Assembly (NCBI GenBank): GCA_035498035.1 | Contig: DATKAN010000038.1 | Coordinates: 1-64,000 of the forward strand | Direction of reading: 5' to 3' | Source of the DNA: Nitrospiria bacterium | GTDB taxonomy: Bacteria > Nitrospirota > Nitrospiria > JACQBZ01 | DNA: 64,000 nucleotides | Part shown: one piece after another, positions 1 through 64,000 of the stretch | Layout: each line of letters starts with the position of its first letter | Position numbering within the stretch: the stretch's first letter is position 1 | Made by a program: the position numbers and the translations under genes | The notes under the pieces: generated by a model | Told to the model about the DNA's origin: nothing | What the model saw: the letters and a program-made list of their open reading frames with translations, nothing else | Database searches by the model: none

Positions 1-80
1 CACCAGCGAGCAACGCTCGCGAGAGGGGGAGGCTCCGTCTGGCTCTACCAGCGGAGGGGGCGACGTGAGCCCCCATAATA
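1..80. repeat. REP-like GC-rich palindromic element, copy A
   Basis: The window opens with an inverted-repeat-rich stretch: a GCGAGC/GCTCGC hairpin, then a GGGGGAGGCTCC core, a CTGG-loop-CCAG arm, and a closing GCCCCC. The same order of blocks recurs at 7735-7810, between lysC and cimA. It lies just upstream of the clpP ribosome binding site, so it may form an mRNA hairpin or end an upstream transcript outside the window. Confidence 0.55.
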
Positions 81-100
81 AATCTGAAAGGAGTATCGAA

Positions 101-703
101 ATGTTAGTGCCGATTGTGATCGAGCAAACGAACCGCGGCGAGCGCGCGTACGACATCTATTCGCGTCTACTTAAAGATCGGATCATTTTTATCGGGGCGC
201 CGATCGATGACGTCTTTTCCAATTTGATTATCGCCCAGCTCCTGTTCTTGGATGCGGAAGATCCCGGGAAGGACATCAATCTGTATATCAACAGTCCCGG
301 CGGTATGGTAACGGCCGGTCTCGCGATCTACGACACGATGCAGTACATCAAGTCGGATGTCTCCACCACCTGCATCGGCCAGGCCTCGAGCATGGGCGCG
401 CTCCTTCTGACGGCCGGAAAGAAGGGCAAGCGCTTCGTGTTGCCCAATTCGAGGATCATGATCCACCAGCCGATGGGCGGCTTCCAGGGACAGGCCACGG
501 ATGTCGACATCCAGGCCCGTGAGATCCTGAAGGTGCGCGAGCGCCTCAACGAGATTCTCGCCCACCACAGCGGCCAGCCCATCGACCGGATCCGTCTGGA
601 TACCGAACGGGACTATTTCATGTCCGGGGAGGAGGCCCGGAAATACGGCTTGATCGACGAGGTCATCAGCCGCGCGCCGGACCTGAAAGAAAAGGGAAAA
701 TAG
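101..703 (+). CDS. clpP: ATP-dependent Clp protease proteolytic subunit ClpP
   Basis: Serine peptidase of the ClpXP/ClpAP protease. It forms a tetradecameric cytoplasmic chamber that degrades unfolded or tagged proteins handed over by the ClpX unfoldase. The catalytic triad is visible: Ser97 in GQASSMG, His122 in MIHQP and Asp171 in ERDYF. The 200 residues match the usual ClpP length. I chose ATG 101 over an in-frame upstream GTG because AAAGGAG lies at 88-94, and the protein then begins [10 protein letters not shown] as in typical mature ClpP. It sits 13 bp upstream of clpX, the usual operon order; tig, its usual upstream neighbour, would lie outside the window. Confidence 0.97.
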
Positions 704-716
704 GAGATAAATCGGC

Positions 717-1970
717 ATGGCCAAATCCGAGAAAAACGACGCCCTGTTGCGATGTTCTTTTTGCGGGAAGAGCCGGGACGAGGTGCAAAAGCTGATCGCC
801 GGCCCCACCGTCTACATCTGCAACGAATGCATCGATCTGTGCAACGACATCATCGCGGAGGAATGGGAGGAGGATCGGGAGGCCGTCTCCTCCAAGCTCC
901 CCAAGCCGAAAGAGATCAAGAAGATCGTGGACCACTACGTGATCGGCCAGGAGCGGGCGAAGAAAATGCTGGCGGTTGCGGTGCATAACCACTACAAACG
1001 GGTTTCGGCCGCGCCCGAGGTGGACGACGTGGAGCTGCAAAAAGGCAACATCCTGATGATCGGGCCGACGGGGACCGGCAAGACCCTGCTGGCCCAGACC
1101 CTGGCCCGGATCCTGGACGTTCCCTTCACCATCGCGGACGCCACGACGCTGACCGAGGCCGGGTATGTCGGGGAGGATGTCGAAAACATCATTTTAAAGC
1201 TCCTCCAGGCGGCGGACTACGACGTCGAACGGGCCGAACGCGGCATCGTGTACATCGATGAGATCGACAAGATCAGCCGGAAGAGCGACAGTCCCTCGAT
1301 CACGCGCGACGTCTCGGGCGAAGGGGTTCAGCAGGCCCTCCTGAAGCTGATCGAAGGGACCGTGGCCAATGTCCCGCCTCAAGGAGGCCGCAAGCATCCC
1401 CATCAGGAATTCATCCAGGTGGACACCTCCCACATCCTGTTTATCTGCGGCGGAGCCTTCGTGGGGCTGGAGGCCCTGATCGAGCAGCGGATCGGACAGA
1501 AATCGATGGGTTTCGGGGCGCAGGTCCGGCCCAAAAAAGACCGTCATGTCGGCGACCTTCTGCGGATGGTCCAGCCGGAGGATCTTTTAAAATACGGCCT
1601 GATCCCCGAGTTCGTCGGCCGGCTCCCGGTGATCGCGACGCTGGAGGAGCTGGACGAGAAGACCCTGATCCGGGTTCTGACCGAGCCGCGGAACGCGCTG
1701 ATCAAGCAGTATGAAAAATTGTTCGCCTTTGAGAAAGTGAAGCTCAAGTTCACGGACAACGCCATCGCGGCCATCTCGCAGAAGGCCCACGGGCAGAAGA
1801 CCGGCGCCCGGGGGCTGCGGGCCATTCTCGAGGAAGTCATGCTGGACCTGATGTACGAGCTGCCCTCCCAGAAAAACGTGAAGGAGGTCATCATCAACGA
1901 GGACGTGATCCATCAGACGGGCCAGCCGATCCTCCTGTACGAGAATGACAAAGACGTCAAGACGGCCTAG
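717..1970 (+). CDS. clpX: ATP-dependent Clp protease ATP-binding subunit ClpX
   Basis: AAA+ unfoldase that recognises degradation tags and threads substrates into ClpP. The N-terminal C4 zinc-binding domain shows CSFC (Cys13, Cys16) and CNEC (Cys35, Cys38). Walker A (GPTGTGKT) lies near residues 116-123, and the Walker B-type YIDEIDKI follows near residue 180. The 417 residues are normal for ClpX. The start codon follows TAGGAG by a good spacing. Directly downstream of clpP, so the two are almost certainly cotranscribed. Confidence 0.98.
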
Positions 1971-1985
1971 CCGCCGGCACGGAGC

Positions 1986-2732
1986 ATGCGACCGATCATC
2001 GGCATCACGCCGGATTTTAGCGACGGGATACGCAAGAGTCCCCGCTCGCCGGGCGAGCCCACCTATTTTCTAAGGGCGCGGTACGTGGACGCGATCAAGG
2101 ATCTGGGCGGGATTCCCTTTCTTCTGCCGATCACCCGGGATGCCGAACTTCAGGCCGATCTTCTGAACCGGATCGACGGGTTGCTGATCACCGGCAGCGG
2201 TCCGGATCTGGACCCCCGGCTCTACCGCGAGCGTCCGACGGCGCGCTTCAAGATCATGAGCCGGGAGCGGGCCGCTTCCGAGCTGGGTCTGGCCCGGCGA
2301 GCCTTGAAGCGCAATCAACCGGTGCTGGGAATCTGCGGCGGGCTTCAACTCCTGAATGTGGCGATGGGCGGCAGTCTGGTTCAGGACATCGCGACCCAGG
2401 TCCGCGGGGCCCTGGTCCACCGGCAGGAAACCGCGGCCACCCGGCCCTCGCACCCGGTCAGGATTGTCCGGGGGACGCGCCTTCACCGGATCCTCCGGAC
2501 CGAGCGCTTGAAGGTCAACAGTTCGCACCACCAAGCCCCGAAAATAGTGGCCAAGGGATGGAGGGTCAACGCCTTCTCGCCCGACGGGGTGATCGAGGGA
2601 CTGGAAAGTCCGCGGCACCGCTTTGCCGTCGGCGTCCAATGGCATCCGGAGTTTTTATATCGCAGGGACGAGGCCAGCCGCCGGCTGTTTAAATCGTTCT
2701 TGCGACAGGCCGCGCGTCACGCCTCCCCCTGA
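1986..2732 (+). CDS. Gamma-glutamyl-GABA hydrolase-like class I glutamine amidotransferase (PuuD family)
   Basis: Peptidase C26 / class I GATase fold protein of 248 residues. The nucleophile elbow GICGG contains Cys117, and the C-terminal QWHPEF supplies His220 and Glu222, completing the Cys-His-Glu triad. An N-terminal PIIGITPDF segment is typical of the PuuD-like gamma-glutamyl-gamma-aminobutyrate hydrolases, which cleave gamma-glutamyl amides. It starts 15 bp after clpX with GGAG close to the ATG, so it may belong to that transcript. No polyamine-catabolic genes lie nearby, so the true substrate is unknown. Confidence 0.85.
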   Translation: MRPIIGITPDFSDGIRKSPRSPGEPTYFLRARYVDAIKDLGGIPFLLPITRDAELQADLLNRIDGLLITGSGPDLDPRLYRERPTARFKIMSRERAASELGLARRALKRNQPVLGICGGLQLLNVAMGGSLVQDIATQVRGALVHRQETAATRPSHPVRIVRGTRLHRILRTERLKVNSSHHQAPKIVAKGWRVNAFSPDGVIEGLESPRHRFAVGVQWHPEFLYRRDEASRRLFKSFLRQAARHASP

Positions 2733-2837
2733 ATTATAACGCCGCATCGTTCGTGCCCATCCCTCATCGGTAGCCCGGCTTCACGTCCCGGTCCCTTTGG
2801 CTCCATCGCACCGACGGGGCCGTTCCGGAGGCGGGAT

Positions 2838-2866
2838 TTGACAATTGGAAAAAATTTCTTTATTAT
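2838..2866 (+). promoter_or_regulatory. Strong sigma70-type promoter for the aminotransferase-hom-thrC-lysC cluster
   Basis: TTGACA at 2838-2843, a 17-bp spacer, then TATTAT at 2861-2866. This is nearly consensus and lies in an AT-rich patch in otherwise GC-rich DNA. The start codon of the aminotransferase is about 37 bp downstream of the -10 box. Confidence 0.75.
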
Positions 2867-2903
2867 GAATAGGTTATAACCGTACTGAGATTTGGAGCGG
2901 GTC

Positions 2904-4079
2904 ATGAACGATTTTCCTCGAATCAAGCGCCTCCCTCCCTACGTGTTTGCGAGCGTGAACGCGCTCAAACTGGAGGCCCGGCGCAAGGGCGAAGACATCA
3001 TCGATTTCGGCATGGGCAATCCGGACCAGCCCACCCCGAAGCATATCGTGGACAAGGCGGTCGAGGCGCTCAAAAACCCCCGGAACCATCGCTACTCGGC
3101 CTCCCGGGGCATCACGAAGCTGCGGGCGGCGATCGCGGACTGGTACCGTCGTAATTTCCAGGTCGAGATCGATCCGGAGACGGAGGCGATCGTGACGATC
3201 GGCTCGAAGGAGGGCATCGCCCACCTGGCCCTGGCCACGCTCGGTCCCGGGGACGCCGTGCTGTGTCCCAGCCCCACCTATCCGATTCATACCTACAGCG
3301 TCATCATCGCCGGGGCCGAAGTGCGGAGCGTCCCGCTCCGGGAGGACAATGATTTTTTTGAAGACCTCACCTCGGCCTACCGGAACGCCCTTCCCAGGCC
3401 CAAGATGCTGATCGTGAATTTTCCGCACAATCCGACGACGCGCGTCGTGGATGCGGGTTTTTTCAAAAAACTGGCGGACTTCGCGGCGGAGCACCGCCTG
3501 ATCGTGGTGCATGATCTGGCCTATGCCGATCTGGTGTTCGACGGGTACAAGGCCCCCAGTTTTCTCCAGGTGCCGGGGGCCAAGGCGATCGGGGTCGAAT
3601 TTTTCACCCTGTCGAAAAGCTATAACATGCCGGGATGGCGGGTGGGGTTCTGCGTCGGAAACCGGGAGATCATCAAGGCCCTGACGCAGATCAAGAGTTA
3701 TCTGGATTACGGAATATTCCAGCCGCTCCAGATCGCGAGCATCATCGCGTTGAACGGGCCTCAGGACTGTGTCCGGGAGGCGGTCCGGATGTACCGCAGC
3801 CGGCGGAACACGCTGGTGGACGGCCTCAACCGGATCGGTTGGAAGGTGGAAAAGCCGCTCGCGACGATGTTCGTCTGGGCCCGGATCCCGGAGCCGTTCC
3901 GGGAAATGGGGTCCCTGGAATTCACCAAGATGCTTCTGAGCGAGGCGAAGGTGGCGGTCTCCCCGGGCATCGGGTTCGGAGAATACGGAGACGACCATGT
4001 CCGTTTTGCCTTGGTTGAAAACGAACACCGCACGCGCCAGGCCATTCAGGGAATCAAGAAAGTGCTGAAAAAAGCGTGA
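2904..4079 (+). CDS. alaC: PLP-dependent aminotransferase, class I/II (AlaC-like)
   Basis: Fold-type I aminotransferase of 391 residues. The opening ([11 protein letters not shown], then [11 protein letters not shown]) closely resembles AlaC/YfdZ-type alanine-forming transaminases and LL-diaminopimelate aminotransferase relatives. The PLP-binding lysine is probably Lys238 in [13 protein letters not shown] use ATG 2904 (GGAG upstream) rather than a TTG 12 bp earlier. Its place immediately before hom, thrC and lysC suggests a role in amino-acid synthesis. Alanine, diaminopimelate or another amino acid could be the product, so the gene symbol is tentative. Confidence 0.82.
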
Positions 4080-4131
4080 GGCGTGAGGAGTAAGGAGACC
4101 TAAGGGCGAACGGCATTGCGCCCGGAATCTT

Positions 4132-5457
4132 ATGAATCCCAAAAGACAGAAGATCGGCGTAGGCCTCATCGGGTTCGGGACGGTCGGAACCGGGGTGGTC
4201 AAGATCCTCACGAAGCGCGCGGAGGAAATCCGCCGTCGACTGGGCGTTCCGCTGGAACTGGTCCGGATCGCAGACCTCGATTGGAAACGGGACCGCGGCG
4301 TCGCGGTGAAGCCGGCCCTTCGGTGCTCGAAGGCCGAGGAAGTGATCGACGATCCGGAGGTGGATATCGTCGTCGAATTGGTCGGCGGCTATGAGCCGGC
4401 GCGCACGCTCATCCTCAAGGCCTTTGAAAAAGGGAAGTGCGTCGTGACGGCCAACAAGGCCTTGCTGGCCGTTCACGGGGAGGAACTCTATCGCGCGGCG
4501 CAGAAGGCCGGGATGGATCTGGGGTTTGAGGCCAGCGTGGGCGGGGGGATTCCGATCATCCGGGCGATGAAGGAGGGCCTGGCCGCCAACCGCATCCTGT
4601 CCATTTACGGGATCATCAACGGAACGGCCAACTATATTTTAAGCAAGATGACCGAGGAGAAACGGCCCTTCGCCGAGGTATTGGCCGAGGCCCAGCGTCT
4701 CGGATACGCCGAAGCCGACCCCCGCTTCGACGTCGACGGCGTCGATTCCGCCCACAAACTGGCGATCCTGGTGACCCTGGCGTTCGGAACGCCGGTCGAT
4801 ATCAAATCGATCTACACCGAGGGCATTACCGGAGTGACCCCGACCGACATCGAGTACGCCAAGGAGTTCGGTTACCGGATCAAACTGCTCGCGATCGCCA
4901 AGGCCAACGACGGCTCCATCGAAGTCCGCGTCCATCCGACCATGGTCCCGGAGGAGTATCTGATCGCGACGGTGAACGGCGTTTACAATGCGATCTATGT
5001 CGTGGGCGACGCCGTGGGAAACACGCTCTTCTACGGCCAGGGGGCGGGGGCCATGCCGACCGGAAGCGCCGTCGTGAGCGATTTGATGGAGGCCGGCCGG
5101 AATCTGCTGTACGATTCGGTGGGCTGCGTGCCGCCGACCGGCTTCGATCCCGACCGGAGGGAGGTCCTGCGAATCCGTCCGATGGAGGAAATCCGGAGCT
5201 TCTATTATCTCCGGTTCATGGCCCTGGACAAGCCGGGGGTGCTTTCGCGGATCTCCGGCATCCTGGGAAAATACAACATCAGTATTTCTTCCATGATCCA
5301 AAAAGGCCGGAAAGTCGGCGAGGCCGTTCCGGTCGTGATGATGACCCACAAAGCCGTGGAGCGGGACGTTCGCCAGGCGCTGGCCGAGATCGACCGTTTT
5401 CCCGACGTCAGCGACCGAACGGTCTTGATCCGCGTCGAGGGGGAAGAGGAAGCCTGA
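4132..5457 (+). CDS. hom: Homoserine dehydrogenase with C-terminal ACT domain
   Basis: Reduces aspartate-4-semialdehyde to homoserine, the branch point to threonine and methionine. The N-terminal Rossmann motif GFGTVGTGVVK lies near residues 13-23, the catalytic domain carries NGTANYIL and PRFDVDGVDSAHK, and an ACT regulatory domain (KPGVLSRISGILG) occupies the last ~85 residues, implying feedback control. The 441 residues are typical. It ends 2 bp before thrC, so translation is probably coupled. Confidence 0.96.
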   Translation: MNPKRQKIGVGLIGFGTVGTGVVKILTKRAEEIRRRLGVPLELVRIADLDWKRDRGVAVKPALRCSKAEEVIDDPEVDIVVELVGGYEPARTLILKAFEKGKCVVTANKALLAVHGEELYRAAQKAGMDLGFEASVGGGIPIIRAMKEGLAANRILSIYGIINGTANYILSKMTEEKRPFAEVLAEAQRLGYAEADPRFDVDGVDSAHKLAILVTLAFGTPVDIKSIYTEGITGVTPTDIEYAKEFGYRIKLLAIAKANDGSIEVRVHPTMVPEEYLIATVNGVYNAIYVVGDAVGNTLFYGQGAGAMPTGSAVVSDLMEAGRNLLYDSVGCVPPTGFDPDRREVLRIRPMEEIRSFYYLRFMALDKPGVLSRISGILGKYNISISSMIQKGRKVGEAVPVVMMTHKAVERDVRQALAEIDRFPDVSDRTVLIRVEGEEEA

Positions 5458-5459
5458 CC

Positions 5460-6512
5460 ATGTGGAACGGGGTGATCGAGGCCTACCGGTCGTTTCTTCC
5501 GGTGACGGACCGGACGCCGGTCGTAACGCTGCTCGAGGGCAACACGCCCCTGATCCGGGCGAAGCATCTGGTGGCGGCGATCCAGCCGGAGGTCGAGCTG
5601 TATTTGAAATACGAAGGCGCGAATCCCACGGGATCGTTCAAGGACCGCGGCATGACGCTGGCGATCTCCAAGGCGATCGAAGGGGGGGCCTCGGCCGTGA
5701 TTTGCGCCTCGACCGGCAACACCTCCGCTTCCGCGGCCGCGTACGGCGCGCGGGCCGGGATCAAGGTCTATGTCCTGATTCCGGAGGGAAAGATCGCGTC
5801 GGGCAAGCTGGCCCAGGCGATGATCCATCGTGCGGTCGTGATCCAGGTGGAAGGGAATTTCGACGAGGCCCTGACGATCGTCAAGGAAGTCTCGGAGAAA
5901 TATCGCCTCACGCTGGTCAACTCGATCAACCCCTACCGCCTGGAAGGCCAGAAGACGGCCGCGTTTGAAGTCTGCGATCAGCTGGGAGGAGCGCCCGCGT
6001 TTCATTTTCTTCCCGTCGGCAACGCCGGAAATATCACGGCCTACTGGAAGGGCTACAAAGAATACCGCGGGCAAGGGCGGATCGACTCGCTTCCCCGGAT
6101 GATGGGATTTCAGGCGGCGGGCGCGGCGCCGATCGTGCTGGGCCATGTGGTCGAGAAACCCCGGACGATCGCCACGGCGATCCGGATCGGGAATCCGGCC
6201 AGCTGGAAGAGCGCGGAGGCCGCGGCCGCGGAGTCCCGGGGCGAGATCAACCTGGTGACGGACGAGGAGATCGTGGAGGCCTACCGGATGATCGCCGGGA
6301 CGGAGGGGGTCTTCTGCGAGCCGGCCTCGGCGGCCTCGGTCGCCGGCGTGATCAAGATGGGCCGGCAGGGGATTTTCAAGAAGGGCGATCGCGTCGTCTG
6401 CACGCTCACCGGGCACGGGCTGAAGGACGTGGAGACGGCGATGAACGTATCCCAGAAGCCGATCACGATCAAGGCCCGGCTGGAGGATGTCGTCAAGGTA
6501 TTGGGGTATTAA
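5460..6512 (+). CDS. thrC: Threonine synthase
   Basis: PLP enzyme converting O-phosphohomoserine to threonine. The cofactor lysine is Lys61 in [10 protein letters not shown], and the phosphate-binding glycine loop appears as PVGNAGNIT. At 350 residues it is the short thrC class common outside gamma-proteobacteria. GAGGAAG inside the end of hom serves as ribosome binding site. It lies between hom and lysC, so three consecutive aspartate-pathway enzymes are cotranscribed. Confidence 0.96.
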
Positions 6513-6513
6513 A

Positions 6514-7731
6514 ATGGCATTGATCGTTCAAAAATTCGGCGGGACGTCCGTCGGCAATGTCGAGCGCATTCAAAACGTGGCGGAGCGCGTGGCCAAGGTC
6601 AAGGCGGGCGGAAACGACGTGGTCGTGGTGGTCTCGGCGATGGCCGGCGAGACGGACCGCCTGCTGAAGCTCGCCAGCCAGGTCTCTTCCAGCCCCCAAG
6701 AACGGGAGGTGGACCTTCTGCTTTCTTCCGGCGAGCGGGTGACCAGCGCGCTGCTGGCGCTGGCGCTCCAGGAAAAGGGGTTCAAGGCGCAGGCCTTCAC
6801 CGGCCGTCAGGTCGGAATCATCACGGACAGCACGCACACGAAGGCCAAGATCGAACGGATCGTGGCGGACCGCGTGCGGGAGGCGATCGGCGATGGGATC
6901 ATTCCGGTCATCGCCGGTTTCCAAGGCATCAACCAGAAGTCGGATGTGACCACCCTGGGGCGGGGCGGCTCGGATCTGACGGCCGTCGCGCTGGCCGCGG
7001 CCCTGAAGGCCGAGCGCTGCGACATCTACACCGACGTCGACGGCGTCTACACGACCGATCCTCATGTCGTGCCGGAGGCCCGCCGGCTTAATAAAATCTC
7101 GTATGAAGAGATGCTGGAGATGGCCAGTCTGGGCGCCAAAGTGCTCCAGGCCCGTTCGGTCGAGTTTGCGGCCAAGTATCAGGTGGCGGTGCGTGTGCTG
7201 TCCAGTTTCAACGACGGGGAGGGGACGCTGGTGACCAAGGAGGACCGGGATATGGAACGGGTGGTGGTGTCGGGCGTGACCTACGACAAGAACCAGGCCA
7301 AGATCACGATCACAGGGGTGCCCGATCAGCCCGGGATCGCCGCGCGGCTGTTCGGCGTCATCGCCGGGGCGGGGGTCATCGTGGACATGATCCTTCAGAA
7401 CGTCAGCCAGGAAGGCCTGACCGATATCTCCTTCACCGTCCCGAAGGGGGACGCCCGAAAGGCCGTCGAGATCGCGCGCCAGATCGCCCGGGAGATCGGC
7501 GCCCGGGATGTGCAGATGAAAGAGGACATTGCGAAGGTGTCGATCGTGGGCGTCGGGATGCGGACCCATTCCGGCGTGGCGGCCCAGATGTTCGCCGCCT
7601 TGTCGAAGGAAGGGATCAACATCATGATGATCTCGACCAGCGAGATCAAGATCTCCTGCGTCATCGACGCCAAATATACCGAATTGGCCGTCCGGGCCTT
7701 ACATGATGCGTTTGAACTGGGGAAGTCCTAA
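6514..7731 (+). CDS. lysC: Aspartate kinase (alpha-type with tandem ACT domains)
   Basis: Phosphorylates aspartate in the first step toward lysine, threonine and methionine. The N-terminal KFGGTSVGN motif, the central [12 protein letters not shown] segment and two ACT domains from about residue 265 onward ([14 protein letters not shown] and [14 protein letters not shown]) are all visible. The 405 residues are standard. The likely start is ATG 6514, one base after the thrC stop; an upstream in-frame start would overlap thrC. An internal start for a separate beta subunit, known in some bacteria, was not assessed. Confidence 0.96.
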
Positions 7732-7734
7732 ATA

Positions 7735-7810
7735 AGCGAGCGACGGCGAGCGCAGGGAAGGGGGAGGCTCCATCCGGCTTTGCCGGTGGAGGGGGGATGG
7801 TCGCTCCCCC
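7735..7810. repeat. REP-like GC-rich palindromic element, copy B
   Basis: Second copy of the element at 1-80: a GCGAGCG/GGCGAGC arm, GGGGGAGGCTCC core, CCGGC-TTT-GCCGG hairpin, GGAGGGGG and a closing CTCCCCC. It separates lysC from cimA on the same strand. It could act as a transcript-stabilising or partly terminating hairpin. No protein is encoded. Confidence 0.6.
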
Positions 7811-7853
7811 TGTAATCGTCGCGTTTGAACTGGGAAAAGGGTGAGGTTCGTCC

Positions 7854-9431
7854 ATGCACTTTGTCGAAATTTACGATACGACGCTCCGGGACGGCGCCCA
7901 GTCCGAAGACGTCTCGTTTTCGGTCGAGGATAAACTCCGGATCGCCGAGAAATTGGACGGTCTCGGCCTGCACTACATCGAGGGCGGCTGGCCCGGGTCC
8001 AATCCCAAGGACATCGAGTTCTTCAAAAAAGTCCGGCAGCTCCCGCTGAAGAACGCGAAGATCGTCGCCTTCGGGGCGACCCGGAAGGCGGACAACCCGG
8101 TGGCCAAGGACCCCAACATTCAGGCCCTCCTGGAATCCGGCACCGATCTGATCACCCTGTTCGGAAAAAGCTGGGATCTGCATGTGACCGACGCCCTGGG
8201 CATTTCGCTCAAGAAAAACCTGGAACTGATCGCCGATTCGATCCAGTACCTCCGGGCCAAGCGGAAGAAGGTTTATTACGACGCGGAGCATTTCTTCGAC
8301 GGATACAAGGCCAACCCGGACTACGCCTTAAAGACGCTGCGGCAGGCCGTGCAGGCCGGGGCGGATTGCATCATCCTGTGCGACACCAACGGAGGAGCGA
8401 TGCCCCGGGAGGTGAGGGACATCTTCTCGACCGTCATGCAGGAGGTTCGGGTCCCCCTGGGCATTCATGCCCACAACGATTCGGAGATGGCCGTCGCCAA
8501 CTCCATCATCGCGGTGGAGCTGGGGGCGGTTCAGGTCCAGGGGACGATCAACGGATTCGGGGAGCGGTGCGGGAACGCCAACCTCTGCTCGATCGTCCCC
8601 AACCTCAAGCTCAAAATGAAGGTGGACTGCATCTCGGACGAGCAGCTCGGACGCCTCAAGGACGTTTCGCGGTTCGTGACCGAGATCGCCAACCTGTCTC
8701 CGGACAAGCACCAGCCCTACGTCGGGGAAAGCGCCTTCGCGCACAAAGGAGGCGTGCACGTTCATGCCGTGCAGAAAAATCCGCTGACCTACGAGCATGT
8801 CCGGCCGGAAATCGTGGGAAACCGCCAGCGGGTCCTGATCTCCGACTACGCCGGGCGGAGCGTCCTCGAGGGCAAGGCGAGCGAGTTTCATATCCGCTTG
8901 AAGAAACGCAGTCCGAAGTTGACGCATCTGCTGCAGACCCTCAAGGAACTGGAGAGCCAGGGTTTCCAATTCGAGGGGGCCGAAGGGTCCTTCGAACTCC
9001 TGATGCGGAAGGCCGAGGGAACGCACCGGCGGTTTTTCGATCTGGTCGGTTTCCGCGTCATCATCGAAAAACGACGGGAGCGGGAGGAGCCGATCTCGGA
9101 AGCCACCATCCAGGTGAAGGTGGGCGATCACCTCGAGCATACCGCGGCCGTCGGCAACGGACCGGTGAACGCGCTGGACCATGCGCTGCGAAAGGCGCTG
9201 GAGAAGTTTTATCCGCAGCTCAAGGAAATGAAACTTCTCGATTACAAGGTGAGGGTGCTGGCGGCCAACAAGGGAACGGCGGCGCGCGTCCGCGTCCTCA
9301 TCGAGTCGGGGGATCGGACCCGAAAATGGGGCACGGTCGGCGTCTCGGAAAATATCATCGAGGCAAGCTGGCAGGCGCTGGTCGACAGCATCGAATACAA
9401 ACTTTTACAGGATCGAAGAAAGAAACGGTAA
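7854..9431 (+). CDS. cimA: (R)-citramalate synthase
   Basis: Condenses acetyl-CoA with pyruvate to (R)-citramalate, the first step of the threonine-independent isoleucine route. It belongs to the alpha-isopropylmalate synthase family (DRE-TIM metallolyase). TLRDGAQ near residues 10-16, the metal-binding HAHNDSE near 205 and a C-terminal LeuA-type allosteric domain are visible. The phrase [13 protein letters not shown] is characteristic of citramalate synthases rather than LeuA. At 525 residues it has the family length. leuC and leuD, whose products act next on citramalate, lie about 37 kb away in the same window. Confidence 0.93.
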
Positions 9432-9440
9432 ATAAAGCCG

Positions 9441-9520
9441 GTTCGCGGCTTTGCCGCGAGAGGCGCGGGGGGTGGGGGCATCGGAGGACGTTTTAAGAAT
9501 CATCCGCACGGGCCCCCACG
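9441..9520. repeat. Palindromic intergenic element with two nested inverted repeats
   Basis: TCGCGGC-TTT-GCCGCGA at 9443-9459 forms a perfect hairpin. GTGGGGGC at 9472-9479 pairs with GCCCCCAC at 9512-9519 around an AT-rich loop. The first arm resembles the CCGGC-TTT-GCCGG hairpin of the element at 7735-7810, so this may be a diverged relative. It lies between cimA and the protease gene and may separate their transcripts. Confidence 0.45.
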
Positions 9521-9541
9521 TACAATAGAAGGAAACGATGG

Positions 9542-10753
9542 ATGATATGCCGTGAGCTCATGGCCGCCCGCGCGCGGGATCGGAGCCCTCTTCAAAGCGC
9601 CCTCTTTCTCGGGCTCGTCCTCGGAGCCGCTTCGGGAGGGGTCACGGGCTGCCGCTACGCCGCCGACCCGCCCCGGGACCAGCCGCCCGGACCGGAGGCC
9701 GCGGCGACGAGCGTGTATCATCCGGCGGGAGACCGGCCGGCGATTCCGGCGGTGGGAGAGTTGATTCCGCGCCATCGCTTTGCCCAGATCGCAAAATCGG
9801 TGGCGCCGGCAGTGGTTCACCTGAAAACCGTCCAGGAGCTCCGTGAAGAAGGCTCCCTGTTTCATCGAAGTCCCGGCCGGGCCTTTCTAAGGCATTTCTT
9901 CAAAAACCTCCTGGGGCTCTCCAGGGAAGTGGTCCTCAAGCAGGAGGGCGTGGGCTCCGGTTTTATCGTCGATCCGGCCGGATATGTCCTGACGAATTTT
10001 CACGTGGTCAAGCACGCTGTTGAAATCCGCGCCGTGCTGTCGGATGAGCGCGAGATGCCCGCCCGCGTGGTCGGCCAGGACGCGCGCGTGGACCTGGCCC
10101 TGTTGCGGCTTGAGGGCGAAGGTCCGTTTCCGGCGGCCGTCCTGGGGGATTCCGCCCGCCTGGAGTCCGGGGAGTGGGCGATGGCGGCGGGCAGCCCCTT
10201 GGGTCTGGCCCAGACGTTCACGGTCGGCGTCATCAGCGCCACCGGCCGGTCGCATCTCGGGATCACCTCCCGCGAAAATTTTATTCAGACCGATGCCTCG
10301 ATCAATTACGGCAACAGCGGCGGGCCTCTCCTGAACATCAACGCCGAGGTCGTCGGAATCAATACGGCGATCATGCCCACGGGGCACGGGATCGGTTTTG
10401 CCATTCCGATCAACATGGCCCGTGAGTTCATCGGGGAGGTGCTGAAAAGTCCCCCGGTGCAAAGGGCCTGGCTCGGGATCGAGGCGAGGATGCCCGTGCC
10501 GGGGCGCGGCGATCGCGACGGGGTCGTCCTGCAATCGGTCCAGTGGCCCAGCCCGGCCTGGCGGTCGGGACTTCGAGCGGCCGATCGTATCATCCGGCTG
10601 GACGATCGGGAGCTAGGAGATGTCGCGCAGCTTCAGCGGTCGATCGTCAAAGGGGGAATCGGGATCGAGAGACGCCTGACCGTTGAGCGGGGCGGTGTCA
10701 TCAAGGAGATTCGAGTTCGACCCGAGGAATGGCCGATGCGTATTTTCCCTTGA
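9542..10753 (+). CDS. HtrA/DegP-like trypsin-fold serine protease, probable lipoprotein
   Basis: Envelope quality-control protease of the HtrA family. The triad is visible: His154 in NFHVVKH, Asp184 in RVDLALL and Ser259 in YGNSGGPL. One PDZ-like domain occupies about residues 300-395, so this is the single-PDZ (DegS/HhoA-like) arrangement. The N-terminus has a hydrophobic stretch (ALFLGLVLGAASG) followed by GVTGC, which looks like a lipobox, so it is probably lipid-anchored rather than free in the periplasm. AAGGA lies about 9 bp before the ATG. Another ATG 4 bp upstream is out of frame. Confidence 0.88.
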   Translation: MICRELMAARARDRSPLQSALFLGLVLGAASGGVTGCRYAADPPRDQPPGPEAAATSVYHPAGDRPAIPAVGELIPRHRFAQIAKSVAPAVVHLKTVQELREEGSLFHRSPGRAFLRHFFKNLLGLSREVVLKQEGVGSGFIVDPAGYVLTNFHVVKHAVEIRAVLSDEREMPARVVGQDARVDLALLRLEGEGPFPAAVLGDSARLESGEWAMAAGSPLGLAQTFTVGVISATGRSHLGITSRENFIQTDASINYGNSGGPLLNINAEVVGINTAIMPTGHGIGFAIPINMAREFIGEVLKSPPVQRAWLGIEARMPVPGRGDRDGVVLQSVQWPSPAWRSGLRAADRIIRLDDRELGDVAQLQRSIVKGGIGIERRLTVERGGVIKEIRVRPEEWPMRIFP

Positions 10754-10778
10754 CATTCTCTCTAACCTGTTGTATTTT
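10750..10778 (+). promoter_or_regulatory. Sigma70-type promoter for ihfA
   Basis: TTGACA at 10750-10755, a 17-bp spacer and TATTTT at 10773-10778. The -35 box overlaps the stop codon of the protease gene. The transcript would have a leader of about 100 nt before ihfA. Confidence 0.65.
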
Positions 10779-10885
10779 ATGTCCAATTTTTTAATCGAGG
10801 AATGATTCCCGAATTTGGCCGATCGAGTGGCCACCGAACGTCGTCGTAAACACCGGTCTTGAGGTCCTAGAAAAGGAGGCGAGGG

Positions 10886-11164
10886 ATGAGAAAAGCCGAC
10901 ATTGCCAATGAGGTTTACGAGCGGGTCGGGATTTCGAAGAAAGAGGCGGCCGAGATCATCGAAACCGTTTTGAACACGATCAAGAGCGTGCTTCAAAAAG
11001 GAGAAGCGGTCAAGATCGCCGGTTTTGGGAACTTCGTCGTCCGAAGCAAGCGGGCGCGAAAAGGGCGGAACCCCAAAACGGGTCAGGAGATCGGAATTAC
11101 CCCCCGGCGCGTGGTGACGTTCCGTCCCAGCCAGGTGTTCAAGAAATTTGTTAACAAGACATAG
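10886..11164 (+). CDS. ihfA: Integration host factor alpha-like / HU-family DNA-binding protein
   Basis: Small basic nucleoid protein of 92 residues. It binds and bends DNA as a dimer. The HU/IHF core is clear: [12 protein letters not shown] at the N-terminus, then the beta-arm region [12 protein letters not shown] with the DNA-intercalating proline, then a basic tail. The strong AAAAGGAGG site lies upstream of the ATG. It is followed immediately by a MerR-type gene, an order often seen with ihfA, which supports IHF-alpha over HU. The IHF versus HU call rests mainly on that context. Confidence 0.88.
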
Positions 11165-11171
11165 GTGGTCC

Positions 11172-11606
11172 TTGAAAAAGAAAACCAGCCTCGCGGCGGG
11201 GGCGCTGGGTCAACCCGAGAAGAGCCTGGACCCGGACTCACGGCCGGATTCGAATGGTCACGAGCGATTATTTTATAAGATCAGCGAAGTGAGCGACATC
11301 ACCGGCCTGGAAGCCTACGTTCTCCGCTATTGGGAAAGCGAGTTTCCGATCCTCCGTCCCCAGAAAAGCCGGGGCGGGCAGCGCATTTACCAGAAAAAAG
11401 ACATCGAAGCGATTCTGAAGATCAAACAGATGCTCTATGAAAAGGGATTTACCATCGCCGGAGCGCGGAAAGTGCTGGCGGCGAGGAACGGTGAACCTTC
11501 CGAAACCGCGGCCCGGCCGCTGTCCAAGGAATTTGTCTACCGCCTCCGGGGCGAGTTGGCCGAAATCCTGAGGATTCTTTCTTCACACGACAAACACCGT
11601 GTTTGA
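11172..11606 (+). CDS. MerR-family transcriptional regulator
   Basis: DNA-binding regulator of about 144 residues. The MerR winged-helix starts near residue 34 ([13 protein letters not shown]), with [14 protein letters not shown] and GGQRIY in the canonical positions, followed by a short coiled coil and no obvious metal-binding cysteines. TTG 11172 is preferred because AGGTGG precedes it. An upstream TTG at 11148 would overlap ihfA. MerR genes of this kind next to ihfA are widespread in bacteria, and their target is generally not known. Confidence 0.85.
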
Positions 11607-11674
11607 TCCCGTTTTTTTATAAAAACACCCCGATTCCTGTCGGCTTGATCTTGGCGCACATTTGAAAACAAACA

Positions 11675-11748
11675 CGGGGCGTGGCGCAGCCTGGTAGCGT
11701 ACTCGCTTGGGGTGCGAGTGGTCGGCGGTTCAAATCCGCCCGCCCCGA
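11675..11748 (+). tRNA. tRNA-Pro(GGG)
   Basis: The acceptor stem CGGGGCG pairs with CGCCCCG. The D-arm contains GCGCAGCCTGGTAGCG, the anticodon stem is CTCGC/GCGAG and the loop TTGGGGT gives anticodon GGG. The T-arm carries GGTTCAAATCC. A clean 74-nt cloverleaf with discriminator A and no encoded CCA, so the tail must be added by CCA transferase. Confidence 0.95.
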
Positions 11749-11770
11749 AAAATTTGCACGGCAAATTTTT
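11748..11770 (+). terminator. Hairpin terminator after tRNA-Pro
   Basis: A perfect 10-bp inverted repeat (AAAAATTTGC, loop ACG, GCAAATTTTT) directly follows the tRNA and ends in a T-run. It is AT-rich, unlike the usual GC-rich intrinsic terminators here, so it may work partly as a processing site. Confidence 0.5.
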
Positions 11771-11856
11771 GGAGCAATGGAGCAATGGACATTGGAGAAT
11801 GGACAGGGCTTCCATTGCGGTCTATTTTCCACTGATCCATTGTTCTTCCAAACCCC

Positions 11857-12645
11857 ATGCTCATTCTTGTCACCAATGACGACGGCATCCAGTCGCCGGG
11901 GATCCGGGCCTTGGCGAAGGCGATGAAGCGGTTGGGGGAGGTCTATGTCGTGGCGCCGGATCGCGAGCGAACCGCGGCCGGGCACTCCCTCACCTTGCAC
12001 AAACCCCTCCGGATCGAGCCCCTGGGCCGCCGCGCGTTCAGCGTCAGCGGGACCCCCACGGATTGCGTGAACCTGGCGGTCAATGAAATCCTCCCGCGCC
12101 GGCCCGACCTCGTGGTTTCCGGCATCAACCGGGGCGGAAATCTCGGGGACGACGTGACCTATTCTGGAACGGTATCGGCCGCCATGGAAGGGACGCTGGT
12201 GGGGATCCCGTCCATCGCCCTCTCGCAACTGGGAGAGGCGCATTTCCATTTTGAAACGTCGGCGCGGTTTGCGACGCGCCTCGTCCGCCAGGTGTATCGC
12301 TTCGGTCTTCCCCCGGACACCCTCTTGAATGTCAACGTCCCCGATCTGCCTCCTCCGGCGGTCAAAGGGGTGCGCGTGACCTGTTTGGGCAAGCGAATTT
12401 TTGATTCCAATAACATCATCAAGAAAGAAGATCCGCGGGGCAAGACCTATTACTGGATCGCCGGAAACCGGGTCTCCTGGGAGGAACGCAAGGACACGGA
12501 TCAGGAGGCGGTGGAAAGCGGCCGGATCTCGGTGACGCCCGTTCATCTGGATCTGACCAATTATACCGCCCTGGCGGCCTTGCGGGAATGGGAGAAACGG
12601 TTGACGCCGTTTCGCCGGCGGACGCGTCCCTCCCGCCGTCCCTGA
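11857..12645 (+). CDS. surE: 5'/3'-nucleotidase SurE
   Basis: Metal-dependent survival protein that dephosphorylates nucleoside monophosphates. The N-terminal metal-binding NDDG (residues 6-9) and the downstream SGTPTDCV and [19 protein letters not shown] segments are diagnostic. The 262 residues are normal. No clear Shine-Dalgarno precedes ATG 11857. It is followed by pcm, the conserved stress-survival pairing of nucleotidase and protein-repair methyltransferase. Confidence 0.96.
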
Positions 12646-12683
12646 CGCCCCGCGCCGGTCCATTCCAATCCGGAATCCGTTTT

Positions 12684-13331
12684 ATGATGATCGACGACGA
12701 ACGCGCACGGCTGAGGATGGTGGATGAGCAGCTCACCGCCCGGGGCATCCGGGACCGGCGGGTCCTGTCGGCGATGGGGCGGGTGCCTCGCCACCGCTTT
12801 GTGGAGGAGGCCCTTCGGGACCGAGCCTACGGCGACCATGCCCTTCCCATCGGCGAACAACAGACCATTTCGCAGCCCTACATGGTGGCCTTGATGACCG
12901 AGACCCTCGCGCTGAAGGGCTCCGAGCGGGTTCTCGAGATCGGAACGGGGTCGGGGTACCAAACCGCGGTCCTGGCCGAGCTGGCCGCGCAGGTTTATTC
13001 GATCGAACGGATCGATGCCCTGGCGTTGAAGGCGCGCCGGCTGCTCGCCGCGCTCGGCTACCGGAACGTGACGATCAAGGTGTTCGACGGAACCTACGGC
13101 TGGAAGGAGGAGTCGCCGTTCGATGCCATCCTGGTGACGGCCGGCTCGCCGGAGATCCCCCTGCCGCTGACCGAGCAACTCGGGGAGGGAGGGTGCATGG
13201 TGATCCCGGTGGGGGATCGAACGAACCAGGTTTTAAAGAAGGTGAAGAAGACCTCCGCCGGCCTCGAGGTCACGGCGCTGAAGGGATGCGTCTTTGTGCC
13301 GCTCATCGGCGGTCACGGGTGGCTGGACTAA
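12684..13331 (+). CDS. pcm: Protein-L-isoaspartate O-methyltransferase
   Basis: SAM-dependent enzyme that methylates L-isoaspartyl residues so that damaged proteins can revert to aspartate. The family marker [10 protein letters not shown] and SAM-binding [13 protein letters not shown] are present. I place the start at ATG 12684 (215 residues), giving the usual length; a longer in-frame reading from 12588 would overlap surE and adds an atypical N-terminus. A second ATG lies directly after the first. Lies between surE and cysS. Confidence 0.94.
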
Positions 13332-13347
13332 AACGGGTGATGAACGG

Positions 13348-14853
13348 ATGCTGAATATCGCGAATACCATGACCGGAAGGAAGGAGCCGTTCCGCCCGGG
13401 GCGGGGCCGGAACGTCGGGATGTACGTCTGCGGCGTGACGGTGTACGATCGCTGCCACCTGGGCCACGCCCGCTCGGCCGTCGTTTTCGATCTGATCCGG
13501 CGCTATCTCGAATACAAAAAATTCCGGGTCCGCTTCGTCAAGAACTTCACGGATGTGGACGATAAGATCATCCGGCGGGCGGTTCAGGAAGGCCGGTCCT
13601 GGACCGAGGTGGCCGAGACCTATATCGGGGCCTATCGGGAGGACATGGGGCGTCTTGGAGTGCGACCGGCGGACCGGGAGCCGAAGGCGACCGAATTTAT
13701 CCCGGAAATGATCCGCTTGATCAAAAAGCTGATCCGGAAGGGCCACGCCTACTCCGTCGACGGCGACGTCTATTACCGCGTCGAGACGTTTAAAGGTTAC
13801 GGCAAGCTTTCCAAACGGAAATCCGACGAACTCCTGGCGGGCGCGCGCGTGGAACCGGACGAGCGGAAGGAGAATCCCTTGGACTTCGCCCTCTGGAAAG
13901 CGGCCAAGCCGGGGGAGCCGAGCTGGGAGAGCCCGTGGGGTCCCGGCCGTCCGGGGTGGCACATCGAATGCTCGGCGATGTCGATGAAGCTTCTGGGGAT
14001 CTCTTTCGATATTCACGGCGGCGGGATGGACCTGATCTTCCCCCATCACGAGAACGAGATCGCGCAGTCCGAGGGTGCGACCGGGGAAACCTTGGCGCGC
14101 TATTGGGTCCACAACGGCTTCGTGAACGTGAACCGGGAAAAGATGTCCAAGTCGCTCGGGAATTTTTTCACGATCCAGGAGATTTTCGAGAAATCGCCCT
14201 GGCCCGAGCCCGTAACCGCTGAGGTCCTTCGTTACTTTCTTCTCTCGACCCATTATCGAAGCCCGATCGACTTTTCGGACGAGGCGCTCCAATCGGCCAA
14301 GGCGGGCCTGGACAATTTCTACACCATGTTCCAGAAACTGGAGGAGCAGACCGAAACGGCGTCCCGGCCGCTCGAGCGGAAACTCGGCGCGGCGCTCAAG
14401 GCCTTTCCGAAAAGATTCGAGGCCGCGATGGATGACGACTTCAATTCCGCCATCGCCATCGGCGAGATGCAGCAGCTTCGCGCGGTGGTCAACGCCGTGT
14501 TGGCCCGGGGAATCTCCCGGTCTTCGTCTCAAGCCGTCATGAAACTTTTTCGGAAGTACGGCGGCTTGGTGGGCCTCTTTCAGGTTCCCTTAATAAATTG
14601 GCGATTCGATGTAAAGGCGGCAGCTATAAGCCATGCCGAAGCGCATGCCTCCGGTACTTCAAGCGCTAAAGCTATTTCCGAGTCACGGGGCTCTGATGAG
14701 TTTGAGAAAGAGATCAACCAATTGGTTATTGCTCGAGAAGAAGCACGGAAAAAGAAGAACTGGGCCGAGGCAGATCGGATCCGCGATGAACTGGCAAGGA
14801 AGGGAGTGGTCCTTGAGGACCGGCCGGACGGAACGACGCGGGTGAGGCGGTGA
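13348..14853 (+). CDS. cysS: Cysteinyl-tRNA synthetase
   Basis: Class I aminoacyl-tRNA synthetase. The HIGH-equivalent HLGH in RCHLGHARS, zinc-binding HIECSAM and HHENEIAQSEG motifs, and KMSKS at about residues 265-269 are all visible. Start ATG 13348 gives 501 residues. Between about 14585 and 14705 the codon use shifts to AT-rich codons (TTA, ATA, AAA) and the protein gains an alanine/serine-rich stretch (ISHAEAHASGTSSAKAIS) before the usual C-terminal anticodon-binding helices. That looks like an in-frame insertion or recombined patch. The last bases overlap the rlmB start. Confidence 0.96.
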   Translation: MLNIANTMTGRKEPFRPGRGRNVGMYVCGVTVYDRCHLGHARSAVVFDLIRRYLEYKKFRVRFVKNFTDVDDKIIRRAVQEGRSWTEVAETYIGAYREDMGRLGVRPADREPKATEFIPEMIRLIKKLIRKGHAYSVDGDVYYRVETFKGYGKLSKRKSDELLAGARVEPDERKENPLDFALWKAAKPGEPSWESPWGPGRPGWHIECSAMSMKLLGISFDIHGGGMDLIFPHHENEIAQSEGATGETLARYWVHNGFVNVNREKMSKSLGNFFTIQEIFEKSPWPEPVTAEVLRYFLLSTHYRSPIDFSDEALQSAKAGLDNFYTMFQKLEEQTETASRPLERKLGAALKAFPKRFEAAMDDDFNSAIAIGEMQQLRAVVNAVLARGISRSSSQAVMKLFRKYGGLVGLFQVPLINWRFDVKAAAISHAEAHASGTSSAKAISESRGSDEFEKEINQLVIAREEARKKKNWAEADRIRDELARKGVVLEDRPDGTTRVRR

Positions 14854-15638
14854 AGGAGTCTTCCGGCCCAAAGACCTCCCGTTCGGACCCCCGGGATAAA
14901 GCAGACCGCATCTTCGGCATCCATCCGCTGATGGAGGCGCTTCAGGGGGAGCGGAGCGTCGAGCGCATTTATATCGCCAAAGGACGGGGCGGGGGCGCCG
15001 TGGAAGATCTGATCCGGCTTGCGCGATCCAAGGGCGTGCCGCTTCATTTTGAGCCCCGCGAAGTCCTCGACCGTATCGTCGGCAGCACCAAACATCAAGG
15101 CGTCATGGGTCTGGTCGCGGCCAAGGCGTACGGGACGCTGGATGCGATCCTGGAGCGCGCCTCGAAACAAGGGGAGGCGCCGGCCGTTCTGGTGTTGGAC
15201 GGCGTGGAGGATCCGCGAAATCTCGGGGCGATCTTACGGACCGCCGACGCGGCCGGATTCCACGGCGTGGTCATTCCGCAGCGCCGGGCGGCCGGGCTGA
15301 CCGAGACGGTGGCCAAGGCCTCGGCCGGCGCGCTCGAGCATGTCGCCGTGGCCCGCGTCGTCAATCTGACCCAGGCGCTTGAAACCTTGAAGGCGGCGGG
15401 GCTGTGGATTTACGGGCTGGACCCCGGCGCGGAGAAAAATTATCTGGAGATCGATTATCGCGGGCCGGTCGCGATCGTCGTCGGCGCGGAGGGGGGAGGC
15501 ATCAGCCGGCGGGTGCTGTCGGGCTGCGATGAGCGCGTCCGTCTGCCGATGAAGGGCCGGGTGGCCTCGCTGAATGTCTCGGTGGCGGTCGGCGTGATGG
15601 CCTACGAAATCCTCCGCCAAAGGACGCCCCGTCCATAA
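14850..15638 (+). CDS. rlmB: 23S rRNA (guanosine-2'-O-)-methyltransferase RlmB (SpoU/TrmH family)
   Basis: Knotted SPOUT methyltransferase that modifies a conserved guanosine of 23S rRNA. The N-terminal substrate-binding domain (IFGIHPLMEAL) and SpoU motifs VEDPRNLGAILR, GAEGGGIS and PMKGRVASLNVSVA are present over 262 residues. It starts with GTG overlapping the cysS stop by 4 bp, a common cysS-rlmB coupling. TrmH-type tRNA methylation cannot be excluded from sequence, but the extra N-terminal domain favours RlmB. Confidence 0.92.
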   Translation: MKESSGPKTSRSDPRDKADRIFGIHPLMEALQGERSVERIYIAKGRGGGAVEDLIRLARSKGVPLHFEPREVLDRIVGSTKHQGVMGLVAAKAYGTLDAILERASKQGEAPAVLVLDGVEDPRNLGAILRTADAAGFHGVVIPQRRAAGLTETVAKASAGALEHVAVARVVNLTQALETLKAAGLWIYGLDPGAEKNYLEIDYRGPVAIVVGAEGGGISRRVLSGCDERVRLPMKGRVASLNVSVAVGVMAYEILRQRTPRP

Positions 15639-15815
15639 GAGAGGGCCCGTTTGACCGAGCCCTCCCTGCTCCGGCGGCTTTTGTTTGACCCGGCTAAGGC
15701 TCGGGCGCTAAATTATGCGAAGGTAAGGCGCGAAAAATTTGCCCGACGTGGGCGGGCCGCGTCCTTCGCCAAGCCGGGGACCCAAACAAAAGCCGAGGTC
15801 GCAGTCCGGGCTGAG

Positions 15816-15989
15816 TCAAACAGGCGCACCAAGAGTCATTGTCGGAATGAGGCCTGAAGCCGGAGGGTGAGAGAGCCGGCCATGCGCTCGAGGACAATTT
15901 AAGATCCAAACCACTCTAGGGGATGCAGTAACGGCTGCGTCCCCGGACAGACGTAATCCGAAACAAGACTCGATCTCCCTCGGACGCAT
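15816..15989 (-). CDS. Possible 57-residue protein inside interspersed element, copy 1
   Basis: A 57-codon frame (MRPREIES start, APV end) lies within the repeat element here. The diverged copy at 24905-25078 preserves a frame of exactly the same length, with about 27 of 57 residues identical and several differences at synonymous third positions (ACT/ACG, ATC/ATT, CGA/CGG). The shared core carries DAAVTAS and VVWIL. The frame stays open further upstream to 16034. No ribosome binding site is obvious and no family is recognised, so it could be a fortuitous frame in a structured repeat. Confidence 0.3.
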   Translation of the reverse strand: MRPREIESCFGLRLSGDAAVTASPRVVWILNCPRAHGRLSHPPASGLIPTMTLGAPV

Positions 15990-16040
15990 ATGGGCAGCGA
16001 AAGAATCCTTCGGCGAAGGCCTCAAACCCGGCACACGGTC
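15838..16040. repeat. Interspersed ~200-bp element, copy 1
   Basis: Aligns along its length with 24925-25135. Shared blocks include GAGGAC plus a TTAA-rich segment, ATCCAAAC, a strong hairpin (GGGATGCAGTAACGGCTGCGTCCC), CCCTCGGACGCATA and GAATCC near the end. The copies differ at many positions, so the family is old, yet the spacing is kept. It lies between rlmB and a convergent lipoprotein gene. No transposase or terminal repeat is seen. Confidence 0.6.
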
Positions 16041-16078
16041 ACGTCTGGAAAGGTTCGGTTTAACAGGTAACCTATCAG

Positions 16079-16933
16079 TTAGAACGACTTCAGCAGTTCC
16101 TGTTTCTTCTCGTTATACTCTTCGTCGGTAATCAAGCCCTCTTCCTTGAGCTTGTTCAGCGTTTTGAGCTTGTCTTCCAACGTGAACGGCAGGGGCGCGA
16201 CCGGGGCCGGCTCGACTTTCGCCGGTTCCGTCGGCGGCGCGGCGGGCTGGGGCGCCGCGGTTTGGGGAGGCGCGTTCAGAAGGGAGGCGTAATCGATGCT
16301 GAGCCACCGATTCGGGGAGACCTTTTCCTGACCGCCGGGGGCCTTGGTTTCTTCTACGAGCGACTGGAAGGGGCCGGGGGTGAGGTAGAAATCCTGGTCG
16401 TTCGTTCCCGGGAAGGGGTTGCCGCCGGTCGGGATGTCCGGTTGACCCGGCTGGTTGCCCATCCGATACCGCCCCAGGATGATGTTGAGATGTTTGTCTT
16501 TGACAAACGCCACCCCGGAAGAGGTGGTCCCTTTATAGACGCTCCGTTGATGGTGGAGGAAGAACACGACCCGTTCGTCGGGTTGCGCGGTCCGGAGCGC
16601 GGTCGCGAGCGGCTTCGCCAGGAAGGCGGCTTCCGCCGGAATGAAGGCCGGCTCGGGGGTCGCCTTGGACTTCAGAATAAGCGCGGAGAGCATCCCCGGC
16701 GGCTCGACGACCTGTATCGATTCCAGAATCCGCTTCATGTCGGCGTCGCCGATGTCCGCCGGATGGTCGAAATGCAGAGGGATCGGCTGCTTCGACTTGT
16801 CCAGCCAGGTTTCCAGGGTGACCGAATTGTAGTTGTCCTCCAGGATCGCCTTGGAAACGGTCCGGCCGGTGGCGCACCCCGCGGCGAAGGCGCACAGGAG
16901 GAGAACCCCGATGAAGAATAACGGCTTTCGCAT
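16079..16933 (-). CDS. Lipoprotein with C-terminal SHOCT domain
   Basis: Unnamed lipoprotein of 284 residues. The signal peptide (LFFIGVLLLCAFAAGC) ends in an AAGC lipobox. A central domain of unknown function is followed by a proline/alanine-rich linker at about 210-245 and a SHOCT module at the C-terminus (LNKLKEEGLITDEEYNEKK), a short helical motif often found at the ends of unrelated domains. AAGGA precedes the ATG. Divergent from ppcA. The function is unknown; envelope localisation is the only firm inference. Confidence 0.75.
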   Translation of the reverse strand: MRKPLFFIGVLLLCAFAAGCATGRTVSKAILEDNYNSVTLETWLDKSKQPIPLHFDHPADIGDADMKRILESIQVVEPPGMLSALILKSKATPEPAFIPAEAAFLAKPLATALRTAQPDERVVFFLHHQRSVYKGTTSSGVAFVKDKHLNIILGRYRMGNQPGQPDIPTGGNPFPGTNDQDFYLTPGPFQSLVEETKAPGGQEKVSPNRWLSIDYASLLNAPPQTAAPQPAAPPTEPAKVEPAPVAPLPFTLEDKLKTLNKLKEEGLITDEEYNEKKQELLKSF

Positions 16934-16963
16934 CGCGTTCCTTCTGGAATAGTGATGGGCGAT

Positions 16964-16992
16964 ATTAAATCACAGTTCCTTCCCGGATGCAA
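16964..16992 (-). promoter_or_regulatory. Candidate promoter for the SHOCT lipoprotein gene
   Basis: On the minus strand, TTGCAT (16987-16992), a 17-bp spacer and TTTAAT (16964-16969). It lies about 30 bp upstream of the start codon in the divergent region shared with ppcA. Confidence 0.5.
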
Positions 16993-17019
16993 TTTTAATT
17001 CGAGGGGCCCGGATTGCGG

Positions 17020-17048
17020 TTGAGTAAGCCCGGGGATTCTGGTATCGT
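17020..17048 (+). promoter_or_regulatory. Candidate promoter for ppcA, predicting a leaderless mRNA
   Basis: TTGAGT at 17020-17025, 17-bp spacer, TATCGT at 17043-17048. The expected transcription start falls at or next to the ppcA start codon (ATGATG at 17054). No Shine-Dalgarno is present, which agrees with leaderless initiation. Confidence 0.45.
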
Positions 17049-17053
17049 TTAGG

Positions 17054-18580
17054 ATGATGACTCAAAAAGGGGATCGAAAATTTCCGGCGACGATGGCCAC
17101 GCAGCATCCGGACCATGCCAACGTCCCGTACTGGAAGAAAAACGGCGAGGCCTTCATCAACACCCAGGAGGAGGTCGAGGAATGCATCAGCGCGTTTCGC
17201 GACCTCCGTTGCCAGGAGTACATGTGGGATTGGGAGGGAAAGTACGTCGACGAGGCCGTCGTGGACAAGCTCGTCTCGAGCTATTACGACTTCTTCAAAC
17301 GTCTCCATCTCGGAAGAGACGTCTTCCTGACCTTCCGTCTCCCGAACATCTGGCACGAGAAGGGCTACCGCCTGGCCCGCGCCTACATGGGGATCCTGAC
17401 CTTCGAGGACCTGACCTCGGATCTGGGCTTCGCCCATCCGCCGGTCTTCGAGGTGATCCTGCCGATGACCGACGAGGCCAAAAAACTGATCCATCTCCAG
17501 AGAACCTTCGGGCAGGTGGCGCAGCTCAAGAACGCGGCGTTCGGCAGCCGGAAAGGCATCGATTACCTCCGGGTCATCCCCTTGATCGAGGGCATTTCGG
17601 AGCTGACCGGTTCCCGGAAGATCCTGCACGATTATCTGGAGCTCCATGAAAAAGAGTACGGGACGCGTCCGGACTACCTGAGGCCTTTCATCGCGCGGTC
17701 CGACCCGCCCTTAAACGCCGGCCTGGTCCCGGCCGTGGTCGCCGCGAAGATCGCCTTATCGGAATATTACAAGTTCGAGGAAGAGTCGGGCGTTCCGGTC
17801 TCTCCGATCATCGGCGTGGGGTCGCTGCCGTTTCGCGGCGGGCTGGCCCCCGACCGGGTGAAGGATTTCCTGGCCGAGTACCCCGGGGTCCGCACGGTCA
17901 CGATCCAGTCGGCCTACCGCTACGACTATCCCCTCGACGAGGTGAAGCGGTCGCTCCAATTTCTCAACCGCCATCTGGCGAAGGGCCGTCCCCGGATCTA
18001 TTCGCCCGAAGAAATCCGGGAAGGGGAGGTCCTCAGCGGAATCTTCGCGAAACATTACCAGCAGACGGTCGAGGGCCTGGCCGGAATGGTCAACAAGTTT
18101 TCGAAGATCATCCCGCAGCGTCGGGAGCGCATGCTCCATATCGGGCTGTTCGGCTATGCGCGGGGCCTCGGCGGCAAACGCCTCCCTCGCGCGATCGGAT
18201 TCACGGCGGTGCTCTATTCCCTGGGCATCCCTCCGGAGCTGATCGGAACCGGCCGCGGCTTGCGCGAGGTCCGGGAGAAGGGACTGACGGAGGCCTTGAA
18301 AGGATTCTATCATAACCTGGAGAAGGACCTGATCCGGGCCGGCCATTTTCTCAACAAAGAAAACCTGAACTTCCTGGCCCGACGGTCCCCGGCCTGGCGG
18401 GGCGTCGAGAAAGACGTGGAGGGGATCGAAAAATTTCTGGGCCGCGAGCTGGGGCCCGAGACGGTCGAGCATTATCTCCACCGAAACCTCGTCTCGAGCG
18501 CCTATCTCCTATGGCAGTCCGGCAAGATCCCGTCCGACCGGATCCTGGAAGCCGCGAAGATTCGGCGGAGTATTGGGTAG
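17054..18580 (+). CDS. ppcA: Phosphoenolpyruvate carboxylase, archaeal type
   Basis: Adds bicarbonate to PEP to make oxaloacetate, an anaplerotic CO2-fixing step. At 508 residues it is the compact archaeal-type enzyme, not the ~900-residue bacterial Ppc. The family signature is the opening PATMATQHPDHANVPYW, followed by AYRYDYPLDEVK and later KIIPQRRERMLHIGLFGY. This type occurs sporadically in bacteria. Its substrate is bicarbonate, which fits the inorganic-carbon transporter at 50-56 kb. No ribosome binding site precedes the ATG. Confidence 0.93.
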   Translation: MMTQKGDRKFPATMATQHPDHANVPYWKKNGEAFINTQEEVEECISAFRDLRCQEYMWDWEGKYVDEAVVDKLVSSYYDFFKRLHLGRDVFLTFRLPNIWHEKGYRLARAYMGILTFEDLTSDLGFAHPPVFEVILPMTDEAKKLIHLQRTFGQVAQLKNAAFGSRKGIDYLRVIPLIEGISELTGSRKILHDYLELHEKEYGTRPDYLRPFIARSDPPLNAGLVPAVVAAKIALSEYYKFEEESGVPVSPIIGVGSLPFRGGLAPDRVKDFLAEYPGVRTVTIQSAYRYDYPLDEVKRSLQFLNRHLAKGRPRIYSPEEIREGEVLSGIFAKHYQQTVEGLAGMVNKFSKIIPQRRERMLHIGLFGYARGLGGKRLPRAIGFTAVLYSLGIPPELIGTGRGLREVREKGLTEALKGFYHNLEKDLIRAGHFLNKENLNFLARRSPAWRGVEKDVEGIEKFLGRELGPETVEHYLHRNLVSSAYLLWQSGKIPSDRILEAAKIRRSIG

Positions 18581-18605
18581 GAACAAGATCGCCTCTCGAA
18601 CGAAT

Positions 18606-20828
18606 ATGAAAAACGCCTCCGGTTCAAGATTGGATCATCCACGTGTCCTTCTGATCACCCCGCCCTTTACCCAGTTGAACACCCCTTATCCGGCGACGGC
18701 TTATCTCACCGGCTTCCTGCAATCAAAGGGCTTCCCGGTTTTCCAGGCCGATCTTTCGATCGAGACCTTCCTCGCTCTTTTTTCCCGGCCCGGGCTGTCC
18801 CGCCTCTTCTCGGCGATCCGCGATCGGGAAGAAAATCGATCCTCCTCCGGCGGGGTCCTCACGTGGGGGCTCATGATGGAGGAGCGGTATCTCGACACGA
18901 TCGATCCGACGATCCGCTTCCTCGAAGGCGCCGACCCTTCCCTGGCGACGCAGATCTGCGGGCGGCGCTTTCTGCCGGAAGGCCCCCGGTTCGCGAATCT
19001 AAAAGAGGATGATTGGGCCTTCGGAAGCCTCGGCCAGTCGGATCGGGCCAAGCATATCGCCTCCCTTTATATCGACGACCTGACCGACTTGATCCGGGCG
19101 ACGGTCGAGCCCCGCTTCGGCCTCAGCCGGTACGCCGAGCGCCTGGCGGCCTCGGCCGCGTCCTTCGATCCGCTCCGCTCGGCGCTGGAGTCCCCGCCGG
19201 GGCTGATCGACCGGATGTTGGAGGAGGCGCTCGAGCGTTCCCTGAACGAGACCGTCCCCGACCTGGTCGGGATCACCGTTCCCTTCCCCGGAAATCTCTA
19301 CGGCGCGCTCCGCGCGGCGGCGTTTATCCGCCGGCACCGTCCCCGGACGAAGATCATCCTCGGCGGCGGCTACGTCAACACCGAGTTGCGGGAGCTGGCC
19401 GAGCCCCGGCTTTTCGATTACGTCGACTACGTGACCCTCGACGCGGGCGAGGCCCCCGTTCTCGCGATCCTTGACGCCCTCCGAGCGTCCGATCCGGACC
19501 CGCCCCTCTGCCGGACCTTCGTGCGGCGCGGCGGACGGGTCGTCTACCGCGACACGACGCCGGAGCGGATCGTTCCCTTCGCCGAGACCGGAACGCCGAC
19601 CTATCGCGGCCTCCCGCTCAAGCGGTATGTCTCGATCGTCGAGATGTTGAATCCGATGCATCGGCTCTGGTCGGACGGCCGATGGAACAAATTGACCGTG
19701 GCCCACGGCTGCTACTGGAAAAAATGCGCCTTCTGCGACGTGGGGCTTGATTATATCCAACGTTACGAGCCGGCCCCGGCGACCCTTCTGGCCGACCGGA
19801 TCGAGGCCCTGGTCGAGGAAACGGGGGAAAGCGGGTTTCATTTTGTCGACGAGGCGGCGCCCCCCTCCCGTCTCGCCGATCTGGCGCTGGAGCTCCTCGA
19901 CCGCGGCCGCGTCATTTCCTGGTGGGGAAATATCCGTTTCGAAGAGAGCTTCACACCCGATCTCTGCCGTCTGCTGGCCGCGTCCGGCTGCATCGCCGTG
20001 ACCGGCGGTATGGAGGTCGCCGCCGACCGGCTCCTCGCGCTCATGGAGAAGGGGATCGATGTCGCGCGGGTGGCGCGGGTCGCCCGCGCCTTCACAGGGG
20101 CCGGGATCATGGTCCATGCCTATCTGATGTACGGCTTCCCGACCGAAACCGTTCGGGAGACGATCGAGAGCCTGGAGCGGGTCCGCCAGCTCTTTGAGGC
20201 CGGGATTCTCCATTCGGCCTTCTGGCATCGCTTCACGGCGACACGCCACAGCCCCGTGGGGCTCCGCCCCGGAGCGTACGGAATCACGATCACCGGCCCG
20301 GCCCGCGGCCCCTTCGCCAATAACGATCTGACGCACCGCGACCCCGCCGGAAGCGATCCGGAACGGTTGGGGCCCGGCCTCGCGAAGGCGGTTTACAATT
20401 ATATGCACGGGACCGGACTGGAAGCCGACGTCCGCCGTTTCTTCGACTTCAAGCTCCCCAAGCCGAAGGTTCCGAAGAATTTCATCCGGGCCTCACTTCG
20501 GGCTTCTTCATCTTCACGGGATGATCTTGATGGAAGGGTGATCTGGCTGGGAGGGACCCCGTCGGTCAGGCCGCTCCGGTCCGGCAAGGTCTCGCTCCTC
20601 CTTCCCGGAAACGAGGAGACCGATGAGATCGAATTAAAAGCCGCTCCGGCCGAATGGCTTCGTTCGCTCATACGGGATTCCAGGCCGCGGGGGCGAAAGG
20701 GCGCCCCATATCCCCGCCTGGCCGAGGCGAAGGGGCGTTACCCGGGGTCGGGGGGGAAAGCGTTTGAGACGTTCATCAAAAGCCAAGAGTGGAAGGCCGT
20801 CCGCGCGGCCGGACTGCTCCTGATCTGA
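18606..20828 (+). CDS. B12-binding domain radical SAM protein
   Basis: Large radical SAM enzyme of 740 residues. A cobalamin-binding-like N-terminal region (RVLLITPPFTQLNTPYPA, then VGITVPFPGNLYGAL and KIILGGGYVN) precedes the iron-sulfur motif at Cys369, Cys374 and Cys377 in HGCYWKKCAFCD. The spacing is therefore CX4CX2C rather than the canonical CX3CX2C. ATG 18606 is preferred over a TTG that overlaps ppcA. The C-terminal ~140 residues are basic and of unknown fold. The substrate is unknown, and no RiPP precursor is apparent nearby. Confidence 0.85.
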   Translation: MKNASGSRLDHPRVLLITPPFTQLNTPYPATAYLTGFLQSKGFPVFQADLSIETFLALFSRPGLSRLFSAIRDREENRSSSGGVLTWGLMMEERYLDTIDPTIRFLEGADPSLATQICGRRFLPEGPRFANLKEDDWAFGSLGQSDRAKHIASLYIDDLTDLIRATVEPRFGLSRYAERLAASAASFDPLRSALESPPGLIDRMLEEALERSLNETVPDLVGITVPFPGNLYGALRAAAFIRRHRPRTKIILGGGYVNTELRELAEPRLFDYVDYVTLDAGEAPVLAILDALRASDPDPPLCRTFVRRGGRVVYRDTTPERIVPFAETGTPTYRGLPLKRYVSIVEMLNPMHRLWSDGRWNKLTVAHGCYWKKCAFCDVGLDYIQRYEPAPATLLADRIEALVEETGESGFHFVDEAAPPSRLADLALELLDRGRVISWWGNIRFEESFTPDLCRLLAASGCIAVTGGMEVAADRLLALMEKGIDVARVARVARAFTGAGIMVHAYLMYGFPTETVRETIESLERVRQLFEAGILHSAFWHRFTATRHSPVGLRPGAYGITITGPARGPFANNDLTHRDPAGSDPERLGPGLAKAVYNYMHGTGLEADVRRFFDFKLPKPKVPKNFIRASLRASSSSRDDLDGRVIWLGGTPSVRPLRSGKVSLLLPGNEETDEIELKAAPAEWLRSLIRDSRPRGRKGAPYPRLAEAKGRYPGSGGKAFETFIKSQEWKAVRAAGLLLI

Positions 20829-20870
20829 GATCCTTCCCCGCATCGCGCCGGGGAGAAAGGGATCCGTCCA

Positions 20871-21350
20871 TTGAATCCGACCGAAAGTTCTCCCGGGCTT
20901 TTTTTGAAGAGGGCCTGGAAACGATTGAGCCCGATTCCCGGCGGGGCCTGGCTCTTCAGCCGACTGATCGGCTGGCGGGTGCCCTACAGCGGCAGCATCG
21001 GAGCGCGGGTCGTCGCGTTAGGTCCGGGTTACGCGCGGGTGACGCTCCGCGACCATCGCCGCGTTCGCAACCATCTCCGTTCCATCCATGCCGTGGCCCT
21101 CGTCAACCTCGGCGAGATGACCAGCGGGCTGGCGCTCTACACATCCCTTCCCCCCGATATCCGCGGAATCGTCCTGTCGATCTCGATCGAATATTACAAA
21201 AAGGCCCGCGGCCGCTTGACCGCCGAAAGCACGGTGACCCTTCCGCCGATCGGCTCGGGCATCGACCATGACGTTCACGCCGAGATCAAGGACGCGGCGG
21301 GGGTCCGCCTGGCGCGAACCACCGTCCGTTGGCGGCTCGGGCCGGCATGA
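20871..21350 (+). CDS. DUF4442 hotdog-fold protein (thioesterase-like)
   Basis: Protein of 159 residues resembling the DUF4442/PaaI-like hotdog fold: [16 protein letters not shown], the helix [19 protein letters not shown] and paired beta strands. Such proteins may hydrolyse or bind acyl-CoA, but the catalytic acid is not certain here. It starts with TTG, preceded by AAAGGGA, and overlaps the following oxidoreductase gene by 4 bp, so the two are translationally coupled. Confidence 0.75.
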
Positions 21351-22342
21351 CCGGGACTTCGCCAAATCCCCCCTCGCTCGACACCCCCTTGACCCGCCAT
21401 GCCGGAATCGCGGTTCCGCTGATCTGCGGGGCGATGTACCCCTGCAGCAATCCGGAATTGATCGCGGCGGTCTCCGAAGCCGGCGGGATCGGGATTGTCC
21501 AACCGGTCTCGCTGACCTATGTCCACGGACATGACTTCCGGGAGGGTCTCCGGCTGATCAGACGGCTAACCCGGAAACCGATCGGGATGAACGCGCTGAT
21601 CGAAGAGACCTCGAAGGTATACCGCGATCGGATGGCCCGATGGATCGATATCGCCCTGGAGGAGGGGATCCGGTTTTTCATCACCTCGCTCGGCAAGCCC
21701 GACTGGGTCGTCGCAAGGGTCCATTCGGCCGGGGGGATCGTCTACCACGATGTCACGGAGCGCCCGTGGGCCGAGAAGGGGAGGGATGCCGGGGTCGACG
21801 GACTGATCGCGGTGAACGATCGGGCCGGTGGGCACGCGGGACCGCTAGGCGCGGAGGCTTTGATGGACACGCTCCGGCCGTTCGGGCTTCCGCTGGTCTG
21901 CGCCGGCGGGATCGGGACGGAAAACGACTTCGCGGCGGCGCTGCGCATGGGGTATGCCGGCGTCCAGATGGGAACGCGCTTTATCGCCACGGAGGAATGC
22001 CGGGCCAGTGCCGCGTACAAGGCGGCGATCCTTCGGGCCGGGGAGGGGGACATCGTATTGACCGAGCGGGTCACGGGCGTTCCGTTGGCGGTGATCCGAA
22101 CGCCGTATGTCGAACGACGGGGGCTGAAGGCCGGCCCGGTCGGGCGGTGGATGCTGCGCGGCCGGAAGACCAAGCACCTCATGCGGACAATCTACGCGCT
22201 TCGTTCGGTCTTCGAATTGAGGCGGGCTTCATTGGACGAAACCGGAAAGCGGGAATATTGGCAGGCGGGGAAGAGCGTGGCCGGCATCGACCGGATCGAA
22301 GCCGCCGGGGCGATCGTCCGGCGCTTCGCCGCGGCCGTTTGA
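21347..22342 (+). CDS. Nitronate monooxygenase / 2-nitropropane dioxygenase family flavoprotein
   Basis: FMN-dependent TIM-barrel oxidoreductase of 331 residues. Family features are the N-terminal [24 protein letters not shown] (given here only as a landmark, PLICGAMY), the ligand loop GGHAG near residue 160 and the FMN-phosphate site AGGIGTE and MGTRF. The usual proton-accepting His lies near [10 protein letters not shown] but was not assigned. Nitroalkane oxidation is only one activity of this family; enoyl-ACP reductase FabK-like roles are also known. ATG 21347 overlaps the preceding stop as ATGA. Confidence 0.82.
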
Positions 22343-22367
22343 AAGAACGGGACGGCTGTATTATAAT
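22339..22367 (+). promoter_or_regulatory. Sigma70-type promoter for the beta-propeller gene
   Basis: TTGAAA at 22339-22344, 17-bp spacer, TATAAT at 22362-22367. The -35 box overlaps the stop codon of the upstream flavoprotein gene. Confidence 0.7.
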
Positions 22368-22418
22368 CCGGACGGTCCGGCGGGTTTCGCGCCGGAGGCT
22401 CAACCCCGGAGAAAAAAG

Positions 22419-23270
22419 ATGACCGACAATGAGAAAATCGGACGCCAATTGAATTTCCATTTTTGGATCCTCGTGCTTTTTGTCCTGTCGGCCATTGCGA
22501 CGGCTTCGGGCGCGGCGCGGGCGGAGGAATCCAGGGAGGTCAAGGCGGACGAGAAGAAGCTGGGGACCCTCGACCCGGCGACCTTCGTCCCGAAATCGCT
22601 TGTTTACAGTTCGGACGGGCGGCACGCCATCTGGCTGATTCGAAGCCAAGATCAATATCAAGTTCTGGTGGACGGAACCCCCGGTCCCCTATTCGACGGG
22701 ACCTTCCGGCCCCCCGTCTTTCTGAGCCCGGACGGCCGACACGCGGCCTACGTCGTGGAAAATCAAAAAGACCGTCGCCTGTCCGTGATCAGCGACCAAA
22801 CGGTCGGACCGGCGTTTGAGAGCATTCTTCGGGGGACGCCGGTTTTCAGCCCGGACAGCCGGCACATCGCCTACGCGGGGGAGAATCAGGAAAAGCACCG
22901 GGTTTTACTCGACGGAAAACCGGGCCCCGAATACGAGCTGGTCGGCCACCTTTCCTTCAGTCCCGACAGCCGGCGTTTCGTGTACGCCGCCCAAAAGGAT
23001 AAAAGAAGGTTCGTGGTGGTCGACGGTGTTCCCGGTCCCCCCTACGATGACGTTTATCCCACCGGTTTCAGCCCCGACAGCCGACACGTCGTCTATTACG
23101 CGACCCAGGGGAAAAAACAACGGATCATCGTGGACGATCATCCGGGGCCGGAATATGACGGGATCGGCCCGCTTCATTTCAATCCGGCTCAGGGGACCTT
23201 GCCTCCTTCCCTCGGCTACATCGGTCTGCTCGGAAAGGATTTGATCGAGGTGACGCAGCCCTTGCCGTGA
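22419..23270 (+). CDS. Exported WD40-like beta-propeller repeat protein
   Basis: Secreted or periplasmic protein of 283 residues with an N-terminal signal peptide (hydrophobic core ILVLFVLSAIATASG, cleavage near ARAEE). It is built of about five repeats of roughly 40 residues with the pattern FSPDSRHxxY, then a variable stretch, then VDGxPGPxYD. This resembles PD40/TolB-like propeller blades. Five blades are fewer than a closed 6-7-blade propeller. GGAG sits before ATG 22419, and a strong promoter lies upstream. Function unknown; it converges on the TPR gene. Confidence 0.78.
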   Translation: MTDNEKIGRQLNFHFWILVLFVLSAIATASGAARAEESREVKADEKKLGTLDPATFVPKSLVYSSDGRHAIWLIRSQDQYQVLVDGTPGPLFDGTFRPPVFLSPDGRHAAYVVENQKDRRLSVISDQTVGPAFESILRGTPVFSPDSRHIAYAGENQEKHRVLLDGKPGPEYELVGHLSFSPDSRRFVYAAQKDKRRFVVVDGVPGPPYDDVYPTGFSPDSRHVVYYATQGKKQRIIVDDHPGPEYDGIGPLHFNPAQGTLPPSLGYIGLLGKDLIEVTQPLP

Positions 23271-23279
23271 TTCCCTCGG

Positions 23280-24089
23280 TCATTTTGCGTCCGGCCGGGG
23301 GGCGCGGCGGAGCCGTTCCTCCCGATCGGAATCGACCTCCGAAAGTCGGAGGCCGAATCGGGTGAACGTCTCGCGGATTCTCGTCACGCAGCGAAGGGCC
23401 AGCTCCGGCTCCTTTCGGTCCTCGTAGATGTCGGCCAGGCCCCTCAGGGCCTCGGCCTCCCCCGAGGGGTTTCCCACCTGGCCGAAATGGGTGTAGGAAT
23501 AGTTGAAACAGGTCTCGGCCTTGCGGTCCTTCCCCAGCTGGCGATAGGCGCGGCCGAGCTGGCCCCATGCGGCGGCCAGGCCTTCCTCGTTGCCGGTTTT
23601 TTTGTGGAGATCGATCGCGCGTTTGAGAAATGAAACCGCCTCGCCCGGGCGCCGGCCGTCCATTTCCAGCAGCCCCAGATTTCCGTACAGCAAGCCCAGG
23701 GAGAAGTCGTCCCGGACGGACCGGAGCAGCTCCTCCGCCTCCAGATAATAGGCGCGCGAACGTTCCGTCTCGCCGAGCTCCCTCGACAGGTTGCCGAGAT
23801 TGACCAGGGTCTGGCCCGCCAGACGCTCGTCCGGATTCATTCGCAGCTGTTCCAGGACTTCCCGATAGAGGGACCGGGCCCTTTCCTTTTCATTCAACGC
23901 GGCATAGACGTTTCCGAGGTTTCCAATCACGGCCGCAAGCAGCCGCGGGTTGTTTGATCCCCGGACTTCCTCCCGCGCGGTCTCAAAACATCGACGCGCG
24001 CCCTCCAGGTCCCCCCGGTGGAGGAGCAGGGCCCCCTGAACATAGGCGGCCGGAAAACTTATAGCGCCGCTGTCCGATTCGTTTGGCAT
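23280..24089 (-). CDS. Tetratricopeptide repeat protein
   Basis: All-helical protein of 269 residues consisting of at least five TPR units (for example GNLGNVYAALNEKERARSLY, GNLGLLEMDGRRPGEAV and GQLGRAYRQLGKDRKAE). TPR proteins act as protein-interaction scaffolds. No signal peptide or catalytic domain is visible. It follows the DUF72 gene on the same strand after a 23-bp gap, so they may be cotranscribed. Nothing in the sequence names a partner. Confidence 0.8.
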   Translation of the reverse strand: MPNESDSGAISFPAAYVQGALLLHRGDLEGARRCFETAREEVRGSNNPRLLAAVIGNLGNVYAALNEKERARSLYREVLEQLRMNPDERLAGQTLVNLGNLSRELGETERSRAYYLEAEELLRSVRDDFSLGLLYGNLGLLEMDGRRPGEAVSFLKRAIDLHKKTGNEEGLAAAWGQLGRAYRQLGKDRKAETCFNYSYTHFGQVGNPSGEAEALRGLADIYEDRKEPELALRCVTRIRETFTRFGLRLSEVDSDREERLRRAPRPDAK

Positions 24090-24112
24090 CCGATTCCAAT
24101 CCGCCGGTCTGT

Positions 24113-24859
24113 TTACAGCGCCATCAGCGTTCTGATCATCTTCGCATTTTGGACGGCGTAGCCGTTGAGCGTGTTGTTGAAATAGACATGGACCGTCTTA
24201 CCGTCGTCTAAAAGCGGCCGGATTCGCCCGGCCCAGGCCCGGAGTTCTTTATCGGAATAGCGAGAGGCAAAAAGGTCCCCGGGGCCGTGAAATCGGTAAT
24301 AGACGATGTCGGCCGTGACCTCCTCGACGCAGGGGTAGCGGGAGGATTGGGCGATGCAAAGCGTGGCCCCGGCCTCACGCAGTATCGAATAGGTCTTCTC
24401 GGTAAACCAGGAGGCATGCCGGAATTCGAAAACCGGGTGAACCGGGGACGGGGAGGAATCCTTCCGCAGGAGATCCAGGAACCGGGACAGTCTTTTCCAG
24501 TCGGCGCGAAACCCCGGAGGGAACTGCAGCAGCACAGGGCCCAGGCGCCCTCCCAACGTTCGCGCGCCGTCCGAGAACTTTTTCCATGATTTTCCCGCTC
24601 GAAAGAGTTTCTGGATATGGGTGATATAACGGCTGGCCTTGACCGCAAAAAGGAAGTCCTCCGCGACGGCCCCGGCCCACTTTTGGTAGGTCGAAACCTT
24701 CGGGAGGTGATAGAAGGAATAATTCACCTCGACCGTATCGAAATGCTTTGCGTAAAACGCCAGGCGGTCCTGAGTCGCCTTGACCCCTTCCGGATAGAAC
24801 AGCCGGTCCCATTCCCCGTAAGCCCACCCCGAAGTTCCGACGCGCAAGCGCGGTTTCAT
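24113..24859 (-). CDS. DUF72 family protein (YecE-like)
   Basis: TIM-barrel-like DUF72 protein of 248 residues. Recognised from the opening VGTSGWAYGEWDRLFYP, the conserved HFDTVEVNYSFYHLP, VLLQFPPGF and the C-terminal VYFNNTLNGYAVQNA. The family is widespread in bacteria, and its biochemical activity is not established. It is transcribed away from the interspersed element and radA. Confidence 0.9.
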   Translation of the reverse strand: MKPRLRVGTSGWAYGEWDRLFYPEGVKATQDRLAFYAKHFDTVEVNYSFYHLPKVSTYQKWAGAVAEDFLFAVKASRYITHIQKLFRAGKSWKKFSDGARTLGGRLGPVLLQFPPGFRADWKRLSRFLDLLRKDSSPSPVHPVFEFRHASWFTEKTYSILREAGATLCIAQSSRYPCVEEVTADIVYYRFHGPGDLFASRYSDKELRAWAGRIRPLLDDGKTVHVYFNNTLNGYAVQNAKMIRTLMAL

Positions 24860-24904
24860 ATCTTCCTCCGAGCGTATAAGATGAACACATTCCTGCGGCG
24901 GGTG

Positions 24905-25078
24905 TCAAACAATTCCGGGGGTTCCTTGTTTCCGTACATGACCCGAAGGCCAGGGGTGGAGAAACCGATCGGGCGCCCGAGGACGAATTAAAATCCAAAC
25001 GACCCCCCGGGATGCCGTAACGGCTGCGTCCCAGGCCCATCCGAACCCGCCCGGGATCCCAATCCCCCTCGGACGCAT
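24905..25078 (-). CDS. Possible 57-residue protein inside interspersed element, copy 2
   Basis: Frame of 57 codons (MRPRGIG start, GIV end, TGA stop), the same length as the frame at 15816-15989, without insertions or deletions between them. Both keep DAAVTAS, VVWIL and PRA. The frame stays open upstream, where DS-containing residues also align with copy 1. No convincing ribosome binding site and no known family. See the entry for copy 1 for the evidence for and against coding. Confidence 0.3.
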   Translation of the reverse strand: MRPRGIGIPGGFGWAWDAAVTASRGVVWILIRPRAPDRFLHPWPSGHVRKQGTPGIV

Positions 25079-25135
25079 AGGATCGGTGACGGAATCCCTT
25101 GTCGAGGGCCATGCATCATCCGAGGCAGCGGGTGT
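24925..25135. repeat. Interspersed ~200-bp element, copy 2
   Basis: Diverged copy of the element at 15838-16040, in the same orientation. The hairpin GGGATGCCGTAACGGCTGCGTCCC and the block CCCCTCGGACGCATAGG are the best-kept parts. Together with its flanks it fills the 348-bp gap between the DUF72 gene and radA; apart from this element I see no gene there. Confidence 0.6.
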
Positions 25136-25207
25136 TTCGGCGGGTTGATTTTCAACCCCCGATGGATTATGATAAGCCTTCTCACCTCTTTAATTGACCG
25201 GTGAATT

Positions 25208-26572
25208 ATGCCCCGTTCCAAAACGTCGTTTGTTTGCCAGAACTGCGGTTATTCTTCCCCGAAATGGCTTGGAAAATGTCCGGACTGCGATCAATGGAAC
25301 AGCCTTCAGGAGGAGTCGGCGGTTCCGGCCGCGGCGTCCCGCTGGATGGCCTCGAATCGGGAACCGCAGAAGCCCCGGCCGATCGGCGAGATTCCGCAGG
25401 CGGCGGACGATCGTTTCAGCACCGGGATGGGAGAGCTGGACCGTGTCCTGGGCGGCGGGGTCGTGGCCGGCTCGATGGTGCTCATCGGCGGCGATCCGGG
25501 CATTGGTAAATCGACGCTGCTTCTCCAGGCCTTTCAAAAGATCAGCCGGGATCGGCCGGTACTTTACGTCTCCGGAGAGGAGTCGCCGCACCAGATCAAG
25601 ATGCGCGGGGAGCGCCTGGGCGTCGATTCCAGGAACCTGCTGATCCTTTCCGAGACGTCGCTGGAAGAAATATTGAAAACCGCCCAGTCGATGAGGCCCC
25701 GCGCGATCGTGATCGATTCGATCCAGACGGTTTACACCGCCCAGATCACCTCCGCGCCCGGAAGCGTCAGCCAGATCCGGGAATCGGCGGCCCAGTTGAT
25801 GGTCCACGCGAAACAGACCAACACCCCGACGTTCCTGGTCGGCCATGTCACAAAGGACGGCTCGATCGCCGGTCCGCGCATCCTGGAACATATGGTCGAT
25901 ACGGTGCTTTATTTCGAGGGAGACAAGGGGCATCCGTACCGGATCCTCCGGGCCGTGAAAAATCGCTTCGGCTCGACGAACGAGATCGGCGTTTTCGAGA
26001 TGAAATCGCTGGGCTTGGAAGAGGTCTCGAATCCCTCCGAGCTGTTTTTGAGCGAACGGCCGTCGAACACGGCCGGCTCGGTGGTCGTCTCCAGCATCGA
26101 GGGGACGCGGCCGATCCTGGTGGAGTTGCAGGCGCTGGTCAGCCCGACCAATTTCGGACTGCCCCGACGCATGGCGATCGGCGTGGACCCCAACCGGGTT
26201 TCGCTTCTTCTCGCCGTCCTGGAAAAACGCGCCGGGCTGCAGCTCCAGGGACAGGATGTCTTCATCAACGTGGTCGGGGGAATGCAGATCGACGAGCCCG
26301 CGGTGGACCTGGGGATCGTGGCGGCCGTCGCGTCGGGGTTCCGGGAGCGGCCGCTGGATCCCAAGATTCTCGTGTTGGGCGAGGTGGGGCTGGGGGGAGA
26401 GGTGCGCGCGATCCATCAACCCGAGGTCCGGCTTCGGGAGGCGGCGAAGATGGGCTTCAAGCAATGCCTGTTGCCGGAGCGGAACCGGGCGCGGCTGAGC
26501 GGCGTCGACGGAATCGATTTGATCGGCATCGGGACCCTCCGCCAAGCCCTGGAGAATTTATTTGGAAAATAA
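25208..26572 (+). CDS. radA: DNA repair protein RadA (Sms)
   Basis: RecA-like ATPase and branch-migration helicase acting on recombination intermediates. Domains in order: N-terminal C4 zinc finger (CQNCGY...CPDC), Walker A GGDPGIGKST at about residues 94-103, the RadA-specific KNRFGST motif near 256, and a C-terminal Lon-protease-like domain (VGGMQIDEPAVDL). The 454 residues are standard. ATG 25208 gives the usual N-terminus. Only a weak ribosome binding site is visible. Confidence 0.97.
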   Translation: MPRSKTSFVCQNCGYSSPKWLGKCPDCDQWNSLQEESAVPAAASRWMASNREPQKPRPIGEIPQAADDRFSTGMGELDRVLGGGVVAGSMVLIGGDPGIGKSTLLLQAFQKISRDRPVLYVSGEESPHQIKMRGERLGVDSRNLLILSETSLEEILKTAQSMRPRAIVIDSIQTVYTAQITSAPGSVSQIRESAAQLMVHAKQTNTPTFLVGHVTKDGSIAGPRILEHMVDTVLYFEGDKGHPYRILRAVKNRFGSTNEIGVFEMKSLGLEEVSNPSELFLSERPSNTAGSVVVSSIEGTRPILVELQALVSPTNFGLPRRMAIGVDPNRVSLLLAVLEKRAGLQLQGQDVFINVVGGMQIDEPAVDLGIVAAVASGFRERPLDPKILVLGEVGLGGEVRAIHQPEVRLREAAKMGFKQCLLPERNRARLSGVDGIDLIGIGTLRQALENLFGK

Positions 26573-26604
26573 ACGGCGGCTGAAACGATCAGGGGCTTTC
26601 CCGA

Positions 26605-27459
26605 GTGAATAGAGGGTGGGGAAGAGGGTCGCGGTTGATCCCGGGTTTGATGATTGTCCTGATCGCCGGATGCGTTCCGCGTTATTCGGTTGCGCCCGGA
26701 CCGCCGCTTCGCTCGGCGTCCCTCCAGGACCTCCTCAATGGCCTGGACCGCCGGACGCAGGCGATCGACACGCTCAAGGCCCTGATGAAGATTCGGTCGG
26801 AAAGGCAGGCCGGCCTTACGGCGAGCCTGCATTTCTCCCGTTCACCCGAGGGCGTCCCGCCGTCCCTCCGGTTGAGAGGGTTTGATCCGTTCGGGGGGAC
26901 CCTGTTCGACCTGGTTTGGTCGAACAACCGGGTCCTGTTGACGATTCCGGGCCAAGGACGGGCGCTGGAGAGCGGGCCGGAAAAGGGCGGGGGGCCGTCG
27001 CTGCCGCCCGAATTCGGACTGGAAGCGGCCGAGCTGCGGCTGGCCGTCTCGGCGATGGTCGGTCCCTTTGTCGAGCCCGGTGAAATTCCGGTCCTGGAGG
27101 AGACGGGGTCGGACTATTTGATCCATTTGATCCGCGTTTCGGGCGGGGAAGGCCGCCTGACGAAGCGGCTTTGGATCGAACGCAGCCGTTTCCGATTGAT
27201 CCGTGAAGAAATATTTGAACGGGCCCCTTCGACGGAGGGTCTCCATTCCGGGGCCGCGAGCGAGGAGGGGGCGACCGTTGTGGAATTCATCGATTATCAA
27301 CCTCGATCGGTCCCGGCGGGCGCGGAGATCGACTGGCCCGGCCGGGTGATCGTCACGCGGCCCGGATACGGGGCCGGCCGGGGAAACCGTCTCGAACTGG
27401 ATTTTGTCGAGGTCCATCCGAACGCGGCGATTTCTCCCGAGGAGTACAGGATTCCGTGA
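26605..27459 (+). CDS. Outer-membrane lipoprotein, LolB/DUF4292-like
   Basis: Lipoprotein of 284 residues: hydrophobic PGLMIVLIAGC with the lipobox IAGC. After it come a helix (LQDLLNGLDRRTQAIDTLKALMKI) and antiparallel strands (RLRGFDPFGGTLFDLVW, RVLLTIPGQG) that recall the LolA/LolB or DUF4292 half-barrel. Such proteins handle lipids or lipoproteins at the outer membrane. The assignment is by pattern only. It starts with GTG and sits 10 bp upstream of tsaB. Confidence 0.65.
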   Translation: MNRGWGRGSRLIPGLMIVLIAGCVPRYSVAPGPPLRSASLQDLLNGLDRRTQAIDTLKALMKIRSERQAGLTASLHFSRSPEGVPPSLRLRGFDPFGGTLFDLVWSNNRVLLTIPGQGRALESGPEKGGGPSLPPEFGLEAAELRLAVSAMVGPFVEPGEIPVLEETGSDYLIHLIRVSGGEGRLTKRLWIERSRFRLIREEIFERAPSTEGLHSGAASEEGATVVEFIDYQPRSVPAGAEIDWPGRVIVTRPGYGAGRGNRLELDFVEVHPNAAISPEEYRIP

Positions 27460-27469
27460 AGGAAGGGCG

Positions 27470-28222
27470 ATGAGGATACTGGGCATAGAGACCGCGACCG
27501 GCCTGGGGGGCGTGGCCCTGATCGAGGGCGAGACGCTTCGGGCCGAATACCGGATCGACATGACGATGGCGCATGCCGAGCGGCTGATGGTCCTGATCGA
27601 CCGGGTGCTCCGGGACAGCGGCCGGGGTCCGGATGATCTGGACGCCCTGGCCGTTTCGATCGGGCCGGGCTCATTCACGGGACTGCGCGTCGCGGTGAAC
27701 ACGGTGAAGGGTCTGTTGTTCGGAAGACCGATTCCCGTCGCGGCGGTGCCGACCCTGGAGGCCATGGCCTGGAACGCCTCGGCCGGGGGGTATGCCGTCT
27801 GTCCGATGATTGACGCCAAGAAGCAGGAGGTGTACGCGGCCCTGTTCTCGAGCGAGGCCGGCGGGACGCTCAAGCGCGTGATGGAGGATCGGGTCATTTC
27901 GGCGGAGGCCCTGTGCGAGCACCTGTCAAGGTCGCCGGGTCCTCCGACCGTCTTTCTGGGAGACGGGGCCGCGCGATACCGGGACGTTTTGCAAAAACGA
28001 CTCGGTCACCGGGCCGTCTTTGTTCCCCCGCCGTTGTCGGATTCCCTTCCCTCCATGGTCGCCCGGCTGGGTCTCCAGCGGATTCAACGGGGCGAGGCGT
28101 CGGACGCCGGGACCCTGGTCCCGGTCTATGTCCGGCGGTCGGATGCGGAGGTCAATTGGGAAAAGGGCGTCACCCCGCGAAAATTAAATCTCAAACGGGT
28201 GTCGGGCCGGTCGAACCGGTGA
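27470..28222 (+). CDS. tsaB: tRNA threonylcarbamoyladenosine biosynthesis protein TsaB
   Basis: Non-catalytic partner of TsaD in making t6A37 of ANN-decoding tRNAs. The ASKHA-like N-terminus (ILGIETATGLGGVAL) and the conserved SIGPGSFTGLRV motif are plain. The 250 residues are typical. ATG 27470 gives the canonical N-terminus; a longer frame from 27404 would overlap the lipoprotein gene. Overlaps rimI by one base (TGATG), the common tsaB-rimI coupling. Confidence 0.94.
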   Translation: MRILGIETATGLGGVALIEGETLRAEYRIDMTMAHAERLMVLIDRVLRDSGRGPDDLDALAVSIGPGSFTGLRVAVNTVKGLLFGRPIPVAAVPTLEAMAWNASAGGYAVCPMIDAKKQEVYAALFSSEAGGTLKRVMEDRVISAEALCEHLSRSPGPPTVFLGDGAARYRDVLQKRLGHRAVFVPPPLSDSLPSMVARLGLQRIQRGEASDAGTLVPVYVRRSDAEVNWEKGVTPRKLNLKRVSGRSNR

Positions 28223-28701
28223 TGAGACACGGGGAGGTGGGCCGGGATCAAAAAATATCGATACGGCCGATGACCCCGGCCGACCTGGACGAGGTGATGC
28301 CGATCGAGCAGGCGTCCTACACCACGCCCTGGAAGCGGTCGATGTTTGAGTCGGATCTGCAGGGCAACCCCTTCGCCCGGTTCTTCGTGGCCCGGGATTC
28401 CGAGCGGGGTGCGGTGGTCGGCTACGTCTGTTTCTGGAAGGTGTTTTCCGAGCTGCATCTCATGAATCTGTCGGTCCATCCGGACCGGCGGCGTCTGGGA
28501 ATCGGGGAAACGCTGGGTCGTTGGACCCTGACGTGGGCCGGGGAAAACGACATTTCTTTGATCACGCTGGAGGTGAGGGCCTCCAACGAGGCCGCGAAAC
28601 GGCTGTACGAGAAACTGGGTTTTAAGCTCGTGGCGGTTCGGCGCAACTATTACCGCGATCCGAGCGAGGACGCCTTGATCATGAATTGGTCCGAGGGATG
28701 A
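28222..28701 (+). CDS. rimI: Ribosomal-protein-alanine N-acetyltransferase RimI
   Basis: GNAT-fold acetyltransferase of 159 residues that acetylates the N-terminus of ribosomal protein S18 and probably others. Motif A is visible as VHPDRRRLGIGETL (acetyl-CoA pyrophosphate loop), followed by LEVRASNEAAKRLYEKLGF and the tyrosine-rich RNYYRDP. The start ATG 28222 overlaps the tsaB stop. An upstream in-frame extension from 27913 would lie inside tsaB and is not credible. Confidence 0.93.
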   Translation: MRHGEVGRDQKISIRPMTPADLDEVMPIEQASYTTPWKRSMFESDLQGNPFARFFVARDSERGAVVGYVCFWKVFSELHLMNLSVHPDRRRLGIGETLGRWTLTWAGENDISLITLEVRASNEAAKRLYEKLGFKLVAVRRNYYRDPSEDALIMNWSEG

Positions 28702-28724
28702 GCATCCCGGAAAGGAGATCGGCC

Positions 28725-28964
28725 ATGCTGAATGAACGGATGGAGTTTCGAGAAGTCTTGCGCCAACGGAATTCGGAATTTCAGAAGCTGGAGGAAGTGC
28801 ATCATCGCCTGGAGGAGGAATTGAACGCTTTGACCCGACGCAAGACCCTGACGCCGCAGGAGGAGTCGCACAAAAAACAGATCCAGGTGGAAAAATTGCA
28901 CACGAAAGATCGCATGGAAGCGATCCTTCGCGATTATCTGAAACAGCACGAGACACCTTCCTGA
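28725..28964 (+). CDS. DUF465 (YdcH-like) small coiled-coil protein
   Basis: Short charged helical protein of 79 residues with two predicted helices ([27 protein letters not shown] and the C-terminal helix), matching DUF465. It opens the RNA-modification/Tat junction between rimI and tatA. The start is fixed by AAAGGAG at 28711-28717, seven bases before ATG 28725. Members are common in Gram-negative bacteria and their role is not established. Confidence 0.78.
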
Positions 28965-28972
28965 GGCGGAAA

Positions 28973-29254
28973 ATGTTTGGGATCGGACTGCCGGAACTGA
29001 TCGTGATCCTGGTCATCGCCCTGCTGGTCCTGGGCCCCCAGCGCCTTCCGGAAGTGGCGCGCGCCCTCGGCCGGGGCATGGCGGAGTTGAAGCGCGCCAC
29101 ACAGGACCTCAAGGACGAGTTCGACGCCGAGGCCCGAAAGATGGATGAGCCGGTCGAGGCCAAGTCGCATGGGCCGTTGCCGACGGGCGGGAGGGCCCTG
29201 CCGTCTCAGGAATCCGGAGCCTCCGGCCCATCCTCCGAGGAGAAACCGTCATGA
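28973..29254 (+). CDS. tatA: Sec-independent protein translocase subunit TatA/TatB
   Basis: Pore-forming or receptor subunit of the twin-arginine translocase. Single N-terminal membrane helix ([16 protein letters not shown]) with the conserved GP hinge, then an amphipathic helix ([18 protein letters not shown]) and a proline/serine-rich tail. At 93 residues it is between TatA and TatB in length, and only this one TatA/B-type gene is next to tatC, so it may serve both roles. Overlaps tatC by 4 bp. Confidence 0.9.
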
Positions 29255-30021
29255 CAGCCCTTCGCGGCCGTCCCGATGAAGCGTCTCGGATGCCGATCAC
29301 CGGCCATCTGGAAGAGCTCCGAAGCCGGCTGCTCAGGGTGGTCTGGGCCCTTCTCGTCGGAATGGCGCTCGCGTACACGGTCTCGGACGATCTTGTCGGA
29401 TGGCTCAAGCGGCCGCTGGCGGCCGATCTGTATTTTTTTTCCCCGATGGAGGCCTTCTGGGTGACGATCAAGGTGTCATTTTTCGCGGGAATTTTCCTGT
29501 CCCTCCCGGTGGCGCTCTACCAGATCTGGCGCTTCGTCTCGCCCGGCCTCCTTTCCCACGAACGGCGCCTGGCCGCGCCCTTCGTGCTGCTCGGCTGTCT
29601 GTTTTTTGTAGCGGGACTGGCCTTCTGCTATTTCGTCGTCGCGCCGTTTGCGCTGAATTTCCTGGTGGGGTTCGGGGTGCAGCAGGGCTTGAAGCCGGTC
29701 TTCTCGATCGGGCTTTATATCGACTTTCTCCTCAAGTTTCTGCTGGCCTTCGGCCTGGTTTTCGAGCTGCCCTTGGCGATCACGATCCTGGCCAAGCTGG
29801 GGCTCGTGACGCCGCAGTTTCTGTCGCGCCGGCGCCGCTACGCGATTTTGGTGAACGCGATCCTCGCCGCGATTCTCACCCCCACGACGGATGTCTTTAA
29901 CATGATGCTGATGATGGTCCCCCTGCTGATTTTCTACGAACTGGGGATCTGGGGCGCCCGGCTCTTCGGACGGAAACCGATCCGGTCCGGGGTGGCCGAG
30001 GAGGCCAAGGGCGAGGCCTGA
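29251..30021 (+). CDS. tatC: Sec-independent protein translocase subunit TatC
   Basis: Six-helix inner-membrane receptor for twin-arginine signal peptides. The N-terminal [12 protein letters not shown], the [12 protein letters not shown] loop and the C-terminal [24 protein letters not shown] are conserved TatC features, including the helix-one glutamate segment. The 256 residues are normal. Coupled to tatA upstream. The stop overlaps an ATG for the BNR-repeat gene. Confidence 0.95.
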
Positions 30022-31199
30022 TGCCAGAGGAGGGGAATTTGAATCCGCATAGCGAGCACAATCCCCGCCTGGAAGGCGGGGTTAGCGAGCGAATTAAAAT
30101 GGAGATTTTGTCCACCCGGATCGAAGAATCCCCGGCCGGAACGCCGGGGTTCTTCAAACGACGATACCGTATCATCATGACCTTCTTAGGGTTGGGTTTG
30201 ATCGTCTGGATCGCGGCGGGCCATCCTCCAACCGCGATAAGCCAGACGGAAATGCCGGATCCCCGAAACAGCGTTCAGGCCCTGGCGCTGGACCCGGATG
30301 GGACCCTGTTCATGGGGACGTTTGGGAACGGAATTTATAAGAGTCGGGACGGCGGCCTTCATTGGGAAGCGATCTCGGAGGGATTGGGCGATCCTTACAT
30401 CATGACCCTGCTGATCCGGCCGTCTCCCGAGAAAAAGCCGGGTGTTTCGAAAACGATCATGTTCGCCGGGACGGCCCGGCTCGGCGTTTTCCGGAGCCGG
30501 GATGCCGGGCTTCATTGGGAGCATGTGAACGCCGGCCTCGCCAACACCCAGGTTTCGGCGCTGCTTTACGATTCCAGGAACAAGCTCTACGCCGCCACGG
30601 GGGACGGCGTGTTTCGAAGCGAGGATCACGGCGATCACTGGACGGCCCACAACACCGGACTGAGCGACGTCCTGGTGCGCTCCCTGATCATCGATCGCGA
30701 GGGAACCCTGTATGCCGGGACCGGAGGCAAGGGACTTTACAAGCGCAAACTCAGTCAGGAAAACTGGGAGCGGCTGTCCCGGGGGTTCGAGGGCGATCGG
30801 GGGCTTCTGGAGAATTTTATCCGCGTCCTGACCCTCGGGGCGGACGGGACCGTTTACGCCGGAACCTTCGACGGCGGGATCTACACATCCCGGGATGGAG
30901 GAAAAAGCTGGAACGACCTGAACCAGGGTCTGGTCAATCAGTCCATCCGGGCGATCCTCATCGGCAAGGACGGCGTGTTGTATCTCGGCACCGGCCGGGG
31001 GGTCTTCGCGCGCTCACCGAAAGACACCCGCTGGAACTCGATCAACGGGGCGCTGGAGGATCTCAACATCCAATCGATGGTGATCGACGGGGAAGGTCAT
31101 ATCTATGCCGGCACGGCGCGGCATTTGTATAAAGGCTCGGCCAAGGGCGACTGGGCCCCCCTTACGGAGGAGCTGTTCCACTCGAAGAAGGGGATGTGA
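30021..31199 (+). CDS. BNR/Ycf48-like repeat protein, membrane-anchored or exported
   Basis: Beta-propeller-type protein with repeated sialidase (Asp-box) motifs such as YKSRDGGLHWE, FRSRDAGLHWE, FRSEDHGDHWT and YTSRDGGKSWN. A membrane segment (IIMTFLGLGLIVWIAA) lies at about residues 51-66. Three starts are possible: ATG 30021 (overlapping the tatC stop), 30099 and 30177. The first 52 residues are encoded by two palindromic stretches, so the shorter form starting at 30177, with a normal signal peptide, may be the real one. Function unknown; probably periplasmic. Confidence 0.72.
   Translation: MPEEGNLNPHSEHNPRLEGGVSERIKMEILSTRIEESPAGTPGFFKRRYRIIMTFLGLGLIVWIAAGHPPTAISQTEMPDPRNSVQALALDPDGTLFMGTFGNGIYKSRDGGLHWEAISEGLGDPYIMTLLIRPSPEKKPGVSKTIMFAGTARLGVFRSRDAGLHWEHVNAGLANTQVSALLYDSRNKLYAATGDGVFRSEDHGDHWTAHNTGLSDVLVRSLIIDREGTLYAGTGGKGLYKRKLSQENWERLSRGFEGDRGLLENFIRVLTLGADGTVYAGTFDGGIYTSRDGGKSWNDLNQGLVNQSIRAILIGKDGVLYLGTGRGVFARSPKDTRWNSINGALEDLNIQSMVIDGEGHIYAGTARHLYKGSAKGDWAPLTEELFHSKKGM
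30040..30155. repeat. Two adjacent palindromes upstream of or inside the BNR gene
   Basis: CCCCGCC-TGGAA-GGCGGGG is flanked by TAGCGAGC and TTAGCGAGCG and by AATT-rich ends. It is followed by GAATCCCCGGC and GCCGGGGTTC, another strong hairpin. The density of inverted repeats suggests an intergenic element rather than coding sequence, which bears on the start of the following gene. Confidence 0.45.
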
Positions 31200-31211
31200 G
31201 GAAGGGCGGCG

Positions 31212-32108
31212 ATGGCGCACGATCCGTTGAATATCCTGATCATCCATGGGATGGGCGATCAGCCCAAGGATTTCTCGATCGGCTTTCAGAAAGAGCTCCT
31301 TTCGAAATTTAACACGTCCCTGGCCTACTTGGCCAAGGATTATGCGGTTTCGAAGCCTTCCGGGGCCGAGCCCATGAATTTCATCTCGGGCTGGTGGGCC
31401 CCGGTCATGGACGCGACGCAGAAGGAGCTGGAGAGGAGAATTTATAATAAGAAGATTCCCTTTCTCCGGAAATTCGGGATGGGCTTCATGGGGGATGTGG
31501 TCGCGTATCAGGGCCGGCCCGTTTACAACGAGATTCACCGACATCTCGCCGAAGCGCTCCGCGCCCATCTCAAATCCGGGAGCGGGCATCTCACGATCAT
31601 CGCCCACAGCCTCGGGAGCGTGATCGCCTCCGATTTCGTGTACGATCACACGCTCAAGATCGGAAAAACCTTCCAGGACGGCTTCGGCGTCTCCTTCTCG
31701 AACTTCTTCACGCTGGGCTCTCCGCTGGTCCTCTACGCCATGCGTTCCGCCAACGGGGAGGCCTTCAGTCCGGGCAGGCTCCTGGATCATTTTGACCGGC
31801 CGGTGAGGGTCGAATCCGAAACGGGTTGCTGGCTGAACCTCGTTGACGACAACGATATCATCGGTTACCCGATCAAGACGATCAACCGTTTCTATCGGGA
31901 GGCCGTGACGGCGGATCTCACCGTGGACGTCGGGGATTTCCTCACACGGTGGAACCCGTTGAGCCACGCGCATTACTGGGACAATGGCGGGGTCGGCCGG
32001 ATCATCGCCGATAAGCTCGCGATTGATTTTGCCGGGATCCATCTGGGCTTGAAAGGGCCCGACCTCCAAGCGGCGCTGGTCCATTTCCATCGGCGTTACG
32101 GGTTGTGA
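31212..32108 (+). CDS. Alpha/beta-hydrolase fold protein, lipase-like
   Basis: Cytoplasmic protein of 298 residues. It starts LNILIIHGMGDQPKD, the oxyanion-loop region of alpha/beta hydrolases, and has a nucleophile elbow AHSLGS (Ser near residue 136). A late His (HYWDNGG region) may complete the triad. No signal peptide. The substrate is unknown. It begins 12 bp after the BNR gene and overlaps the sugar-dehydrogenase-like gene by one base, so it is part of an operon of envelope-related genes. Confidence 0.72.
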   Translation: MAHDPLNILIIHGMGDQPKDFSIGFQKELLSKFNTSLAYLAKDYAVSKPSGAEPMNFISGWWAPVMDATQKELERRIYNKKIPFLRKFGMGFMGDVVAYQGRPVYNEIHRHLAEALRAHLKSGSGHLTIIAHSLGSVIASDFVYDHTLKIGKTFQDGFGVSFSNFFTLGSPLVLYAMRSANGEAFSPGRLLDHFDRPVRVESETGCWLNLVDDNDIIGYPIKTINRFYREAVTADLTVDVGDFLTRWNPLSHAHYWDNGGVGRIIADKLAIDFAGIHLGLKGPDLQAALVHFHRRYGL

Positions 32109-33265
32109 TGAAGCCGAGCCGTTTCGTCCTCATCGTCGCGATCGTCGTCCTGTTCGGTTCGGTTCTGTCCGTTCCGGAAGGCCGGGCCGGGTTTTCCGAG
32201 CGGCCGGTGGCGACGGGTCTCGATTTTCCGGTGGCGATGGCCTTCTCCCCCGACGGTCGTCTTTTCTTTACGGAGCGTTTTTCCGGCCAGGTCCGGCTGA
32301 TTGCGGACCCCACCTCCGCCCATCCCCGTCTCCTTCCCGGCGCGGTTTACCGGTTCGGTCCGGTCTCGACCTTTTTCGAACGGGGCCTTCTCGGGCTGGC
32401 GCTCGATCCCGATTTTCAGACCAACGGTCGCCTCTACGTCTATTATTCCCACCGGGGCCGGAATTCCAAGACCGATCCCTACCGCCATCGCCTGATGCGG
32501 ATCACGGTGAAGGGCGATCGCGGGGATGCGCCGGTCGCCCTCCTGGACCGCCTTCCGATCGGAAGCGACTCCGAGTCGGGGGCCGGAAATCACAACGGCG
32601 GCATCCTGGTCTTCGGGCCGGACGGCAAGCTGTACCTCAGCATCGGGGAACTCGCCACCCCCGGAAACTCCCAGAATCTGGATTCCTTCGCCGGGAAGAT
32701 CCTGCGCTTGAATCCGGACGGCACGGCCCCGACCGACAATCCCTTCTACGATCCCAAGCGTCCGACCTCGCCCCGGTCCTACGTGTACGCGCTCGGTCTG
32801 CGGAACAGTTTTGGTTTGACCTTCGGGCCCGGTCCTCCCGGGCAGGCCCGCTTGTTCGCCACCGAGAACGGTCCCGCGACCAATGACGAATTGGATCTCA
32901 TCGAGCCGGGGAAAAATTACGGCTGGGATGACGACCGGGTCAGCGGGATCCGAAACAAACCGGGGTATGTCGATCCGATCCTGGTCTACCGCCGGACGAT
33001 CGCGCCCACCGGGATCGTCTACTACACCGGCGCGGGTTATCCGGAACGGTATCGGGGGCATCTGTTTTTTGCGGACTGGAACGAGGGACGGATTCGCATG
33101 GTGACCCTCGCCGGTCGCGATTCGGTCCCCGCGGCCGGCGGGGCGGAGGATCTCTTCCGCCATCGCGGCGAAGGGGTGGTCGGTCTGGCCGCGGGCCCCG
33201 ACGGGCTTCTTTATTTCACGACCCCCAAGGGAATTTATCGCCTGGTCTATGATGATGCGCATTGA
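32108..33265 (+). CDS. PQQ-dependent sugar dehydrogenase-like protein (glucose/sorbosone dehydrogenase family)
   Basis: Exported six-bladed propeller of 385 residues with an N-terminal signal peptide (LIVAIVVLFGSVLSVPEGRA). Family landmarks are PVAMAFSPDGRLFFTE, GLLGLALDPDF, GAGNHNGGILVFGPDGKLY, the conserved YALGLRNSFG and GENYGW-like KNYGWDD. Soluble glucose and aldose sugar dehydrogenases (YliI/Asd type) have this architecture and use PQQ and calcium. No pqq genes are in the window, so cofactor use is inferred from the family. Confidence 0.85.
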   Translation: MKPSRFVLIVAIVVLFGSVLSVPEGRAGFSERPVATGLDFPVAMAFSPDGRLFFTERFSGQVRLIADPTSAHPRLLPGAVYRFGPVSTFFERGLLGLALDPDFQTNGRLYVYYSHRGRNSKTDPYRHRLMRITVKGDRGDAPVALLDRLPIGSDSESGAGNHNGGILVFGPDGKLYLSIGELATPGNSQNLDSFAGKILRLNPDGTAPTDNPFYDPKRPTSPRSYVYALGLRNSFGLTFGPGPPGQARLFATENGPATNDELDLIEPGKNYGWDDDRVSGIRNKPGYVDPILVYRRTIAPTGIVYYTGAGYPERYRGHLFFADWNEGRIRMVTLAGRDSVPAAGGAEDLFRHRGEGVVGLAAGPDGLLYFTTPKGIYRLVYDDAH

Positions 33266-34124
33266 TCCGGCCCGGGTGCTCGACAAAGCCGGGCCCCGCA
33301 TCATCCGGATCGACGGATGGCTGTGCGGCGGGCTGCGATGGCTGGCCGTCGGATTGTTCTTAGTCGCGGGCTGCGGTATCGATAAACCCTTCATTTATCA
33401 TCCCGAACGTGAAATCCAGGCCACCCCGGAATCGGTCGGGCTATCCTACGACGACGTCTATTTCAAAACTGCCGACGGCGTCAGCCTGAACGGGTGGTTC
33501 GTCCCCGGCCCGGATCCGTCCAAGGTGATGATCTGGTTTCACGGCAACGGCGGAAACATGAGCCATCGCGTCAAGCGGCTTCGGCTGTTTCACGACGAGC
33601 TGGGTCTCTCGGTCTTTCTCTTCGATTACCGTGAGTACGGCCGGAGCGGGGGATCGGTTTCGGAAGAGGGCACATACCAGGACGCCCAGGCGGCCCTGCG
33701 GTATTTGAAAACCCGCACCGGGCTGTTGGCGAATCGGATCATCTATTTTGGCCACTCGCTCGGAAGCGCCGTGGCCGTCCATCTGGCCGTGGAAGCTCCC
33801 CCGCGCGCCTTGATCCTGGAGTCCCCCATCACCTCGATCGACGATATGGCCCGTGTGAAGCTCCCGTACCTCCCCGTCGGGTTCATGATCCACGACAAGT
33901 ATGACGCGTTTTCCAGGATCGGCAAGGTCCATGCGCCCCTTCTGGTCCTCCATGGCGACCGCGATGAGGTCGTTCCGTTTGATCAGGGCCGTCGATTGTT
34001 CGAGGCCGCCAATCCTCCCAAGGTGTTTTATGTCATCCCGGACGCCCATCACAACGACACCTTCACCGCCGGCGGTCAACCGTACTGGAAGGCCTGGAAG
34101 CGATTTTTGGACCGCCTCGAATGA
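33249..34124 (+). CDS. Alpha/beta-hydrolase lipoprotein, first of a tandem pair
   Basis: Probable lipoprotein of 291 residues: a hydrophobic stretch then VAGC. Serine hydrolase features are WFHGNGGN (oxyanion loop), FGHSLGS (nucleophile), HGDRDEVVP (acid) and DAHHNDTF (His). This matches the BEM46/FrsA-like group of alpha/beta hydrolases. The start overlaps the preceding gene by 17 bp, with three consecutive ATG codons. Its neighbour 30 bp downstream is a close paralogue, so a local duplication occurred. Confidence 0.85.
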   Translation: MMMRIDPARVLDKAGPRIIRIDGWLCGGLRWLAVGLFLVAGCGIDKPFIYHPEREIQATPESVGLSYDDVYFKTADGVSLNGWFVPGPDPSKVMIWFHGNGGNMSHRVKRLRLFHDELGLSVFLFDYREYGRSGGSVSEEGTYQDAQAALRYLKTRTGLLANRIIYFGHSLGSAVAVHLAVEAPPRALILESPITSIDDMARVKLPYLPVGFMIHDKYDAFSRIGKVHAPLLVLHGDRDEVVPFDQGRRLFEAANPPKVFYVIPDAHHNDTFTAGGQPYWKAWKRFLDRLE

Positions 34125-34153
34125 CCGGTCGTTTGTAGGTTTCACGATAAGCG

Positions 34154-34945
34154 GTGGTCCTCTTCGTTTGCCTGACAGGGTGTCGCGTGGACAAGGCGTT
34201 TATTTATTTTCCCAGCCGCGAGATCGAGGCCACGCCGGCGTCGGTCGGCCTGGCCTACGACGACGTCTATTTCAAGACGGCCGACGGGGTGCGCTTGAAC
34301 GGCTGGTTCGTGGCCGGTCCGGGACCGGAATCCGGATCGCATGCCGTGATGATCTGGTTTCACGGCAATGCCGGGAATATCGGCCACCGGGTGGAGAATC
34401 TCCTCCGGTTTCACGACGAACTGGGCGTATCGGTCTTTATCTTCGACTATCGCGAATACGGGCGGAGCGGGGGATCGGTTTCGGAGGAAGGAACGTACCG
34501 GGACGCCGAAGCCGCCTTGGATTATGTAAAATCCCGGACCGGTTTTCCCGCAGACCGGATCCTCTATTTCGGCCGATCCCTTGGGGCCGCCGTGGCGGTC
34601 GAGCTGGCGCTGAAGGCCCCGCCCCGCGCCTTGATCCTTGAGACGCCCATGACCTCGATCCGGGAGATGGCCAGGGCGCACTACCCTTCCCTTCCGCTCG
34701 GCCCCCTAATTCGCACCGAGTATGATTCCCTTTCGAAGATCGGGAGGATCCGCGTGCCGCTTCTGATTTTACACGGGGATCGGGACGAGATCGTTCCGAT
34801 CGATCAGGGCCGCCGGCTGTTCGAGGCCGCGAACCCGCCCAAGGAATTCTACCCCATCCCCGGCGCCTCCCACAACGATACCTATGTCGTCGGCGGTCCG
34901 CCGTACTGGAAGGCCTGGCGGAAATTCCTGAACGGACTTCCCTGA
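34154..34945 (+). CDS. Alpha/beta-hydrolase lipoprotein, second of a tandem pair
   Basis: Paralogue of the gene at 33249-34124, alike through SVGLxYDDVYFKTADGV, DYREYGRSGGSVSEEGTY and GRRLFEAANPPK. The nucleophile elbow is FGRSLGA, the acid loop HGDRDEIVP and the His in GASHNDTY. The predicted N-terminus is only VLFVCLTGC before the lipobox cysteine, because an in-frame TAA lies at 34148-34150. The signal peptide is therefore unusually short and may be non-functional, leaving the protein cytoplasmic or poorly exported. GTG start. Confidence 0.8.
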   Translation: MVLFVCLTGCRVDKAFIYFPSREIEATPASVGLAYDDVYFKTADGVRLNGWFVAGPGPESGSHAVMIWFHGNAGNIGHRVENLLRFHDELGVSVFIFDYREYGRSGGSVSEEGTYRDAEAALDYVKSRTGFPADRILYFGRSLGAAVAVELALKAPPRALILETPMTSIREMARAHYPSLPLGPLIRTEYDSLSKIGRIRVPLLILHGDRDEIVPIDQGRRLFEAANPPKEFYPIPGASHNDTYVVGGPPYWKAWRKFLNGLP

Positions 34946-34961
34946 GTCGCGCCGGTCCGGA

Positions 34962-35261
34962 TCAGTCCGATACGATTCGGAAGGCGGGCGGGCTGATCCC
35001 CTCATGGCGGCATTGGGGGCAGCGGCTGGGGCTGGAATACCGCCGGCGGTCGGAAAAAACGAATCCGCAGCGGTTGCAGACGGAGGGCTCGATGATCAGC
35101 CGCTTCGGGGGATGGAGACTCTTCGCGACATGCTCCATGTGGGCGATCGCCTCTTTCTCCGAAATCCGGATCCTCTTGGAGAGATCCCGCGCCGTCATCG
35201 GGCCCTTCTCGAGCTCGGCCGTGATGCGTTGGCGGATGGTCATGTTGTCCGGGGATGACAT
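34962..35261 (-). CDS. Winged-helix plus zinc-ribbon putative transcriptional regulator
   Basis: Small protein of 99 residues. The N-terminal half reads as a helix-turn-helix (TIRQRITAELEKGPMTARDLSKRI), and the C-terminal half has CNRCGF and CPQC, a four-cysteine zinc ribbon. This two-part design is found in a family of short predicted regulators in delta-proteobacteria, Nitrospirota and archaea. A later ATG (MTIRQRI) is an alternative start. It is followed by the DUF2784 gene upstream on the same strand. Target unknown. Confidence 0.7.
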   Translation of the reverse strand: MSSPDNMTIRQRITAELEKGPMTARDLSKRIRISEKEAIAHMEHVAKSLHPPKRLIIEPSVCNRCGFVFSDRRRYSSPSRCPQCRHEGISPPAFRIVSD

Positions 35262-35267
35262 AAACGG

Positions 35268-35639
35268 TTATGGATGCGTTGGCGTCTTAAGTGCGGCTAG
35301 GCGATAAACGACGGCCGAGATGATGATCACCGCGACGGTCAGGGCAAAAACCAAACCGCGCGGAATATCCATGTAGATCAGTTTTTCGAGATAGTGGGCG
35401 ATAAAGGAGCCGGAATAGGAGCCGGACGGTGTTCGGTTCCAGAGCCAAAGCTCCAGATAGGTGAGAGGGCAGATCCAGTTGAAGGATTGCAGAAGCACGC
35501 TGTACGTTAACGCTCCCAAATGAAGCCACATCACCCGTCGCACCCGTCGGCCGATGAGGGCGCCTCCGATCAAGAAGAGGATCCAGGCGAAATGGATAAC
35601 CACCACGGCATCGGCCGCGATGATGGTGATCGGACCCAT
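35268..35639 (-). CDS. DUF2784 membrane protein
   Basis: Integral membrane protein of 123 residues with about four helices (AADAVVVIHFAWILFLIGG, LGALTYSVLLQ, GLVFALTVAVIIISAVV), matching DUF2784. The start at 35639 is chosen because GGAGGG lies six bases upstream on the minus strand; an upstream extension to 35708 adds a soluble, atypical N-terminus. Function unknown. It diverges from pilT and shares that 114-bp intergenic region. Confidence 0.78.
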   Translation of the reverse strand: MGPITIIAADAVVVIHFAWILFLIGGALIGRRVRRVMWLHLGALTYSVLLQSFNWICPLTYLELWLWNRTPSGSYSGSFIAHYLEKLIYMDIPRGLVFALTVAVIIISAVVYRLAALKTPTHP

Positions 35640-35753
35640 GTTTTTCCCTCCGGACCGAATCCACGACGGGTCGAAACCGATTATAAGCGGAACTTGCCGA
35701 AAAGTCATCTTGGTGCTACCTTTAATTCTGTCGACCGGATTTCAGGGAGTCCC

Positions 35754-36827
35754 ATGGCGCGAATCGACGGACTGTTTAAAATTCTCCGCGAAAAGAAAGG
35801 GTCCGACCTCCATCTGTCGCCCGACAATCCGCCCCTGATGCGGGTCGCGGGCGATCTGGTCCCGATGGCCTCCCAGAAACTGACCCACGAAGAAAATCAC
35901 GCGCTGCTGTTCGAAATGATGAACGAGCCGCAGCGCAAGCAGTTCGAGGCGACCCGCGACATCGACTTCGCGTACGAGGTGGCCGAGTTGGAGGCCCGCT
36001 TTCGCGCGAACATCTTCTACGGCCGTCTGGGCATCGGCGCCGTTTTCCGGCTCATTCCGACGCAGATCCTGACCGTCGAGCAACTCGGGCTTCCTCCGGC
36101 CGTGCTGAAGTTCACGCGCCTCAAAAAGGGGCTGGTCGTGGTGACTGGTCCGACCGGAAGCGGGAAGTCCACGACGCTGGCGGCCATGATCGACCACATC
36201 AACAAGACTGAAAAGGAACATATCCTCACGGTCGAGGATCCGATCGAGTTCGTGCATGTCAGCCGGGGCTGCCTGATCAATCAACGGGAGGTGGGCCATC
36301 ACACGAAATCGTTCGCGACGGCGCTCCGGGCCGCCCTGCGGGAGGACCCGGACATCATCCTGGTCGGCGAGATGCGCGATCTGGAGACGATCGAGCTGGC
36401 GATCACCGCGGCCGAGACCGGGCATCTGGTGTTCGGCACGCTGCACACCAACAGCGCGGCCAAGACGGTCGACCGGATCATCAACGTTTTCCCGACGGCC
36501 CAGCAGGAGCAGATCCGGGCGATGCTGGCCGAGTCGCTCCGGGGGGTGATCGCGCAGCAGCTTCTCAAGACCGTGGACGGCAAACGGTGCGCCGCCCTGG
36601 AAATCCTGTCGGTCACCCCGGCCGTCTCCAACCTGATCCGCGAAGGCAAAACCTTCCAGATCCCGTCCGTAATCCAGACCGGAAAGGCCGAGGGGATGCA
36701 ATTGATGGATCAGGCGATCCAGGCGCTCCTGGCCGCGAAGAAAATCACGGTCGAGGAGGCCCAGAAATTCGCCGCGAACAAGTCGCTTTTCCAGTCCCCC
36801 GCGACGGGATCGCCGGCCCATGGATGA
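35754..36827 (+). CDS. pilT: Type IV pilus retraction ATPase PilT
   Basis: Hexameric secretion-type ATPase that disassembles type IV pili for twitching motility. The N-terminal GSDLHLSPDNPP domain, Walker A GPTGSGKST, the Asp and His boxes (EDPIEFVH, GEMRDLETIELAITAAETGHLV) and the C-terminal AIRNLIRE-like VSNLIREGKTFQIPS motif are all present over 357 residues. ATG 35754 with AGGGAG upstream is preferred to a longer frame from 35520. No other pil genes are in the window. Confidence 0.94.
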   Translation: MARIDGLFKILREKKGSDLHLSPDNPPLMRVAGDLVPMASQKLTHEENHALLFEMMNEPQRKQFEATRDIDFAYEVAELEARFRANIFYGRLGIGAVFRLIPTQILTVEQLGLPPAVLKFTRLKKGLVVVTGPTGSGKSTTLAAMIDHINKTEKEHILTVEDPIEFVHVSRGCLINQREVGHHTKSFATALRAALREDPDIILVGEMRDLETIELAITAAETGHLVFGTLHTNSAAKTVDRIINVFPTAQQEQIRAMLAESLRGVIAQQLLKTVDGKRCAALEILSVTPAVSNLIREGKTFQIPSVIQTGKAEGMQLMDQAIQALLAAKKITVEEAQKFAANKSLFQSPATGSPAHG

Positions 36828-37269
36828 ACGGCGCGTCGAAAAGGTCACGCAGCCGGTTTCCTTCGAGCTGGCGGACCGCCGCCGGCTGGACGGCGATGTC
36901 TTCCTCCAGCAGTACGAATCGCATCACACCGGGCGTCAGACCGTCGGGGATCTCCTGAACGAGGCCGTCCCGTTCATTCCGGTGAAGGCGGCCGGGAAAG
37001 TCGTGCTTCTCAACGCGGTCCAGATCGTCACCGCGGCCGTTCCCTCGAAATCCGAGAAGGACGATCTGATGACACTGGGAAAGCGGTACGCGATTCGGAT
37101 CAAGACGACCCAGGACAAAGAAATTTCGGGAGATATTTTCGTCAACCTTCCCGAAGAATCCTCCCGCGTGAAGGATTATTTCAATCAGTCAACCCGGTTC
37201 TTCGCGATATTCCAGCCCGATTCGATTGTTTATGTGAACCCGAATTTTATCCTCACCGTGGAAGAGTGA
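36820..37269 (+). CDS. Conserved-looking protein of unknown function linked to pilT
   Basis: Soluble protein of 149 residues that starts inside the last codons of pilT (8-bp overlap), so its translation is coupled to it. Pattern: a charged N-terminus (MDERRVEKVTQPVSFELAD), mixed strands, then KTTQDKEISGDIFVNLPEESSRVKDYFN and FFAIFQPDSIVYVNPNFI, which suggests two small beta-barrel or SH3-like halves. I recognise no family. Operon position suggests a role connected to pilus retraction or its signalling. Confidence 0.7.
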   Translation: MDERRVEKVTQPVSFELADRRRLDGDVFLQQYESHHTGRQTVGDLLNEAVPFIPVKAAGKVVLLNAVQIVTAAVPSKSEKDDLMTLGKRYAIRIKTTQDKEISGDIFVNLPEESSRVKDYFNQSTRFFAIFQPDSIVYVNPNFILTVEE

Positions 37270-37285
37270 GTCGCCCCGGACCGAA

Positions 37286-37315
37286 TTGACGGCCTCCCCG
37301 TTGATGGTGTACATT
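37286..37315 (+). promoter_or_regulatory. Candidate promoter for the OmpA-family gene
   Basis: TTGACG at 37286-37291, 18-bp spacer, TACATT at 37310-37315. It is about 60 bp upstream of the start codon and just after the previous gene ends. Confidence 0.45.
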
Positions 37316-37375
37316 CTGGGTCCATATGCTGTCATTCATCCATCTCCACGAGAAGGAACCGTCCTGAATCGATCA

Positions 37376-38149
37376 ATGAACCATTTTATGGTCTGGATCG
37401 CCGCCTTCCTGTTCCTTTCCGGTTGTGTGTCCTCATCGAAATATCACACCCTGGAGGAGTCGTCGAAGGCCGAGCAGGAAAAACTCCGGCAGCAGATCGC
37501 CTCGCTCCAGACGCAGAAAGACGGGCTGGACAAGGATCTCGCGGCGCTCCGTCAGGAGAAGCAGACCGCCGAGACGGAGATCGCGTCCCTCAATGAAAAG
37601 CTGACGCGGCAGCTGCAACAGTCGGCCGCATTGGCGGCGCAGAAGGACGCCGAGATCCAGCAACTAAAGGGAACCTACGAAAGCCTCGTCAAGGATCTCA
37701 AGGGCGAGATCGAGCGGGGTGAGATCAAGGTGACCCAGGTCCGGGACAAGTTGACGGTGGACCTGGTCGAAAAAATCCTGTTCGATTCCGGCCGGGCCGA
37801 AGTGAAGCCGGGGGGCAAGGAGGTTCTGAAGAAAGTCGGCAACATCCTGAAGGACGTCAAGGACAAGGACATACGGATCGAAGGCTACACGGACAACGTC
37901 CCGATCGGGGAGAAGATCCGTAGCAAGTTTCCGACGAACTGGGAGCTTTCCACCCAGCGGGCGACGAACGTTCTCCGGTTTCTTCAGGATGAGGGGGGAG
38001 TGGACGGCGCGCGGCTCGTCGCCTCCGGATACGGCGAGCATCGGCCGATCGCCAGCAACGACACGCCCGAGGGCCGGGCCCAGAACCGCCGGATCGAGAT
38101 CGTCCTGGTGCCTTCGGATATTCAAGGGGTGTTGAACGAACTGAAATAA
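37376..38149 (+). CDS. OmpA-family peptidoglycan-binding lipoprotein
   Basis: Outer-membrane lipoprotein of 257 residues. The signal peptide (MVWIAAFLFLSGC) ends in the lipobox LSGC. Residues ~25-115 are a long coiled coil rich in Gln/Lys/Glu. The C-terminal OmpA domain has ILFDSGRAEVKPGG, IEGYTDNVPIG and the peptidoglycan-binding NWELSTQRATNV plus GRAQNRRIEI. The architecture resembles PAL/MotB-like tethers with a long helical spacer. ATG 37376 gives a normal signal peptide; the longer frame from 37286 does not. Confidence 0.88.
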   Translation: MNHFMVWIAAFLFLSGCVSSSKYHTLEESSKAEQEKLRQQIASLQTQKDGLDKDLAALRQEKQTAETEIASLNEKLTRQLQQSAALAAQKDAEIQQLKGTYESLVKDLKGEIERGEIKVTQVRDKLTVDLVEKILFDSGRAEVKPGGKEVLKKVGNILKDVKDKDIRIEGYTDNVPIGEKIRSKFPTNWELSTQRATNVLRFLQDEGGVDGARLVASGYGEHRPIASNDTPEGRAQNRRIEIVLVPSDIQGVLNELK

Positions 38150-38178
38150 TTGGGCCGAGGAGTCGGGCGTCGATCCCG

Positions 38179-39240
38179 TTACGGAAACGGCGGCAGGGGG
38201 GCGTAGGACACCGGAAAACCCAGGAGCGTCTCCAGCCAGCCGGCCATTTCATTCTCCGGCAGCGGCGCGCGGTTCAGCCGGGCCTCGATCGCAAATCCGC
38301 CGCTTGTCCCGACCATGCCGACGATCACCCACGCGTTTTCCATCCACGGATAGAGCTCCTGAGTCTGAAATTCGCAGAGCGTCGCGTAGAGCCGTCCGTT
38401 GGGCGAAATCACGGAGAAGATCTCGGGCAACTCGTTGAATCGGCAATGGACGGAACAACGATACGCATACCGCGCCCCCGGCCCGGCGGTCTTAAAATCG
38501 TCCAGGGCGGATTCGGAGAATCCGGTGAGATAGGCCCGAATCTCCGCCGGTTCTCCGCCCCAGGTCGCGGCCAGACGTCCGGCCGGAACGAGAAACTCGT
38601 ACGCATCCGGGAGGTTGTATTCAAATTGACAAGGGCCGAACGCATCCGGCCAGGAACAGAGCAAGGCCGCGTCCGGCTCGCCGGTCTCGAGAATGATCTT
38701 TTCGTTTTTCACACGGGTTTCGATCGGCAGATCAAGGAGCGATACGGCGGTTTGGAAGGCGCGCCGACGTTCATCAAGCCAGAGTTCCCGCCGGTCGTTT
38801 CCCCGCGTCTCGTCCGGCGTGATTACCTCGGCGGTCTGCAGGCGAACTCGAATGAAGGAATGTTGGTCGCGGAATCCGATCCAGAACATTCCCTCCGGGA
38901 GATGGGTCACCCAGCGCCCTTGCATTTTGCAGGGATGGCTGACCGAGCAGTAGGTTCCGGATCGCTTGTTCCGTTGAAAACAGGTATGATACGCGCCGGC
39001 CAGTAGAAAGAAATCCCCGCGCCAGCCCTCGCGGATATGCACCAACGTGACGTCTTCCTTCGGCCAGATATCCAGTTGATTGATTTCACGAGGTGCGGCC
39101 ACCGGCCATTCCTCGACGTAGCCGATCATTTCTTTATCCCGTGTCGCCGGTTTTAATCCGAGTCCGGCCAAGCGTCCGCTCAACGCCGATACCTCACCCC
39201 ATTGAAACGTCGCTTTTGATTCCCACCGCCGCTCGCGCAT
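38179..39240 (-). CDS. Protein of unknown function
   Basis: Acidic-to-neutral protein of 353 residues with no signal peptide or membrane segment. Tryptophan- and cysteine-rich stretches occur (WRGDFFLLAGAYHTCF, TYCSVSHPCKMQGRW, CSWPDAFGPCQFEYN), suggesting metal or substrate binding. Codon use matches its neighbours, which supports real coding. No family is recognised. It converges on the OmpA gene and lies next to the inverted-repeat element at 39274. Confidence 0.6.
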   Translation of the reverse strand: MRERRWESKATFQWGEVSALSGRLAGLGLKPATRDKEMIGYVEEWPVAAPREINQLDIWPKEDVTLVHIREGWRGDFFLLAGAYHTCFQRNKRSGTYCSVSHPCKMQGRWVTHLPEGMFWIGFRDQHSFIRVRLQTAEVITPDETRGNDRRELWLDERRRAFQTAVSLLDLPIETRVKNEKIILETGEPDAALLCSWPDAFGPCQFEYNLPDAYEFLVPAGRLAATWGGEPAEIRAYLTGFSESALDDFKTAGPGARYAYRCSVHCRFNELPEIFSVISPNGRLYATLCEFQTQELYPWMENAWVIVGMVGTSGGFAIEARLNRAPLPENEMAGWLETLLGFPVSYAPLPPFP

Positions 39241-39273
39241 ATGCGAAGCTCCGTATTAGTTTCGTTTTGAGCC

Positions 39274-39406
39274 GGCGGGTCCTGTCCTTCGGCAGCCCCA
39301 TCCGTCCTCACTTCTGGGCTTACACAGTCTGCGGTTCACCCTCACGGGAGATCCCCTGGCTGTGTCGTTGCGGGCGGATGGGGCGCCCCGCCTCCGGCCG
39401 CCCGCC
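39274..39406. repeat. Inverted-repeat-bounded element, copy 1
   Basis: Starts GGCGGGTCCTGTCCTTCGGC and ends with GGGGCGCCCCGCCTCCGGCC plus GCCCGCC. The ends form an inverted repeat (GGCGGG/CCCGCC), with a second inner inverted repeat (CAGCCCCATCC/GGATGGGGC). The same outer and inner blocks recur at 42435-42537 with a different middle. It abuts the stop codon of the cupin gene and has no ORF of its own. Confidence 0.65.
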
Positions 39407-39792
39407 TAATTTCCCCCGGCCTCGATACAGGCGACGCCCCGGGGTCCGACGATCGCTCCGTGTCTCGTTCCGGCGGGGATGATCAAGCGATCGCCGGGAT
39501 GAAGCTCCACCTCGCGGCCGCTGTCCGGCAATGAGAAGACGATGCTTCCCTCGAGACAAAAGAGCGTTTTGCGATACGGATGCGCATGAGCGGCATAGAC
39601 ATCGCCCGGGCCGTTCGACCACCGGCTGGGCGACAGCCCTCTCGCCTTAAAGAAGTTGATGATTTCTTCCTCCGGAAGCGGATGAGCGTGCGGCCAGCGC
39701 AGGACCTGGACGTTGCCGGGTAGAGTTTCATGATAAGAAGGCGGTTTCAAGATCGGGTTCTCCGGAGCGCGGCCGAATTGAATCTCCAGCAT
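39406..39792 (-). CDS. Cupin-domain protein
   Basis: Single-domain cupin of 128 residues. Motif 1 (HAHPYRKTLFCLEGS, with H-x-H and Glu) and motif 2 (LHPGDRLIIPAGTRHG) are both visible, so a metal-binding small-molecule or isomerase role is likely. The opening names no substrate. Its last codons touch the element at 39274-39406. It diverges from the P-type ATPase. Confidence 0.8.
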   Translation of the reverse strand: MLEIQFGRAPENPILKPPSYHETLPGNVQVLRWPHAHPLPEEEIINFFKARGLSPSRWSNGPGDVYAAHAHPYRKTLFCLEGSIVFSLPDSGREVELHPGDRLIIPAGTRHGAIVGPRGVACIEAGGN

Positions 39793-39842
39793 AACCGGTT
39801 CAAGGATGGATGTGCAAGAGGGCTTTCGTGTATGATACCGCC

Positions 39843-42410
39843 ATGTCCGTCCAGGATCCTCCGTTTGATATAAAAACCCTTCGCGGTCTGTCCGAGAAGG
39901 AGGCCGCCGACCGGCTGGGCGAGGAGGGATATAACGAGCTTCCCTCGGCCAAACGGCGCGGGACTGCGGCCATTGCCTTCGAAATCGTCCGTCAGCCGAT
40001 TTTTATTCTGCTGGCCGCCGCCGGTTTGATTTATCTGATCCTGGGCAATCGCAATGAGGCGCTGATGCTGCTCGCCTTCGTCGGGGTCGTCATCGGCATC
40101 ACCCTCTATCAGGAGCGAAAGACCGAGCGCGCGTTGGAGGCGCTGCGCGACCTGTCGAGCCCCCGGGCGCTGGTCATCCGGGACGGCCTGCGAAGGCGCG
40201 TCGCCGGCCGGGAAGTGGTGCGCGACGATCTTCTCGTGCTGTCCGAAGGGGACCGTGTCCCGGCCGACGCCGTGGTCCTGTCGGCCAACGATCTGTCGGC
40301 GGATGAATCGCTGCTGACGGGCGAGTCGGTCCCGGTTCGAAAGTCGGTCTGGAACGGCGTCATGGAACTGTCCCGTCCCGGAGGGGACGATCGGCCGTTT
40401 GTATATTCCGGCACGCTGGTGGTGCAGGGACAGGGCATCGCCCGTGCGCGGGCGACCGGCGACCGGACGGAGATCGGGAAGATCGGGATGGTGCTGGAAA
40501 AAGTTGAAGCGGAAGAAAGCCCGCTGCAGAGGGAGACCGGCCGCCTGGTTCGGAACCTCGCGATCGCCGGCCTCTCCCTCTGCGGCCTCGTCGTGATTTT
40601 ATACGGCTTGACGCGGGGGAACTGGCTGAACGGATTTCTGGCCGGGATCACGCTGGCGATGGCGCTTCTGCCGGAGGAGTTTCCGGTCGTGCTGACCGTC
40701 TTTCTGGCGATCGGGGCCTGGCGGATCGCACAGCACCGGGTGCTGACCCGCCACGTCACGACGGTCGAAACGCTGGGCGCGGCCACGGTGCTTTGCGTGG
40801 ACAAGACCGGGACGCTGACGCAAAACCGGATGACGGTCCGCCGGATCTTCTCGAAGGGGGAGGTGTGCGAGATCGGGGAGTCGCCGGGACCGTTGCCGGA
40901 GAGCGTTCACGAAATTCTGGAATTCGCCCTACTGGCCAGCGAGATCGATCCCTTTGATCCGATGGAGAGGGCCATCCGGGAACTGGGCGATCGATCTCTG
41001 GCCCGGTCCGAACATTTTCACCGGGACTGGACTTTGGTTCAGGATTATTCCCTGACCTCCAAACTCCTGGCGCTGTCGCATGTCTGGAAATCGCCCGACC
41101 GTAACGCCTGTATTGTGGCGTCCAAGGGCTCGCCCGAGGCGATCGCCGACCTGTGCCATCTCGATCCGGCCGCAAAGGAAGAGCTCGCCCGCCGGGTCGG
41201 TTCGATGGCGGACGAGGGTCTTCGGGTGCTCGGCCTGGCCCGGGCCGAATTCGGCGGGACCGCCTGGCCCGGTGACCAACATGACTTCGATTTTGTCTAT
41301 CTGGGCCTGATCGGGTTGACCGACCCTGTCCGTCCGTCTGTTCCCGAGGCGCTGCGGGAATGCGAAACCGCCGGCATACGGGTCGTGATGATCACCGGAG
41401 ACTATCCGGGAACGGCCCGCGCGATCGCACGGCAGATCGGGCTGGGGCCGGTCGATGCGATGATTACCGGCGACGCGCTGGAGCGACTGGGTGACTCCGA
41501 GCTCCGCGAGCGGATCAAAAAGGTCAATCTCTTTGCACGGATCCTCCCGGAGCAGAAGTTGCGTCTGGTCGAGGCCTTGAAGGCGAACGGCGAGGTGGTG
41601 GCGATGACGGGCGACGGCGTGAATGACGCGCCGGCCTTGAAATCGGCGCATATCGGCATCGCAATGGGGGGCCGCGGCACCGATGTCGCCCGCGAGGCTG
41701 CGGCGCTGGTGTTGCTGGAGGATGACTTCGCCTCGATCGTCCAGGCCGTGAAGCTGGGCCGCCGGATCTTCGACAACCTTCGGAAGGCGATGGCCTATAT
41801 CCTGGCGATCCATGTCCCGATCGCCGGCATGTCGCTGATCCCGTTGATGACGGGTTGGCCCCTTGTTTTTTTCCCCGTCCATATTATGTTTCTCGAATTG
41901 ATCATCGACCCGGCCTGCTCGATCGTTTTCGAGGCGACGCCGGAGGAGGCCGATCTGATGACCCGGCCTCCCCGGGATCCAAAGCGGCCCTTGTTCGGCA
42001 TCCGGATTGTCGGGCTGAGTCTTTTGCAGGGGATCATCGTTCTGTTGATCATCCTGGCGGTCTACGGCATCGCCCTGTATCGCGGGCAGGGAGAGTCGGA
42101 CGCACGCGCGCTGGTCTTTACCGCGCTGGTCATCGCCAACCTTGGACTGATCTTCACCAACCGTTCCTGGTCCCGCACCATTCTGGAGACGCTGCGGAGG
42201 CCGAGTCCCGCGCTCTGGTGGGTCGTGGGAGGCGCGTTGGCCTTTCTCGGCCTCGTCTTCTATATCCCCTTTCTGCGAAATCTGTTTCATTTTGCGCCGC
42301 TGCGTCCGATGGATGTGGCGGTCGCGTTCGCGGCCGGGGCGAGCGGCATTCTCTGGTTTGAGGCTTTGAAGCTGTTCAACGGCCGGCGGAAGCGATCTAA
42401 AATTAAATAA
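39843..42410 (+). CDS. Cation-translocating P-type ATPase (P2-like)
   Basis: Ion pump of 855 residues. The actuator motif LLTGES, phosphorylation site Asp320 in DKTGTLTQ, nucleotide-binding region SKGSPEAI, the hinge MTGDGVNDAPALK and about ten membrane helices are present. The M4 ion-binding motif reads LPEEFPVV (from Pro277) in place of the calcium-pump PEGLP, and M6 reads ELIIDPACSIVFEA. The transported ion is uncertain: calcium, manganese or another cation. ATG 39843 gives a typical N-terminus; the 33-bp longer frame does not add a domain. Confidence 0.88.
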   Translation: MSVQDPPFDIKTLRGLSEKEAADRLGEEGYNELPSAKRRGTAAIAFEIVRQPIFILLAAAGLIYLILGNRNEALMLLAFVGVVIGITLYQERKTERALEALRDLSSPRALVIRDGLRRRVAGREVVRDDLLVLSEGDRVPADAVVLSANDLSADESLLTGESVPVRKSVWNGVMELSRPGGDDRPFVYSGTLVVQGQGIARARATGDRTEIGKIGMVLEKVEAEESPLQRETGRLVRNLAIAGLSLCGLVVILYGLTRGNWLNGFLAGITLAMALLPEEFPVVLTVFLAIGAWRIAQHRVLTRHVTTVETLGAATVLCVDKTGTLTQNRMTVRRIFSKGEVCEIGESPGPLPESVHEILEFALLASEIDPFDPMERAIRELGDRSLARSEHFHRDWTLVQDYSLTSKLLALSHVWKSPDRNACIVASKGSPEAIADLCHLDPAAKEELARRVGSMADEGLRVLGLARAEFGGTAWPGDQHDFDFVYLGLIGLTDPVRPSVPEALRECETAGIRVVMITGDYPGTARAIARQIGLGPVDAMITGDALERLGDSELRERIKKVNLFARILPEQKLRLVEALKANGEVVAMTGDGVNDAPALKSAHIGIAMGGRGTDVAREAAALVLLEDDFASIVQAVKLGRRIFDNLRKAMAYILAIHVPIAGMSLIPLMTGWPLVFFPVHIMFLELIIDPACSIVFEATPEEADLMTRPPRDPKRPLFGIRIVGLSLLQGIIVLLIILAVYGIALYRGQGESDARALVFTALVIANLGLIFTNRSWSRTILETLRRPSPALWWVVGGALAFLGLVFYIPFLRNLFHFAPLRPMDVAVAFAAGASGILWFEALKLFNGRRKRSKIK

Positions 42411-42434
42411 AAAAACGACTTTAATCCTGTGCAT

Positions 42435-42537
42435 CGGCGGGTCCTGTCCTTCGGCAGCCCCAGCGTGCTCGCCACTCCGCCCGGCGTAGGGACCCCGGCT
42501 GCTCTGGCTGGGGCGCCCCGCCTGCGGCCACCCGCCG
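42435..42537. repeat. Inverted-repeat-bounded element, copy 2
   Basis: Perfect terminal inverted repeats CGGCGGGT and ACCCGCCG enclose 103 bp. Inner blocks CCTGTCCTTCGGCAGCCCCA and TGGGGCGCCCCGCCTGCGGC match copy 1 at 39274-39406; the central part differs. It lies 4 bp beyond the stop codon of the TPMT-like gene and about 25 bp past the ATPase stop, so it occupies a convergent intergenic space. Confidence 0.65.
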
Positions 42538-42540
42538 CTA

Positions 42541-43203
42541 TTACTTCTTTCGCCGCCAGAGCATCAAAAGCTCTTTTCCCTCGCGACGGGGAATGGACCT
42601 GGGAACGCGATCCAAGACCAATTTAAAGCGGTGGCTGAATCGGTCCAGCAGCTCATCGCGCGTCGCGCCGAACGGCGGGCCGGTCTCGGGCCGTATCGCA
42701 TAGAAAACGCCGAGCAGGATGCCGTCCGGCTTCAAGAGGCTCGCGGCCGCTTCGACATAGCGGTCCCGATGATCCGGATCGATCGCGCAGAAAAAAGTAT
42801 TTTCAAAAATAAGATCGTAGGGTCCGCGCAGACGGGCGGGCAGATGAAGAAAGTCGGCCTGTTCGAACCGCGCATTCTTTAAACCTTCCAAATCGGCCAG
42901 CCGCGTCGCTTCCTCGACGGCTTTTTTAACGACATCCAGACCGATCACATCGAACCCTGCGGAAGCCAGCGCGCGCGCGTCATGCCCGTGCCCGCAACCC
43001 GGGACGAGCGCGCGGCCGTATCGGAACGGCACGGCCCGACCCGACCCCGAATCGTTTTTCAGGAAATCGACCAGGCCGGGCGACGCCCCGCCCTGATCCC
43101 AGCCGGTGTCGCCGTTCCTGTACAGCTCCGCCCAGAACGCGGCGTCGACTTCCTGTTCCTTCCGCCCGATGTGGGGATAATGTTTTCGTCCCGGTCTCGT
43201 CAT
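42541..43203 (-). CDS. Class I SAM-dependent methyltransferase, TPMT-like
   Basis: Thiopurine-S-methyltransferase-like enzyme of 220 residues. Landmarks are FWAELYRNGDTGWDQGGASPGLVDFL near the N-terminus, the SAM-binding GRALVPGCGHGHDA, LDVVKKAVEEA and DLIFENTFFCAI. Relatives methylate thiols, tellurite/selenite or halides. An intrinsic terminator lies 19 bp before its start, and there is no convincing ribosome binding site, so it probably uses its own promoter or depends on read-through of the upstream RNA gene. Confidence 0.85.
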   Translation of the reverse strand: MTRPGRKHYPHIGRKEQEVDAAFWAELYRNGDTGWDQGGASPGLVDFLKNDSGSGRAVPFRYGRALVPGCGHGHDARALASAGFDVIGLDVVKKAVEEATRLADLEGLKNARFEQADFLHLPARLRGPYDLIFENTFFCAIDPDHRDRYVEAAASLLKPDGILLGVFYAIRPETGPPFGATRDELLDRFSHRFKLVLDRVPRSIPRREGKELLMLWRRKK

Positions 43204-43221
43204 GGTTTATAAATTAAAAAA

Positions 43222-43275
43222 ATAAACCCGGAAGCGGATTCTTCATCCTAAAGCGGCTACGACGTCCGCGCTTCC
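43222..43275 (-). terminator. Intrinsic terminator of the free-standing RNA
   Basis: On the minus strand AAACCCGGAAGCG pairs with CGCTTCCGGGTTT across a 30-nt loop, followed by ATTTTTTT. The stem is 13 bp and the T-run is long, so termination of minus-strand transcripts should be efficient. Confidence 0.75.
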
Positions 43276-43599
43276 GGGTTTTGGTGGCCCTGGGATTGCA
43301 TCCCAGGCTTCACCTTCGAGAAGGGTATGGCGCTTAGGACGCGGCCACCTCACTCGCCGTAGGGTTAATACAACTGCCCACTGGACCACCTCCTTCCTCG
43401 GAACGGGGGCCCTCCCACGCGTCAGGATCGAACCCCCTTACGCGCGGGCCCCGCCCCTATGCGGCGTTCCACCGCGCCGGGCCGGACCCAGGTCCGCCCG
43501 TCCCATCGAACCGGCCGCCGCTGCCGGCCCGACGAGCCGCCTCCCGCATACCGGGAGACTCGGGGAGGAGTGACTCCCCTGAAAACCCGAACAGACATC
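43222..43599 (-). ncRNA. Unidentified structured RNA, about 380 nt, with its own promoter and terminator
   Basis: The 450-bp gap between metF and the methyltransferase holds a minus-strand unit bounded by a good promoter (43606-43634) and a strong terminator. It is dense in hairpins: GGGGAG/CTCCCC, CTCCCG/CGGGAG, GGCCGG/CCGGCC, GGACC/GGTCC, GCGG/CCGC and CCTGGGAT/ATCCCAGG, with a long-range GGTGGCC/GGCCACC pairing. A perfect AAGGAGGT occurs about two-thirds along, followed at suitable distance by a GTG-started 15-codon frame (MGSCINPTASEVAAS). A 48-codon frame, also GTG-started, runs from 43389 to 43243. I could not match it to RNase P, tmRNA, SRP or 6S RNA. Confidence 0.65.
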
Positions 43600-43605
43600 C
43601 CATAA

Positions 43606-43634
43606 ATCTTAGCAGCAGTTAGGGCATATTGCAA
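43606..43634 (-). promoter_or_regulatory. Promoter of the free-standing RNA
   Basis: On the minus strand, TTGCAA (43629-43634), a 17-bp spacer and TAAGAT (43606-43611). The predicted transcription start is near 43599. It lies just after the metF stop codon. Confidence 0.65.
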
Positions 43635-43654
43635 TACGCCCCCGCAAAATTTCT

Positions 43655-44521
43655 CTACCGTCCCAGCAGCCGGGAGAGGATCATCTCGGTCGAGCGGGAT
43701 TTGTTGAGCGTGTAGAAGTGAATTCCGGGCGCGCCCTTGTCCAGCAGATCGCGGGCCTGGCGAAAGGTCCAGTCGATACCGTAGCGGATCACGTACTCCG
43801 CGTCGGTCTGACGGGGTTCCAACGTCCGGACGATCTCGGCCGGGACGCGCGCGCCGCACATCGCGGCGAATTTATGAAGCTGGCCGTAGTTCGTGACCGG
43901 CATCAGGCCGGGCAGGACCGGAAGCGTGATTCCCAAGGCCCGGACCCGCTCGACGAACCGAAAATAGTCTTCGTTGTTGAAGAACAGCTGGGTCGTTATA
44001 AAATCCGCCCCGGCCTCCGCCTTCTCCTTGAGATGACGCAGGTCCTCCTCCATGGTGGGGGCCTCGGGATGTTTTTCGGGATAGCCGGCGACGCCGACGC
44101 AGAAACCGTCCATCTTCCGGATGTGGCGGACCAGGTCGACCGCGTACCGGTATTCCCGTCGGTTTTCGGGAGGAAGATGGCCGTCCTTGGGCGGATCGCC
44201 CCGGAGCGCCATGATGTTCTCGATCCCGAGGACGCGGATCTTCTCCACGATCGCCTCGATCTCGTTTCGGGTGTGGGCGATGCAGGTGAGATGGGCGACG
44301 GTCGTGAGCCCCAGCTCGTTCTGGATCATGCCGGCCGTCTCGATCGTCCGGTCGCGGCTCGATCCCCCGGCCCCGTAGGTGAGCGTGACGAAGGAGGGCG
44401 CGAGCCCCTTCAGGTCCCGCACGGTGGACTTGAACTGGGTCATCCCCTCCGGCGTTTTCGGAAGGAAGAACTCGAAGGAAAAAACCGGACGCCGGTCGTT
44501 AAAACAGTCCCGAACTTTCAT
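43655..44521 (-). CDS. metF: Methylenetetrahydrofolate reductase
   Basis: FAD-dependent TIM-barrel enzyme that reduces 5,10-methylene-THF to 5-methyl-THF for methionine synthesis and the Wood-Ljungdahl methyl branch. The N-terminal FSFEFFLPKTPEG, the THF/FAD-binding TLTYGAGGSSRD, NIMALRGDPPKD and TQLFFNNEDYFRF motifs are typical. The 288 residues match MetF. It lies on its own; upstream is a 129-bp region without an assigned gene. Confidence 0.94.
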   Translation of the reverse strand: MKVRDCFNDRRPVFSFEFFLPKTPEGMTQFKSTVRDLKGLAPSFVTLTYGAGGSSRDRTIETAGMIQNELGLTTVAHLTCIAHTRNEIEAIVEKIRVLGIENIMALRGDPPKDGHLPPENRREYRYAVDLVRHIRKMDGFCVGVAGYPEKHPEAPTMEEDLRHLKEKAEAGADFITTQLFFNNEDYFRFVERVRALGITLPVLPGLMPVTNYGQLHKFAAMCGARVPAEIVRTLEPRQTDAEYVIRYGIDWTFRQARDLLDKGAPGIHFYTLNKSRSTEMILSRLLGR

Positions 44522-44650
44522 GGCGCCGCGGCCTCGTTTTCGGAGGGGCCTTCACCTTTTTGTCTGTCGGCAATCAACCCAGTTCCCTCCATAGAAATCT
44601 TCATAAGATTAGCGCAAACGGGAATCGATGCCAAGAAAAAAATTGCGCCG

Positions 44651-44869
44651 TTACCATCCCATTCGTTTGGCCAGGAACGGAGCGGCCATCAACGCCAGGC
44701 CCACGGCGACGATGCCGAGGGTGCCTGAAACGAAATAGGGATAGATCATCAGGAACAGGCCCGCGGCCAGGGAAGGTCCCGCCCGTTGGCGTTTTCCGTA
44801 GACGAAATAGCCAAGGCCGACCGCGCTGAATAGCACGGTCAGGAATAAATTCAGAACGTCGCTGTCCAT
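44651..44869 (-). CDS. Small membrane protein
   Basis: Protein of 72 residues with about three hydrophobic segments (FLTVLFSAVGLGYFVYG, SLAAGLFLMIYPYFVSG, GIVAVGLALMAAPFLA). The likely start is ATG 44869 (MDSDVLNLFL), because the upstream extension is polar and atypical. No family is recognised, and function is unknown. It lies between metF and the ATT-started lipoprotein gene, on the same strand as both. Confidence 0.65.
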   Translation of the reverse strand: MDSDVLNLFLTVLFSAVGLGYFVYGKRQRAGPSLAAGLFLMIYPYFVSGTLGIVAVGLALMAAPFLAKRMGW

Positions 44870-44953
44870 CGGATGCCCCCGCCCGTGCTCATCCCGGCCG
44901 GACCCGATAGAGGACCGCCGGGTCTCCGCCGGGATGGCGCCGGCGGCTCCCAT

Positions 44954-45565
44954 TCAATCGATGATCCGTTCATGAGGTTTAAGGGTCGAGAGGATCGGCT
45001 TGGCATCTTCAAAGAACTGAAAGGCCGTCGCCTCGAAGGCCTCGGCCTGGGAATAGGTCAACCAGTTCACCCAGGCGACCGGCAGCAGGCCGAGCCAGAG
45101 TCCCATTTTGCGCGTGATCTTGTATGAAAATGTTTTCCGCTGTTCGCCATCCACGAACAAACGGTAGTGCACTTTATAACTTTCCTGGACGCTCCAGGAA
45201 GGCAGGGCCGTCAGTGTCACCAAGGAAAGGTAATGGAAGATCGTCGCGGCCGTATGGGGGCGGTTCCATTCCACATCCACCAGACAAAACACGCCCGTCC
45301 GGGGGATCTCCATGACGTCGGCCGTATTGGCGAAGGGCGTTTCATTGTTAAAGACCGCCTGCAAGGCGGTCTTGCCCCCTTCGTTCGGAAAGGGGAAGGG
45401 ATTGATATGATAGGAGAGCAGGTCGTAGGATCTGGATTCGGGCGGTTTTCCGATCATATCGACCGGGAAATCCCGGTAGACGATGATGCAGGAAGATAAA
45501 AAGACCGGAAATAAGAGGCCAGCCGAAAGGACAAGGGCGATTTTTTTACGGGGCTGGTTTCGAAT
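44954..45565 (-). CDS. Lipoprotein of unknown function, likely ATT start
   Basis: The reading frame is open from the leuD stop codon onward. Translated from ATT 45565 it gives RNQPRKK, a hydrophobic core ALVLSAGLLFPVF and the lipobox LSSC (Cys26), a textbook lipoprotein signal. AGAGGA lies six bases before the ATT. The first conventional start, ATG 45457, would delete the whole signal peptide. The mature part has a second hydrophobic segment (WLGLLPVAWVNWLTY) and no recognised domain. About 203 residues. Coupled to leuD by a short gap. Confidence 0.65.
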   Translation of the reverse strand: MRNQPRKKIALVLSAGLLFPVFLSSCIIVYRDFPVDMIGKPPESRSYDLLSYHINPFPFPNEGGKTALQAVFNNETPFANTADVMEIPRTGVFCLVDVEWNRPHTAATIFHYLSLVTLTALPSWSVQESYKVHYRLFVDGEQRKTFSYKITRKMGLWLGLLPVAWVNWLTYSQAEAFEATAFQFFEDAKPILSTLKPHERIID

Positions 45566-45586
45566 GGGCGATCCTCTGAGGGTGTT

Positions 45587-46201
45587 TTAAGGCCGGGCCG
45601 GACGGGGGGTCGCCTCCGGGTGAGCGGATTCATAAGACCGTATCTGGCCTTCATACTGCAAGGTCAGGCCGATGTCGTCCAGGCCGCCCAGCAGACAGCT
45701 GCGGCGGAAGTCGTCCACCTCGAATCCAATCTCCAGGCCGTCGCCCGATATCACCTTCTTTATCTCGAGGTCCACGGTCAGCCGGTACCCGGGTGTCCCG
45801 CGGACGCGCTGAAAGAGCGTTTCGACCTGTCCTTCCGAAAGCCTCACCGGCAGGATACCGTTCTTAAAACAATTATTGTAGAAAATATCGGCAAAGGACG
45901 GCGCGATGACGCACCGGAAACCGTAATCCAATAAGGCCCATGGCGCGTGTTCCCGGGAGGACCCGCAGCCGAAGTTCGCCCGCGCGACCAGAATGGTGGC
46001 CCCGCGATAGCGTTCGGCGTTCATCTCGAATTCCGGATTCGGTTTTTGGCCGTCGATGAAGCGCCAATCGTAAAACAGAAACCGTCCGAAGCCCGTCCGC
46101 TCGATCCGCTTTAAAAACTGCTTGGGGATGATCTGATCGGTGTCGACATTGGGGAGGTCGAGCAGTGTGACGATCCCGGTGTGTTTTTTAAAAGGGTCCA
46201 T
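45587..46201 (-). CDS. leuD: 3-isopropylmalate/(R)-citramalate dehydratase small subunit
   Basis: Swivelling-domain subunit of isopropylmalate isomerase. Characteristic motifs are [15 protein letters not shown], the [15 protein letters not shown] substrate-binding loop and [13 protein letters not shown]. At 204 residues it is the long bacterial type. It partners with leuC immediately upstream. The same enzyme can act on citramalate made by CimA, giving the isoleucine branch in this genome. Confidence 0.96.
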
Positions 46202-46217
46202 GGTTCACACGCGTTAT

Positions 46218-46272
46218 TGTAGGGGCGACCCCCTGGGGTCGTCCTGGGCAGGCACGGGGGCCTGCCCCTACA
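46218..46272. repeat. Palindromic intergenic repeat between leuC and leuD
   Basis: TGTAGGGGC and GCCCCTACA bound a 55-bp element containing two nested hairpins: CGACCCC/GGGGTCG and GGGCAGGC/GCCTGCCC. It lies in the leuC-leuD gap of a cotranscribed pair. Dispersed GTAGGGGC-type palindromes of this form occur in many bacterial genomes; that statement is from general knowledge, not from this window. Confidence 0.65.
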
Positions 46273-47697
<1,425 letters not shown>

Positions 47698-47779
47698 GGC
47701 TCTACCCGGACATGGTCCTGTCTTAGGAACCTATTTTTGCACAGAATCCGGTGCGAGGGCAAGCCATAATCCATTCGCT

Positions 47780-49465
47780 TTATTTTCGGCTTTCCGTGGG
47801 GGAGGCCACCAGCGATCTCTCCTCCGAACGGAGCGGATGATCCACCGCATGGTGAGTCGGTTTTCTCCGGACGGATCGGGCCAGGCTCAAGACGATGGGG
47901 ACGGCCATCACGGCCACGCCGGCCATTCCGGACCAGAAGAAATACAAATGAGACGATTGGAGCAGCGGCATCCCCACGATGACGGCGTCGAACACGTAGT
48001 GGGCCACGATGACCGTGATCAGACCGTAACGGACGAAGAAATAGCCGGAGACCAGGCCGTCCACGGTCAGTTCGATTCCCCGGGTATAAAAGGGCATTAC
48101 GGAATAGTCCGAATGGGCGAATCCCCAGATCAGGGCTGGGACGAAGAGGGCCAGGGCTCGCGACCGAAAATATTTAATCATCAGGGCGATCGCGAAGAAC
48201 CGGTAGATCAATTCCTCCGAGACGGAAGACCGGAAGGCGTTGGTGATGGGTTCCAGGAAGGGAAGCCAGGTGCCCAGCATATTGGAATAGCTGCTGGGAA
48301 CGGGCGACCAGACATCGAAGTAGCGTTGGCCCACCAGATAAAAAACCGTCATATAACCCAGGCTGATCGACGCCAGCAGGTAGCCCATGAACAGGGCGCG
48401 CGTGAAATCCCGGGAAAGCCAGCCGCGTCTTCCAGTGATCTGATCCACCCGCTTGGCCGTGAAAACTTCCCGGCCGACGGCCCATCCGGCGACGGCGAAC
48501 AAAAACGTCACAACACCCGACCAGAGGGTCGCTTCGATCGTGTCGAAGATCCATCCGCCCCAAAACGTGTAGAGGGGGGAATCGGTGGAGTACGAGGACC
48601 GGATGTTGGGAATGGCATTGATCTCCCCGAGAACTTTCGCCGTCACCATGGCCAGGGCCAGGTACAAGGCCCCTTTCCAGGGGATGGTCCTGTATTTATG
48701 GTGGGTCAGAAATATGACCAGCGCGGACAGGGAAAGGAAAACCGTCAACAATCCGCTCAGCCTCGCGAGCAGTTCCCCCTTCGAGCTTTCCCCCTCGTAC
48801 ATCTCCGCAAATTTTTGGGGAACGCTGATCGATTGCTCATACCCGTCCACCGCGTCCCCGTGAACGGCGAGGGTCATCAGCAGTTGGGCCTCTCCGAGGG
48901 AGGGCGTGGACGCCTTCCATGTAAAGATATGGTCGGTCCTTTTCTCCCTTTGCTTGGTCGAGGCGTTGATCAGGTCGTAGCTCAAGAAATCAACGTCCTT
49001 CTGATTCTGGATAAAGGTTTCGGCCAGCTCCAGGGCCCGGCTTTGTTTAAGGCGGGCTCCCTTCGTATCCTCCGGAATGTAATGGTTAAACGCGATGATC
49101 CGGCCTTTGGGGTTTACATAAACTCTGAACTCCTCGTACTGAAGTTCCTTCAAGAAGCGGACCTTCCAATACCGGAGGGGCAGATCTTGCGCCAGGGCAT
49201 TGAAGCGGTCCATCCCCATCGATCGCTGAAGGTAAAGTGCGGCGTCGCTATCCTCGGAAAAAAGGACGGTTTCCACATAACCGTCCAGGTTGAATCCCTG
49301 CGCTTCGAGGAATTGCCGTGCCTCGCGTAATGCGTGATTTCTTGATATGTGGGAATTCATCGTGGCCGTCGGAGAGGCGTCGTCGTAGAACCTCAGAAAG
49401 ACGAACAGGGCGATGACCGCCAAGAGAGCGATGAAAATGTCTTTTTTTTCTAATGAGGTTTTCAT
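47780..49465 (-). CDS. CPBP-family intramembrane glutamic protease
   Basis: Multi-spanning membrane protein of 561 residues. The C-terminal third carries the CPBP/Abi (Rce1-like) signature: EELIYRFF with Glu417 and Glu418, then FAHSD and HYVFDAV, the glutamate/histidine set of the family. The long N-terminal half is extracytoplasmic with one anchoring helix (FIALLAVIALFVFLRF). ATG 49465 is preferred over an upstream GTG. Relatives process prenylated proteins or act in bacteriocin self-immunity, but the substrate here is unknown. Divergent from the mpsC-dab operon. Confidence 0.8.
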   Translation of the reverse strand: MKTSLEKKDIFIALLAVIALFVFLRFYDDASPTATMNSHISRNHALREARQFLEAQGFNLDGYVETVLFSEDSDAALYLQRSMGMDRFNALAQDLPLRYWKVRFLKELQYEEFRVYVNPKGRIIAFNHYIPEDTKGARLKQSRALELAETFIQNQKDVDFLSYDLINASTKQREKRTDHIFTWKASTPSLGEAQLLMTLAVHGDAVDGYEQSISVPQKFAEMYEGESSKGELLARLSGLLTVFLSLSALVIFLTHHKYRTIPWKGALYLALAMVTAKVLGEINAIPNIRSSYSTDSPLYTFWGGWIFDTIEATLWSGVVTFLFAVAGWAVGREVFTAKRVDQITGRRGWLSRDFTRALFMGYLLASISLGYMTVFYLVGQRYFDVWSPVPSSYSNMLGTWLPFLEPITNAFRSSVSEELIYRFFAIALMIKYFRSRALALFVPALIWGFAHSDYSVMPFYTRGIELTVDGLVSGYFFVRYGLITVIVAHYVFDAVIVGMPLLQSSHLYFFWSGMAGVAVMAVPIVLSLARSVRRKPTHHAVDHPLRSEERSLVASPTESRK

Positions 49466-49571
49466 CGGATGGGCGCTTCCTGGAGGCACAATTTAAGTGT
49501 ATCACGTCGTCGACGTCCGTCAATCCGATCTCCCCCCTCGAAAGTGGGTTTTTCGGTTCATTTCGCGGCGG

Positions 49572-49600
49572 TTGCGCATCGGTTACGATTTTATTATAAT
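49572..49600 (+). promoter_or_regulatory. Promoter for mpsC and possibly the dab operon
   Basis: TTGCGC at 49572-49577, 17-bp spacer, perfect TATAAT at 49595-49600. It is 32 bp before the mpsC start codon. Confidence 0.7.
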
Positions 49601-49632
49601 GACACCACAGGATACGAACGGGAGCCTTTTGA

Positions 49633-50010
49633 ATGAAACGAAGCAAGGGACAGGTCGAGTCCGAAATCAGCAACGCCATGATTCAATTCGAAAAGGATTA
49701 CATGGGTCGGGGTCCGAAGGAGAGCAAAACCTGTATTATCGACGATATGATCCTTGTGCGCCTCAAAGGAGTTCTGACCCCGGCCGAGCAACAGCTGGCC
49801 AAGAATCCGAAAGGGACGGACCTGATCAAGGAGATACGCTCCAACCTCCTGGAACAGGCCCGGGGATTGTTGACCGAGGTGATCGAAAAAATTACGGGGC
49901 TCAAGGTGGTCAGCCTCCACACCGACATCAGTACAAAAACAGGGGAGCGGGTCATTATTTTTTCATTGAACGAAAATCTGGAGGAGCGATCCCGCAACAA
50001 TAATACTTGA
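49633..50010 (+). CDS. mpsC: MpsC / DUF2294 family protein
   Basis: Soluble protein of 125 residues of the DUF2294 (MpsC) family: VESEISNAMIQFEKDYMGRGP, ILVRLKGVLTPAEQQLA, the helix LIKEIRSNLLEQAR and the C-terminal DISTKTGERVIIFSL. In Staphylococcus the mpsABC operon links this protein with a NuoL-like subunit (MpsA) and a DUF2309 subunit (MpsB). The same three families appear here in the order C-A-B. Its molecular role is not defined, but the context points to the inorganic-carbon transport complex. Confidence 0.85.
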   Translation: MKRSKGQVESEISNAMIQFEKDYMGRGPKESKTCIIDDMILVRLKGVLTPAEQQLAKNPKGTDLIKEIRSNLLEQARGLLTEVIEKITGLKVVSLHTDISTKTGERVIIFSLNENLEERSRNNNT

Positions 50011-50052
50011 CCAAGGGACTTGGCCTGGTGTTCAATAATGGAAATGGAAGAT

Positions 50053-50122
50053 AGCCCGAAGGATCCCGCTCCGCCGGATCGGTCGGGCTGTAAGCCGACT
50101 CGGAATGGGTCGGCATTTTTTT
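50053..50122 (+). promoter_or_regulatory. Leader with competing hairpins and intrinsic terminator before dabB
   Basis: First hairpin: AGCCCGA (50053-50059) pairs with TCGGGCT (50083-50089), extended inward by GATCC/GGATC. Terminator: GCCGAC (50094-50099) pairs with GTCGGC (50109-50114), followed by seven T residues to 50122. The 3' arm of the first hairpin can also pair with AGCC at the start of the terminator stem, so the structures are mutually exclusive. Only 23 bp then remain to the dabB start. This arrangement fits attenuation; no known riboswitch class was recognised. Confidence 0.6.
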
Positions 50123-50145
50123 GTCTTTAGGTCCCGCGACGACTG

Positions 50146-52782
50146 GTGACGATGCTCCACGACTACCCTTTGCTCATACTGCTTGCGCCCCTGGCCGCGG
50201 CCCTTCCGACCGCGTTTCCGTCCGCCTGGATCGGCCGGAGGGCGTACGGGATCGGGGTTCTGGCCCACGTGCTGGCTTTCGGGCTGGCCGTATGGGTCCT
50301 TCGCGAGGTGGGGACGCCCGGCCACGATCCCTTCCGCATTTTCCTCTTTCCCTCCCCCTGGAGCCGCCTGGTCAATTTCGAACTTTCAATCGACCGCCTG
50401 GCCGCCGTGATGATGGTTCTGATCACCGGTATTGGGGCGCTGATTTATCTCTATTCCGTTCGCTACATGCAGTCCGAACGGGGACGCGGATGGTTCCATA
50501 CGCTTCTGGCCCTGGCCGTCTTCGTGCTTCTCTGCATGGTTTCCAGCGCCAATCTGCTGATGCTCTTTGTTTTCTGGCAGCTCTTGAGCTGGATTCTCAG
50601 CCTGCTGGCCTACAACTATTCGCACACGCCCACGGCGCAGGGCGCCTTCCGGACCTTTACGATGCTTCGCCTGGGGGATGTCGCCTTTCTCGCCGGGATC
50701 GTCCTGGCCTACGGTCTCTACGGCACACTCGATTTCGATCCGCTCTTCAGCCGGGCCGCGGGGGATCCGATGCTGTTGTCGCTCTTCGGGCCCGAAAGCG
50801 GGATCGAAGTCGGCGGCCCCACGGTCGTCGCCCTCCTGATTTTTGTCGGGGCCATGAGCAAGTCCGCCCAGTTTCCCTTGCATATGTGGCTGCCCGATTC
50901 CCTCTACGCGCCGACCCCGGTTCATGCCCTTCTGCATGCCGGAATCATCAATGCCGGCGGCTTCCTCCTAAACCGTCTCGCCCCGCTCTACGGCCTCAGT
51001 CCCGCGGTCTTGCATGCGGTCTTCGTCGTCGGCCTGCTCACCGCCCTCCTGGGGGCCTCCATGATGCTGACGCAGAACGACATCAAAAAAACCCTGGGCT
51101 ACTCCACGATCGGGCAGATGGGCTACATGATCATGGAATGCGGCCTGGGGGCCTTCGCCCTGGCGGTCTTTCATCTGATCGCGCACGGGCTGTTCAAGGC
51201 CACGATCTTCCTCCATTGCGGCAACGTGATCCATGCGGCCCGGCTCGATCCGAGGTTTCCGCCGAAAATCGAGACGTCGGAGCCGCCGGACTTTTCGCTC
51301 CTGACCTGGCTGACCGGGTTTACGACGACGCTCATCCTCCCGCTGATCATCCTGCTGGCCGCGCACGGGGTGCTCAACATCACCTTCAGGGACTCGCAGG
51401 GGGTCGTGATCTTCCTGTTCTTCAGCTGGGTCACCTCTTCCCAGGCCATCCTGACGCTCTACCGTTTTCGGGCGGTCGCCTCCCGAAAGGTGGCGGCGCT
51501 CATGCTTCTCACGCTTCTGCTGGTCGTCTCAACTTATCTTCTCGCGGCGGAGGCCTTCACCTATTTTCTCTATCCGGCGCCGGGTCGTGTGTCCGCTTAT
51601 TTCCAGGCCGCCGCATTGCCGGGGGGACTGTTCGATGCCGTGATCCTGGCGACCGCGCTGTTTGTCATTCTGGGATGGACCCTCATCTACGCGAGGAGCC
51701 ACGGACGCTCGATCCGTTTGCCGGAATGGGTCGGCGAACTGCATGTCCGGTTCTATCTTTTCTGCATGAACCGGCTTTACATGGACGCCCTTTTGCTTCG
51801 ACTCGGCCGCCGATTCGCCCGCGCCGCCCGTTGGACGGAACGGAGCCGGCTCTTCGCCCCCGTGCTGTCCCTGATCGCGCTCGGCCTGGTCTGGCCCGCG
51901 TTGGGTCGGGCGGCGGATCTGCCGGCGCCGACCCTGGCGATCTTGGCTGCGTCGGCCCTCCTGCTCCCGCTCTTCCCCTTTCACGGGGTCTATGTCACCG
52001 CCCTGACCCGTCTGCCGGGTTACGGGCCGGTGCTCGTCGCCCTGCTGCTGCCCGCGGCCGGATTCTACGGGCTGGTCCATCTCCTTCCCGATCTTCCGCC
52101 GGAGCTCCTGGGAAATGTGAGCCGGCTGGCCTTGATCGGCGCCCTCTACGGCACATTCAGGGCGCTGATGCAGGACCGACCGAAGCGCCTGACGGCCTAT
52201 GCCGGTCTGGTTTTCTATTCGGTGCTGTGGTGGCATTTGGCCGCGGCCCGAAGCCCGACGCCCCAGGCCGGCGTCTACGCCGGCTCGGCGGCGCTACTCA
52301 CCGGCGGTCTCTTCTTTGCCTTCAATCGCCTGGAGGCGCGGTACGGGGATCTCGGCGCTGATCCGGGAATTGGCCGGATGGGGGGACTGGCTCTGCCGAT
52401 GCCCCGCTTTGCCACGATGCTGGGCTTCCTGGTGATGGCGACCGTTGGCCTGCCGCCCTTCGGCCTATTTTCCGGCTTCATCGGGATGCTGCTCAACCCG
52501 CCCGTCACCCGCTTGATCGAAACGCCCGGGGCTTTGCTGGTCATCCTCCTCGCCTGGTTCGGGGCGTCGTGGTATCTGTTCCGGATGATGCAGCGACTCC
52601 TCTTCGGTCCCCATCGGCCGGAAATCCTCTATGAAGACCTCCGCCCGACCGAAGTCGCCTCCTTCATGATCGTGCTGGCGTTATTGATCGGCTTGGGCCT
52701 TGCGCCGCACGGCTCCCTCGACGCCTCGTTTCTTGCCGACGGTTATCGCACCGCGATGGAATGGAGCCGATGGAACCCGTAG
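50146..52782 (+). CDS. dabB: DabB/MpsA: NuoL-like membrane subunit of inorganic-carbon uptake complex
   Basis: Membrane protein of 878 residues homologous to the antiporter-like subunits of complex I. The proton-channel core includes KSAQFPLHMWLPD near residues 240-252 and HALLHAGIINAGGFL just after, with further helices beyond. It is longer than usual DabB proteins: after about residue 600 come helices ending with GLPPFGLFSGFIGMLL, resembling the end of a second NuoM/L-type domain. It would use proton or sodium flow to drive DabA-mediated hydration of CO2. It overlaps dabA by 22 bp. The start may be GTG 50146 or ATG 50152. Confidence 0.88.
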   Translation: MTMLHDYPLLILLAPLAAALPTAFPSAWIGRRAYGIGVLAHVLAFGLAVWVLREVGTPGHDPFRIFLFPSPWSRLVNFELSIDRLAAVMMVLITGIGALIYLYSVRYMQSERGRGWFHTLLALAVFVLLCMVSSANLLMLFVFWQLLSWILSLLAYNYSHTPTAQGAFRTFTMLRLGDVAFLAGIVLAYGLYGTLDFDPLFSRAAGDPMLLSLFGPESGIEVGGPTVVALLIFVGAMSKSAQFPLHMWLPDSLYAPTPVHALLHAGIINAGGFLLNRLAPLYGLSPAVLHAVFVVGLLTALLGASMMLTQNDIKKTLGYSTIGQMGYMIMECGLGAFALAVFHLIAHGLFKATIFLHCGNVIHAARLDPRFPPKIETSEPPDFSLLTWLTGFTTTLILPLIILLAAHGVLNITFRDSQGVVIFLFFSWVTSSQAILTLYRFRAVASRKVAALMLLTLLLVVSTYLLAAEAFTYFLYPAPGRVSAYFQAAALPGGLFDAVILATALFVILGWTLIYARSHGRSIRLPEWVGELHVRFYLFCMNRLYMDALLLRLGRRFARAARWTERSRLFAPVLSLIALGLVWPALGRAADLPAPTLAILAASALLLPLFPFHGVYVTALTRLPGYGPVLVALLLPAAGFYGLVHLLPDLPPELLGNVSRLALIGALYGTFRALMQDRPKRLTAYAGLVFYSVLWWHLAAARSPTPQAGVYAGSAALLTGGLFFAFNRLEARYGDLGADPGIGRMGGLALPMPRFATMLGFLVMATVGLPPFGLFSGFIGMLLNPPVTRLIETPGALLVILLAWFGASWYLFRMMQRLLFGPHRPEILYEDLRPTEVASFMIVLALLIGLGLAPHGSLDASFLADGYRTAMEWSRWNP

Positions 52783-55700
52783 AGCCCAAACACTACAACG
52801 ACACCCAGCGGATGCGGCTCCGGGGGGTGATCCTGATTGCCGGCGAGATCGTCGCCCCGTACTGGCCGATGCGAACCTTTGTCCATCACAATCCGCTGCA
52901 TGCACTGGAAGATCTTCCTTTCGGGGAGGCGGTACGGCGCGGGCGGGAACTTCTGGGCGGAAACGGTTATCTCTCCAACGCGCTTTTTCGGGATTATTTC
53001 CGCTCGGGCCGGATCCTTCCTCGCCAGGTCGACGCCGCTCTCAGGCCGATGGCGCAGGACCGAAAGGTGGCGCTGGGCCGCAGGGAAGTCGGGCACATCG
53101 ATGTGCTCCGGGCCCGTCTGCTTCGGGGGATCTCCGACCCCGCGCCCCTCTCGGAAGGCGGCGCGCTCGAGGCCCGGATCGGCCGCGGCGCGGATCGGTC
53201 CCTGGTCGACGCGCTGGCCGAGCGGCTCGCGCCCCTGCAGGATTTGCCGGGTCACCCGGAGCCCGTCGTCCCCGCGCCCCCTGGCCGGAGTTCGACCCTG
53301 GCGGACTGGTGCGACCGCGCCCTCGGCGCGAAGACCACCGAGCTCATCGATCGGGAATTGATCAAATGGTGCGAGGCCTTCTTGGACGAAGGGCACGCCG
53401 CCTGGTGGATGCCCGGTCGGGATAGGGGATTCTACGGCGCGTGGAAATGGCTGGCCGGGCGGGAATGGTCCCCCTGCGCGATCCCGGACAGCCGAAGTAA
53501 AATCGCCCGTCTGCCGGACCCGCCGGAAGATGCGCTGCTGGATTCGCTCGACGCGCTCGGAATTCCATCCGAGGCCTGGCCGGACTATCTTTCGCGGCAC
53601 CTGGCGGCGCTGCCCGGCTGGGCCGGTTTCATTAAGTGGCGTTCGGAGCAGGCCGACTATGAGTGGCAGCAGGTCTATCCAGCCGATCTGGTCCAGTACC
53701 TCGCCGTGCGGCTTTGGTATGAGCGGGAATTGGTGCGGCAGGCCTGCCGGGAGGAACTGGGGGTCGACGGGAATCTGAAGTCCATTTCCGAAGCGGTCGC
53801 GCGGAACGCGGGCGCCATGGAAAAAGCAGCGGGGCTTCGCGAAGCGTCCCTTCCGCGCGGGGATTCCCGCCACCGATCCTCCGCCTGGCGGCTGAAGTCG
53901 CTCGCGGACGCGCTGGAGATCGATGTCCCCGTTTTAATCGAAACCCCGCCCGAGACGCTGAAGGTCCTGCTGGAATGGCTCGACGCCTTTCCGGAGTCGG
54001 AGCACGGGCCGGTGTGGCTGGAGGCGTTGGAGGCCGGGTATCAGGAGCAATTAATCGATAAACTCCGGTCCAATCTATCCGGCCCGCCGCCGGCGCCGAC
54101 GACCGTTCGTCCTCAAGCGCAGGCGGTCCATTGCATCGATGTAAGGTCCGAGCCGTTCCGGCGCCATTTGGAGGCGGTCGGGGATTATGAAACCTACGGC
54201 TTCGCGGGTTTCTTCAGCGTCTTCATCCGGTACCGAGCCCTGGGCCATCTCCACGAGACAGACCAGTTTCCCGTGATCATGAAGGCCAAGAACGTCGTGC
54301 GCGAAGTTCCCCGGACCTATCATGGGCAGCGGCTCTCCAGGCACCAGGCCGGGACCAGGCTGCTCCAGGCGGGGCATGAGCTGCTTCATGACCTGAAGGA
54401 AAATGTGGTCACCCCTTATGTGGCGGTGGAATCGCTCGGCTGGTTTTACGGTTTACCCTTGCTCGGCAAAACCGTCTTCACCGCTTGGTATCAAAATTGG
54501 ACCGACTGGCTCCGGCGCACCTTCGTGCCGACGGTCGCCACCGCCGTGACCGTGGACAAGCTGTTGCGGGAGGAGGTCGAGGAAATGCTGGCCGCCGAGC
54601 AGCGCTCCGTCATCCGCCGTGCGCTCCAGGAACGGTTCGGGGACCGCGATCTGAATCTTTCCCTCGAGCGGCTGGATTATCTGCGCAAACGGGCCCTGGA
54701 TGAACCTTATTCGGGACAGCATCCCCCGAAAGGATCGCTCACGGCCGGGGAGGAGGCGGACTTTGTCCGGGCGCTGCGCGATCAGTACCGGATCAACCCG
54801 GGCGGCGCCTTCGCCCGCATGGAGCGCATCACCCGGATCGGCTTCACGCCCGGAGAGCAGGCCTTCACGGTCGAGACCGCTCTCCGGATGATGGGACTGA
54901 CCCGGAACTTCGCCCGGCTCGTCCTCTTCTGCGGCCACGGCGGAACGACCGAGAACAATCCCTTCGAGGCGGCGCTGGACTGCGGCGCCTGCGGCGGGAA
55001 TTCGGGTCAACCGAATGCGCGGGTCCTGGCGGCCATGGCCAACAAACCGCTGGTCCGTGACGCGCTGGCCCGGAACGGCATCGTCATTCCCCAGGATACC
55101 TACTTTATCGCGGGCCTGCACGATACGACGACGGACGCCGTTCGGCTCTTCGACCTTGAGGATCTTCCACACACCCACCTCAAAGATCTGCTCCGTTTAA
55201 GCCGCGACCTCGAAGAGGCCGGCCGGCGGACCAGCCAGGAGCGATGCGCTCGGTTTCCGGAGATCGCGGCCATTCTCCCGCCGGGCCGGGCGACGCGGGA
55301 GGCGCGCCGGCGGAGCGGCGACTGGAGCGAGGTCCGGCCGGAGTGGGGGCTGTCGGGCAACGCCGCCTTTCTCGTCGGCCGCCGCGAGTTGATCCGGGGG
55401 ATCGATCTTGGAGGCCGGGTCTTTCTTCATTCCTACGACTACCGCGACGATCCCGCCGGCCGGCTGCTGGAGATCGTGATGACCGGTCCGCAAGTCGTCG
55501 GGGAATGGATCAACATGGAGCATTATTTCTCCACGGTCGATCCCGAAGTGTACGGCAGCGGGAGCAAAATTTACCACAACGTCGTCGGCCGCTTCGGGGT
55601 GATGTCGGGCCCCCAGAGCGATCTTCGCACGGGCCTGGCCCGGCAGACCGTGATGGACGGGCCGCGGCCGTTCCATGAGCCGGTCCGGATGTTCACGCTG

Positions 55701-55874
55701 ATCGAGGCGCCCCGGGATAGGATCATCCGGATCATCGGACGTCAGCGGTTTCTTCAGCATCTGTACGACAATCAATGGGTGCACCTGGCCGCGCTTGATC
55801 CGGAGGAAAAAATGTTCTATCGTTATGTTCCGAGGCAGGGATGGACGCCCTTCGGAGTCGAAGGCCGTCCCTGA
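52761..55874 (+). CDS. dabA: DabA/MpsB (DUF2309): beta-carbonic-anhydrase-like subunit
   Basis: Cytoplasmic zinc subunit of 1037 residues of the DUF2309/UPF0753 family. The predicted zinc and active-site residues are Cys458 and Asp460 in CIDVRSE, His726 in CGHGG and Cys741 in DCGACGG. The 15-residue His-Cys spacing equals that of characterised DabA. The N-terminal PYWPMRTFVHHNPLH motif is also typical of the family. It converts CO2 to bicarbonate vectorially, coupled to DabB. The proximity to mpsC, dabB and a PII-like gene makes the assignment firm. Confidence 0.94.
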   Translation: MEPMEPVEPKHYNDTQRMRLRGVILIAGEIVAPYWPMRTFVHHNPLHALEDLPFGEAVRRGRELLGGNGYLSNALFRDYFRSGRILPRQVDAALRPMAQDRKVALGRREVGHIDVLRARLLRGISDPAPLSEGGALEARIGRGADRSLVDALAERLAPLQDLPGHPEPVVPAPPGRSSTLADWCDRALGAKTTELIDRELIKWCEAFLDEGHAAWWMPGRDRGFYGAWKWLAGREWSPCAIPDSRSKIARLPDPPEDALLDSLDALGIPSEAWPDYLSRHLAALPGWAGFIKWRSEQADYEWQQVYPADLVQYLAVRLWYERELVRQACREELGVDGNLKSISEAVARNAGAMEKAAGLREASLPRGDSRHRSSAWRLKSLADALEIDVPVLIETPPETLKVLLEWLDAFPESEHGPVWLEALEAGYQEQLIDKLRSNLSGPPPAPTTVRPQAQAVHCIDVRSEPFRRHLEAVGDYETYGFAGFFSVFIRYRALGHLHETDQFPVIMKAKNVVREVPRTYHGQRLSRHQAGTRLLQAGHELLHDLKENVVTPYVAVESLGWFYGLPLLGKTVFTAWYQNWTDWLRRTFVPTVATAVTVDKLLREEVEEMLAAEQRSVIRRALQERFGDRDLNLSLERLDYLRKRALDEPYSGQHPPKGSLTAGEEADFVRALRDQYRINPGGAFARMERITRIGFTPGEQAFTVETALRMMGLTRNFARLVLFCGHGGTTENNPFEAALDCGACGGNSGQPNARVLAAMANKPLVRDALARNGIVIPQDTYFIAGLHDTTTDAVRLFDLEDLPHTHLKDLLRLSRDLEEAGRRTSQERCARFPEIAAILPPGRATREARRRSGDWSEVRPEWGLSGNAAFLVGRRELIRGIDLGGRVFLHSYDYRDDPAGRLLEIVMTGPQVVGEWINMEHYFSTVDPEVYGSGSKIYHNVVGRFGVMSGPQSDLRTGLARQTVMDGPRPFHEPVRMFTLIEAPRDRIIRIIGRQRFLQHLYDNQWVHLAALDPEEKMFYRYVPRQGWTPFGVEGRP

Positions 55875-55909
55875 AGACAAACCCGTCTTAATCAGGAGGA
55901 GTATTGCGC

Positions 55910-56251
55910 ATGACCGGCCTCACGCTTCATCCGATGAAAGAGATCCGGATCGTCATTCAAGGCGAACACGTGAAATTTGCGACCGATTTGCTGGACGCCA
56001 TCAAGGCGACCGGCTACACAATCATCCACAATATCTCGGGCAAGGGCCACCACGGTTTCCACACCGCCCATCCGATGTTCAACGAGATGGACAGCCTGGT
56101 GATGCTGATGACCGTCGTCCCGGAGGAGAAGGTGGAGCCGATCCTGGCCGGACTGAAGCCGGTTTTCGACCGCTACACCGGGGTCATGTTCGTCTCGGAC
56201 GTCGCCGTCAGCCGCGCCGAATATTTTTCGGGGCAGGAAGGGCAGAAGTAA
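55910..56251 (+). CDS. PII-like signalling protein of the dab operon
   Basis: Small trimer-type protein of 113 residues of the PII superfamily: MKEIRIVIQGEH at the start of strand one, a variable T-loop region NISGKGHHGFHTAHPMF and VPEEKVEPILAGLKPVFDRYTG near the end. No uridylylated tyrosine or C-terminal CxxC motif is apparent. SbtB-like and CPII-type relatives next to bicarbonate transporters bind adenine nucleotides and regulate uptake. AGGAGGAG precedes ATG 55910; a TTG six bases upstream is less favoured. Confidence 0.82.
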   Translation: MTGLTLHPMKEIRIVIQGEHVKFATDLLDAIKATGYTIIHNISGKGHHGFHTAHPMFNEMDSLVMLMTVVPEEKVEPILAGLKPVFDRYTGVMFVSDVAVSRAEYFSGQEGQK

Positions 56252-56369
56252 AAAAAGATTTAACACTCATTTAACCCCGCCTTGATCATTTCGTCTCTTT
56301 CGTCTGGCATAATCACGCCTGAACGAATCATAATCCGCTCAACTCATCGACAGATAAGGAGATTCCGTC

Positions 56370-57797
56370 ATGAGCCAAAAGAAAATCACGGCGCTTTTGC
56401 TCGCTTCGCTCCTGTACGCACCCGCGGCCCACGCGACCGACCTCATCGCGATCGGGACGGTGAACGGCGCCTACGAGGATTTCTCGACCCAAACGGCCGC
56501 TCCACTGGAAAACGGCGTGCCGGGTAACCGGCTCGGCGGGGTGGGTTCCGGCCTGGCCTATGCCGGGGGGACGACCTTCATCGCCATCCCGGACCGGGGT
56601 CCGAATGCCAACCCCTACAACAGCCTGGTCGACGACACCGTGTCCTATATTGACCGGTTTCAGACCTTTAATTTTAGCCTCTCGCCGAGCGATCCGGGTT
56701 CGGCCCTCCCTTTCACGCTGACCCCCATGCTCACCGACACGACGCTGTTGTCGAGCCGTAGCCCGCTCGTCTACGGCACGGGTTCCGGTCTGGGACTGGA
56801 AAGCGGCGCGCCCGTTTTGAATGCCGTGAATCACACGCATTATTTCACCGGCCGTTCGGACAATTTCGATCCGTCCAGGCTCTCGACCTATCCCGGGGAC
56901 GCCCGTCTGGATCCGGAGGGCGTGCGCGTCTCGAACGACGGCCGGAGCGTTTTCATTTCGGACGAATACGGCCCCTATGTTTACCAGTTCGACCGCGCCA
57001 CCGGAATGCGCATCCGGTCTTATGCCCTGCCCGACAACCTGGCCATAGCCACACTTAGCCCGCAGAAAGATGTCGAGATCGGCTCGAATACAGTCGGCCG
57101 CGTCACCAACAAGGGCATGGAAGGCCTCGCGATTACCCCGGACGGCGAGATGCTTGTGGGGATCATGCAGGCCAACCTGGAGCAGGATAAGAAAAAGAGC
57201 CTGCGGATCGTCACCATCGCCATCCGGAGCGGTGTCGTCCACGAGTACGCCTACCTTCTCACCGACGGATCGGGCGTCAGCGAAATCGTCGCGGTCAACA
57301 ACCACCAGTTCCTGGTGGATGAACGGGACGGCTCCGGCATGGCCGACACGCCCCTGCTCACCGATACGGCCTCCGCGGCCCAGGTTAAGGAAATGTTCCT
57401 GATCGATCTCGACGGTGCCCGGGACGTCACCGCGTTGAGCGGCGATCTCTCGGGTTACGCCGTCCCCAAGAGCCTGTTCCTCGACATCGTCGGCAAGCTG
57501 AATGCCGCCGGCATCGACAGCTTCCTTATCCCGTCCAAGATGGAGGGCGTGGCGTTCGGGCAGGATGTGATCTTCAACGGGGCGACCAAGCACACCTTGT
57601 ATATCGCCAACGACGACGACTTCCTCGCCGCCATCGCCGACCCGCTCAAGCTCCCGAACGATCCCACCCGCGGTCTCGTCGCCAACCCGAACCAATTTTA
57701 TGTGTTTGCCTTTGACGACAACGACCTTCCGGGTTATGTTCCCCAGCCGGTCCGGGAACCGCGCGGGCGGGGACACGACGGGGACGACCGCCATTGA
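56370..57797 (+). CDS. Exported esterase-like / phytase-like propeller protein
   Basis: Secreted protein of 475 residues with a signal peptide (LLLASLLYAPAAHA). It matches the 'esterase-like activity of phytase' family (PF13449-type): LGGVGSGLAYAGG, FIAIPDRGPNANPYN, then DPEGVRVSNDGRSVFISDEYGPY and GMEGLAITPDG. Such propellers may hydrolyse phosphate esters extracytoplasmically. AAGGAG precedes the ATG. The end overlaps the DUF4926 gene as ATGA. No pathway partner is evident. Confidence 0.85.
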   Translation: MSQKKITALLLASLLYAPAAHATDLIAIGTVNGAYEDFSTQTAAPLENGVPGNRLGGVGSGLAYAGGTTFIAIPDRGPNANPYNSLVDDTVSYIDRFQTFNFSLSPSDPGSALPFTLTPMLTDTTLLSSRSPLVYGTGSGLGLESGAPVLNAVNHTHYFTGRSDNFDPSRLSTYPGDARLDPEGVRVSNDGRSVFISDEYGPYVYQFDRATGMRIRSYALPDNLAIATLSPQKDVEIGSNTVGRVTNKGMEGLAITPDGEMLVGIMQANLEQDKKKSLRIVTIAIRSGVVHEYAYLLTDGSGVSEIVAVNNHQFLVDERDGSGMADTPLLTDTASAAQVKEMFLIDLDGARDVTALSGDLSGYAVPKSLFLDIVGKLNAAGIDSFLIPSKMEGVAFGQDVIFNGATKHTLYIANDDDFLAAIADPLKLPNDPTRGLVANPNQFYVFAFDDNDLPGYVPQPVREPRGRGHDGDDRH

Positions 57798-58027
57798 TGG
57801 GCCCGGACAGCATCAAAGAAAATGATCGGGTGGTTTTAACGGCCGATATCCCAAAGGAAGGGCTGAAAACCGGCAACGTGGGCACGGTCGTGCGCGTTTT
57901 CAAAGGCGCCGGGGCTTACGAGGTCGAATTTCTAACGCCCGAGGGCGATCCGGTTTGCGTCACCACGGTTCATGCCTCCCAGGTGCGTCGCGTCGGCGAA
58001 GAGAAAATTTCAAACGCCGGTCAATGA
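57797..58027 (+). CDS. DUF4926 domain protein
   Basis: Small SH3-like beta-barrel protein of 76 residues with KENDRVVLTADIPKEGLKTG, VGTVVRVFKGAGAYEVEF and TTVHASQVRRV, characteristic of DUF4926. These domains are common in stand-alone genes and toxin-antitoxin or IS-adjacent contexts; their ligand is unknown. ATG 57797 overlaps the stop of the phytase-like gene, so it depends on that transcript. Confidence 0.75.
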   Translation: MGPDSIKENDRVVLTADIPKEGLKTGNVGTVVRVFKGAGAYEVEFLTPEGDPVCVTTVHASQVRRVGEEKISNAGQ

Positions 58028-58286
58028 AAGATCGGCCTTGGATCGATATTCACAATGGGCGATTTTCCTTTCCTTGAACACCGCCCGTTCTCTCATAAGG
58101 ATCAGGAAGCTGAACTCCCGAGGCTCCGGTTTCTTTGTTAGGATTTTTTTTCTTTTTGTGACGGAAAAATTGACACTTGGCGCTATCACCCCCCGAAAAT
58201 CGGGTTTGACAGATCCGATAATCATACAATTGTACAGATAGATCAAGGCCTTGCAGCCTTCGTGAAATTCGGCCTAAGAAAATGGT

Positions 58287-59207
58287 ATGCTTTCTGCAAA
58301 TATCCCGCATATGATTTCCGCGCCCCTATATCGTGACTTCTTACAAATCGTTTCCACCCGTCTGCCTTCACTTCCGGATAAACCGGAGGAGACTCCGGAC
58401 CGCATCATACACGCGCTATGGCTCAAGGCCGCGGGCGTCTCCGTTTCCGTTGAGCATGCGGGCGAGCTTGCGCTTCCCGCGCTGGATCGATCCGCCGTCG
58501 CAAAGCTGCGCGACCTTGTGGCCCGACGCCTAGCCGGGGTTCCCATTTCCTATCTCACGGGGCGTCAGCGTTTCATGGGATTGGAGTTGCAGGCGGACCC
58601 GGGAGCCTTGATCCCGCGCAAGGAAACGGAACTTCTTTGTCGATCGGCCATCGATGTATTACGTCGCATGGCGAGCCGGAAGGAAAATTTAACCATCATG
58701 GATGTCTGCACGGGTTCCGGAAATCTGGCGGTGGCGCTGGCCCATTATGTGTCACACGCCCGCGTATTCGCGTCGGACCTTTCGCCCGAAGCAGTCGAGG
58801 TGGCGAGACGGAATGTCCGGTATCTGGAACTGGACAAGAGAGTGGAAATAAGGGCGGGAGATTTATTCGCGCCTTTTGAAGACCCGTTCTTCCATGGGAA
58901 TGTCGACCTGATCACCTGCAACCCCCCCTACATTTCGAGCGGGAAGCTGGAGGCCATGCCGGAGGAAATCCTCAAGCACGAGCCTCGCCTGGCCTTCGAT
59001 GGGGGGCCCTTTGGAATCCATGTCCTGAACCGCTTTATCCAGGATGCGCCGCGTTTTCTCCGCAGAGGCGGATGGGCGGTCTTCGAAGTCGGCCTCGGGC
59101 AAGGTCGGGCGATCTTTCAGCGGCTCGCCGGCGACGACCGGTTTCGAAAGATTATTCCCATTCAGGATAGTTCCGGCCGAGTGCGCGGAATCATGGCCTC
59201 GCGTTAG
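58287..59207 (+). CDS. PrmC/HemK-like N5-glutamine methyltransferase family protein
   Basis: SAM-dependent methyltransferase of 306 residues. A helical N-terminal part is followed by GVPISYLTGRQRFMGLEL, the SAM-binding VCTGSGNLAVALAHYV and the catalytic NPPY (from Asn212), which methylates glutamine or asparagine amides. The usual target of PrmC is the GGQ motif of release factors. The prfA neighbour is missing, so this may be a paralogue with another substrate. The upstream 259-bp intergenic region contains TTGACA-like boxes at 58170 and 58206 but no convincing -10. Confidence 0.78.
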   Translation: MLSANIPHMISAPLYRDFLQIVSTRLPSLPDKPEETPDRIIHALWLKAAGVSVSVEHAGELALPALDRSAVAKLRDLVARRLAGVPISYLTGRQRFMGLELQADPGALIPRKETELLCRSAIDVLRRMASRKENLTIMDVCTGSGNLAVALAHYVSHARVFASDLSPEAVEVARRNVRYLELDKRVEIRAGDLFAPFEDPFFHGNVDLITCNPPYISSGKLEAMPEEILKHEPRLAFDGGPFGIHVLNRFIQDAPRFLRRGGWAVFEVGLGQGRAIFQRLAGDDRFRKIIPIQDSSGRVRGIMASR

Positions 59208-59271
59208 TATCGCCTCCCTCCGGACTCTGCGCTTTCCTCCTCACCCATTGCCCGTTACTTCCCACGCTTTC

Positions 59272-59300
59272 TTGACCCGTTGGCTCCAAAGGGATATAAT
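59272..59300 (+). promoter_or_regulatory. Consensus-like promoter for the first hemerythrin gene
   Basis: TTGACC at 59272-59277, 17-bp spacer, TATAAT at 59295-59300. The start codon at 59353 is about 50 bp further on. Confidence 0.75.
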
Positions 59301-59352
59301 CCGCCATCACACGACGGGGTCAGGCTTCCTAGAATAAAACACTGGGATAAAA

Positions 59353-59862
59353 ATGAACGGACCCCTCTACCGGTTTTTTGCCGACGATCACCGGCGGCTT
59401 GAGGAGTTTTTGAATCGCGCCGCGACGGACCCGGCCGCGATCGACACCTCGGCCTATGATGAATTTCGTCGGGGCCTTTTAAAACATATCGGCCTCGAGG
59501 AGAAAATTCTCCTTCCGGCGGCCCAGCAGGTATTGGGCGAAGCGCCGTTTCCGATGGCGGCCAAGCTCCGTCTCGATCATGGCGCCCTCGCCGCGCTGAC
59601 CGTCCCGCCGCCCTCGCCCGGCGTCATCGCCGCACTCCGCGCAATCCTGACCGATCACGACCGCCTCGAGGAAGTGCCCGGCGGGGTGTATGATCAGTGT
59701 GAACGGCTCATCGGCGATGGAATCGGCGATCTGCTGATCCGGCTGCGTCGCGCGCCGGACCTGGAGGCGATGCCTCCGAATCCCGATCCCCGTGTGTTGG
59801 ACGCGGTCCGTCGGGCCATGACTAGGGCGGGGTACAATTTCGACGACTACGCCGGAATGTGA
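59353..59862 (+). CDS. Hemerythrin HHE-domain protein
   Basis: Four-helix-bundle protein of 169 residues with the iron-ligand pattern: DDHRRLEEFL, HIGLEEKILLP, LDHGAL and DHDRLEE. It would bind a di-iron centre and sense or store O2, NO or protect iron-sulfur proteins. It has its own promoter. Another hemerythrin gene lies 0.9 kb away on the other strand. No signal peptide, so cytoplasmic. Confidence 0.86.
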   Translation: MNGPLYRFFADDHRRLEEFLNRAATDPAAIDTSAYDEFRRGLLKHIGLEEKILLPAAQQVLGEAPFPMAAKLRLDHGALAALTVPPPSPGVIAALRAILTDHDRLEEVPGGVYDQCERLIGDGIGDLLIRLRRAPDLEAMPPNPDPRVLDAVRRAMTRAGYNFDDYAGM

Positions 59863-59869
59863 CTCGATC

Positions 59870-60163
59870 TCACCCGGCTCTCCGAAAGATGATCCGATAG
59901 GCCAGCAGAATCAGGATGGAGCCGACCACGGCGGCGATGAATCCGGAAAGCTCGCCGGTGATGGAGACGTTGAGGTACTGGCCCAGATAAGTCGCCAGGC
60001 CCGCCCCCGCGATGCCGATCAGCGGCGTGACGATGATCCCGCTTGGATCGTCTCCCGGCATGATGATCGTGGCCGCGATGCCGGCCAGTACGCCGATGAT
60101 CACGGTTCCCACGACGCCCATGCCGCCGAGCAACTGCAGAATCGAGTTCACCTGTTCCATCAC
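59870..60163 (-). CDS. GlsB/YeaQ/YmgE-family small membrane protein
   Basis: Protein of 97 residues with three glycine-rich membrane helices (GVVGTVIIGVLAGIAATIIMPG, IIVTPLIGIAGAGLATYLG, FIAAVVGSILILLAYRIIF). It belongs to the transglycosylase-associated (GlsB) stress family, whose function is not established. It has a good promoter (60208-60236) on the minus strand and converges on the hemerythrin gene. Confidence 0.86.
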   Translation of the reverse strand: MMEQVNSILQLLGGMGVVGTVIIGVLAGIAATIIMPGDDPSGIIVTPLIGIAGAGLATYLGQYLNVSITGELSGFIAAVVGSILILLAYRIIFRRAG

Positions 60164-60207
60164 GCGCCTCGCTCGAGATTTCCAATGATCGTCCCTATAT
60201 ATGTATC

Positions 60208-60236
60208 CGTATAACTCAAGGAATGCCGGAAGTCAA
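60208..60236 (-). promoter_or_regulatory. Promoter for the GlsB-family gene
   Basis: On the minus strand, TTGACT (60231-60236), 17-bp spacer, TATACG (60208-60213). It lies about 45 bp upstream of the start codon. Confidence 0.6.
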
Positions 60237-60286
60237 GAGCCGCCTCGAATGTTTCCCGGATTTGAATGAGTCCGGAATTCGGAGGA

Positions 60287-60327
60287 AAACAAAAAAGGCC
60301 CCCCGATTGAAATCGGGGGGCCTTTTC
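60287..60327 (-). terminator. Intrinsic terminator of cspA
   Basis: AAAAGGCCCCCCGATT and AATCGGGGGGCCTTTT form a long GC-rich stem just after the cspA stop, ending in TTTTTTGTTTT on the minus strand. It is a strong rho-independent terminator. Confidence 0.85.
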
Positions 60328-60345
60328 GTTTGCGCGTCGAGAGTA

Positions 60346-60546
60346 CTATATCTTAACGACGTTCGTGGCCTGGGCGCCTTTCGGTCCCTGGGTCACTTCA
60401 AATTCCACGGCCTGGCCCTCGTCAAGAGACTTGTAGCCTTCGTCCTGAATCGCCGAGAAATGGACGAAAACATCTCCGCCCGTTTCCTGCTCGATGAATC
60501 CAAAGCCTTTGCCGGCATTGAACCATTTTACTTTTCCTTTTGCCAT
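60346..60546 (-). CDS. cspA: Cold shock protein, CspA family
   Basis: Single OB-fold protein of 66 residues. RNA-binding motifs RNP1 (KGFGFIE) and RNP2 (VFVHFSAI) are visible. It melts RNA secondary structure and aids translation at low temperature or in growth transitions. GGAAGGGAGGG precedes the start. The ~130-nt leader carries a terminator-like hairpin (60605-60645), and a strong terminator follows the gene. Confidence 0.95.
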
Positions 60547-60604
60547 CTTGTTAATCCCTCCCTTCCTATTAAATTCGCCTTACTTCAGACTTCGTGAAAG
60601 CGAC

Positions 60605-60645
60605 ATAAAAAAACCGCAGGGCCTCGTGTGAAAGACTCTGCGGTT
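60605..60645 (-). terminator. Terminator-like hairpin in the cspA leader / after the hemerythrin gene
   Basis: On the minus strand, AACCGCAG pairs with CTGCGGTT across an 18-nt loop and is followed by TTTTTAT. If the cspA promoter at 60685-60713 is real, this hairpin lies within the cspA 5' leader; if not, it simply ends the hemerythrin transcript. Confidence 0.65.
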
Positions 60646-60684
60646 GATCAGACCTTCAAAACTCCCGAAACAAAGCTGGGGTTA

Positions 60685-60713
60685 ATGTAACAGAAGAATA
60701 CCGGAGATGTCAA
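60685..60713 (-). promoter_or_regulatory. Candidate promoter for cspA
   Basis: On the minus strand, TTGACA (60708-60713), 17-bp spacer, TTACAT (60685-60690). It lies immediately after the hemerythrin stop codon and predicts a leader of about 130 nt. Confidence 0.6.
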
Positions 60714-61283
60714 CTAATATATTTTGCCGCCCGGCCGGATGCCGCGCCGCACGGCCATTTCACGACCGACCTCGGCCAAGTCGGATTTCTCCAAAACATT
60801 GCCGGCCAGGGGAAAGATATCGGAATCCTCCACGGCGATATGCCGTTCGTACGTCTTCTTCAAATCATCCAGGACCTGAGACAGCCGCTTCGCCTCCCGG
60901 GTCGAAAGACGGCCCTCGGCCAGCCATCGTTGACCGAGTGTTTCGACTTCGGCGTGCACTTTTTCGGCCTTGTCGTGATCCGCCTCCAAGGTATCGAGCG
61001 CGGCGAGAGCGGTCTGAACCTGTTTGTTTTTGGATTTACGCATCCGCGGAAACAGGGATTCTTCTTCGTCCCGCGTATGATTCGGGGCGGCCTCTCGGAA
61101 GTAGCGAAGGGCTTTCTCCAGGGCCTCCCGTCGCTCTGCATTCAACTCACAGCCGCCGGTCTGTGCGATCTTGATTAACAATGACAGGAAGGATTCGATC
61201 CGACGGTGGCAATCGCCGAGCAGCCCCACCGGATCCGAAAACGAACTCTCCGGCTTCTGACCTATTTTGATTGGCATAAGCAT
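60714..61283 (-). CDS. Hemerythrin HHE-domain protein
   Basis: Second hemerythrin, about 189 residues from ATG 61283 (MLMPIKIG); an upstream extension to 61415 adds an atypical N-terminus. Iron-ligand pattern: DCHRRIESFLS, HTRDEEESLFP, EADHDKAEKVH and HIAVEDSDIFP. This layout is typical of bacterial hemerythrins with a C-terminal arginine-rich tail. Possible role in NO or oxygen defence. It is transcribed toward cspA. Confidence 0.85.
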   Translation of the reverse strand: MLMPIKIGQKPESSFSDPVGLLGDCHRRIESFLSLLIKIAQTGGCELNAERREALEKALRYFREAAPNHTRDEEESLFPRMRKSKNKQVQTALAALDTLEADHDKAEKVHAEVETLGQRWLAEGRLSTREAKRLSQVLDDLKKTYERHIAVEDSDIFPLAGNVLEKSDLAEVGREMAVRRGIRPGGKIY

Positions 61284-61438
61284 TGCCTTATTTGAAGGGA
61301 TGTCTTCAGAATAGCGAAGCGGGTGAGTTGGTGTCAACTTGTCCATTAAAAAAGGACGAATAAATTGAGTCTGTATCGTAATAAATGGAAATATAGAGGG
61401 GAGAGGAATTTCCAAAAACGGAGGGGTTTCCTTTTGGG

Positions 61439-62005
61439 TTACAGGTAGATATCTAAAATTCTACTAATCGTATTCCAATTTCGTGTGGTGATCTTTCGGC
61501 CGAATTGTTTTTCGAGAAAACCCATGAGGTCCGTTGTTCCGGTGCTTGGAGACAGCGTCACGACGCTGAAAACCGCGCTTTCGCTCGCGTGCAGGAGGCG
61601 GAGACTTTTGTCGGGGGATCGGTAGGGGATCTTGAGGCCGCCCCTGGGTTTCTCGGAGAGGAAGGTGACGTAACGCCTCGTTTGGGGCGTCATTTTTATC
61701 TCTTTAAAGGGATTCCTCTCGGCCAGCCGTTGTAATTCCGCGATCGTCCGGACCAGCACGACGATCTCATGTCCTAATTTCTTTTTCAGCCTTCCTTCGA
61801 TGGATAGGCCGAGTTCCCGCGGACTTGCATTCGGCGAATAGAAAATTACATTGCCGCTCGCGAGGATCGTCCTGACATTTTTAAACCCGAGCGACTCGAA
61901 GGCCTTCTTCAACGCATCCATCTTGACGGGTTTCTGCCCGAGGTTGTTGATCCCGCGCAGAAAGGCCGCGTAGGAGCTTTGTCTGTCGCCCCGCTCCGAC
62001 TTCAT
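61439..62005 (-). CDS. DUF1697 domain protein
   Basis: Protein of 188 residues. The N-terminal YAAFLRGINNLGQKPVKMD, the central FKNVRTILASGNVIFYS and the C-terminal LMGFLEKQFGRKITTRNWNTI are diagnostic of DUF1697. The structure is ferredoxin-like and the biochemical role is unknown. It forms a minus-strand run with the Rieske and alcohol dehydrogenase genes, 9 bp from the Rieske stop. Confidence 0.9.
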   Translation of the reverse strand: MKSERGDRQSSYAAFLRGINNLGQKPVKMDALKKAFESLGFKNVRTILASGNVIFYSPNASPRELGLSIEGRLKKKLGHEIVVLVRTIAELQRLAERNPFKEIKMTPQTRRYVTFLSEKPRGGLKIPYRSPDKSLRLLHASESAVFSVVTLSPSTGTTDLMGFLEKQFGRKITTRNWNTISRILDIYL

Positions 62006-62014
62006 GCCGGGCCA

Positions 62015-62323
62015 TTACACCTCGACTTCGATGCTGTTGCCCGACACGCGGACCTTGTGGCTCTCGACTCCCTTGGTCGCCGGCGCCCCGAGGGCGTTTC
62101 CGGTCTTGACGTCGAAGACCGCGCCGTGCCAGGGACAGGTCACTTCGTTCCCCGAAAGTTCGCCCTCCGACAGCGGACCGCCCCGGTGGGTGCAGGTGTC
62201 GTCGATCGCGTAATAAGTCCCGTCGACATTGAACAGGGCGATCTTCTTTCCGCCCGCCTCGACCTTTTTTCCTTGTCCGGGGGCCAGGTCCCCCGTCGTT
62301 CCGACTTTTACATATCCCGCCAT
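62015..62323 (-). CDS. Rieske [2Fe-2S] ferredoxin-type protein
   Basis: Small electron carrier of 102 residues. Cluster ligands are in CTHRGGPL and CPWHGAVF (two Cys, two His). Single-domain Rieske ferredoxins of this kind usually serve ring-hydroxylating oxygenases or nitrite-reductase-type enzymes, but no such enzyme is adjacent. It lies between an alcohol dehydrogenase and a DUF1697 gene. Confidence 0.92.
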   Translation of the reverse strand: MAGYVKVGTTGDLAPGQGKKVEAGGKKIALFNVDGTYYAIDDTCTHRGGPLSEGELSGNEVTCPWHGAVFDVKTGNALGAPATKGVESHKVRVSGNSIEVEV

Positions 62324-62362
62324 ACCTTACCTCCTATTATTGTTCAAACGGAGTTCATTGCG

Positions 62363-63406
62363 TCACAGTGTTTTCATGTCGATGCTGAAACGATACCGAA
62401 CATCTCCTTTGAGGACGCGCTCGTAAGCCGCCTCGACCTGCTGGATCGGAATCACCTCGACGTCGGAGGTGATGTTCCGGGCGGCGCAATAATCCAGCAT
62501 CTCCTGAGTCTCGCGAATGCCGCCGATCATCGAGCCGGCCAGTTGTCTTCTCTTGGGAATGAGCGAGAAGGCCTGAAGCTCCAACGGTTTTGCCGGCGCC
62601 CCCACGAACACCAGGGCTCCGTCACGGCGCAACAGGTTCAGATACGCGTTGAGATCATGGGGAGCGGACACCGCGTCGAGAATGAAATCGAAACGGTTGG
62701 CATGGGCGGTCAGGGTCTTCGGGTCCTTCGTCACAATGAATTCATGCGTACCCAGCCGGCGCGCATCCGGCTCCTTCGATTTGGAGGTGCTGAAGACCGC
62801 CACCTCCGCGCCCATCGCGGCGGCCAGCTTGACGGCCATATGTCCCAAACCGCCCAGCCCGACTACGCCAACCCTCCGTCCCGGGCCGACGCCGAAATGC
62901 CGGAGGGGGGAGTAGGTCGTGATTCCGGCGCAGAGAAGGGGAGCCGCGTTCGCCGGTGGAAGGTTTGCGGAAATCTTCAAGACGTAATTTTCATCCACGA
63001 CGATCTGGGACGAGTAGCCGCCGTAGGTCGGAGTTTTTCCGTCCTTCTCGCGGCTGTTGTAGGTGAAGTTCGGCCCGCGCTCGCAGTACTGCTCCAGTCC
63101 TTCCTTGCAGCTCGCGCAGGTCCGGCAGGAATCGACGAAGCATCCGACCCCGGCCAGCTCGCCCGCCTTGAACCGTTTCACGGCGGAACCGACGCGGGTC
63201 ACGCGCCCGACGATTTCATGTCCGGGGACCATCGGGTAAATGGAGCCGCCCCACTCATCCCGCGCCTGATGGATATCGGAGTGGCAGATGCCGCAGTAGA
63301 GGATTTCGATCAGCAGATCGTTGGGGCCGGGTTCGCGCCGCTCGAAATTGAACGGCTCGAATTTGGATGACGGACCTTTAACGGCGTAACCGCGCGTGGC
63401 CAACAT
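62363..63406 (-). CDS. Zinc-dependent NAD(P)-alcohol dehydrogenase (YahK/CAD-like)
   Basis: Medium-chain dehydrogenase of 347 residues. Catalytic zinc ligands lie in CGICHSD and PGHEIVGRV; the structural zinc site is CRTCASC with a further Cys in EQYC. The Rossmann fold appears as GVVGLGGLGHMAVKLA. The subfamily reduces broad-range aldehydes with NADPH. It may detoxify aldehydes. A palindrome-poor upstream region of about 70 bp follows on the minus-strand side. Confidence 0.92.
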   Translation of the reverse strand: MLATRGYAVKGPSSKFEPFNFERREPGPNDLLIEILYCGICHSDIHQARDEWGGSIYPMVPGHEIVGRVTRVGSAVKRFKAGELAGVGCFVDSCRTCASCKEGLEQYCERGPNFTYNSREKDGKTPTYGGYSSQIVVDENYVLKISANLPPANAAPLLCAGITTYSPLRHFGVGPGRRVGVVGLGGLGHMAVKLAAAMGAEVAVFSTSKSKEPDARRLGTHEFIVTKDPKTLTAHANRFDFILDAVSAPHDLNAYLNLLRRDGALVFVGAPAKPLELQAFSLIPKRRQLAGSMIGGIRETQEMLDYCAARNITSDVEVIPIQQVEAAYERVLKGDVRYRFSIDMKTL

Positions 63407-63503
63407 GACGAACCTCCTTGGTTAAAAGGGATGAAGGAGCACGAACACTCACGATAATCCCGGACCGTTTCACAGTCAATAAAAATTTGCGTGCCGGGAG
63501 AAC

Positions 63504-64000
63504 TTATTCCGGCGGCGGGGTGGGGCTTTGAACCCGCTCCAGTCCTTCGCGGGCCTCGGAGTTGCGGGGGTCGAAGGCGAGGGCCTTTTGATATTGGTCG
63601 CGGGCCTCGTCGGGTTGCGAAAGGGCTTCATCGACCTGTCCGCGCAGGGCGTAGACCCGGGCCATCCAGACCGAATCGTCCGAGAGGTAGAGCTCGGCCT
63701 GACGGAGCGGGGCCAATGAGTGGGAATAGTCCTTCTTTAAATATCGGGCCTGGCCGAGATAATAATAGGCGTAGGGATTGTTCGGATAGAGCGAGATCGC
63801 CTTTTGAAAAACCGAGTCCGCTTCGTCCAAGCGGCCCGAAGCCAGGAGCTGGCGGCCCTCATCGGTCAATTGCAACGAGGCCTCCTGTTGCCCGGTCCGG
63901 GAGGAGTCGGTCGTGCCCTCCGTAATCGGAGGCAAGGGCGGCTCTCCCGAGGGGGGCTCCCCGGGCGACGGGATGCAGCCCGGCACTAAGGCGAGCGCGA
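63504..64000 (-). CDS. TPR-repeat lipoprotein, truncated by the window end
   Basis: The frame continues to the window edge, so the N-terminus is incomplete. The visible ALVPGC fits the end of a lipoprotein signal peptide, followed by a proline/serine/glycine-rich linker and at least three TPR units (ADSVFQKAISLYPNNPYAYY, LAPLRQAELYLSDDSVW, ARDQYQKALAFDPRNSEA). A probable outer-membrane-associated scaffold protein. The full gene and its operon lie beyond this window. Confidence 0.75.
   Translation of the reverse strand, partial: ALALVPGCIPSPGEPPSGEPPLPPITEGTTDSSRTGQQEASLQLTDEGRQLLASGRLDEADSVFQKAISLYPNNPYAYYYLGQARYLKKDYSHSLAPLRQAELYLSDDSVWMARVYALRGQVDEALSQPDEARDQYQKALAFDPRNSEAREGLERVQSPTPPPE

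Follow-up and report, generated by a model that had tools for sequence, protein, structure and literature searches.

A dispersed palindromic element of Nitrospiria with a plus-strand fold kept by compensatory change

The locus and its repeated element

The window, meaning the whole 64,000-nucleotide stretch of DNA analyzed, belongs to the genome labeled G000 here, with G001 and G002 as congeners. Two copies of a structured element lie in it (Table 1): copy 1 is joined to a second palindromic repeat, module 1, in a composite insertion, and copy 2 is flanked by a DUF72 gene and a gene that we take to be radA. An earlier note had described two diverged repeats at these places, and they are real, the DNA match between copies 1 and 2 (E = 5e-14) being far beyond chance. 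The genome-wide BLAST with these copies that it proposed was run on the window's own genome and found a third copy on contig C19 (E = 2e-15); a fourth, on contig C49, was found with a covariance model. Six copies from a single family went into model R1, and 16 copies into model R2.

Table 1. Coordinates of features in the window
Feature	Positions	Strand	Remarks
Composite insertion, module 1 + structured element	15637-16075		Empty syntenic site in congener G002
Module 1, palindromic repeat joined to copy 1	15649-15823		Ends CCCGTTTGACCGAGCCC ... GGGCTGAGTCAAACAGG; bounds set by eye from the inverted ends
Frame of copy 1, MRPRE...GAPV*	15816-15989	-	57 codons; by-product, no gene
Structured element, copy 1	15851-16022	+	172 nt, full-length covariance-model match; R1 190 bits, E 5.9e-34; R2 172.5 bits
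5′ arm of closing stems P1 + P2	15851-15868	+	Partner ~16006-16022; from consensus structure and pair counts
5′ arm of inner stems P3 + P4	15875-15893	+	Partner ~15978-15998; from consensus structure and pair counts
Apical hairpin P5, GGGGATGCAGTAACGGCTGCGTCCCC	15919-15944	+	Hairpin of the earlier note
DUF72 gene	24113-24859	-	Neighbor of copy 2
Frame of copy 2, MRPRG...PGIV*	24905-25078	-	57 codons; by-product, no gene
Structured element, copy 2	24940-25111	+	R1 161 bits, E 2.7e-28
radA (presumed, by eye from its domains)	25208-26572	+	Neighbor of copy 2

The plus strand of the element folds over ~172 nt into stem P1 (GGCCC/GGGCC), stem P2, a purine-rich 6x6 internal loop (for example GGAGGA/GACGGA), stems P3 and P4, and the apical hairpin P5, which is flanked by conserved unpaired bases (AAACCAC on the 5′ side and GGNCAnnnGUAAA-like on the 3′ side). 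The strong hairpin reported earlier is real, but it is just one helix, P5, of this larger fold. The element ends in AGGCC...GGCCT, without TA, and its GC content is 53-67%. Since the folding energy of single sequences is unremarkable (z ~ -1), the evidence for structure is comparative. A scan of the window with Rfam release 15 at the gathering score matched only a tRNA and nothing at the element, and a permissive Rfam scan of five copies gave nothing at the element positions.

The minus-strand reading frame

The two copies carry 57-codon frames on the minus strand; as had been described, these align without an indel, share 27 of 57 residues, end at the same TGA codon and both retain DAAVTAS and VVWIL. 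Some of the differences are indeed synonymous (9 codon changes, versus 30 that are non-synonymous). On this basis the earlier note had offered two explanations: a small protein family traveling in a repeat, or RNA structure that preserves the spacing by itself. It had named stops or frameshifts in further copies, and substitutions without third-position bias, as the observations that would count against a protein, and both were found. Two in-frame stops interrupt copy 3, from the window's own genome, and one of these falls within the VVWIL motif; the copies in genomes G006 and G004 have two stops apiece inside the frame; the G004 copy has a one-base insertion and the G001a copy a one-base deletion. 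Differences between copies 1 and 2 fall on codon positions 1/2/3 in the ratio 19/21/26, showing no third-position bias, and a Pfam search of the frame gave no match. The preservation of a 57-codon frame in two copies speaks for a protein, but the stops, the indels, the codon-position pattern and the lack of a domain match rule it out, and we give it next to no chance.

The length of the open frame is the chance expectation: of first-order Markov sequences with matched composition and a length of 245 bases, 94% have one of the six frames open for 57 codons or more. The DAAVTA motif is encoded by the complementary strand of the apical hairpin, and the frame's start codon sits in the conserved P4 helix. 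The frame would be the passive outcome of fixed helix spacing together with stop-poor, G+C-rich sequence; it is a by-product of the fold and not a gene. A conserved fold can mimic a small conserved protein on the opposite strand, which is a trap for small-ORF annotation.

Covariation and the folding strand

Structure as the keeper of the spacing is supported by strong covariation, on the strand opposite to the frame. In an alignment of 16 copies, 90.4% of cells hold standard pairs and both sides change in 33 of 45 pairs. Doubly changed cells that are still paired, counted as the covariation check proposed for the hairpin, number 117 versus 38 in shuffled alignments (0 of 500 shuffles reach 117), and pairing collapses to 44% when this alignment is slid by one base. 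The 16-copy alignment was derived from the covariance model and is fitted to the structure; two controls on other alignments agree. Nine copies of family f1, aligned by sequence only with MAFFT, are 92.6% paired and have 43 double changes versus 13.8, and six copies from genome G010, aligned and folded independently, yield the same architecture and 18 double changes versus 6.5.

Over the helices of 22 copies, G-U pairs outnumber A-C mismatches by 89 to 17 (binomial p = 6e-13 on the simplifying, and untrue, assumption of independent cells). This asymmetry marks the plus strand as the one that folds. The plus-strand fold is kept by compensatory change between copies and, at one site, in place. 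The asymmetry is also compatible with a folded single-stranded DNA intermediate, and a role in DNA only, with the hairpin needed by a mobilizing enzyme or by such an intermediate and no role for RNA, is the main rival explanation, which we consider unlikely. A G-U excess of this size is typical of RNA, though single-stranded DNA might yield part of it, and the internal loops and the unpaired flanks of the apical hairpin are also conserved between families; both points speak against a role in DNA only.

Insertion, composites and ends

Copies lie dispersed at non-orthologous places, leave empty sites in relatives and have no coding capacity. Synteny with congener G002 holds around copy 1, but the insert is missing there, BLAST joining positions 15636 and 16075 of the window to positions 1784 and 1780 of locus L095. 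Copy 4 sits after the stop of an ABC ATPase gene and ahead of the start of the matching permease gene; this junction is short and empty in G002, G003, G004 and G005. In being non-coding, dispersed and inserted the element resembles a MITE; 19-bp terminal inverted repeats, such as a MITE would share with an autonomous IS, occur in G010 only.

The insertion at copy 4 is little more than the folded unit. Complete G010 copies measure 238-248 bp and have 19-bp terminal inverted repeats (CTTGCCCACCCCCAGTTTT); one of them combines these repeats with a perfect 10-bp direct repeat (gttgtttttt), and other sites show no clear duplication. The coincidence of element ends with stem ends, the terminal repeats and the single target duplication all favor a hairpin that serves DNA only. 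A search of G010 for its terminal inverted repeats found short non-coding copies and fragments only, and no autonomous IS. Since every copy lacks an ORF of its own, movement would depend on outside help, from an enzyme of the host or of an IS.

In G001 the ABC junction is also occupied, but the element points the other way there and a 36-nt arm fragment comes before it. The two occupants (G000 C49:6088-6257, L117; G001 C42:1980-2151, L119) are 61% identical and share a P5 subtype. The element may have been inverted in place, or the site may have taken up an insertion more than once.

Module 1 is a separate repeat of ~150-175 bp with the core GGCTCCGGCGGCTTTTGTTTGACCCGGCTAAGGCTCGGCCGCTAAATT, present in ~15 copies at 70-88% identity in G000; it was located at 15649-15823 of the window and on contigs C25, C21, C65, C19, C23, C53, C58, C7 and C57. 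A composite in G006 is 83% identical to that of copy 1 over 367 bp and lies beside different genes, and at copy 3 module 1 adjoins the element but is inverted.

The copy 1 site in G001 (C34, L096 1741-3588) holds a 1.85-kb insert that was considered as an autonomous version of the element. Judged by eye, it contains instead a disrupted aldo-keto reductase frame, a gene for a short-chain dehydrogenase and one of carboxymuconolactone-decarboxylase-like type; at its end lies what is left of the module 1/element linker, inverted. At 23334-25140 of the window, ~1.8 kb comprising the DUF72 gene, a second minus-strand gene and copy 2 is absent from syntenic G002, where ~40 bp is left. In G010, a second repeat (GTCATTGCGAGCGAAGCGAAGCAATCTCGCCA type) adjoins or replaces part of truncated copies (L107, L114), and a match to the element's terminal repeat is closely followed by a sequence that resembles, by eye, a cobalamin riboswitch (C27, L110 ~1560-1800).

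Distribution

Model R1 gave full-length matches in G000 (4), G001 (4), G004 and G006, and in G010, a genome of a different family; G004 and G006 have single copies and belong to the same family as G000. Model R2 raised G010 to 12 copies (2 partial) and added G036 and G042, two genomes of a third family with one copy each. Carriers make up 7 of the 147 genomes of the class in the drawn sample, a patchy distribution with 1-12 copies each. All belong to the class Nitrospiria, and the two that are named are Nitrospirae/Nitrospiria groundwater MAGs. A separate sample of 396 genomes of the phylum, searched with a stricter first filter, added zero carriers; as only a few candidates in each genome were scored in the wide searches, absence in distant genomes is provisional. 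Plasmid and phage records had no match to the copy 1 composite or to one G010 copy, and IMG/VR had none to the apical motif. Exact pattern matches in Pseudoxanthomonas and Paenibacillus fail the covariance model and are probably due to chance.

The copies have no consistent neighboring gene, and several overlap gene ends or sit a few bases away. Such a pattern bears on another explanation, a stand-alone, domesticated regulatory RNA gene that was multiplied by duplication and has a host function (e.g., protein binding) rather than a selfish one. All three families conserve the internal loop and the apical region, which would suit a gene of this kind, as would compensation in place. The patchy occurrence, the variable copy number, the inconsistent neighbors, the empty sites in close relatives and the lack of a recognizable promoter argue against it, and we regard it as improbable enough to carry little weight.

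Compensatory change at an occupied site

In G036 and G042 the element occupies one shared, vertically inherited site, the gap between a gene that by its sequence we take to be uvrA and an M28 peptidase gene (M28 protein 95% identical). Identical positions in the gap number 48/51 on the outer side of uvrA, 41/79 in the spacer and 136/165 in the element (82% versus 52% in the spacer). Both sides of a pair have changed in two adjacent P1 pairs (U-A to G-C and C-G to A-U) and in one P5 pair (A-U to U-A). These three double changes were read from the pairwise alignment and replace a count of seven from the covariance-model alignment, which was misregistered there. Together with conservation above that of the spacer, they suggest selection after insertion, which tells against a hairpin serving DNA only. 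As the minimum-energy folds of the two copies share only 36 pair columns, with 19 pairs of either broken in the other, the case for selection on the fold at this site is suggestive and not decisive.

To our knowledge, it is an old observation that bacterial palindromic repeats (ERIC and YPAL among them) fold and carry chance reading frames, but selection on the fold has rarely been demonstrated. The divergence within the present family (35-95% identity) is large enough for a count of compensatory changes, to which a strand signature and a single in-place case are added; this makes testable whether the RNA of a mobile palindrome is functional.

Interpretation

We favor, with a probability of about 0.68, a palindromic element that is mobile but not autonomous, codes for nothing and experiences selection on its folded plus strand, probably as RNA; functionally it would be like YPAL and ERIC. 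The element, ~172 bp long (~240-250 bp with the extra terminal inverted repeats of one relative), would have spread in some Nitrospiria to sites between genes or next to them. What selection would act on is the single strand in its folded state, most probably RNA within read-through transcripts, where the fold could be a stem-loop that affects termination, processing or stability of the neighboring mRNA, and/or serves the element's own mobility. A scan for promoters and terminators gave nothing convincing: there was one weak promoter-like site, which lies outside the element, and no terminator on the plus strand. The lack of a promoter is in keeping with a palindrome that acts only as DNA. A stronger version, a class of mobile structured RNA not described before in which the RNA fold itself (stems, purine internal loop and conserved apical junction) is the unit under selection, both needed for spreading and retained by hosts after insertion, seems unlikely; for spreading, the RNA fold could then serve a reverse transcriptase, or some other RNA-directed mobilization enzyme, as substrate.

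Comparison with known repeats

YPAL/RU-2 of Yersinia (168 bp; PMC2229807, PMC2759123) is nearest to the element, by a likeness of properties alone that implies no membership. Both are ~170 bp, form a long hairpin, are not A+T-rich and lack TA ends (the element has 172 nt, 53-67% GC and GGCC ends), and both lie in intergenic positions or beside genes with empty and filled sites. YPAL has a 56-codon open frame running through it, no TA ends, and target duplications of variable length (3-26 bp) (PMC2229807). The present element differs in belonging to another phylum and in its lower copy number. In PMC2229807 and PMC2759123 the word 'compensatory' is absent and selection on the fold of YPAL is not claimed.

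ERIC/RU-1 resembles the element as an imperfect palindrome that is intergenic, spread across genera and open in chance frames, but it is 127 bp long with TA termini (PMC2229807), versus 172 nt and AGGCC...GGCCT. REPs, at 20-40 bp (PMC3733652), and NEMIS, with 24-bp TIRs and TA ends (PMC2229807), are also unlike it. Transcripts of NEMIS have been proposed as RNase III substrates (PMC2229807). BIME/REP mosaics and Correia/NEMIS share with the element the joining of distinct palindromic modules, here with module 1 in either orientation.

What the first reader, a model, noticed from the sequence alone, without database searches (positions are those of the whole stretch)
43222..43634. Free-standing, highly structured RNA gene of about 380 nt with embedded mini-frames
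The 450-bp gap has a TTGCAA-17-TAAGAT promoter and a 13-bp terminator on the minus strand and between them at least six strong hairpins. It also contains AAGGAGGT with a 15-codon GTG-started frame (MGSCINPTASEVAAS) and an overlapping 48-codon frame. I could not assign RNase P, tmRNA, SRP or 6S RNA from their conserved motifs. It may be a new structured RNA, a dual-function RNA or a divergent member of a known class.
Basis: partly seen in the sequence, partly recalled or inferred. Interest (0 to 1): 0.75.

Follow-up and report, generated by a model that had tools for sequence, protein, structure and literature searches.

The report
Widespread ribosome-engaging mini-mRNA
The gap holds a small stand-alone RNA gene, related to the little-studied mycobacterial RNA Ms_IGR-5, that carries a tiny reading frame with an unusually strong ribosome-landing site at its start and a second landing-site-like sequence at a fixed distance before its stop, a design kept in at least five bacterial phyla.

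Summary
43634-43216 (minus strand) is a conserved free-standing RNA gene: promoter, covarying 5' domain (18 of 29 pairs with two-sided changes, 0/500 shuffles), extended Shine-Dalgarno (SD), 15-codon frame, terminator. It is a divergent homologue of Rfam RF02471 (Ms_IGR-5; 34.3 bits, cut-off 45). Three same-class relatives pass the cut-off, so the 'Actinobacteria sRNA' label is too narrow. A sequence model finds the element in genomes related to Actinobacteria, Nitrospirae, Acidobacteria, Zixibacteria and Leptospirales records, not in 200 genomes of the phylum of a Rhodobacteraceae record. The frame is translated: in 95 unique actinobacterial copies, fetched without asking for start, frame or stop, it is 12 codons in 92. 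The peptide is not what is kept. GAGGUG is kept letter for letter (GAG and GUG never synonymous), and a stop follows exactly 9 nt later in 147 of 150 rows. GAGGUG is SD-like and sits at initiation-like distance from the last sense codon. Best explanation: a mini-mRNA that loads a ribosome through near-complete pairing with the 16S tail and holds it at its stop. The hold is inferred. Ribosome footprints on Ms_IGR-5 in two mycobacteria are published.

The parts
43606..43634 (-). promoter: TTGCAA (43634-43629), 17 nt, TAAGAT (43611-43606)
   Evidence: sequence; hexamers and spacing kept in 5 of 7 family copies, GTGCAA-17-TATA.T in 6 of 6 copies of another family; TTGCAA also lies in an inverted repeat just behind metF
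43463..43582 (-). 5' structured domain with five covarying helices; found only in the window's branch of the family
   Evidence: 18 of 29 pairs with two-sided changes; 94.2% cells paired, covariation score 0.558 vs shuffled 0.265, 0/500; no Rfam match up to E 1
43402..43461 (-). about 60-nt stretch absent from the aligned relatives (insertion, approximate bounds)
   Evidence: alignment of L001-L018
43383..43398 (-). extended Shine-Dalgarno AGGAAGGAGGTGGTCC, near-complete complement of the 16S 3' tail
   Evidence: -29.4 kcal/mol with GGAUCACCUCCUUUCU, strongest of 25,592 20-mers sampled on both strands of the window
43334..43381 (-). 15-codon frame, GTG start, TAA stop, MGSCINPTASEVAAS
   Evidence: kept frame with interchangeable starts and stops and a 3-nt in-frame length change in relatives
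43346..43351 (-). GAGGTG, internal SD-like hexamer; stop codon exactly 9 nt after it
   Evidence: 147 of 150 rows; in R1 hits 49/50, 18/22, 6/6, 30/30 and 9/9 by phylum
43343..43349 (-). 5' strand of long-range helix GGTGGCC, inside the frame
   Evidence: last pair is G-C, C-G or A-U across relatives; actinobacterial equivalent beats 0/500 shuffles
43283..43289 (-). 3' strand of long-range helix GGCCACC, just before the terminator
43289..43307 (-). hairpin CCTGGGAT-GCA-ATCCCAGG
   Evidence: sequence and minimum-energy fold; not in the alignment consensus
43216..43280 (-). intrinsic terminator AACCCGGAAGCG...CGCTTCCGGGTT plus U-run
   Evidence: sequence; stem in 16 of 17 relatives, the 17th was cut short

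Best explanation
A free-standing mini-mRNA of the Ms_IGR-5 kind. An SD that can pair with nearly the whole single-stranded 16S 3' tail loads a 30S subunit. The ribosome translates 10-17 codons. When the stop codon enters the A site, the invariant GAGGUG, 8 nt (from GAGG) before the last sense codon in the P site, can pair with the freed anti-SD and hold the terminating or post-termination ribosome on the RNA. The RNA thus acts by engaging ribosomes, as a sponge or sensor of 30S availability or termination. The peptide is a by-product. In the window's branch and in many Actinobacteria the ribosome at the stop also opens a helix between the last codons and the stretch before the terminator, so ribosome occupancy would change the RNA's fold. 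Shown computationally: homology, gene boundaries, frame conservation, nucleotide-level invariance of GAGGUG, fixed stop distance, helices. Inferred: the hold at the stop, what it controls, and the trans role.
For: Frame: 92 of 95 unique actinobacterial copies have a 12-codon frame, all 95 with TTG/ATG/GTG start (55/32/8), stops 89 TAG/4 TGA/2 TAA, though the search pattern fixed none of these. Stop at +9 after GAGGTG in 147 of 150 rows; the other offsets 0-39 have at most 7 each. In model hits where GAGGTG was not demanded: 49/50, 18/22, 6/6, 30/30, 9/9. The codons beside it do change amino acid (EVA, EVT, EVP, EVV, EVS) while GAG and GUG never change even synonymously. TAG 89/95 against 65 of 269 long open frames in actinobacterial loci. 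SD pairing -29.4 kcal/mol, strongest in the window; tail GGATCACCTCCTTTCT read in two actinobacterial genomes (L299, L300). Neighbours differ: metF/TPMT, pabC/THAP4-like, Maf, argB-type kinase, M24 peptidase, Fapy glycosylase/GNAT; in L042, L075 and L056 the next gene is on the other strand, so it is not a leader. Ms_IGR-5 carries ribosome reads in M. abscessus and M. smegmatis (PMC4974804, passages) and is an expressed sRNA in S. lividans and S. avermitilis (PMC8079986, PMC8780764, passages).
Against: No direct evidence of a pause at the stop codon or of any target. The published ribosome reads could reflect complexes other than translation, as PMC4974804 itself discusses. GAGGUG also lies in a helix in some clades, so part of its conservation may come from pairing. 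Model R1 was built only from copies that contain GTGAGGTGGC, which favours finding intact ones. In the window's own branch the peptide is fairly conserved (NPTA[SC]EVAAS). One relative, L014, has lost the stop. 11 of 49 actinobacterial and 4 of 30 Zixibacteria-group hits have only CTG/ATT/ATC/ATA as possible in-frame start, and one has none.
Confidence: 0.45

Rival explanations
1. A conserved small peptide is the product: the RNA is a tiny mRNA and the E-V-containing peptide acts on a cellular target.
For: Frame kept with synonymous changes in the window's branch (N AAC/AAT, A GCG/GCA, A GCC/GCA/GCG); actinobacterial consensus RT[RC]EVA[AV][RS].
Against: Across phyla only E and V are constant, and these two codons are the ones that show no synonymous change; the first 4-9 residues are unconstrained. 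Conserved T (GGAC) and A (GC) positions coincide with possible pairing to the SD and to the 3' strand.
Confidence: 0.17
2. A base-pairing regulatory sRNA (or 16S-tail sponge) in which translation is incidental or serves only to protect or switch the RNA.
For: Strong 16S-tail complementarity; free-standing position, terminator, strong structure.
Against: A pure antisense or sponge RNA does not need a start codon, a kept frame and a stop at fixed distance; all three are kept.
Confidence: 0.2
3. A leader peptide/attenuator controlling the gene behind the terminator by ribosome stalling at the stop codon.
For: Leader-peptide look: strong SD, short frame, helix with the coding end, terminator; in the window a TPMT-type methyltransferase starts about 20 nt after the terminator on the same strand.
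Against: The gene behind is not conserved and is on the opposite strand in L042, L075 and L056. No alternative anti-terminator pairing was found; the 3' strand does not overlap the terminator arm.
Confidence: 0.08
4. A bar-minigene-like element: SD pairing at the stop slows termination and causes peptidyl-tRNA drop-off, draining a tRNA or ribosomes under some condition.
For: Short frame plus SD-like sequence beside the stop, mostly TAG; minigene idea recalled and present in the literature listing (listing only).
Against: Frames are 10-17 codons, longer than classical bar minigenes (recalled); the last codon varies (Arg, Ser, Thr, Cys, Gly, Pro), so no single tRNA is targeted.
Confidence: 0.1

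Closest known systems
Ms_IGR-5 (Rfam RF02471), Actinobacteria sRNA
   Same: Homologous core: extended SD, short frame ending in E-V-x-x-x-stop, downstream hairpins, terminator. M. colombiense locus L042 scores 179.4 bits and carries the same parts.
   Different: Window copy scores 34.3 bits, below the 45-bit cut-off, and has an extra covarying 5' domain. The three full-text papers held that name Ms_IGR-5 describe no peptide frame or stop-linked signal in the passages read. The structure used by Rfam does not contain the long-range helix.
bar-type minigenes and leader peptides
   Same: Very short translated frame with strong initiation; likely ribosome-state readout.
   Different: Free-standing gene with no conserved downstream gene; a second SD-like signal at fixed distance before the stop.
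Internal SD signals at programmed sites (prfB, dnaX; recalled)
   Same: SD-like sequence acting on an elongating or terminating ribosome near a stop codon.
   Different: prfB and dnaX stimulate frameshifting at other spacings; here the spacing matches ordinary initiation geometry and nothing suggests a frameshift.
Extended SD-aSD initiation (S. aureus; PMC13009471, passages read)
   Same: Pairing of the SD beyond the core with the 16S tail.
   Different: There it is a general initiation mode of long mRNAs; here it is a fixed part of one small RNA.

Membership tests
Ms_IGR-5 (RF02471) | score at or above the Rfam gathering cut-off (45 bits) | tested here: not met
   34.3 bits, E 3.5e-6, full model length; met by same-class relatives L029 54.6, L030 45.8, L155 49.3 and Zixibacteria-group L054 55.9, L269 58.0
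Ms_IGR-5 (RF02471) | core AAGGAGGUGGUCC ... GUGAGGUGGC | tested here: met
   (54.5 bits with model R1)
Ms_IGR-5 (RF02471) | terminator hairpin closing the transcript | tested here: met
Ms_IGR-5 (RF02471) | actinobacterial host | tested here: not met
   same-class relatives are titled Nitrospirae and Candidatus Manganitrophaceae
Ms_IGR-5 (RF02471) | expressed as a small RNA | not testable with these tools
   no transcript data for this organism
tmRNA (RF00023) | tRNA-like domain and covariance score | tested here: not met
   no window hit at gathering, none by ARAGORN; genome's tmRNA is on another contig
cis-acting leader/attenuator | conserved downstream gene on the same strand | tested here: not met
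RNase P, SRP, 6S RNA | Rfam score at gathering | tested here: not met
   only a tRNA in the whole window

The most novel reading that the evidence does not exclude
A multi-phylum class of free-standing mini-mRNAs whose purpose is the ribosome itself: an SD complementary to the whole 16S tail loads it, and an invariant SD-like hexamer at fixed distance before a mostly UAG stop holds it at termination, making the RNA a ribosome-parking or termination-sensing device with a dispensable peptide.
Probability: 0.35. Interest if true: 0.87.

Novelty: new variant of a known kind. Interest (0 to 1): 0.72.

Why it matters
An RNA catalogued only as 'Actinobacteria sRNA', with no function stated in the passages found here, would become a translated, ribosome-engaging RNA present in at least five phyla, including mycobacteria. 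The stop-linked SD signal gives a single-nucleotide, directly testable prediction about how SD pairing acts at termination.

Tried and rejected
Rejected: tmRNA, RNase P, SRP and 6S; the 48-codon frame (2-244 codons in 18 copies); attenuator; plasmid copies of the window RNA's 3' half (no match) and phage copies of an M. colombiense copy (no match).

False hits set aside: L041 and L175 (pattern chance), L298, L260-L263, and 21 weak Nitrospirota hits (0 of 21 have the anatomy). L237 lacks GAGGTG. L257 and the tandem L244/L249 were scored wrongly by the scan; they count as having the pattern.

Dropped before counts: L041, L175, L014, duplicates and rows scoring under 20; 204 unique left. The helix test used the 96 of 204 in which a GCGA/GCAATCC anchor was found; its regex fixes the last four 3' letters, so only pairs 5-10 are informative. 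In one search the longest-complement test did not separate observed from shuffled well outside Actinobacteria and Nitrospirota; the long-range helix is not claimed elsewhere. The gene picking by length was unreliable in high-GC loci and was redone with codon-position GC for ten actinobacterial loci.

The window genome's assembly holds no 16S rRNA at this search, so the 16S tail was taken as recalled and checked in L299 and L300.

'Same phylum as' a handle is the tool's grouping.

Literature searches. No held paper contains the peptide strings or the SD string tried. Most subscription papers, including the original Ms_IGR-5 description (recalled, not seen), are not held.

Full report
Observation. 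The gap between a metF-type MTHFR gene (43655-44521, minus; PF02219) and a TPMT-type methyltransferase (42541-43203, minus; PF05724) holds, on the minus strand, a promoter-like pair TTGCAA-17-TAAGAT, a long structured stretch, AGGAAGGAGGTGGTCC, a GTG-started 15-codon frame ending in TAA, and a strong terminator. The fold is more stable than all 100 dinucleotide shuffles (z -3.68). The promoter hexamers and spacing recur in 5 of 7 same-genus/family copies, and a TGCAA/TATA version with the same spacing recurs in 6 of 6 copies of another family.

Homologues in the class. A DNA search of 58 genomes gave matches in 19, one of which (G030) is only 22 nt. The 18 others align over the SD, the frame and the terminator. 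The 5' part (43582-43463) is a real RNA domain in this branch: RNAalifold predicts 29 pairs in five helices, 18 with two-sided changes. On the same structure 94.2% of cells pair (shuffled 78.4%) and the covariation score is 0.558 against 0.265, reached by 0 of 500 shuffles and not approached by slid versions (0.074-0.194). It has no Rfam match up to E 1. The window copy carries about 60 nt before the SD that the others lack.

What family. Rfam gives RF02471 Ms_IGR-5 over the full model length, 34.3 bits against a cut-off of 45, E 3.5e-6. An M. colombiense copy scores 179.4 bits, and three Nitrospirota copies (L029, L030, L155) and two Zixibacteria-group copies (L054, L269) pass the cut-off. 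The window RNA is therefore a divergent homologue. It is not a formal RF02471 member, and the label 'Actinobacteria' is too narrow.

Distribution. Besides Actinobacteria it hit records titled Nitrospirae, Candidatus Manganitrophaceae, Bryobacterales, Blastocatellia, Zixibacteria and Leptospirales. A sequence-only covariance model R1 was run on 295 genomes of the window's phylum: 9 matches of 48.7 bits or more, then a gap to 19.1 bits. It found 78 of 198 genomes in the phylum of the mycobacterial handle (E<=0.01), 22 of 149 in that of the Bryobacterales handle, 6 of 149 in that of the Leptospirales handle, 34 of 98 in that of the Zixibacteria handle (E<=0.001), and 1 of 200, a partial SD-only match, in the phylum of the Rhodobacteraceae handle. 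Checked for the anatomy GGAGG[TC]G ... GAGGTG-N9-stop: 9 of 9, 49 of 50 examined, 18 of 22, 6 of 6, 30 of 30 examined, 0 of 1, and 0 of 21 weak Nitrospirota hits. Every strong hit is single per genome in the listings.

The frame is translated. The actinobacterial pattern hits were fetched without any requirement on start, frame or stop. Of 111 loci, 95 are unique over the core. All 95 have an in-frame ATG, GTG or TTG at the right place (32, 8, 55); 92 have exactly 12 codons; stops are TAG 89, TGA 4, TAA 2. In the window's branch the frame survives a 3-nt length change, synonymous substitutions and stop swaps. Outside evidence: ribosome reads on Ms_IGR-5 homologues in M. abscessus and M. smegmatis (PMC4974804, passages), with that paper's own caution that non-coding RNAs can also show such reads.

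What is conserved is RNA, not peptide. In 150 rows a stop lies exactly 9 nt after GAGGTG in 147 (121 TAG, 18 TGA, 8 TAA). No other offset from 0 to 39 exceeds 7. Two of the three exceptions are chance matches (L041, L175) and one is a lost stop (L014). In the divergent hits the residues after E-V are A, T, P, V or S and then almost anything, yet GAG and GTG are never replaced by synonymous codons, also in the AT-richer copies. TAG is 65 of 269 stops of long open frames in the actinobacterial loci against 89 of 95 here. R1 was trained on copies with GTGAGGTGGC, so some bias to intact copies remains.

Geometry. AGGAAGGAGGUGGUCC pairs with the 16S tail at -29.4 kcal/mol, the strongest of 25,592 sampled 20-mers of the window. 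GAGGUG is complementary to CACCUC in the same tail. From GAGG to the last sense codon there are 8 nt and to the stop codon 11 nt; the distances from GGAGG to the start codon in this family are 7-14, mostly 7 or 10-12. So the second signal is placed as an initiation signal would be, but relative to the codon in the P site at termination. That this holds the ribosome is an inference from established SD behaviour.

Long-range helix. In the window's branch GGUGGC[CGA] in the frame pairs with [GCU]GCCACC just before the terminator; the last pair is G-C in 10, C-G in 5, A-U in 1 and mismatched in 1 of 17. In 96 of 204 unique copies with a recognisable anchor, 905 of 960 cells pair against a shuffle mean of 847.5 and maximum of 867, with the excess at pairs 7-10. 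Many actinobacterial copies could also form a local hairpin around the stop (seen by eye, not tested). The long-range helix was not found in the other phyla.

Free-standing. Neighbours differ between hosts (metF/TPMT, aminotransferase IV/THAP4-like, Maf, amino-acid kinase, M24 peptidase, Fapy glycosylase/GNAT), and the next gene is on the opposite strand in L042, L075 and L056. A leader role is therefore unlikely.

Verdict. Identity and anatomy are firm (about 0.95). The ribosome-loading and ribosome-holding mechanism is the best single reading (0.45). It would be settled by one look at existing profiling data and a synonymous GAGGUG mutant.

Noticed in passing
window 43461-43402: About 60 nt GC-rich stretch between the 5' domain and the SD, absent from the aligned relatives; origin not determined.
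   Followed up: partly
L006 and L018, inside the RNA after the frame: Both carry an inverted repeat CTGGGGACAGATTTCAAATCTGTCCCC-like insertion at the same loop, so the RNA tolerates insertions there; L018 has a second insertion in the terminator stem.
   Followed up: no
G002:C81:19491-19556: A separate copy of only the terminator part (query 362-426) elsewhere in a same-genus genome.
   Followed up: no
L244 and L249: Acidobacteria-group copies with two GAGGTG elements in tandem in one frame (EVSYRTREVAAT and EVNYRTREVVAT); only the second is followed by a stop at +9.
   Followed up: no
L207, L216, L220, L227, L238-L241, L278, L280, L288, L291: Copies whose only possible in-frame starts are CTG, ATT or ATC, suggesting initiation driven by the extended SD at weak start codons.
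   Followed up: no
L014: A Manganitrophaceae-family copy in which the stop codon is replaced by CGA.
   Followed up: no

Follow-up and report, generated by a model that had tools for sequence, protein, structure and literature searches.

The genes of a predicted CO2 pump in a Nitrospiria bacterium, dabB-dabA-cpII, are preceded by a conserved leader RNA, here termed element A (50039..50121, + strand). All positions refer to the window, i.e. the complete stretch of 64,000 nucleotides analysed (contig DATKAN010000038.1, assembly GCA_035498035.1). We consider it probable, as the best explanation of the data as a whole, that this dab leader is a conditional terminator governed by carbon status, with MpsC as its most likely partner. 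Computation supplied the genes with their active-site residues, an RNA structure backed by covariation, the gene association, and the promoter and terminator; from these we infer the switching, its direction, the signal, the partnership of MpsC and the role of the PII-like protein.

The dab genes appear to have a promoter of their own

Four genes are located on the + strand between 49633 and 56251: mpsC (DUF2294; 49633..50010; 125 aa), a NuoL-like dabB (50146..52782; 878 aa; start GTG 50146 or ATG 50152), dabA (52761..55874; 1037 aa) and a cpII-like PII gene (55904..56251; start TTG 55904 or ATG 55910, after AGGAGG). This is in agreement with a preliminary description of the locus, and the Pfam models it named, PF10057 (2.2e-41 for mpsC), Proton_antipo_M, PF10070 and P-II, all match their genes. 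The same description regarded the four genes as a single operon with a leader attenuator. The presumed attenuator is located between mpsC and dabB and not ahead of all four genes, and the single operon could not be upheld. A promoter-like site for mpsC, TTGCGC-17-TATAAT, is present at 49572..49600 (+); this pattern, drawn up once the site had already been seen, matches once in the window and not at all in 100 shuffles. The promoter of the dab unit, TTGACC-18-TTCAAT (50007..50036, +), overlaps the mpsC stop codon. Since mpsC and dabB have separate promoters with an intrinsic terminator between them, mpsC forms a unit that is at least partly separate from dabB-dabA-cpII. Genomic-context comparison showed that the linkage of MpsC and DAB is recurrent, the two being at most 11 kb apart in 25 of the 30 class genomes checked.

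Element A is a structured leader RNA with covarying helices

The window copy of element A scores 85.5 bits (E 1.4e-17 over the genome) with the covariance model (CM), whose seed set includes this very copy, and it is the only strong copy in this genome. On the + strand, the fold starts with an outer clamp, P0, in which 50045-50047 (UGG) would pair with 50095-50097 (CCG). It is followed by purine loop 1 (50048-50050/50092-50094, AAG/AAG), stem P1 (50051-50059 with 50083-50091), purine loop 2 (AG 50060-50061/GG 50081-50082) and an inner stem (50062-50066 with 50076-50080), such that the two purine internal loops are 9 bp apart. A terminator scan identified the intrinsic terminator, GCCGACTC-GGAAT-GGGTCGGC + AUUUUUUU (50094..50121, +), which is conserved in the family; its stem spans 50094-50114, a U run follows, and its 5′ arm overlaps P0. 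P0 is the predicted fold until the 3′ arm of the terminator is made. It comprises only 2-4 bp and pairs incompletely in some family members, with CG, UG or UA as the outermost pair. An alternative antiterminator, formed by the 3′ strand of P1 and the 5′ arm of the terminator (GUCGGGCU/AGCCGAC), was set aside in favor of P0 because it must displace the much more stable P1.

The whole leader has a minimum free energy of -40 kcal/mol (z -3.6). Among 23 sequences, both partners of a pair vary in 16 of 26 pairs (for P1, in 12 of its 16 pairs), and two-sided change was seen in 10 pairs among 15 sequences; none of 500 shuffles reached either value, and slid controls were far lower. At the level of sequence comparison, conserved structure and covariation together mark element A as a probable structured cis-regulatory leader RNA. 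With Rfam 15, the leader had no family match up to E 1 (17 loci); at relaxed thresholds only the chance matches CsrC (E 1.4) and snoU61 (E 1.9) appeared. The leader shares its 5′ position, conserved structure and predicted terminator platform with the riboswitch and attenuator families of Rfam 15 and matches none of them. Measured against Rfam 15, element A is a previously undescribed RNA family.

These data also bear on two simpler explanations. The element could be an ordinary, unregulated terminator that limits read-through from mpsC, its conservation reflecting shared ancestry. Indeed, it lies directly behind mpsC in the window, where terminators are common. However, a promoter separates it from mpsC, conservation and covariation extend 5′ of the terminator into the P1 hairpin and the purine loops, and members of other classes carry the same element ahead of sbtA, icd and mpsC, so that we regard this explanation as quite unlikely. 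Ribosome-mediated attenuation through a leader peptide is suggested by a short ATG frame in the window leader, but no leader frame is conserved across the element A family; this mechanism is highly improbable and was rejected.

Strong copies of element A precede carbon-supply genes and mpsC

In Nitrospirota genomes, 24 strong copies of element A were detected, all ahead of carbon-supply genes or mpsC: dabB (15 copies), sbtA/PII (2), monomeric icd (4), ATP-citrate lyase (1) and mpsC (2). Pfam confirmed the identities of the SbtA, isocitrate dehydrogenase and ATP-citrate lyase proteins, and a similar promoter lies 2-11 nt 5′ of the element in 21 of the 24 copies. The acl copy is one weaker match (46.9 bits), whose single-sequence fold (z -1.3) is not better than that of shuffles. 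When about 85,000 genomes were scanned with an IUPAC pattern, 4 matches were returned, all in Nitrospirota and all at dabB or PII-sbtA; phyla outside Nitrospirota were covered by this exact pattern scan only. CM matches of about 30 bits or less (G021, G247, G308, G063, G078 and others) resemble plain terminators and were discarded as noise; the one in G308 stands before a nifH-like gene. The preliminary description had not recognized the leader as a conserved RNA family common to sbtA, icd, ATP-citrate lyase and mpsC operons. No link of a leader RNA to DAB, SbtA or MpsC was found in the literature searched, which left most subscription papers outside its coverage.

That all 24 strong copies are confined to carbon-supply genes and mpsC points to a signal specific to carbon. 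It thereby speaks against another RNA-binding protein or general factor that would read the leader in response to growth state or redox. In favor of such a factor, elements B and C, which have a related loop spacing, suggest one common recognizer. Overall, we consider it unlikely.

A proposed conditional terminator with MpsC as candidate partner

We propose that dabB-dabA-cpII is transcribed from its own promoter and gated by the leader. The nascent RNA would fold into a long hairpin closed by the short outer clamp (GG/CC). Because this clamp uses bases of the 5′ arm of the terminator, clamp and terminator would be mutually exclusive. A partner gripping both purine loops would hold the clamp, allowing RNA polymerase to read through, while without the partner the terminator would form and the pump would be off. 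The signal would be carbon status, since in relatives this leader also stands ahead of operons for SbtA, isocitrate dehydrogenase and ATP-citrate lyase and of mpsC operons. In these relatives, the leader most likely also sets the expression of the reverse-TCA enzymes by carbon status. RAT-type sites of the BglG/LicT family consist of an internal-loop hairpin that overlaps the 5′ arm of an intrinsic terminator and is recognized by a small protein whose gene lies close by. Element A resembles these sites in layout, with no sequence relation claimed, and its candidate partner is not BglG-like.

MpsC is the leading candidate for this partner, a proposal that we make with somewhat less than even confidence and that draws on gene linkage, a pI of 8.7 and a non-significant fold resemblance. 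The mpsC gene is linked to most copies of element A, in the arrangements mpsC-A-dab, mpsC-A-sbtA, mpsC-A-acl, A-icd-mpsC and A-mpsC-mpsC-A-dab. The protein matches PF10057 with 140.8 bits (residues 5-113 on model positions 2-110 of 111), and its AlphaFold2 model (pLDDT 88) has the order alpha-beta-beta-alpha-alpha-beta-beta. No solved relative was found by sequence, and no fold match was significant; uL23-type RNA-binding proteins were weakly similar (best E 6.7e-3, TM 0.34). In Staphylococcus aureus, mpsC is dispensable for MpsAB activity (PMC6689103), which fits a regulatory role; its deletion in that species showed no growth phenotype. However, MpsC occurs in 198 of 270 class genomes and element A in about 15. 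With MpsC so much more widespread, the linkage could simply reflect shared membership in carbon supply.

The main rival to MpsC as partner is a riboswitch, in which the two-loop hairpin would directly bind a small molecule or ion, such as bicarbonate/CO2, 2-oxoglutarate, citrate or another carbon-status metabolite, and MpsC would merely be a fellow carbon-supply gene. In its favor, the loop bases are kept across about 10 families whose helices covary, one element serves both uptake and reverse-TCA carboxylation genes, and the predicted mutual exclusion of clamp and terminator would suit such a device. In addition, one genome (G015; 95% complete) contains element A and lacks MpsC (best 13 bits). 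MpsC was likewise not found beside element A in G044 and G321, which are fragmented or incomplete. On the other hand, nearly all copies of the element are beside or near mpsC, there is no Rfam aptamer match, and in our judgement a plain stem interrupted by two small internal loops would make a simple metabolite aptamer, this layout being seen more typically at protein sites. We therefore regard a riboswitch as possible but doubtful and retain MpsC as the preferred partner.

The leader precedes a DAB-type pump and a CPII-like protein

By its sequence, the pump adds a new member to the known DAB kind, and CO2 uptake is predicted. This supports the earlier proposal of DAB-type uptake with MpsC and a carbon-type PII; the host genome encodes ATP-citrate lyase. 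DabA matches PF10070 (DabA/DUF2309) with 897 bits over model positions 4-747 of 747, and no second copy is present in the genome. Cys458, Asp460, His726 and Cys741, highlighted in the preliminary description, correspond to Cys351, Asp353, His524 and Cys539 of the solved DabA2 (9rd0; E 6e-110), and Arg462 aligns with Arg355 of its Asp-Arg dyad (PMC13144422). The zinc site by alignment is Cys458, His726 and Cys741, accompanied by Asp460-Arg462. Fold family, zinc ligands and dyad are shared with the DAB/DAC pumps of Halothiobacillus (DAB2, 9rd0) and Staphylococcus (MpsAB). In contrast to these, the window DabA has about 170 additional aa, most of which fall within residues 516 to 699, and the dab unit is predicted to be leader-controlled.

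DabB, whose gene adjoins dabA, matches Proton_antipo_M (PF00361; 1e-57), Proton_antipo_N (PF00662) and the DabB2 chain 9rd0_B. Its N part (1-365) resembles NuoL, and its C part (598-857) resembles NuoM. The proton-path Lys and His residues are at the places expected by motif (K239, H260, H264, K314/315, H343, H347 and K351). The extra NuoM-like module (51823..52782, +; boundary approximate), overlooked in the preliminary description, is atypical of DAB/DAC pumps; in several relatives it is a separate gene of ~435 aa, and no lysine occurs in its invariant columns. An AlphaFold2 model of the 878-aa protein (three sequences; pLDDT 36) was set aside. DabA-DabB would convert CO2 to bicarbonate, driven by the proton gradient.

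CPII-type PII proteins bind ADP/AMP and respond to bicarbonate. The PII-like protein of the window (P-II, PF00543, 1.4e-23) is closest to CPII of Thiomonas intermedia (PDB 5d4l/5d4n; E 5e-32), with 50 of 104 residues identical; at E<=1e-3 its PDB matches comprise the CPII entries alone, with no GlnB/GlnK. As in Thiomonas, the gene is beside a carbon pump, but here the partner is DAB and not, as there, a carboxysome locus, and ligand binding is putative. The protein may tune the CO2-uptake system post-translationally. A counterpart of the cyanobacterial SbtA-SbtB pair (bicarbonate transporter and PII-like regulator) is found in two relatives (G008 and G017), where the same leader and mpsC stand ahead of an Sbt_1 transporter with a PII-like gene. 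This transporter is unrelated to DAB and occurs in relatives, not in the window.

Implications for carbon supply in Nitrospirota

How chemoautotrophs sense and regulate their inorganic-carbon supply is poorly known, and in the papers that could be searched neither an RNA element nor a function of MpsC in this regulation is described. We tentatively suggest that in Nitrospirota this leader-RNA family may be the switch of a carbon-supply regulon that joins DAB/SbtA uptake with the reverse-TCA genes icd and acl, and that it is read by MpsC or is itself an inorganic-carbon riboswitch. The leader offers a defined 83-nt target for which few partners and signals come into question and natural variants are at hand from five operon types, and it provides a concrete hypothesis for the function of DUF2294. 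If the switch is indeed read by MpsC, DUF2294 would be a new family of RNA-binding regulators, and this would explain why mpsC accompanies these genes and yet is dispensable for transport. If it is a riboswitch instead, it would be the first one for inorganic carbon status.

The CO2 pump and its transcription units

The preliminary description had placed four genes at this locus, and all were found as described, namely mpsC (49633–50010), dabB (50146–52782), dabA (52761–55874) and cpII, encoding a PII-like protein (55904–56251). Their Pfam assignments (MpsC, Proton_antipo_M/N, DabA and P-II) were far over the cut-offs. The DabA zinc-site residues that it had named (Cys458, Asp460, His726 and Cys741) were correct, aligning with Cys351, Asp353, His524 and Cys539 of the solved DabA2, where alanine at these positions impairs low-CO2 growth (PMC13144422); the dyad partner, Arg462, was likewise present. 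CPII proteins were the only PDB relatives of the PII-like protein at threshold (48% identity). The genome encodes a single DabA, and a citrate-binding domain of ATP-citrate lyase is also present, so CO2 fixation in this organism probably runs through the reverse TCA cycle. Nitrospirae using this cycle were previously surveyed and carry inorganic-carbon transporters or several carbonic anhydrases (PMC10880623). From this survey and the gene, residue and relative matches, we conclude that the pump itself is a further example of an already known type. Away from the dab locus, the window encodes a bicarbonate-consuming PEPcase_2-type PEP carboxylase (17054–18580), and an Rce1-like CAAX protease gene (47780–49489, reverse strand) lies divergent from mpsC. 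In two relatives of family f9 (G023, locus L081; G050, locus L080), dabA seems split into overlapping or stop-containing pieces, reflecting a pseudogene or an assembly error.

DabB, of 878 aa, resembles NuoL in its N part and NuoM in its C part. The C part (51823–52782) is fused to DabB in other families as well as in the window's genus, forms its own gene of ∼435 aa between dabB and dabA in G032, G013, G017, G018 and other genomes, and is missing from G286 and some relatives. Because no lysine was found among the invariant columns of its alignment, this part is probably a structural or interface module and not a second proton channel.

The view of one four-gene operon proved too simple. A promoter-like site of its own precedes mpsC (49572–49600). 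A second promoter (TTGACC-18-TTCAAT; 50007–50036) overlaps the mpsC stop codon, with a leader and then an intrinsic terminator downstream of it. The dabB-dabA-cpII genes are thus predicted to form a unit with a gated promoter of its own, into which transcription from mpsC may also read through.

Structure and distribution of the leader

In this leader, element A (50039–50121), a short outer clamp (P0) is followed by two purine loops, the first 3x3 (mostly RAG/ARG) and the second 2x2 (mostly AG/GG), which flank a stem of 9 bp. Next come an inner stem, whose apical loop varies, and the terminator. Two-sided changes were found in 10 pairs of a sequence-only alignment of 15 copies, and in 16 of 26 pairs (53 cells) among 23 copies from five operon types, an alignment that takes in more divergent copies at icd (monomeric NADP isocitrate dehydrogenase) and acl (ATP-citrate lyase), some visibly misaligned in the inner stem. 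None of 500 shuffles reached this covariation, and no slid control exceeded 10 pairs or 17 cells. The terminator 5′ arm includes CCG, the 3′ strand of P0, and P0 was predicted to form in all five copies folded without the terminator 3′ arm; the outermost P0 pair, where paired, is CG, UG or UA. No leader ORF is conserved across the family. In 21 of 24 copies a promoter lies 2–11 nt upstream of the element; of the three copies that depart from this, two are within the mpsC-mpsC-dab cluster.

Comparison with relatives revealed the same sequence upstream of dabB amid differing neighbour genes. A covariance model built from six sequences, including the window copy, was applied to 270 genomes of the class. 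It identified 15 strong copies, with E values of about 1e-8 or better and each in a different genome; the window's genome has just one. Thirteen precede dabB and two precede genes for a PII-like protein and the Sbt_1 bicarbonate transporter (sbtA), which is unrelated to the pump. The search was widened to 396 genomes of the phylum, with follow-ups. G286 and G326 carry two copies each, one upstream of an mpsC-mpsC pair and the other upstream of dabB-dabA, an arrangement located at L108:7355-10820(-) and L109:6575-9639(-); in four genomes the element precedes icd, and one copy precedes an ATP-citrate lyase subunit gene. Both searches together gave 24 strong copies, all at these genes and none elsewhere. 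With the final model real copies scored at least 47 bits and the remainder about 30 bits or less, the exception being G008, where a degenerate copy (33 bits) lies upstream of dabA. A weak, 28-bit hit directly upstream of a nifH-like gene (L115 ∼1501–1606, G308) was judged to be noise. The genomes compared were mostly MAGs. An independent pattern scan of ∼85,000 genomes gave four matches, all in Nitrospirota and at dabB or PII-sbtA; outside the phylum only this exact pattern was used, which would miss divergent copies, those of G286 and icd among them.

Related leaders

In five genomes a second hairpin-plus-terminator leader, element B, stands in tandem behind A (L033:4583-4682, L079:4771-4872, L040:7046-7146, L074:8184-8279(-), L113:4136-4226). 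Its layout is likewise 3x3 loop, 9 bp and 2x2 loop, with two-sided change in 15 of 31 predicted pairs across the five sequences. Nitrospiraceae-like (f2) genomes lack element A and have another conserved leader, element C (GUAGGGU...GCAGUACAAGCC plus terminator), between divergent mpsC and dabB (L093:384-499, L094:2359-2476(-), L096:344-459(-), L097:295-410(-), L098:361-476, L047:13631-13745(-), L048:4202-4315, L050:9805-9920(-), L095:583-692(-)). As B and C resemble A in having two internal loops 9 bp apart and then a terminator, one common recogniser may, speculatively and on small alignments, serve all three.

Candidate reader of element A

The direction, signal and partner of the switch are inferred here by computational analysis throughout. 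The gene most often common to element A loci is mpsC, in the arrangements mpsC-A-dab, mpsC-A-sbtA, mpsC-A-acl, A-icd-mpsC and A-mpsC-mpsC-A-dab. A-icd-mpsC was seen in all three testable genomes, in two of which one contig end carries both icd and mpsC; in f9, mpsC lies a few kb upstream. The main exception to this linkage is G015, where element A is present and MpsC was not detectable. A riboswitch sensing a small molecule is nearly as likely as a reading by MpsC. MpsC is small and basic (pI 8.7), with a confidently predicted alpha-beta-beta-alpha-alpha-beta-beta fold whose top matches, not significant, were ribosomal chains that we read as uL23-like ribosomal protein. Deletion of mpsC in S. 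aureus gave no growth phenotype (PMC6689103). The linkage, basic pI, predicted fold and S. aureus phenotype would all fit MpsC being an RNA-binding regulator that reads element A.
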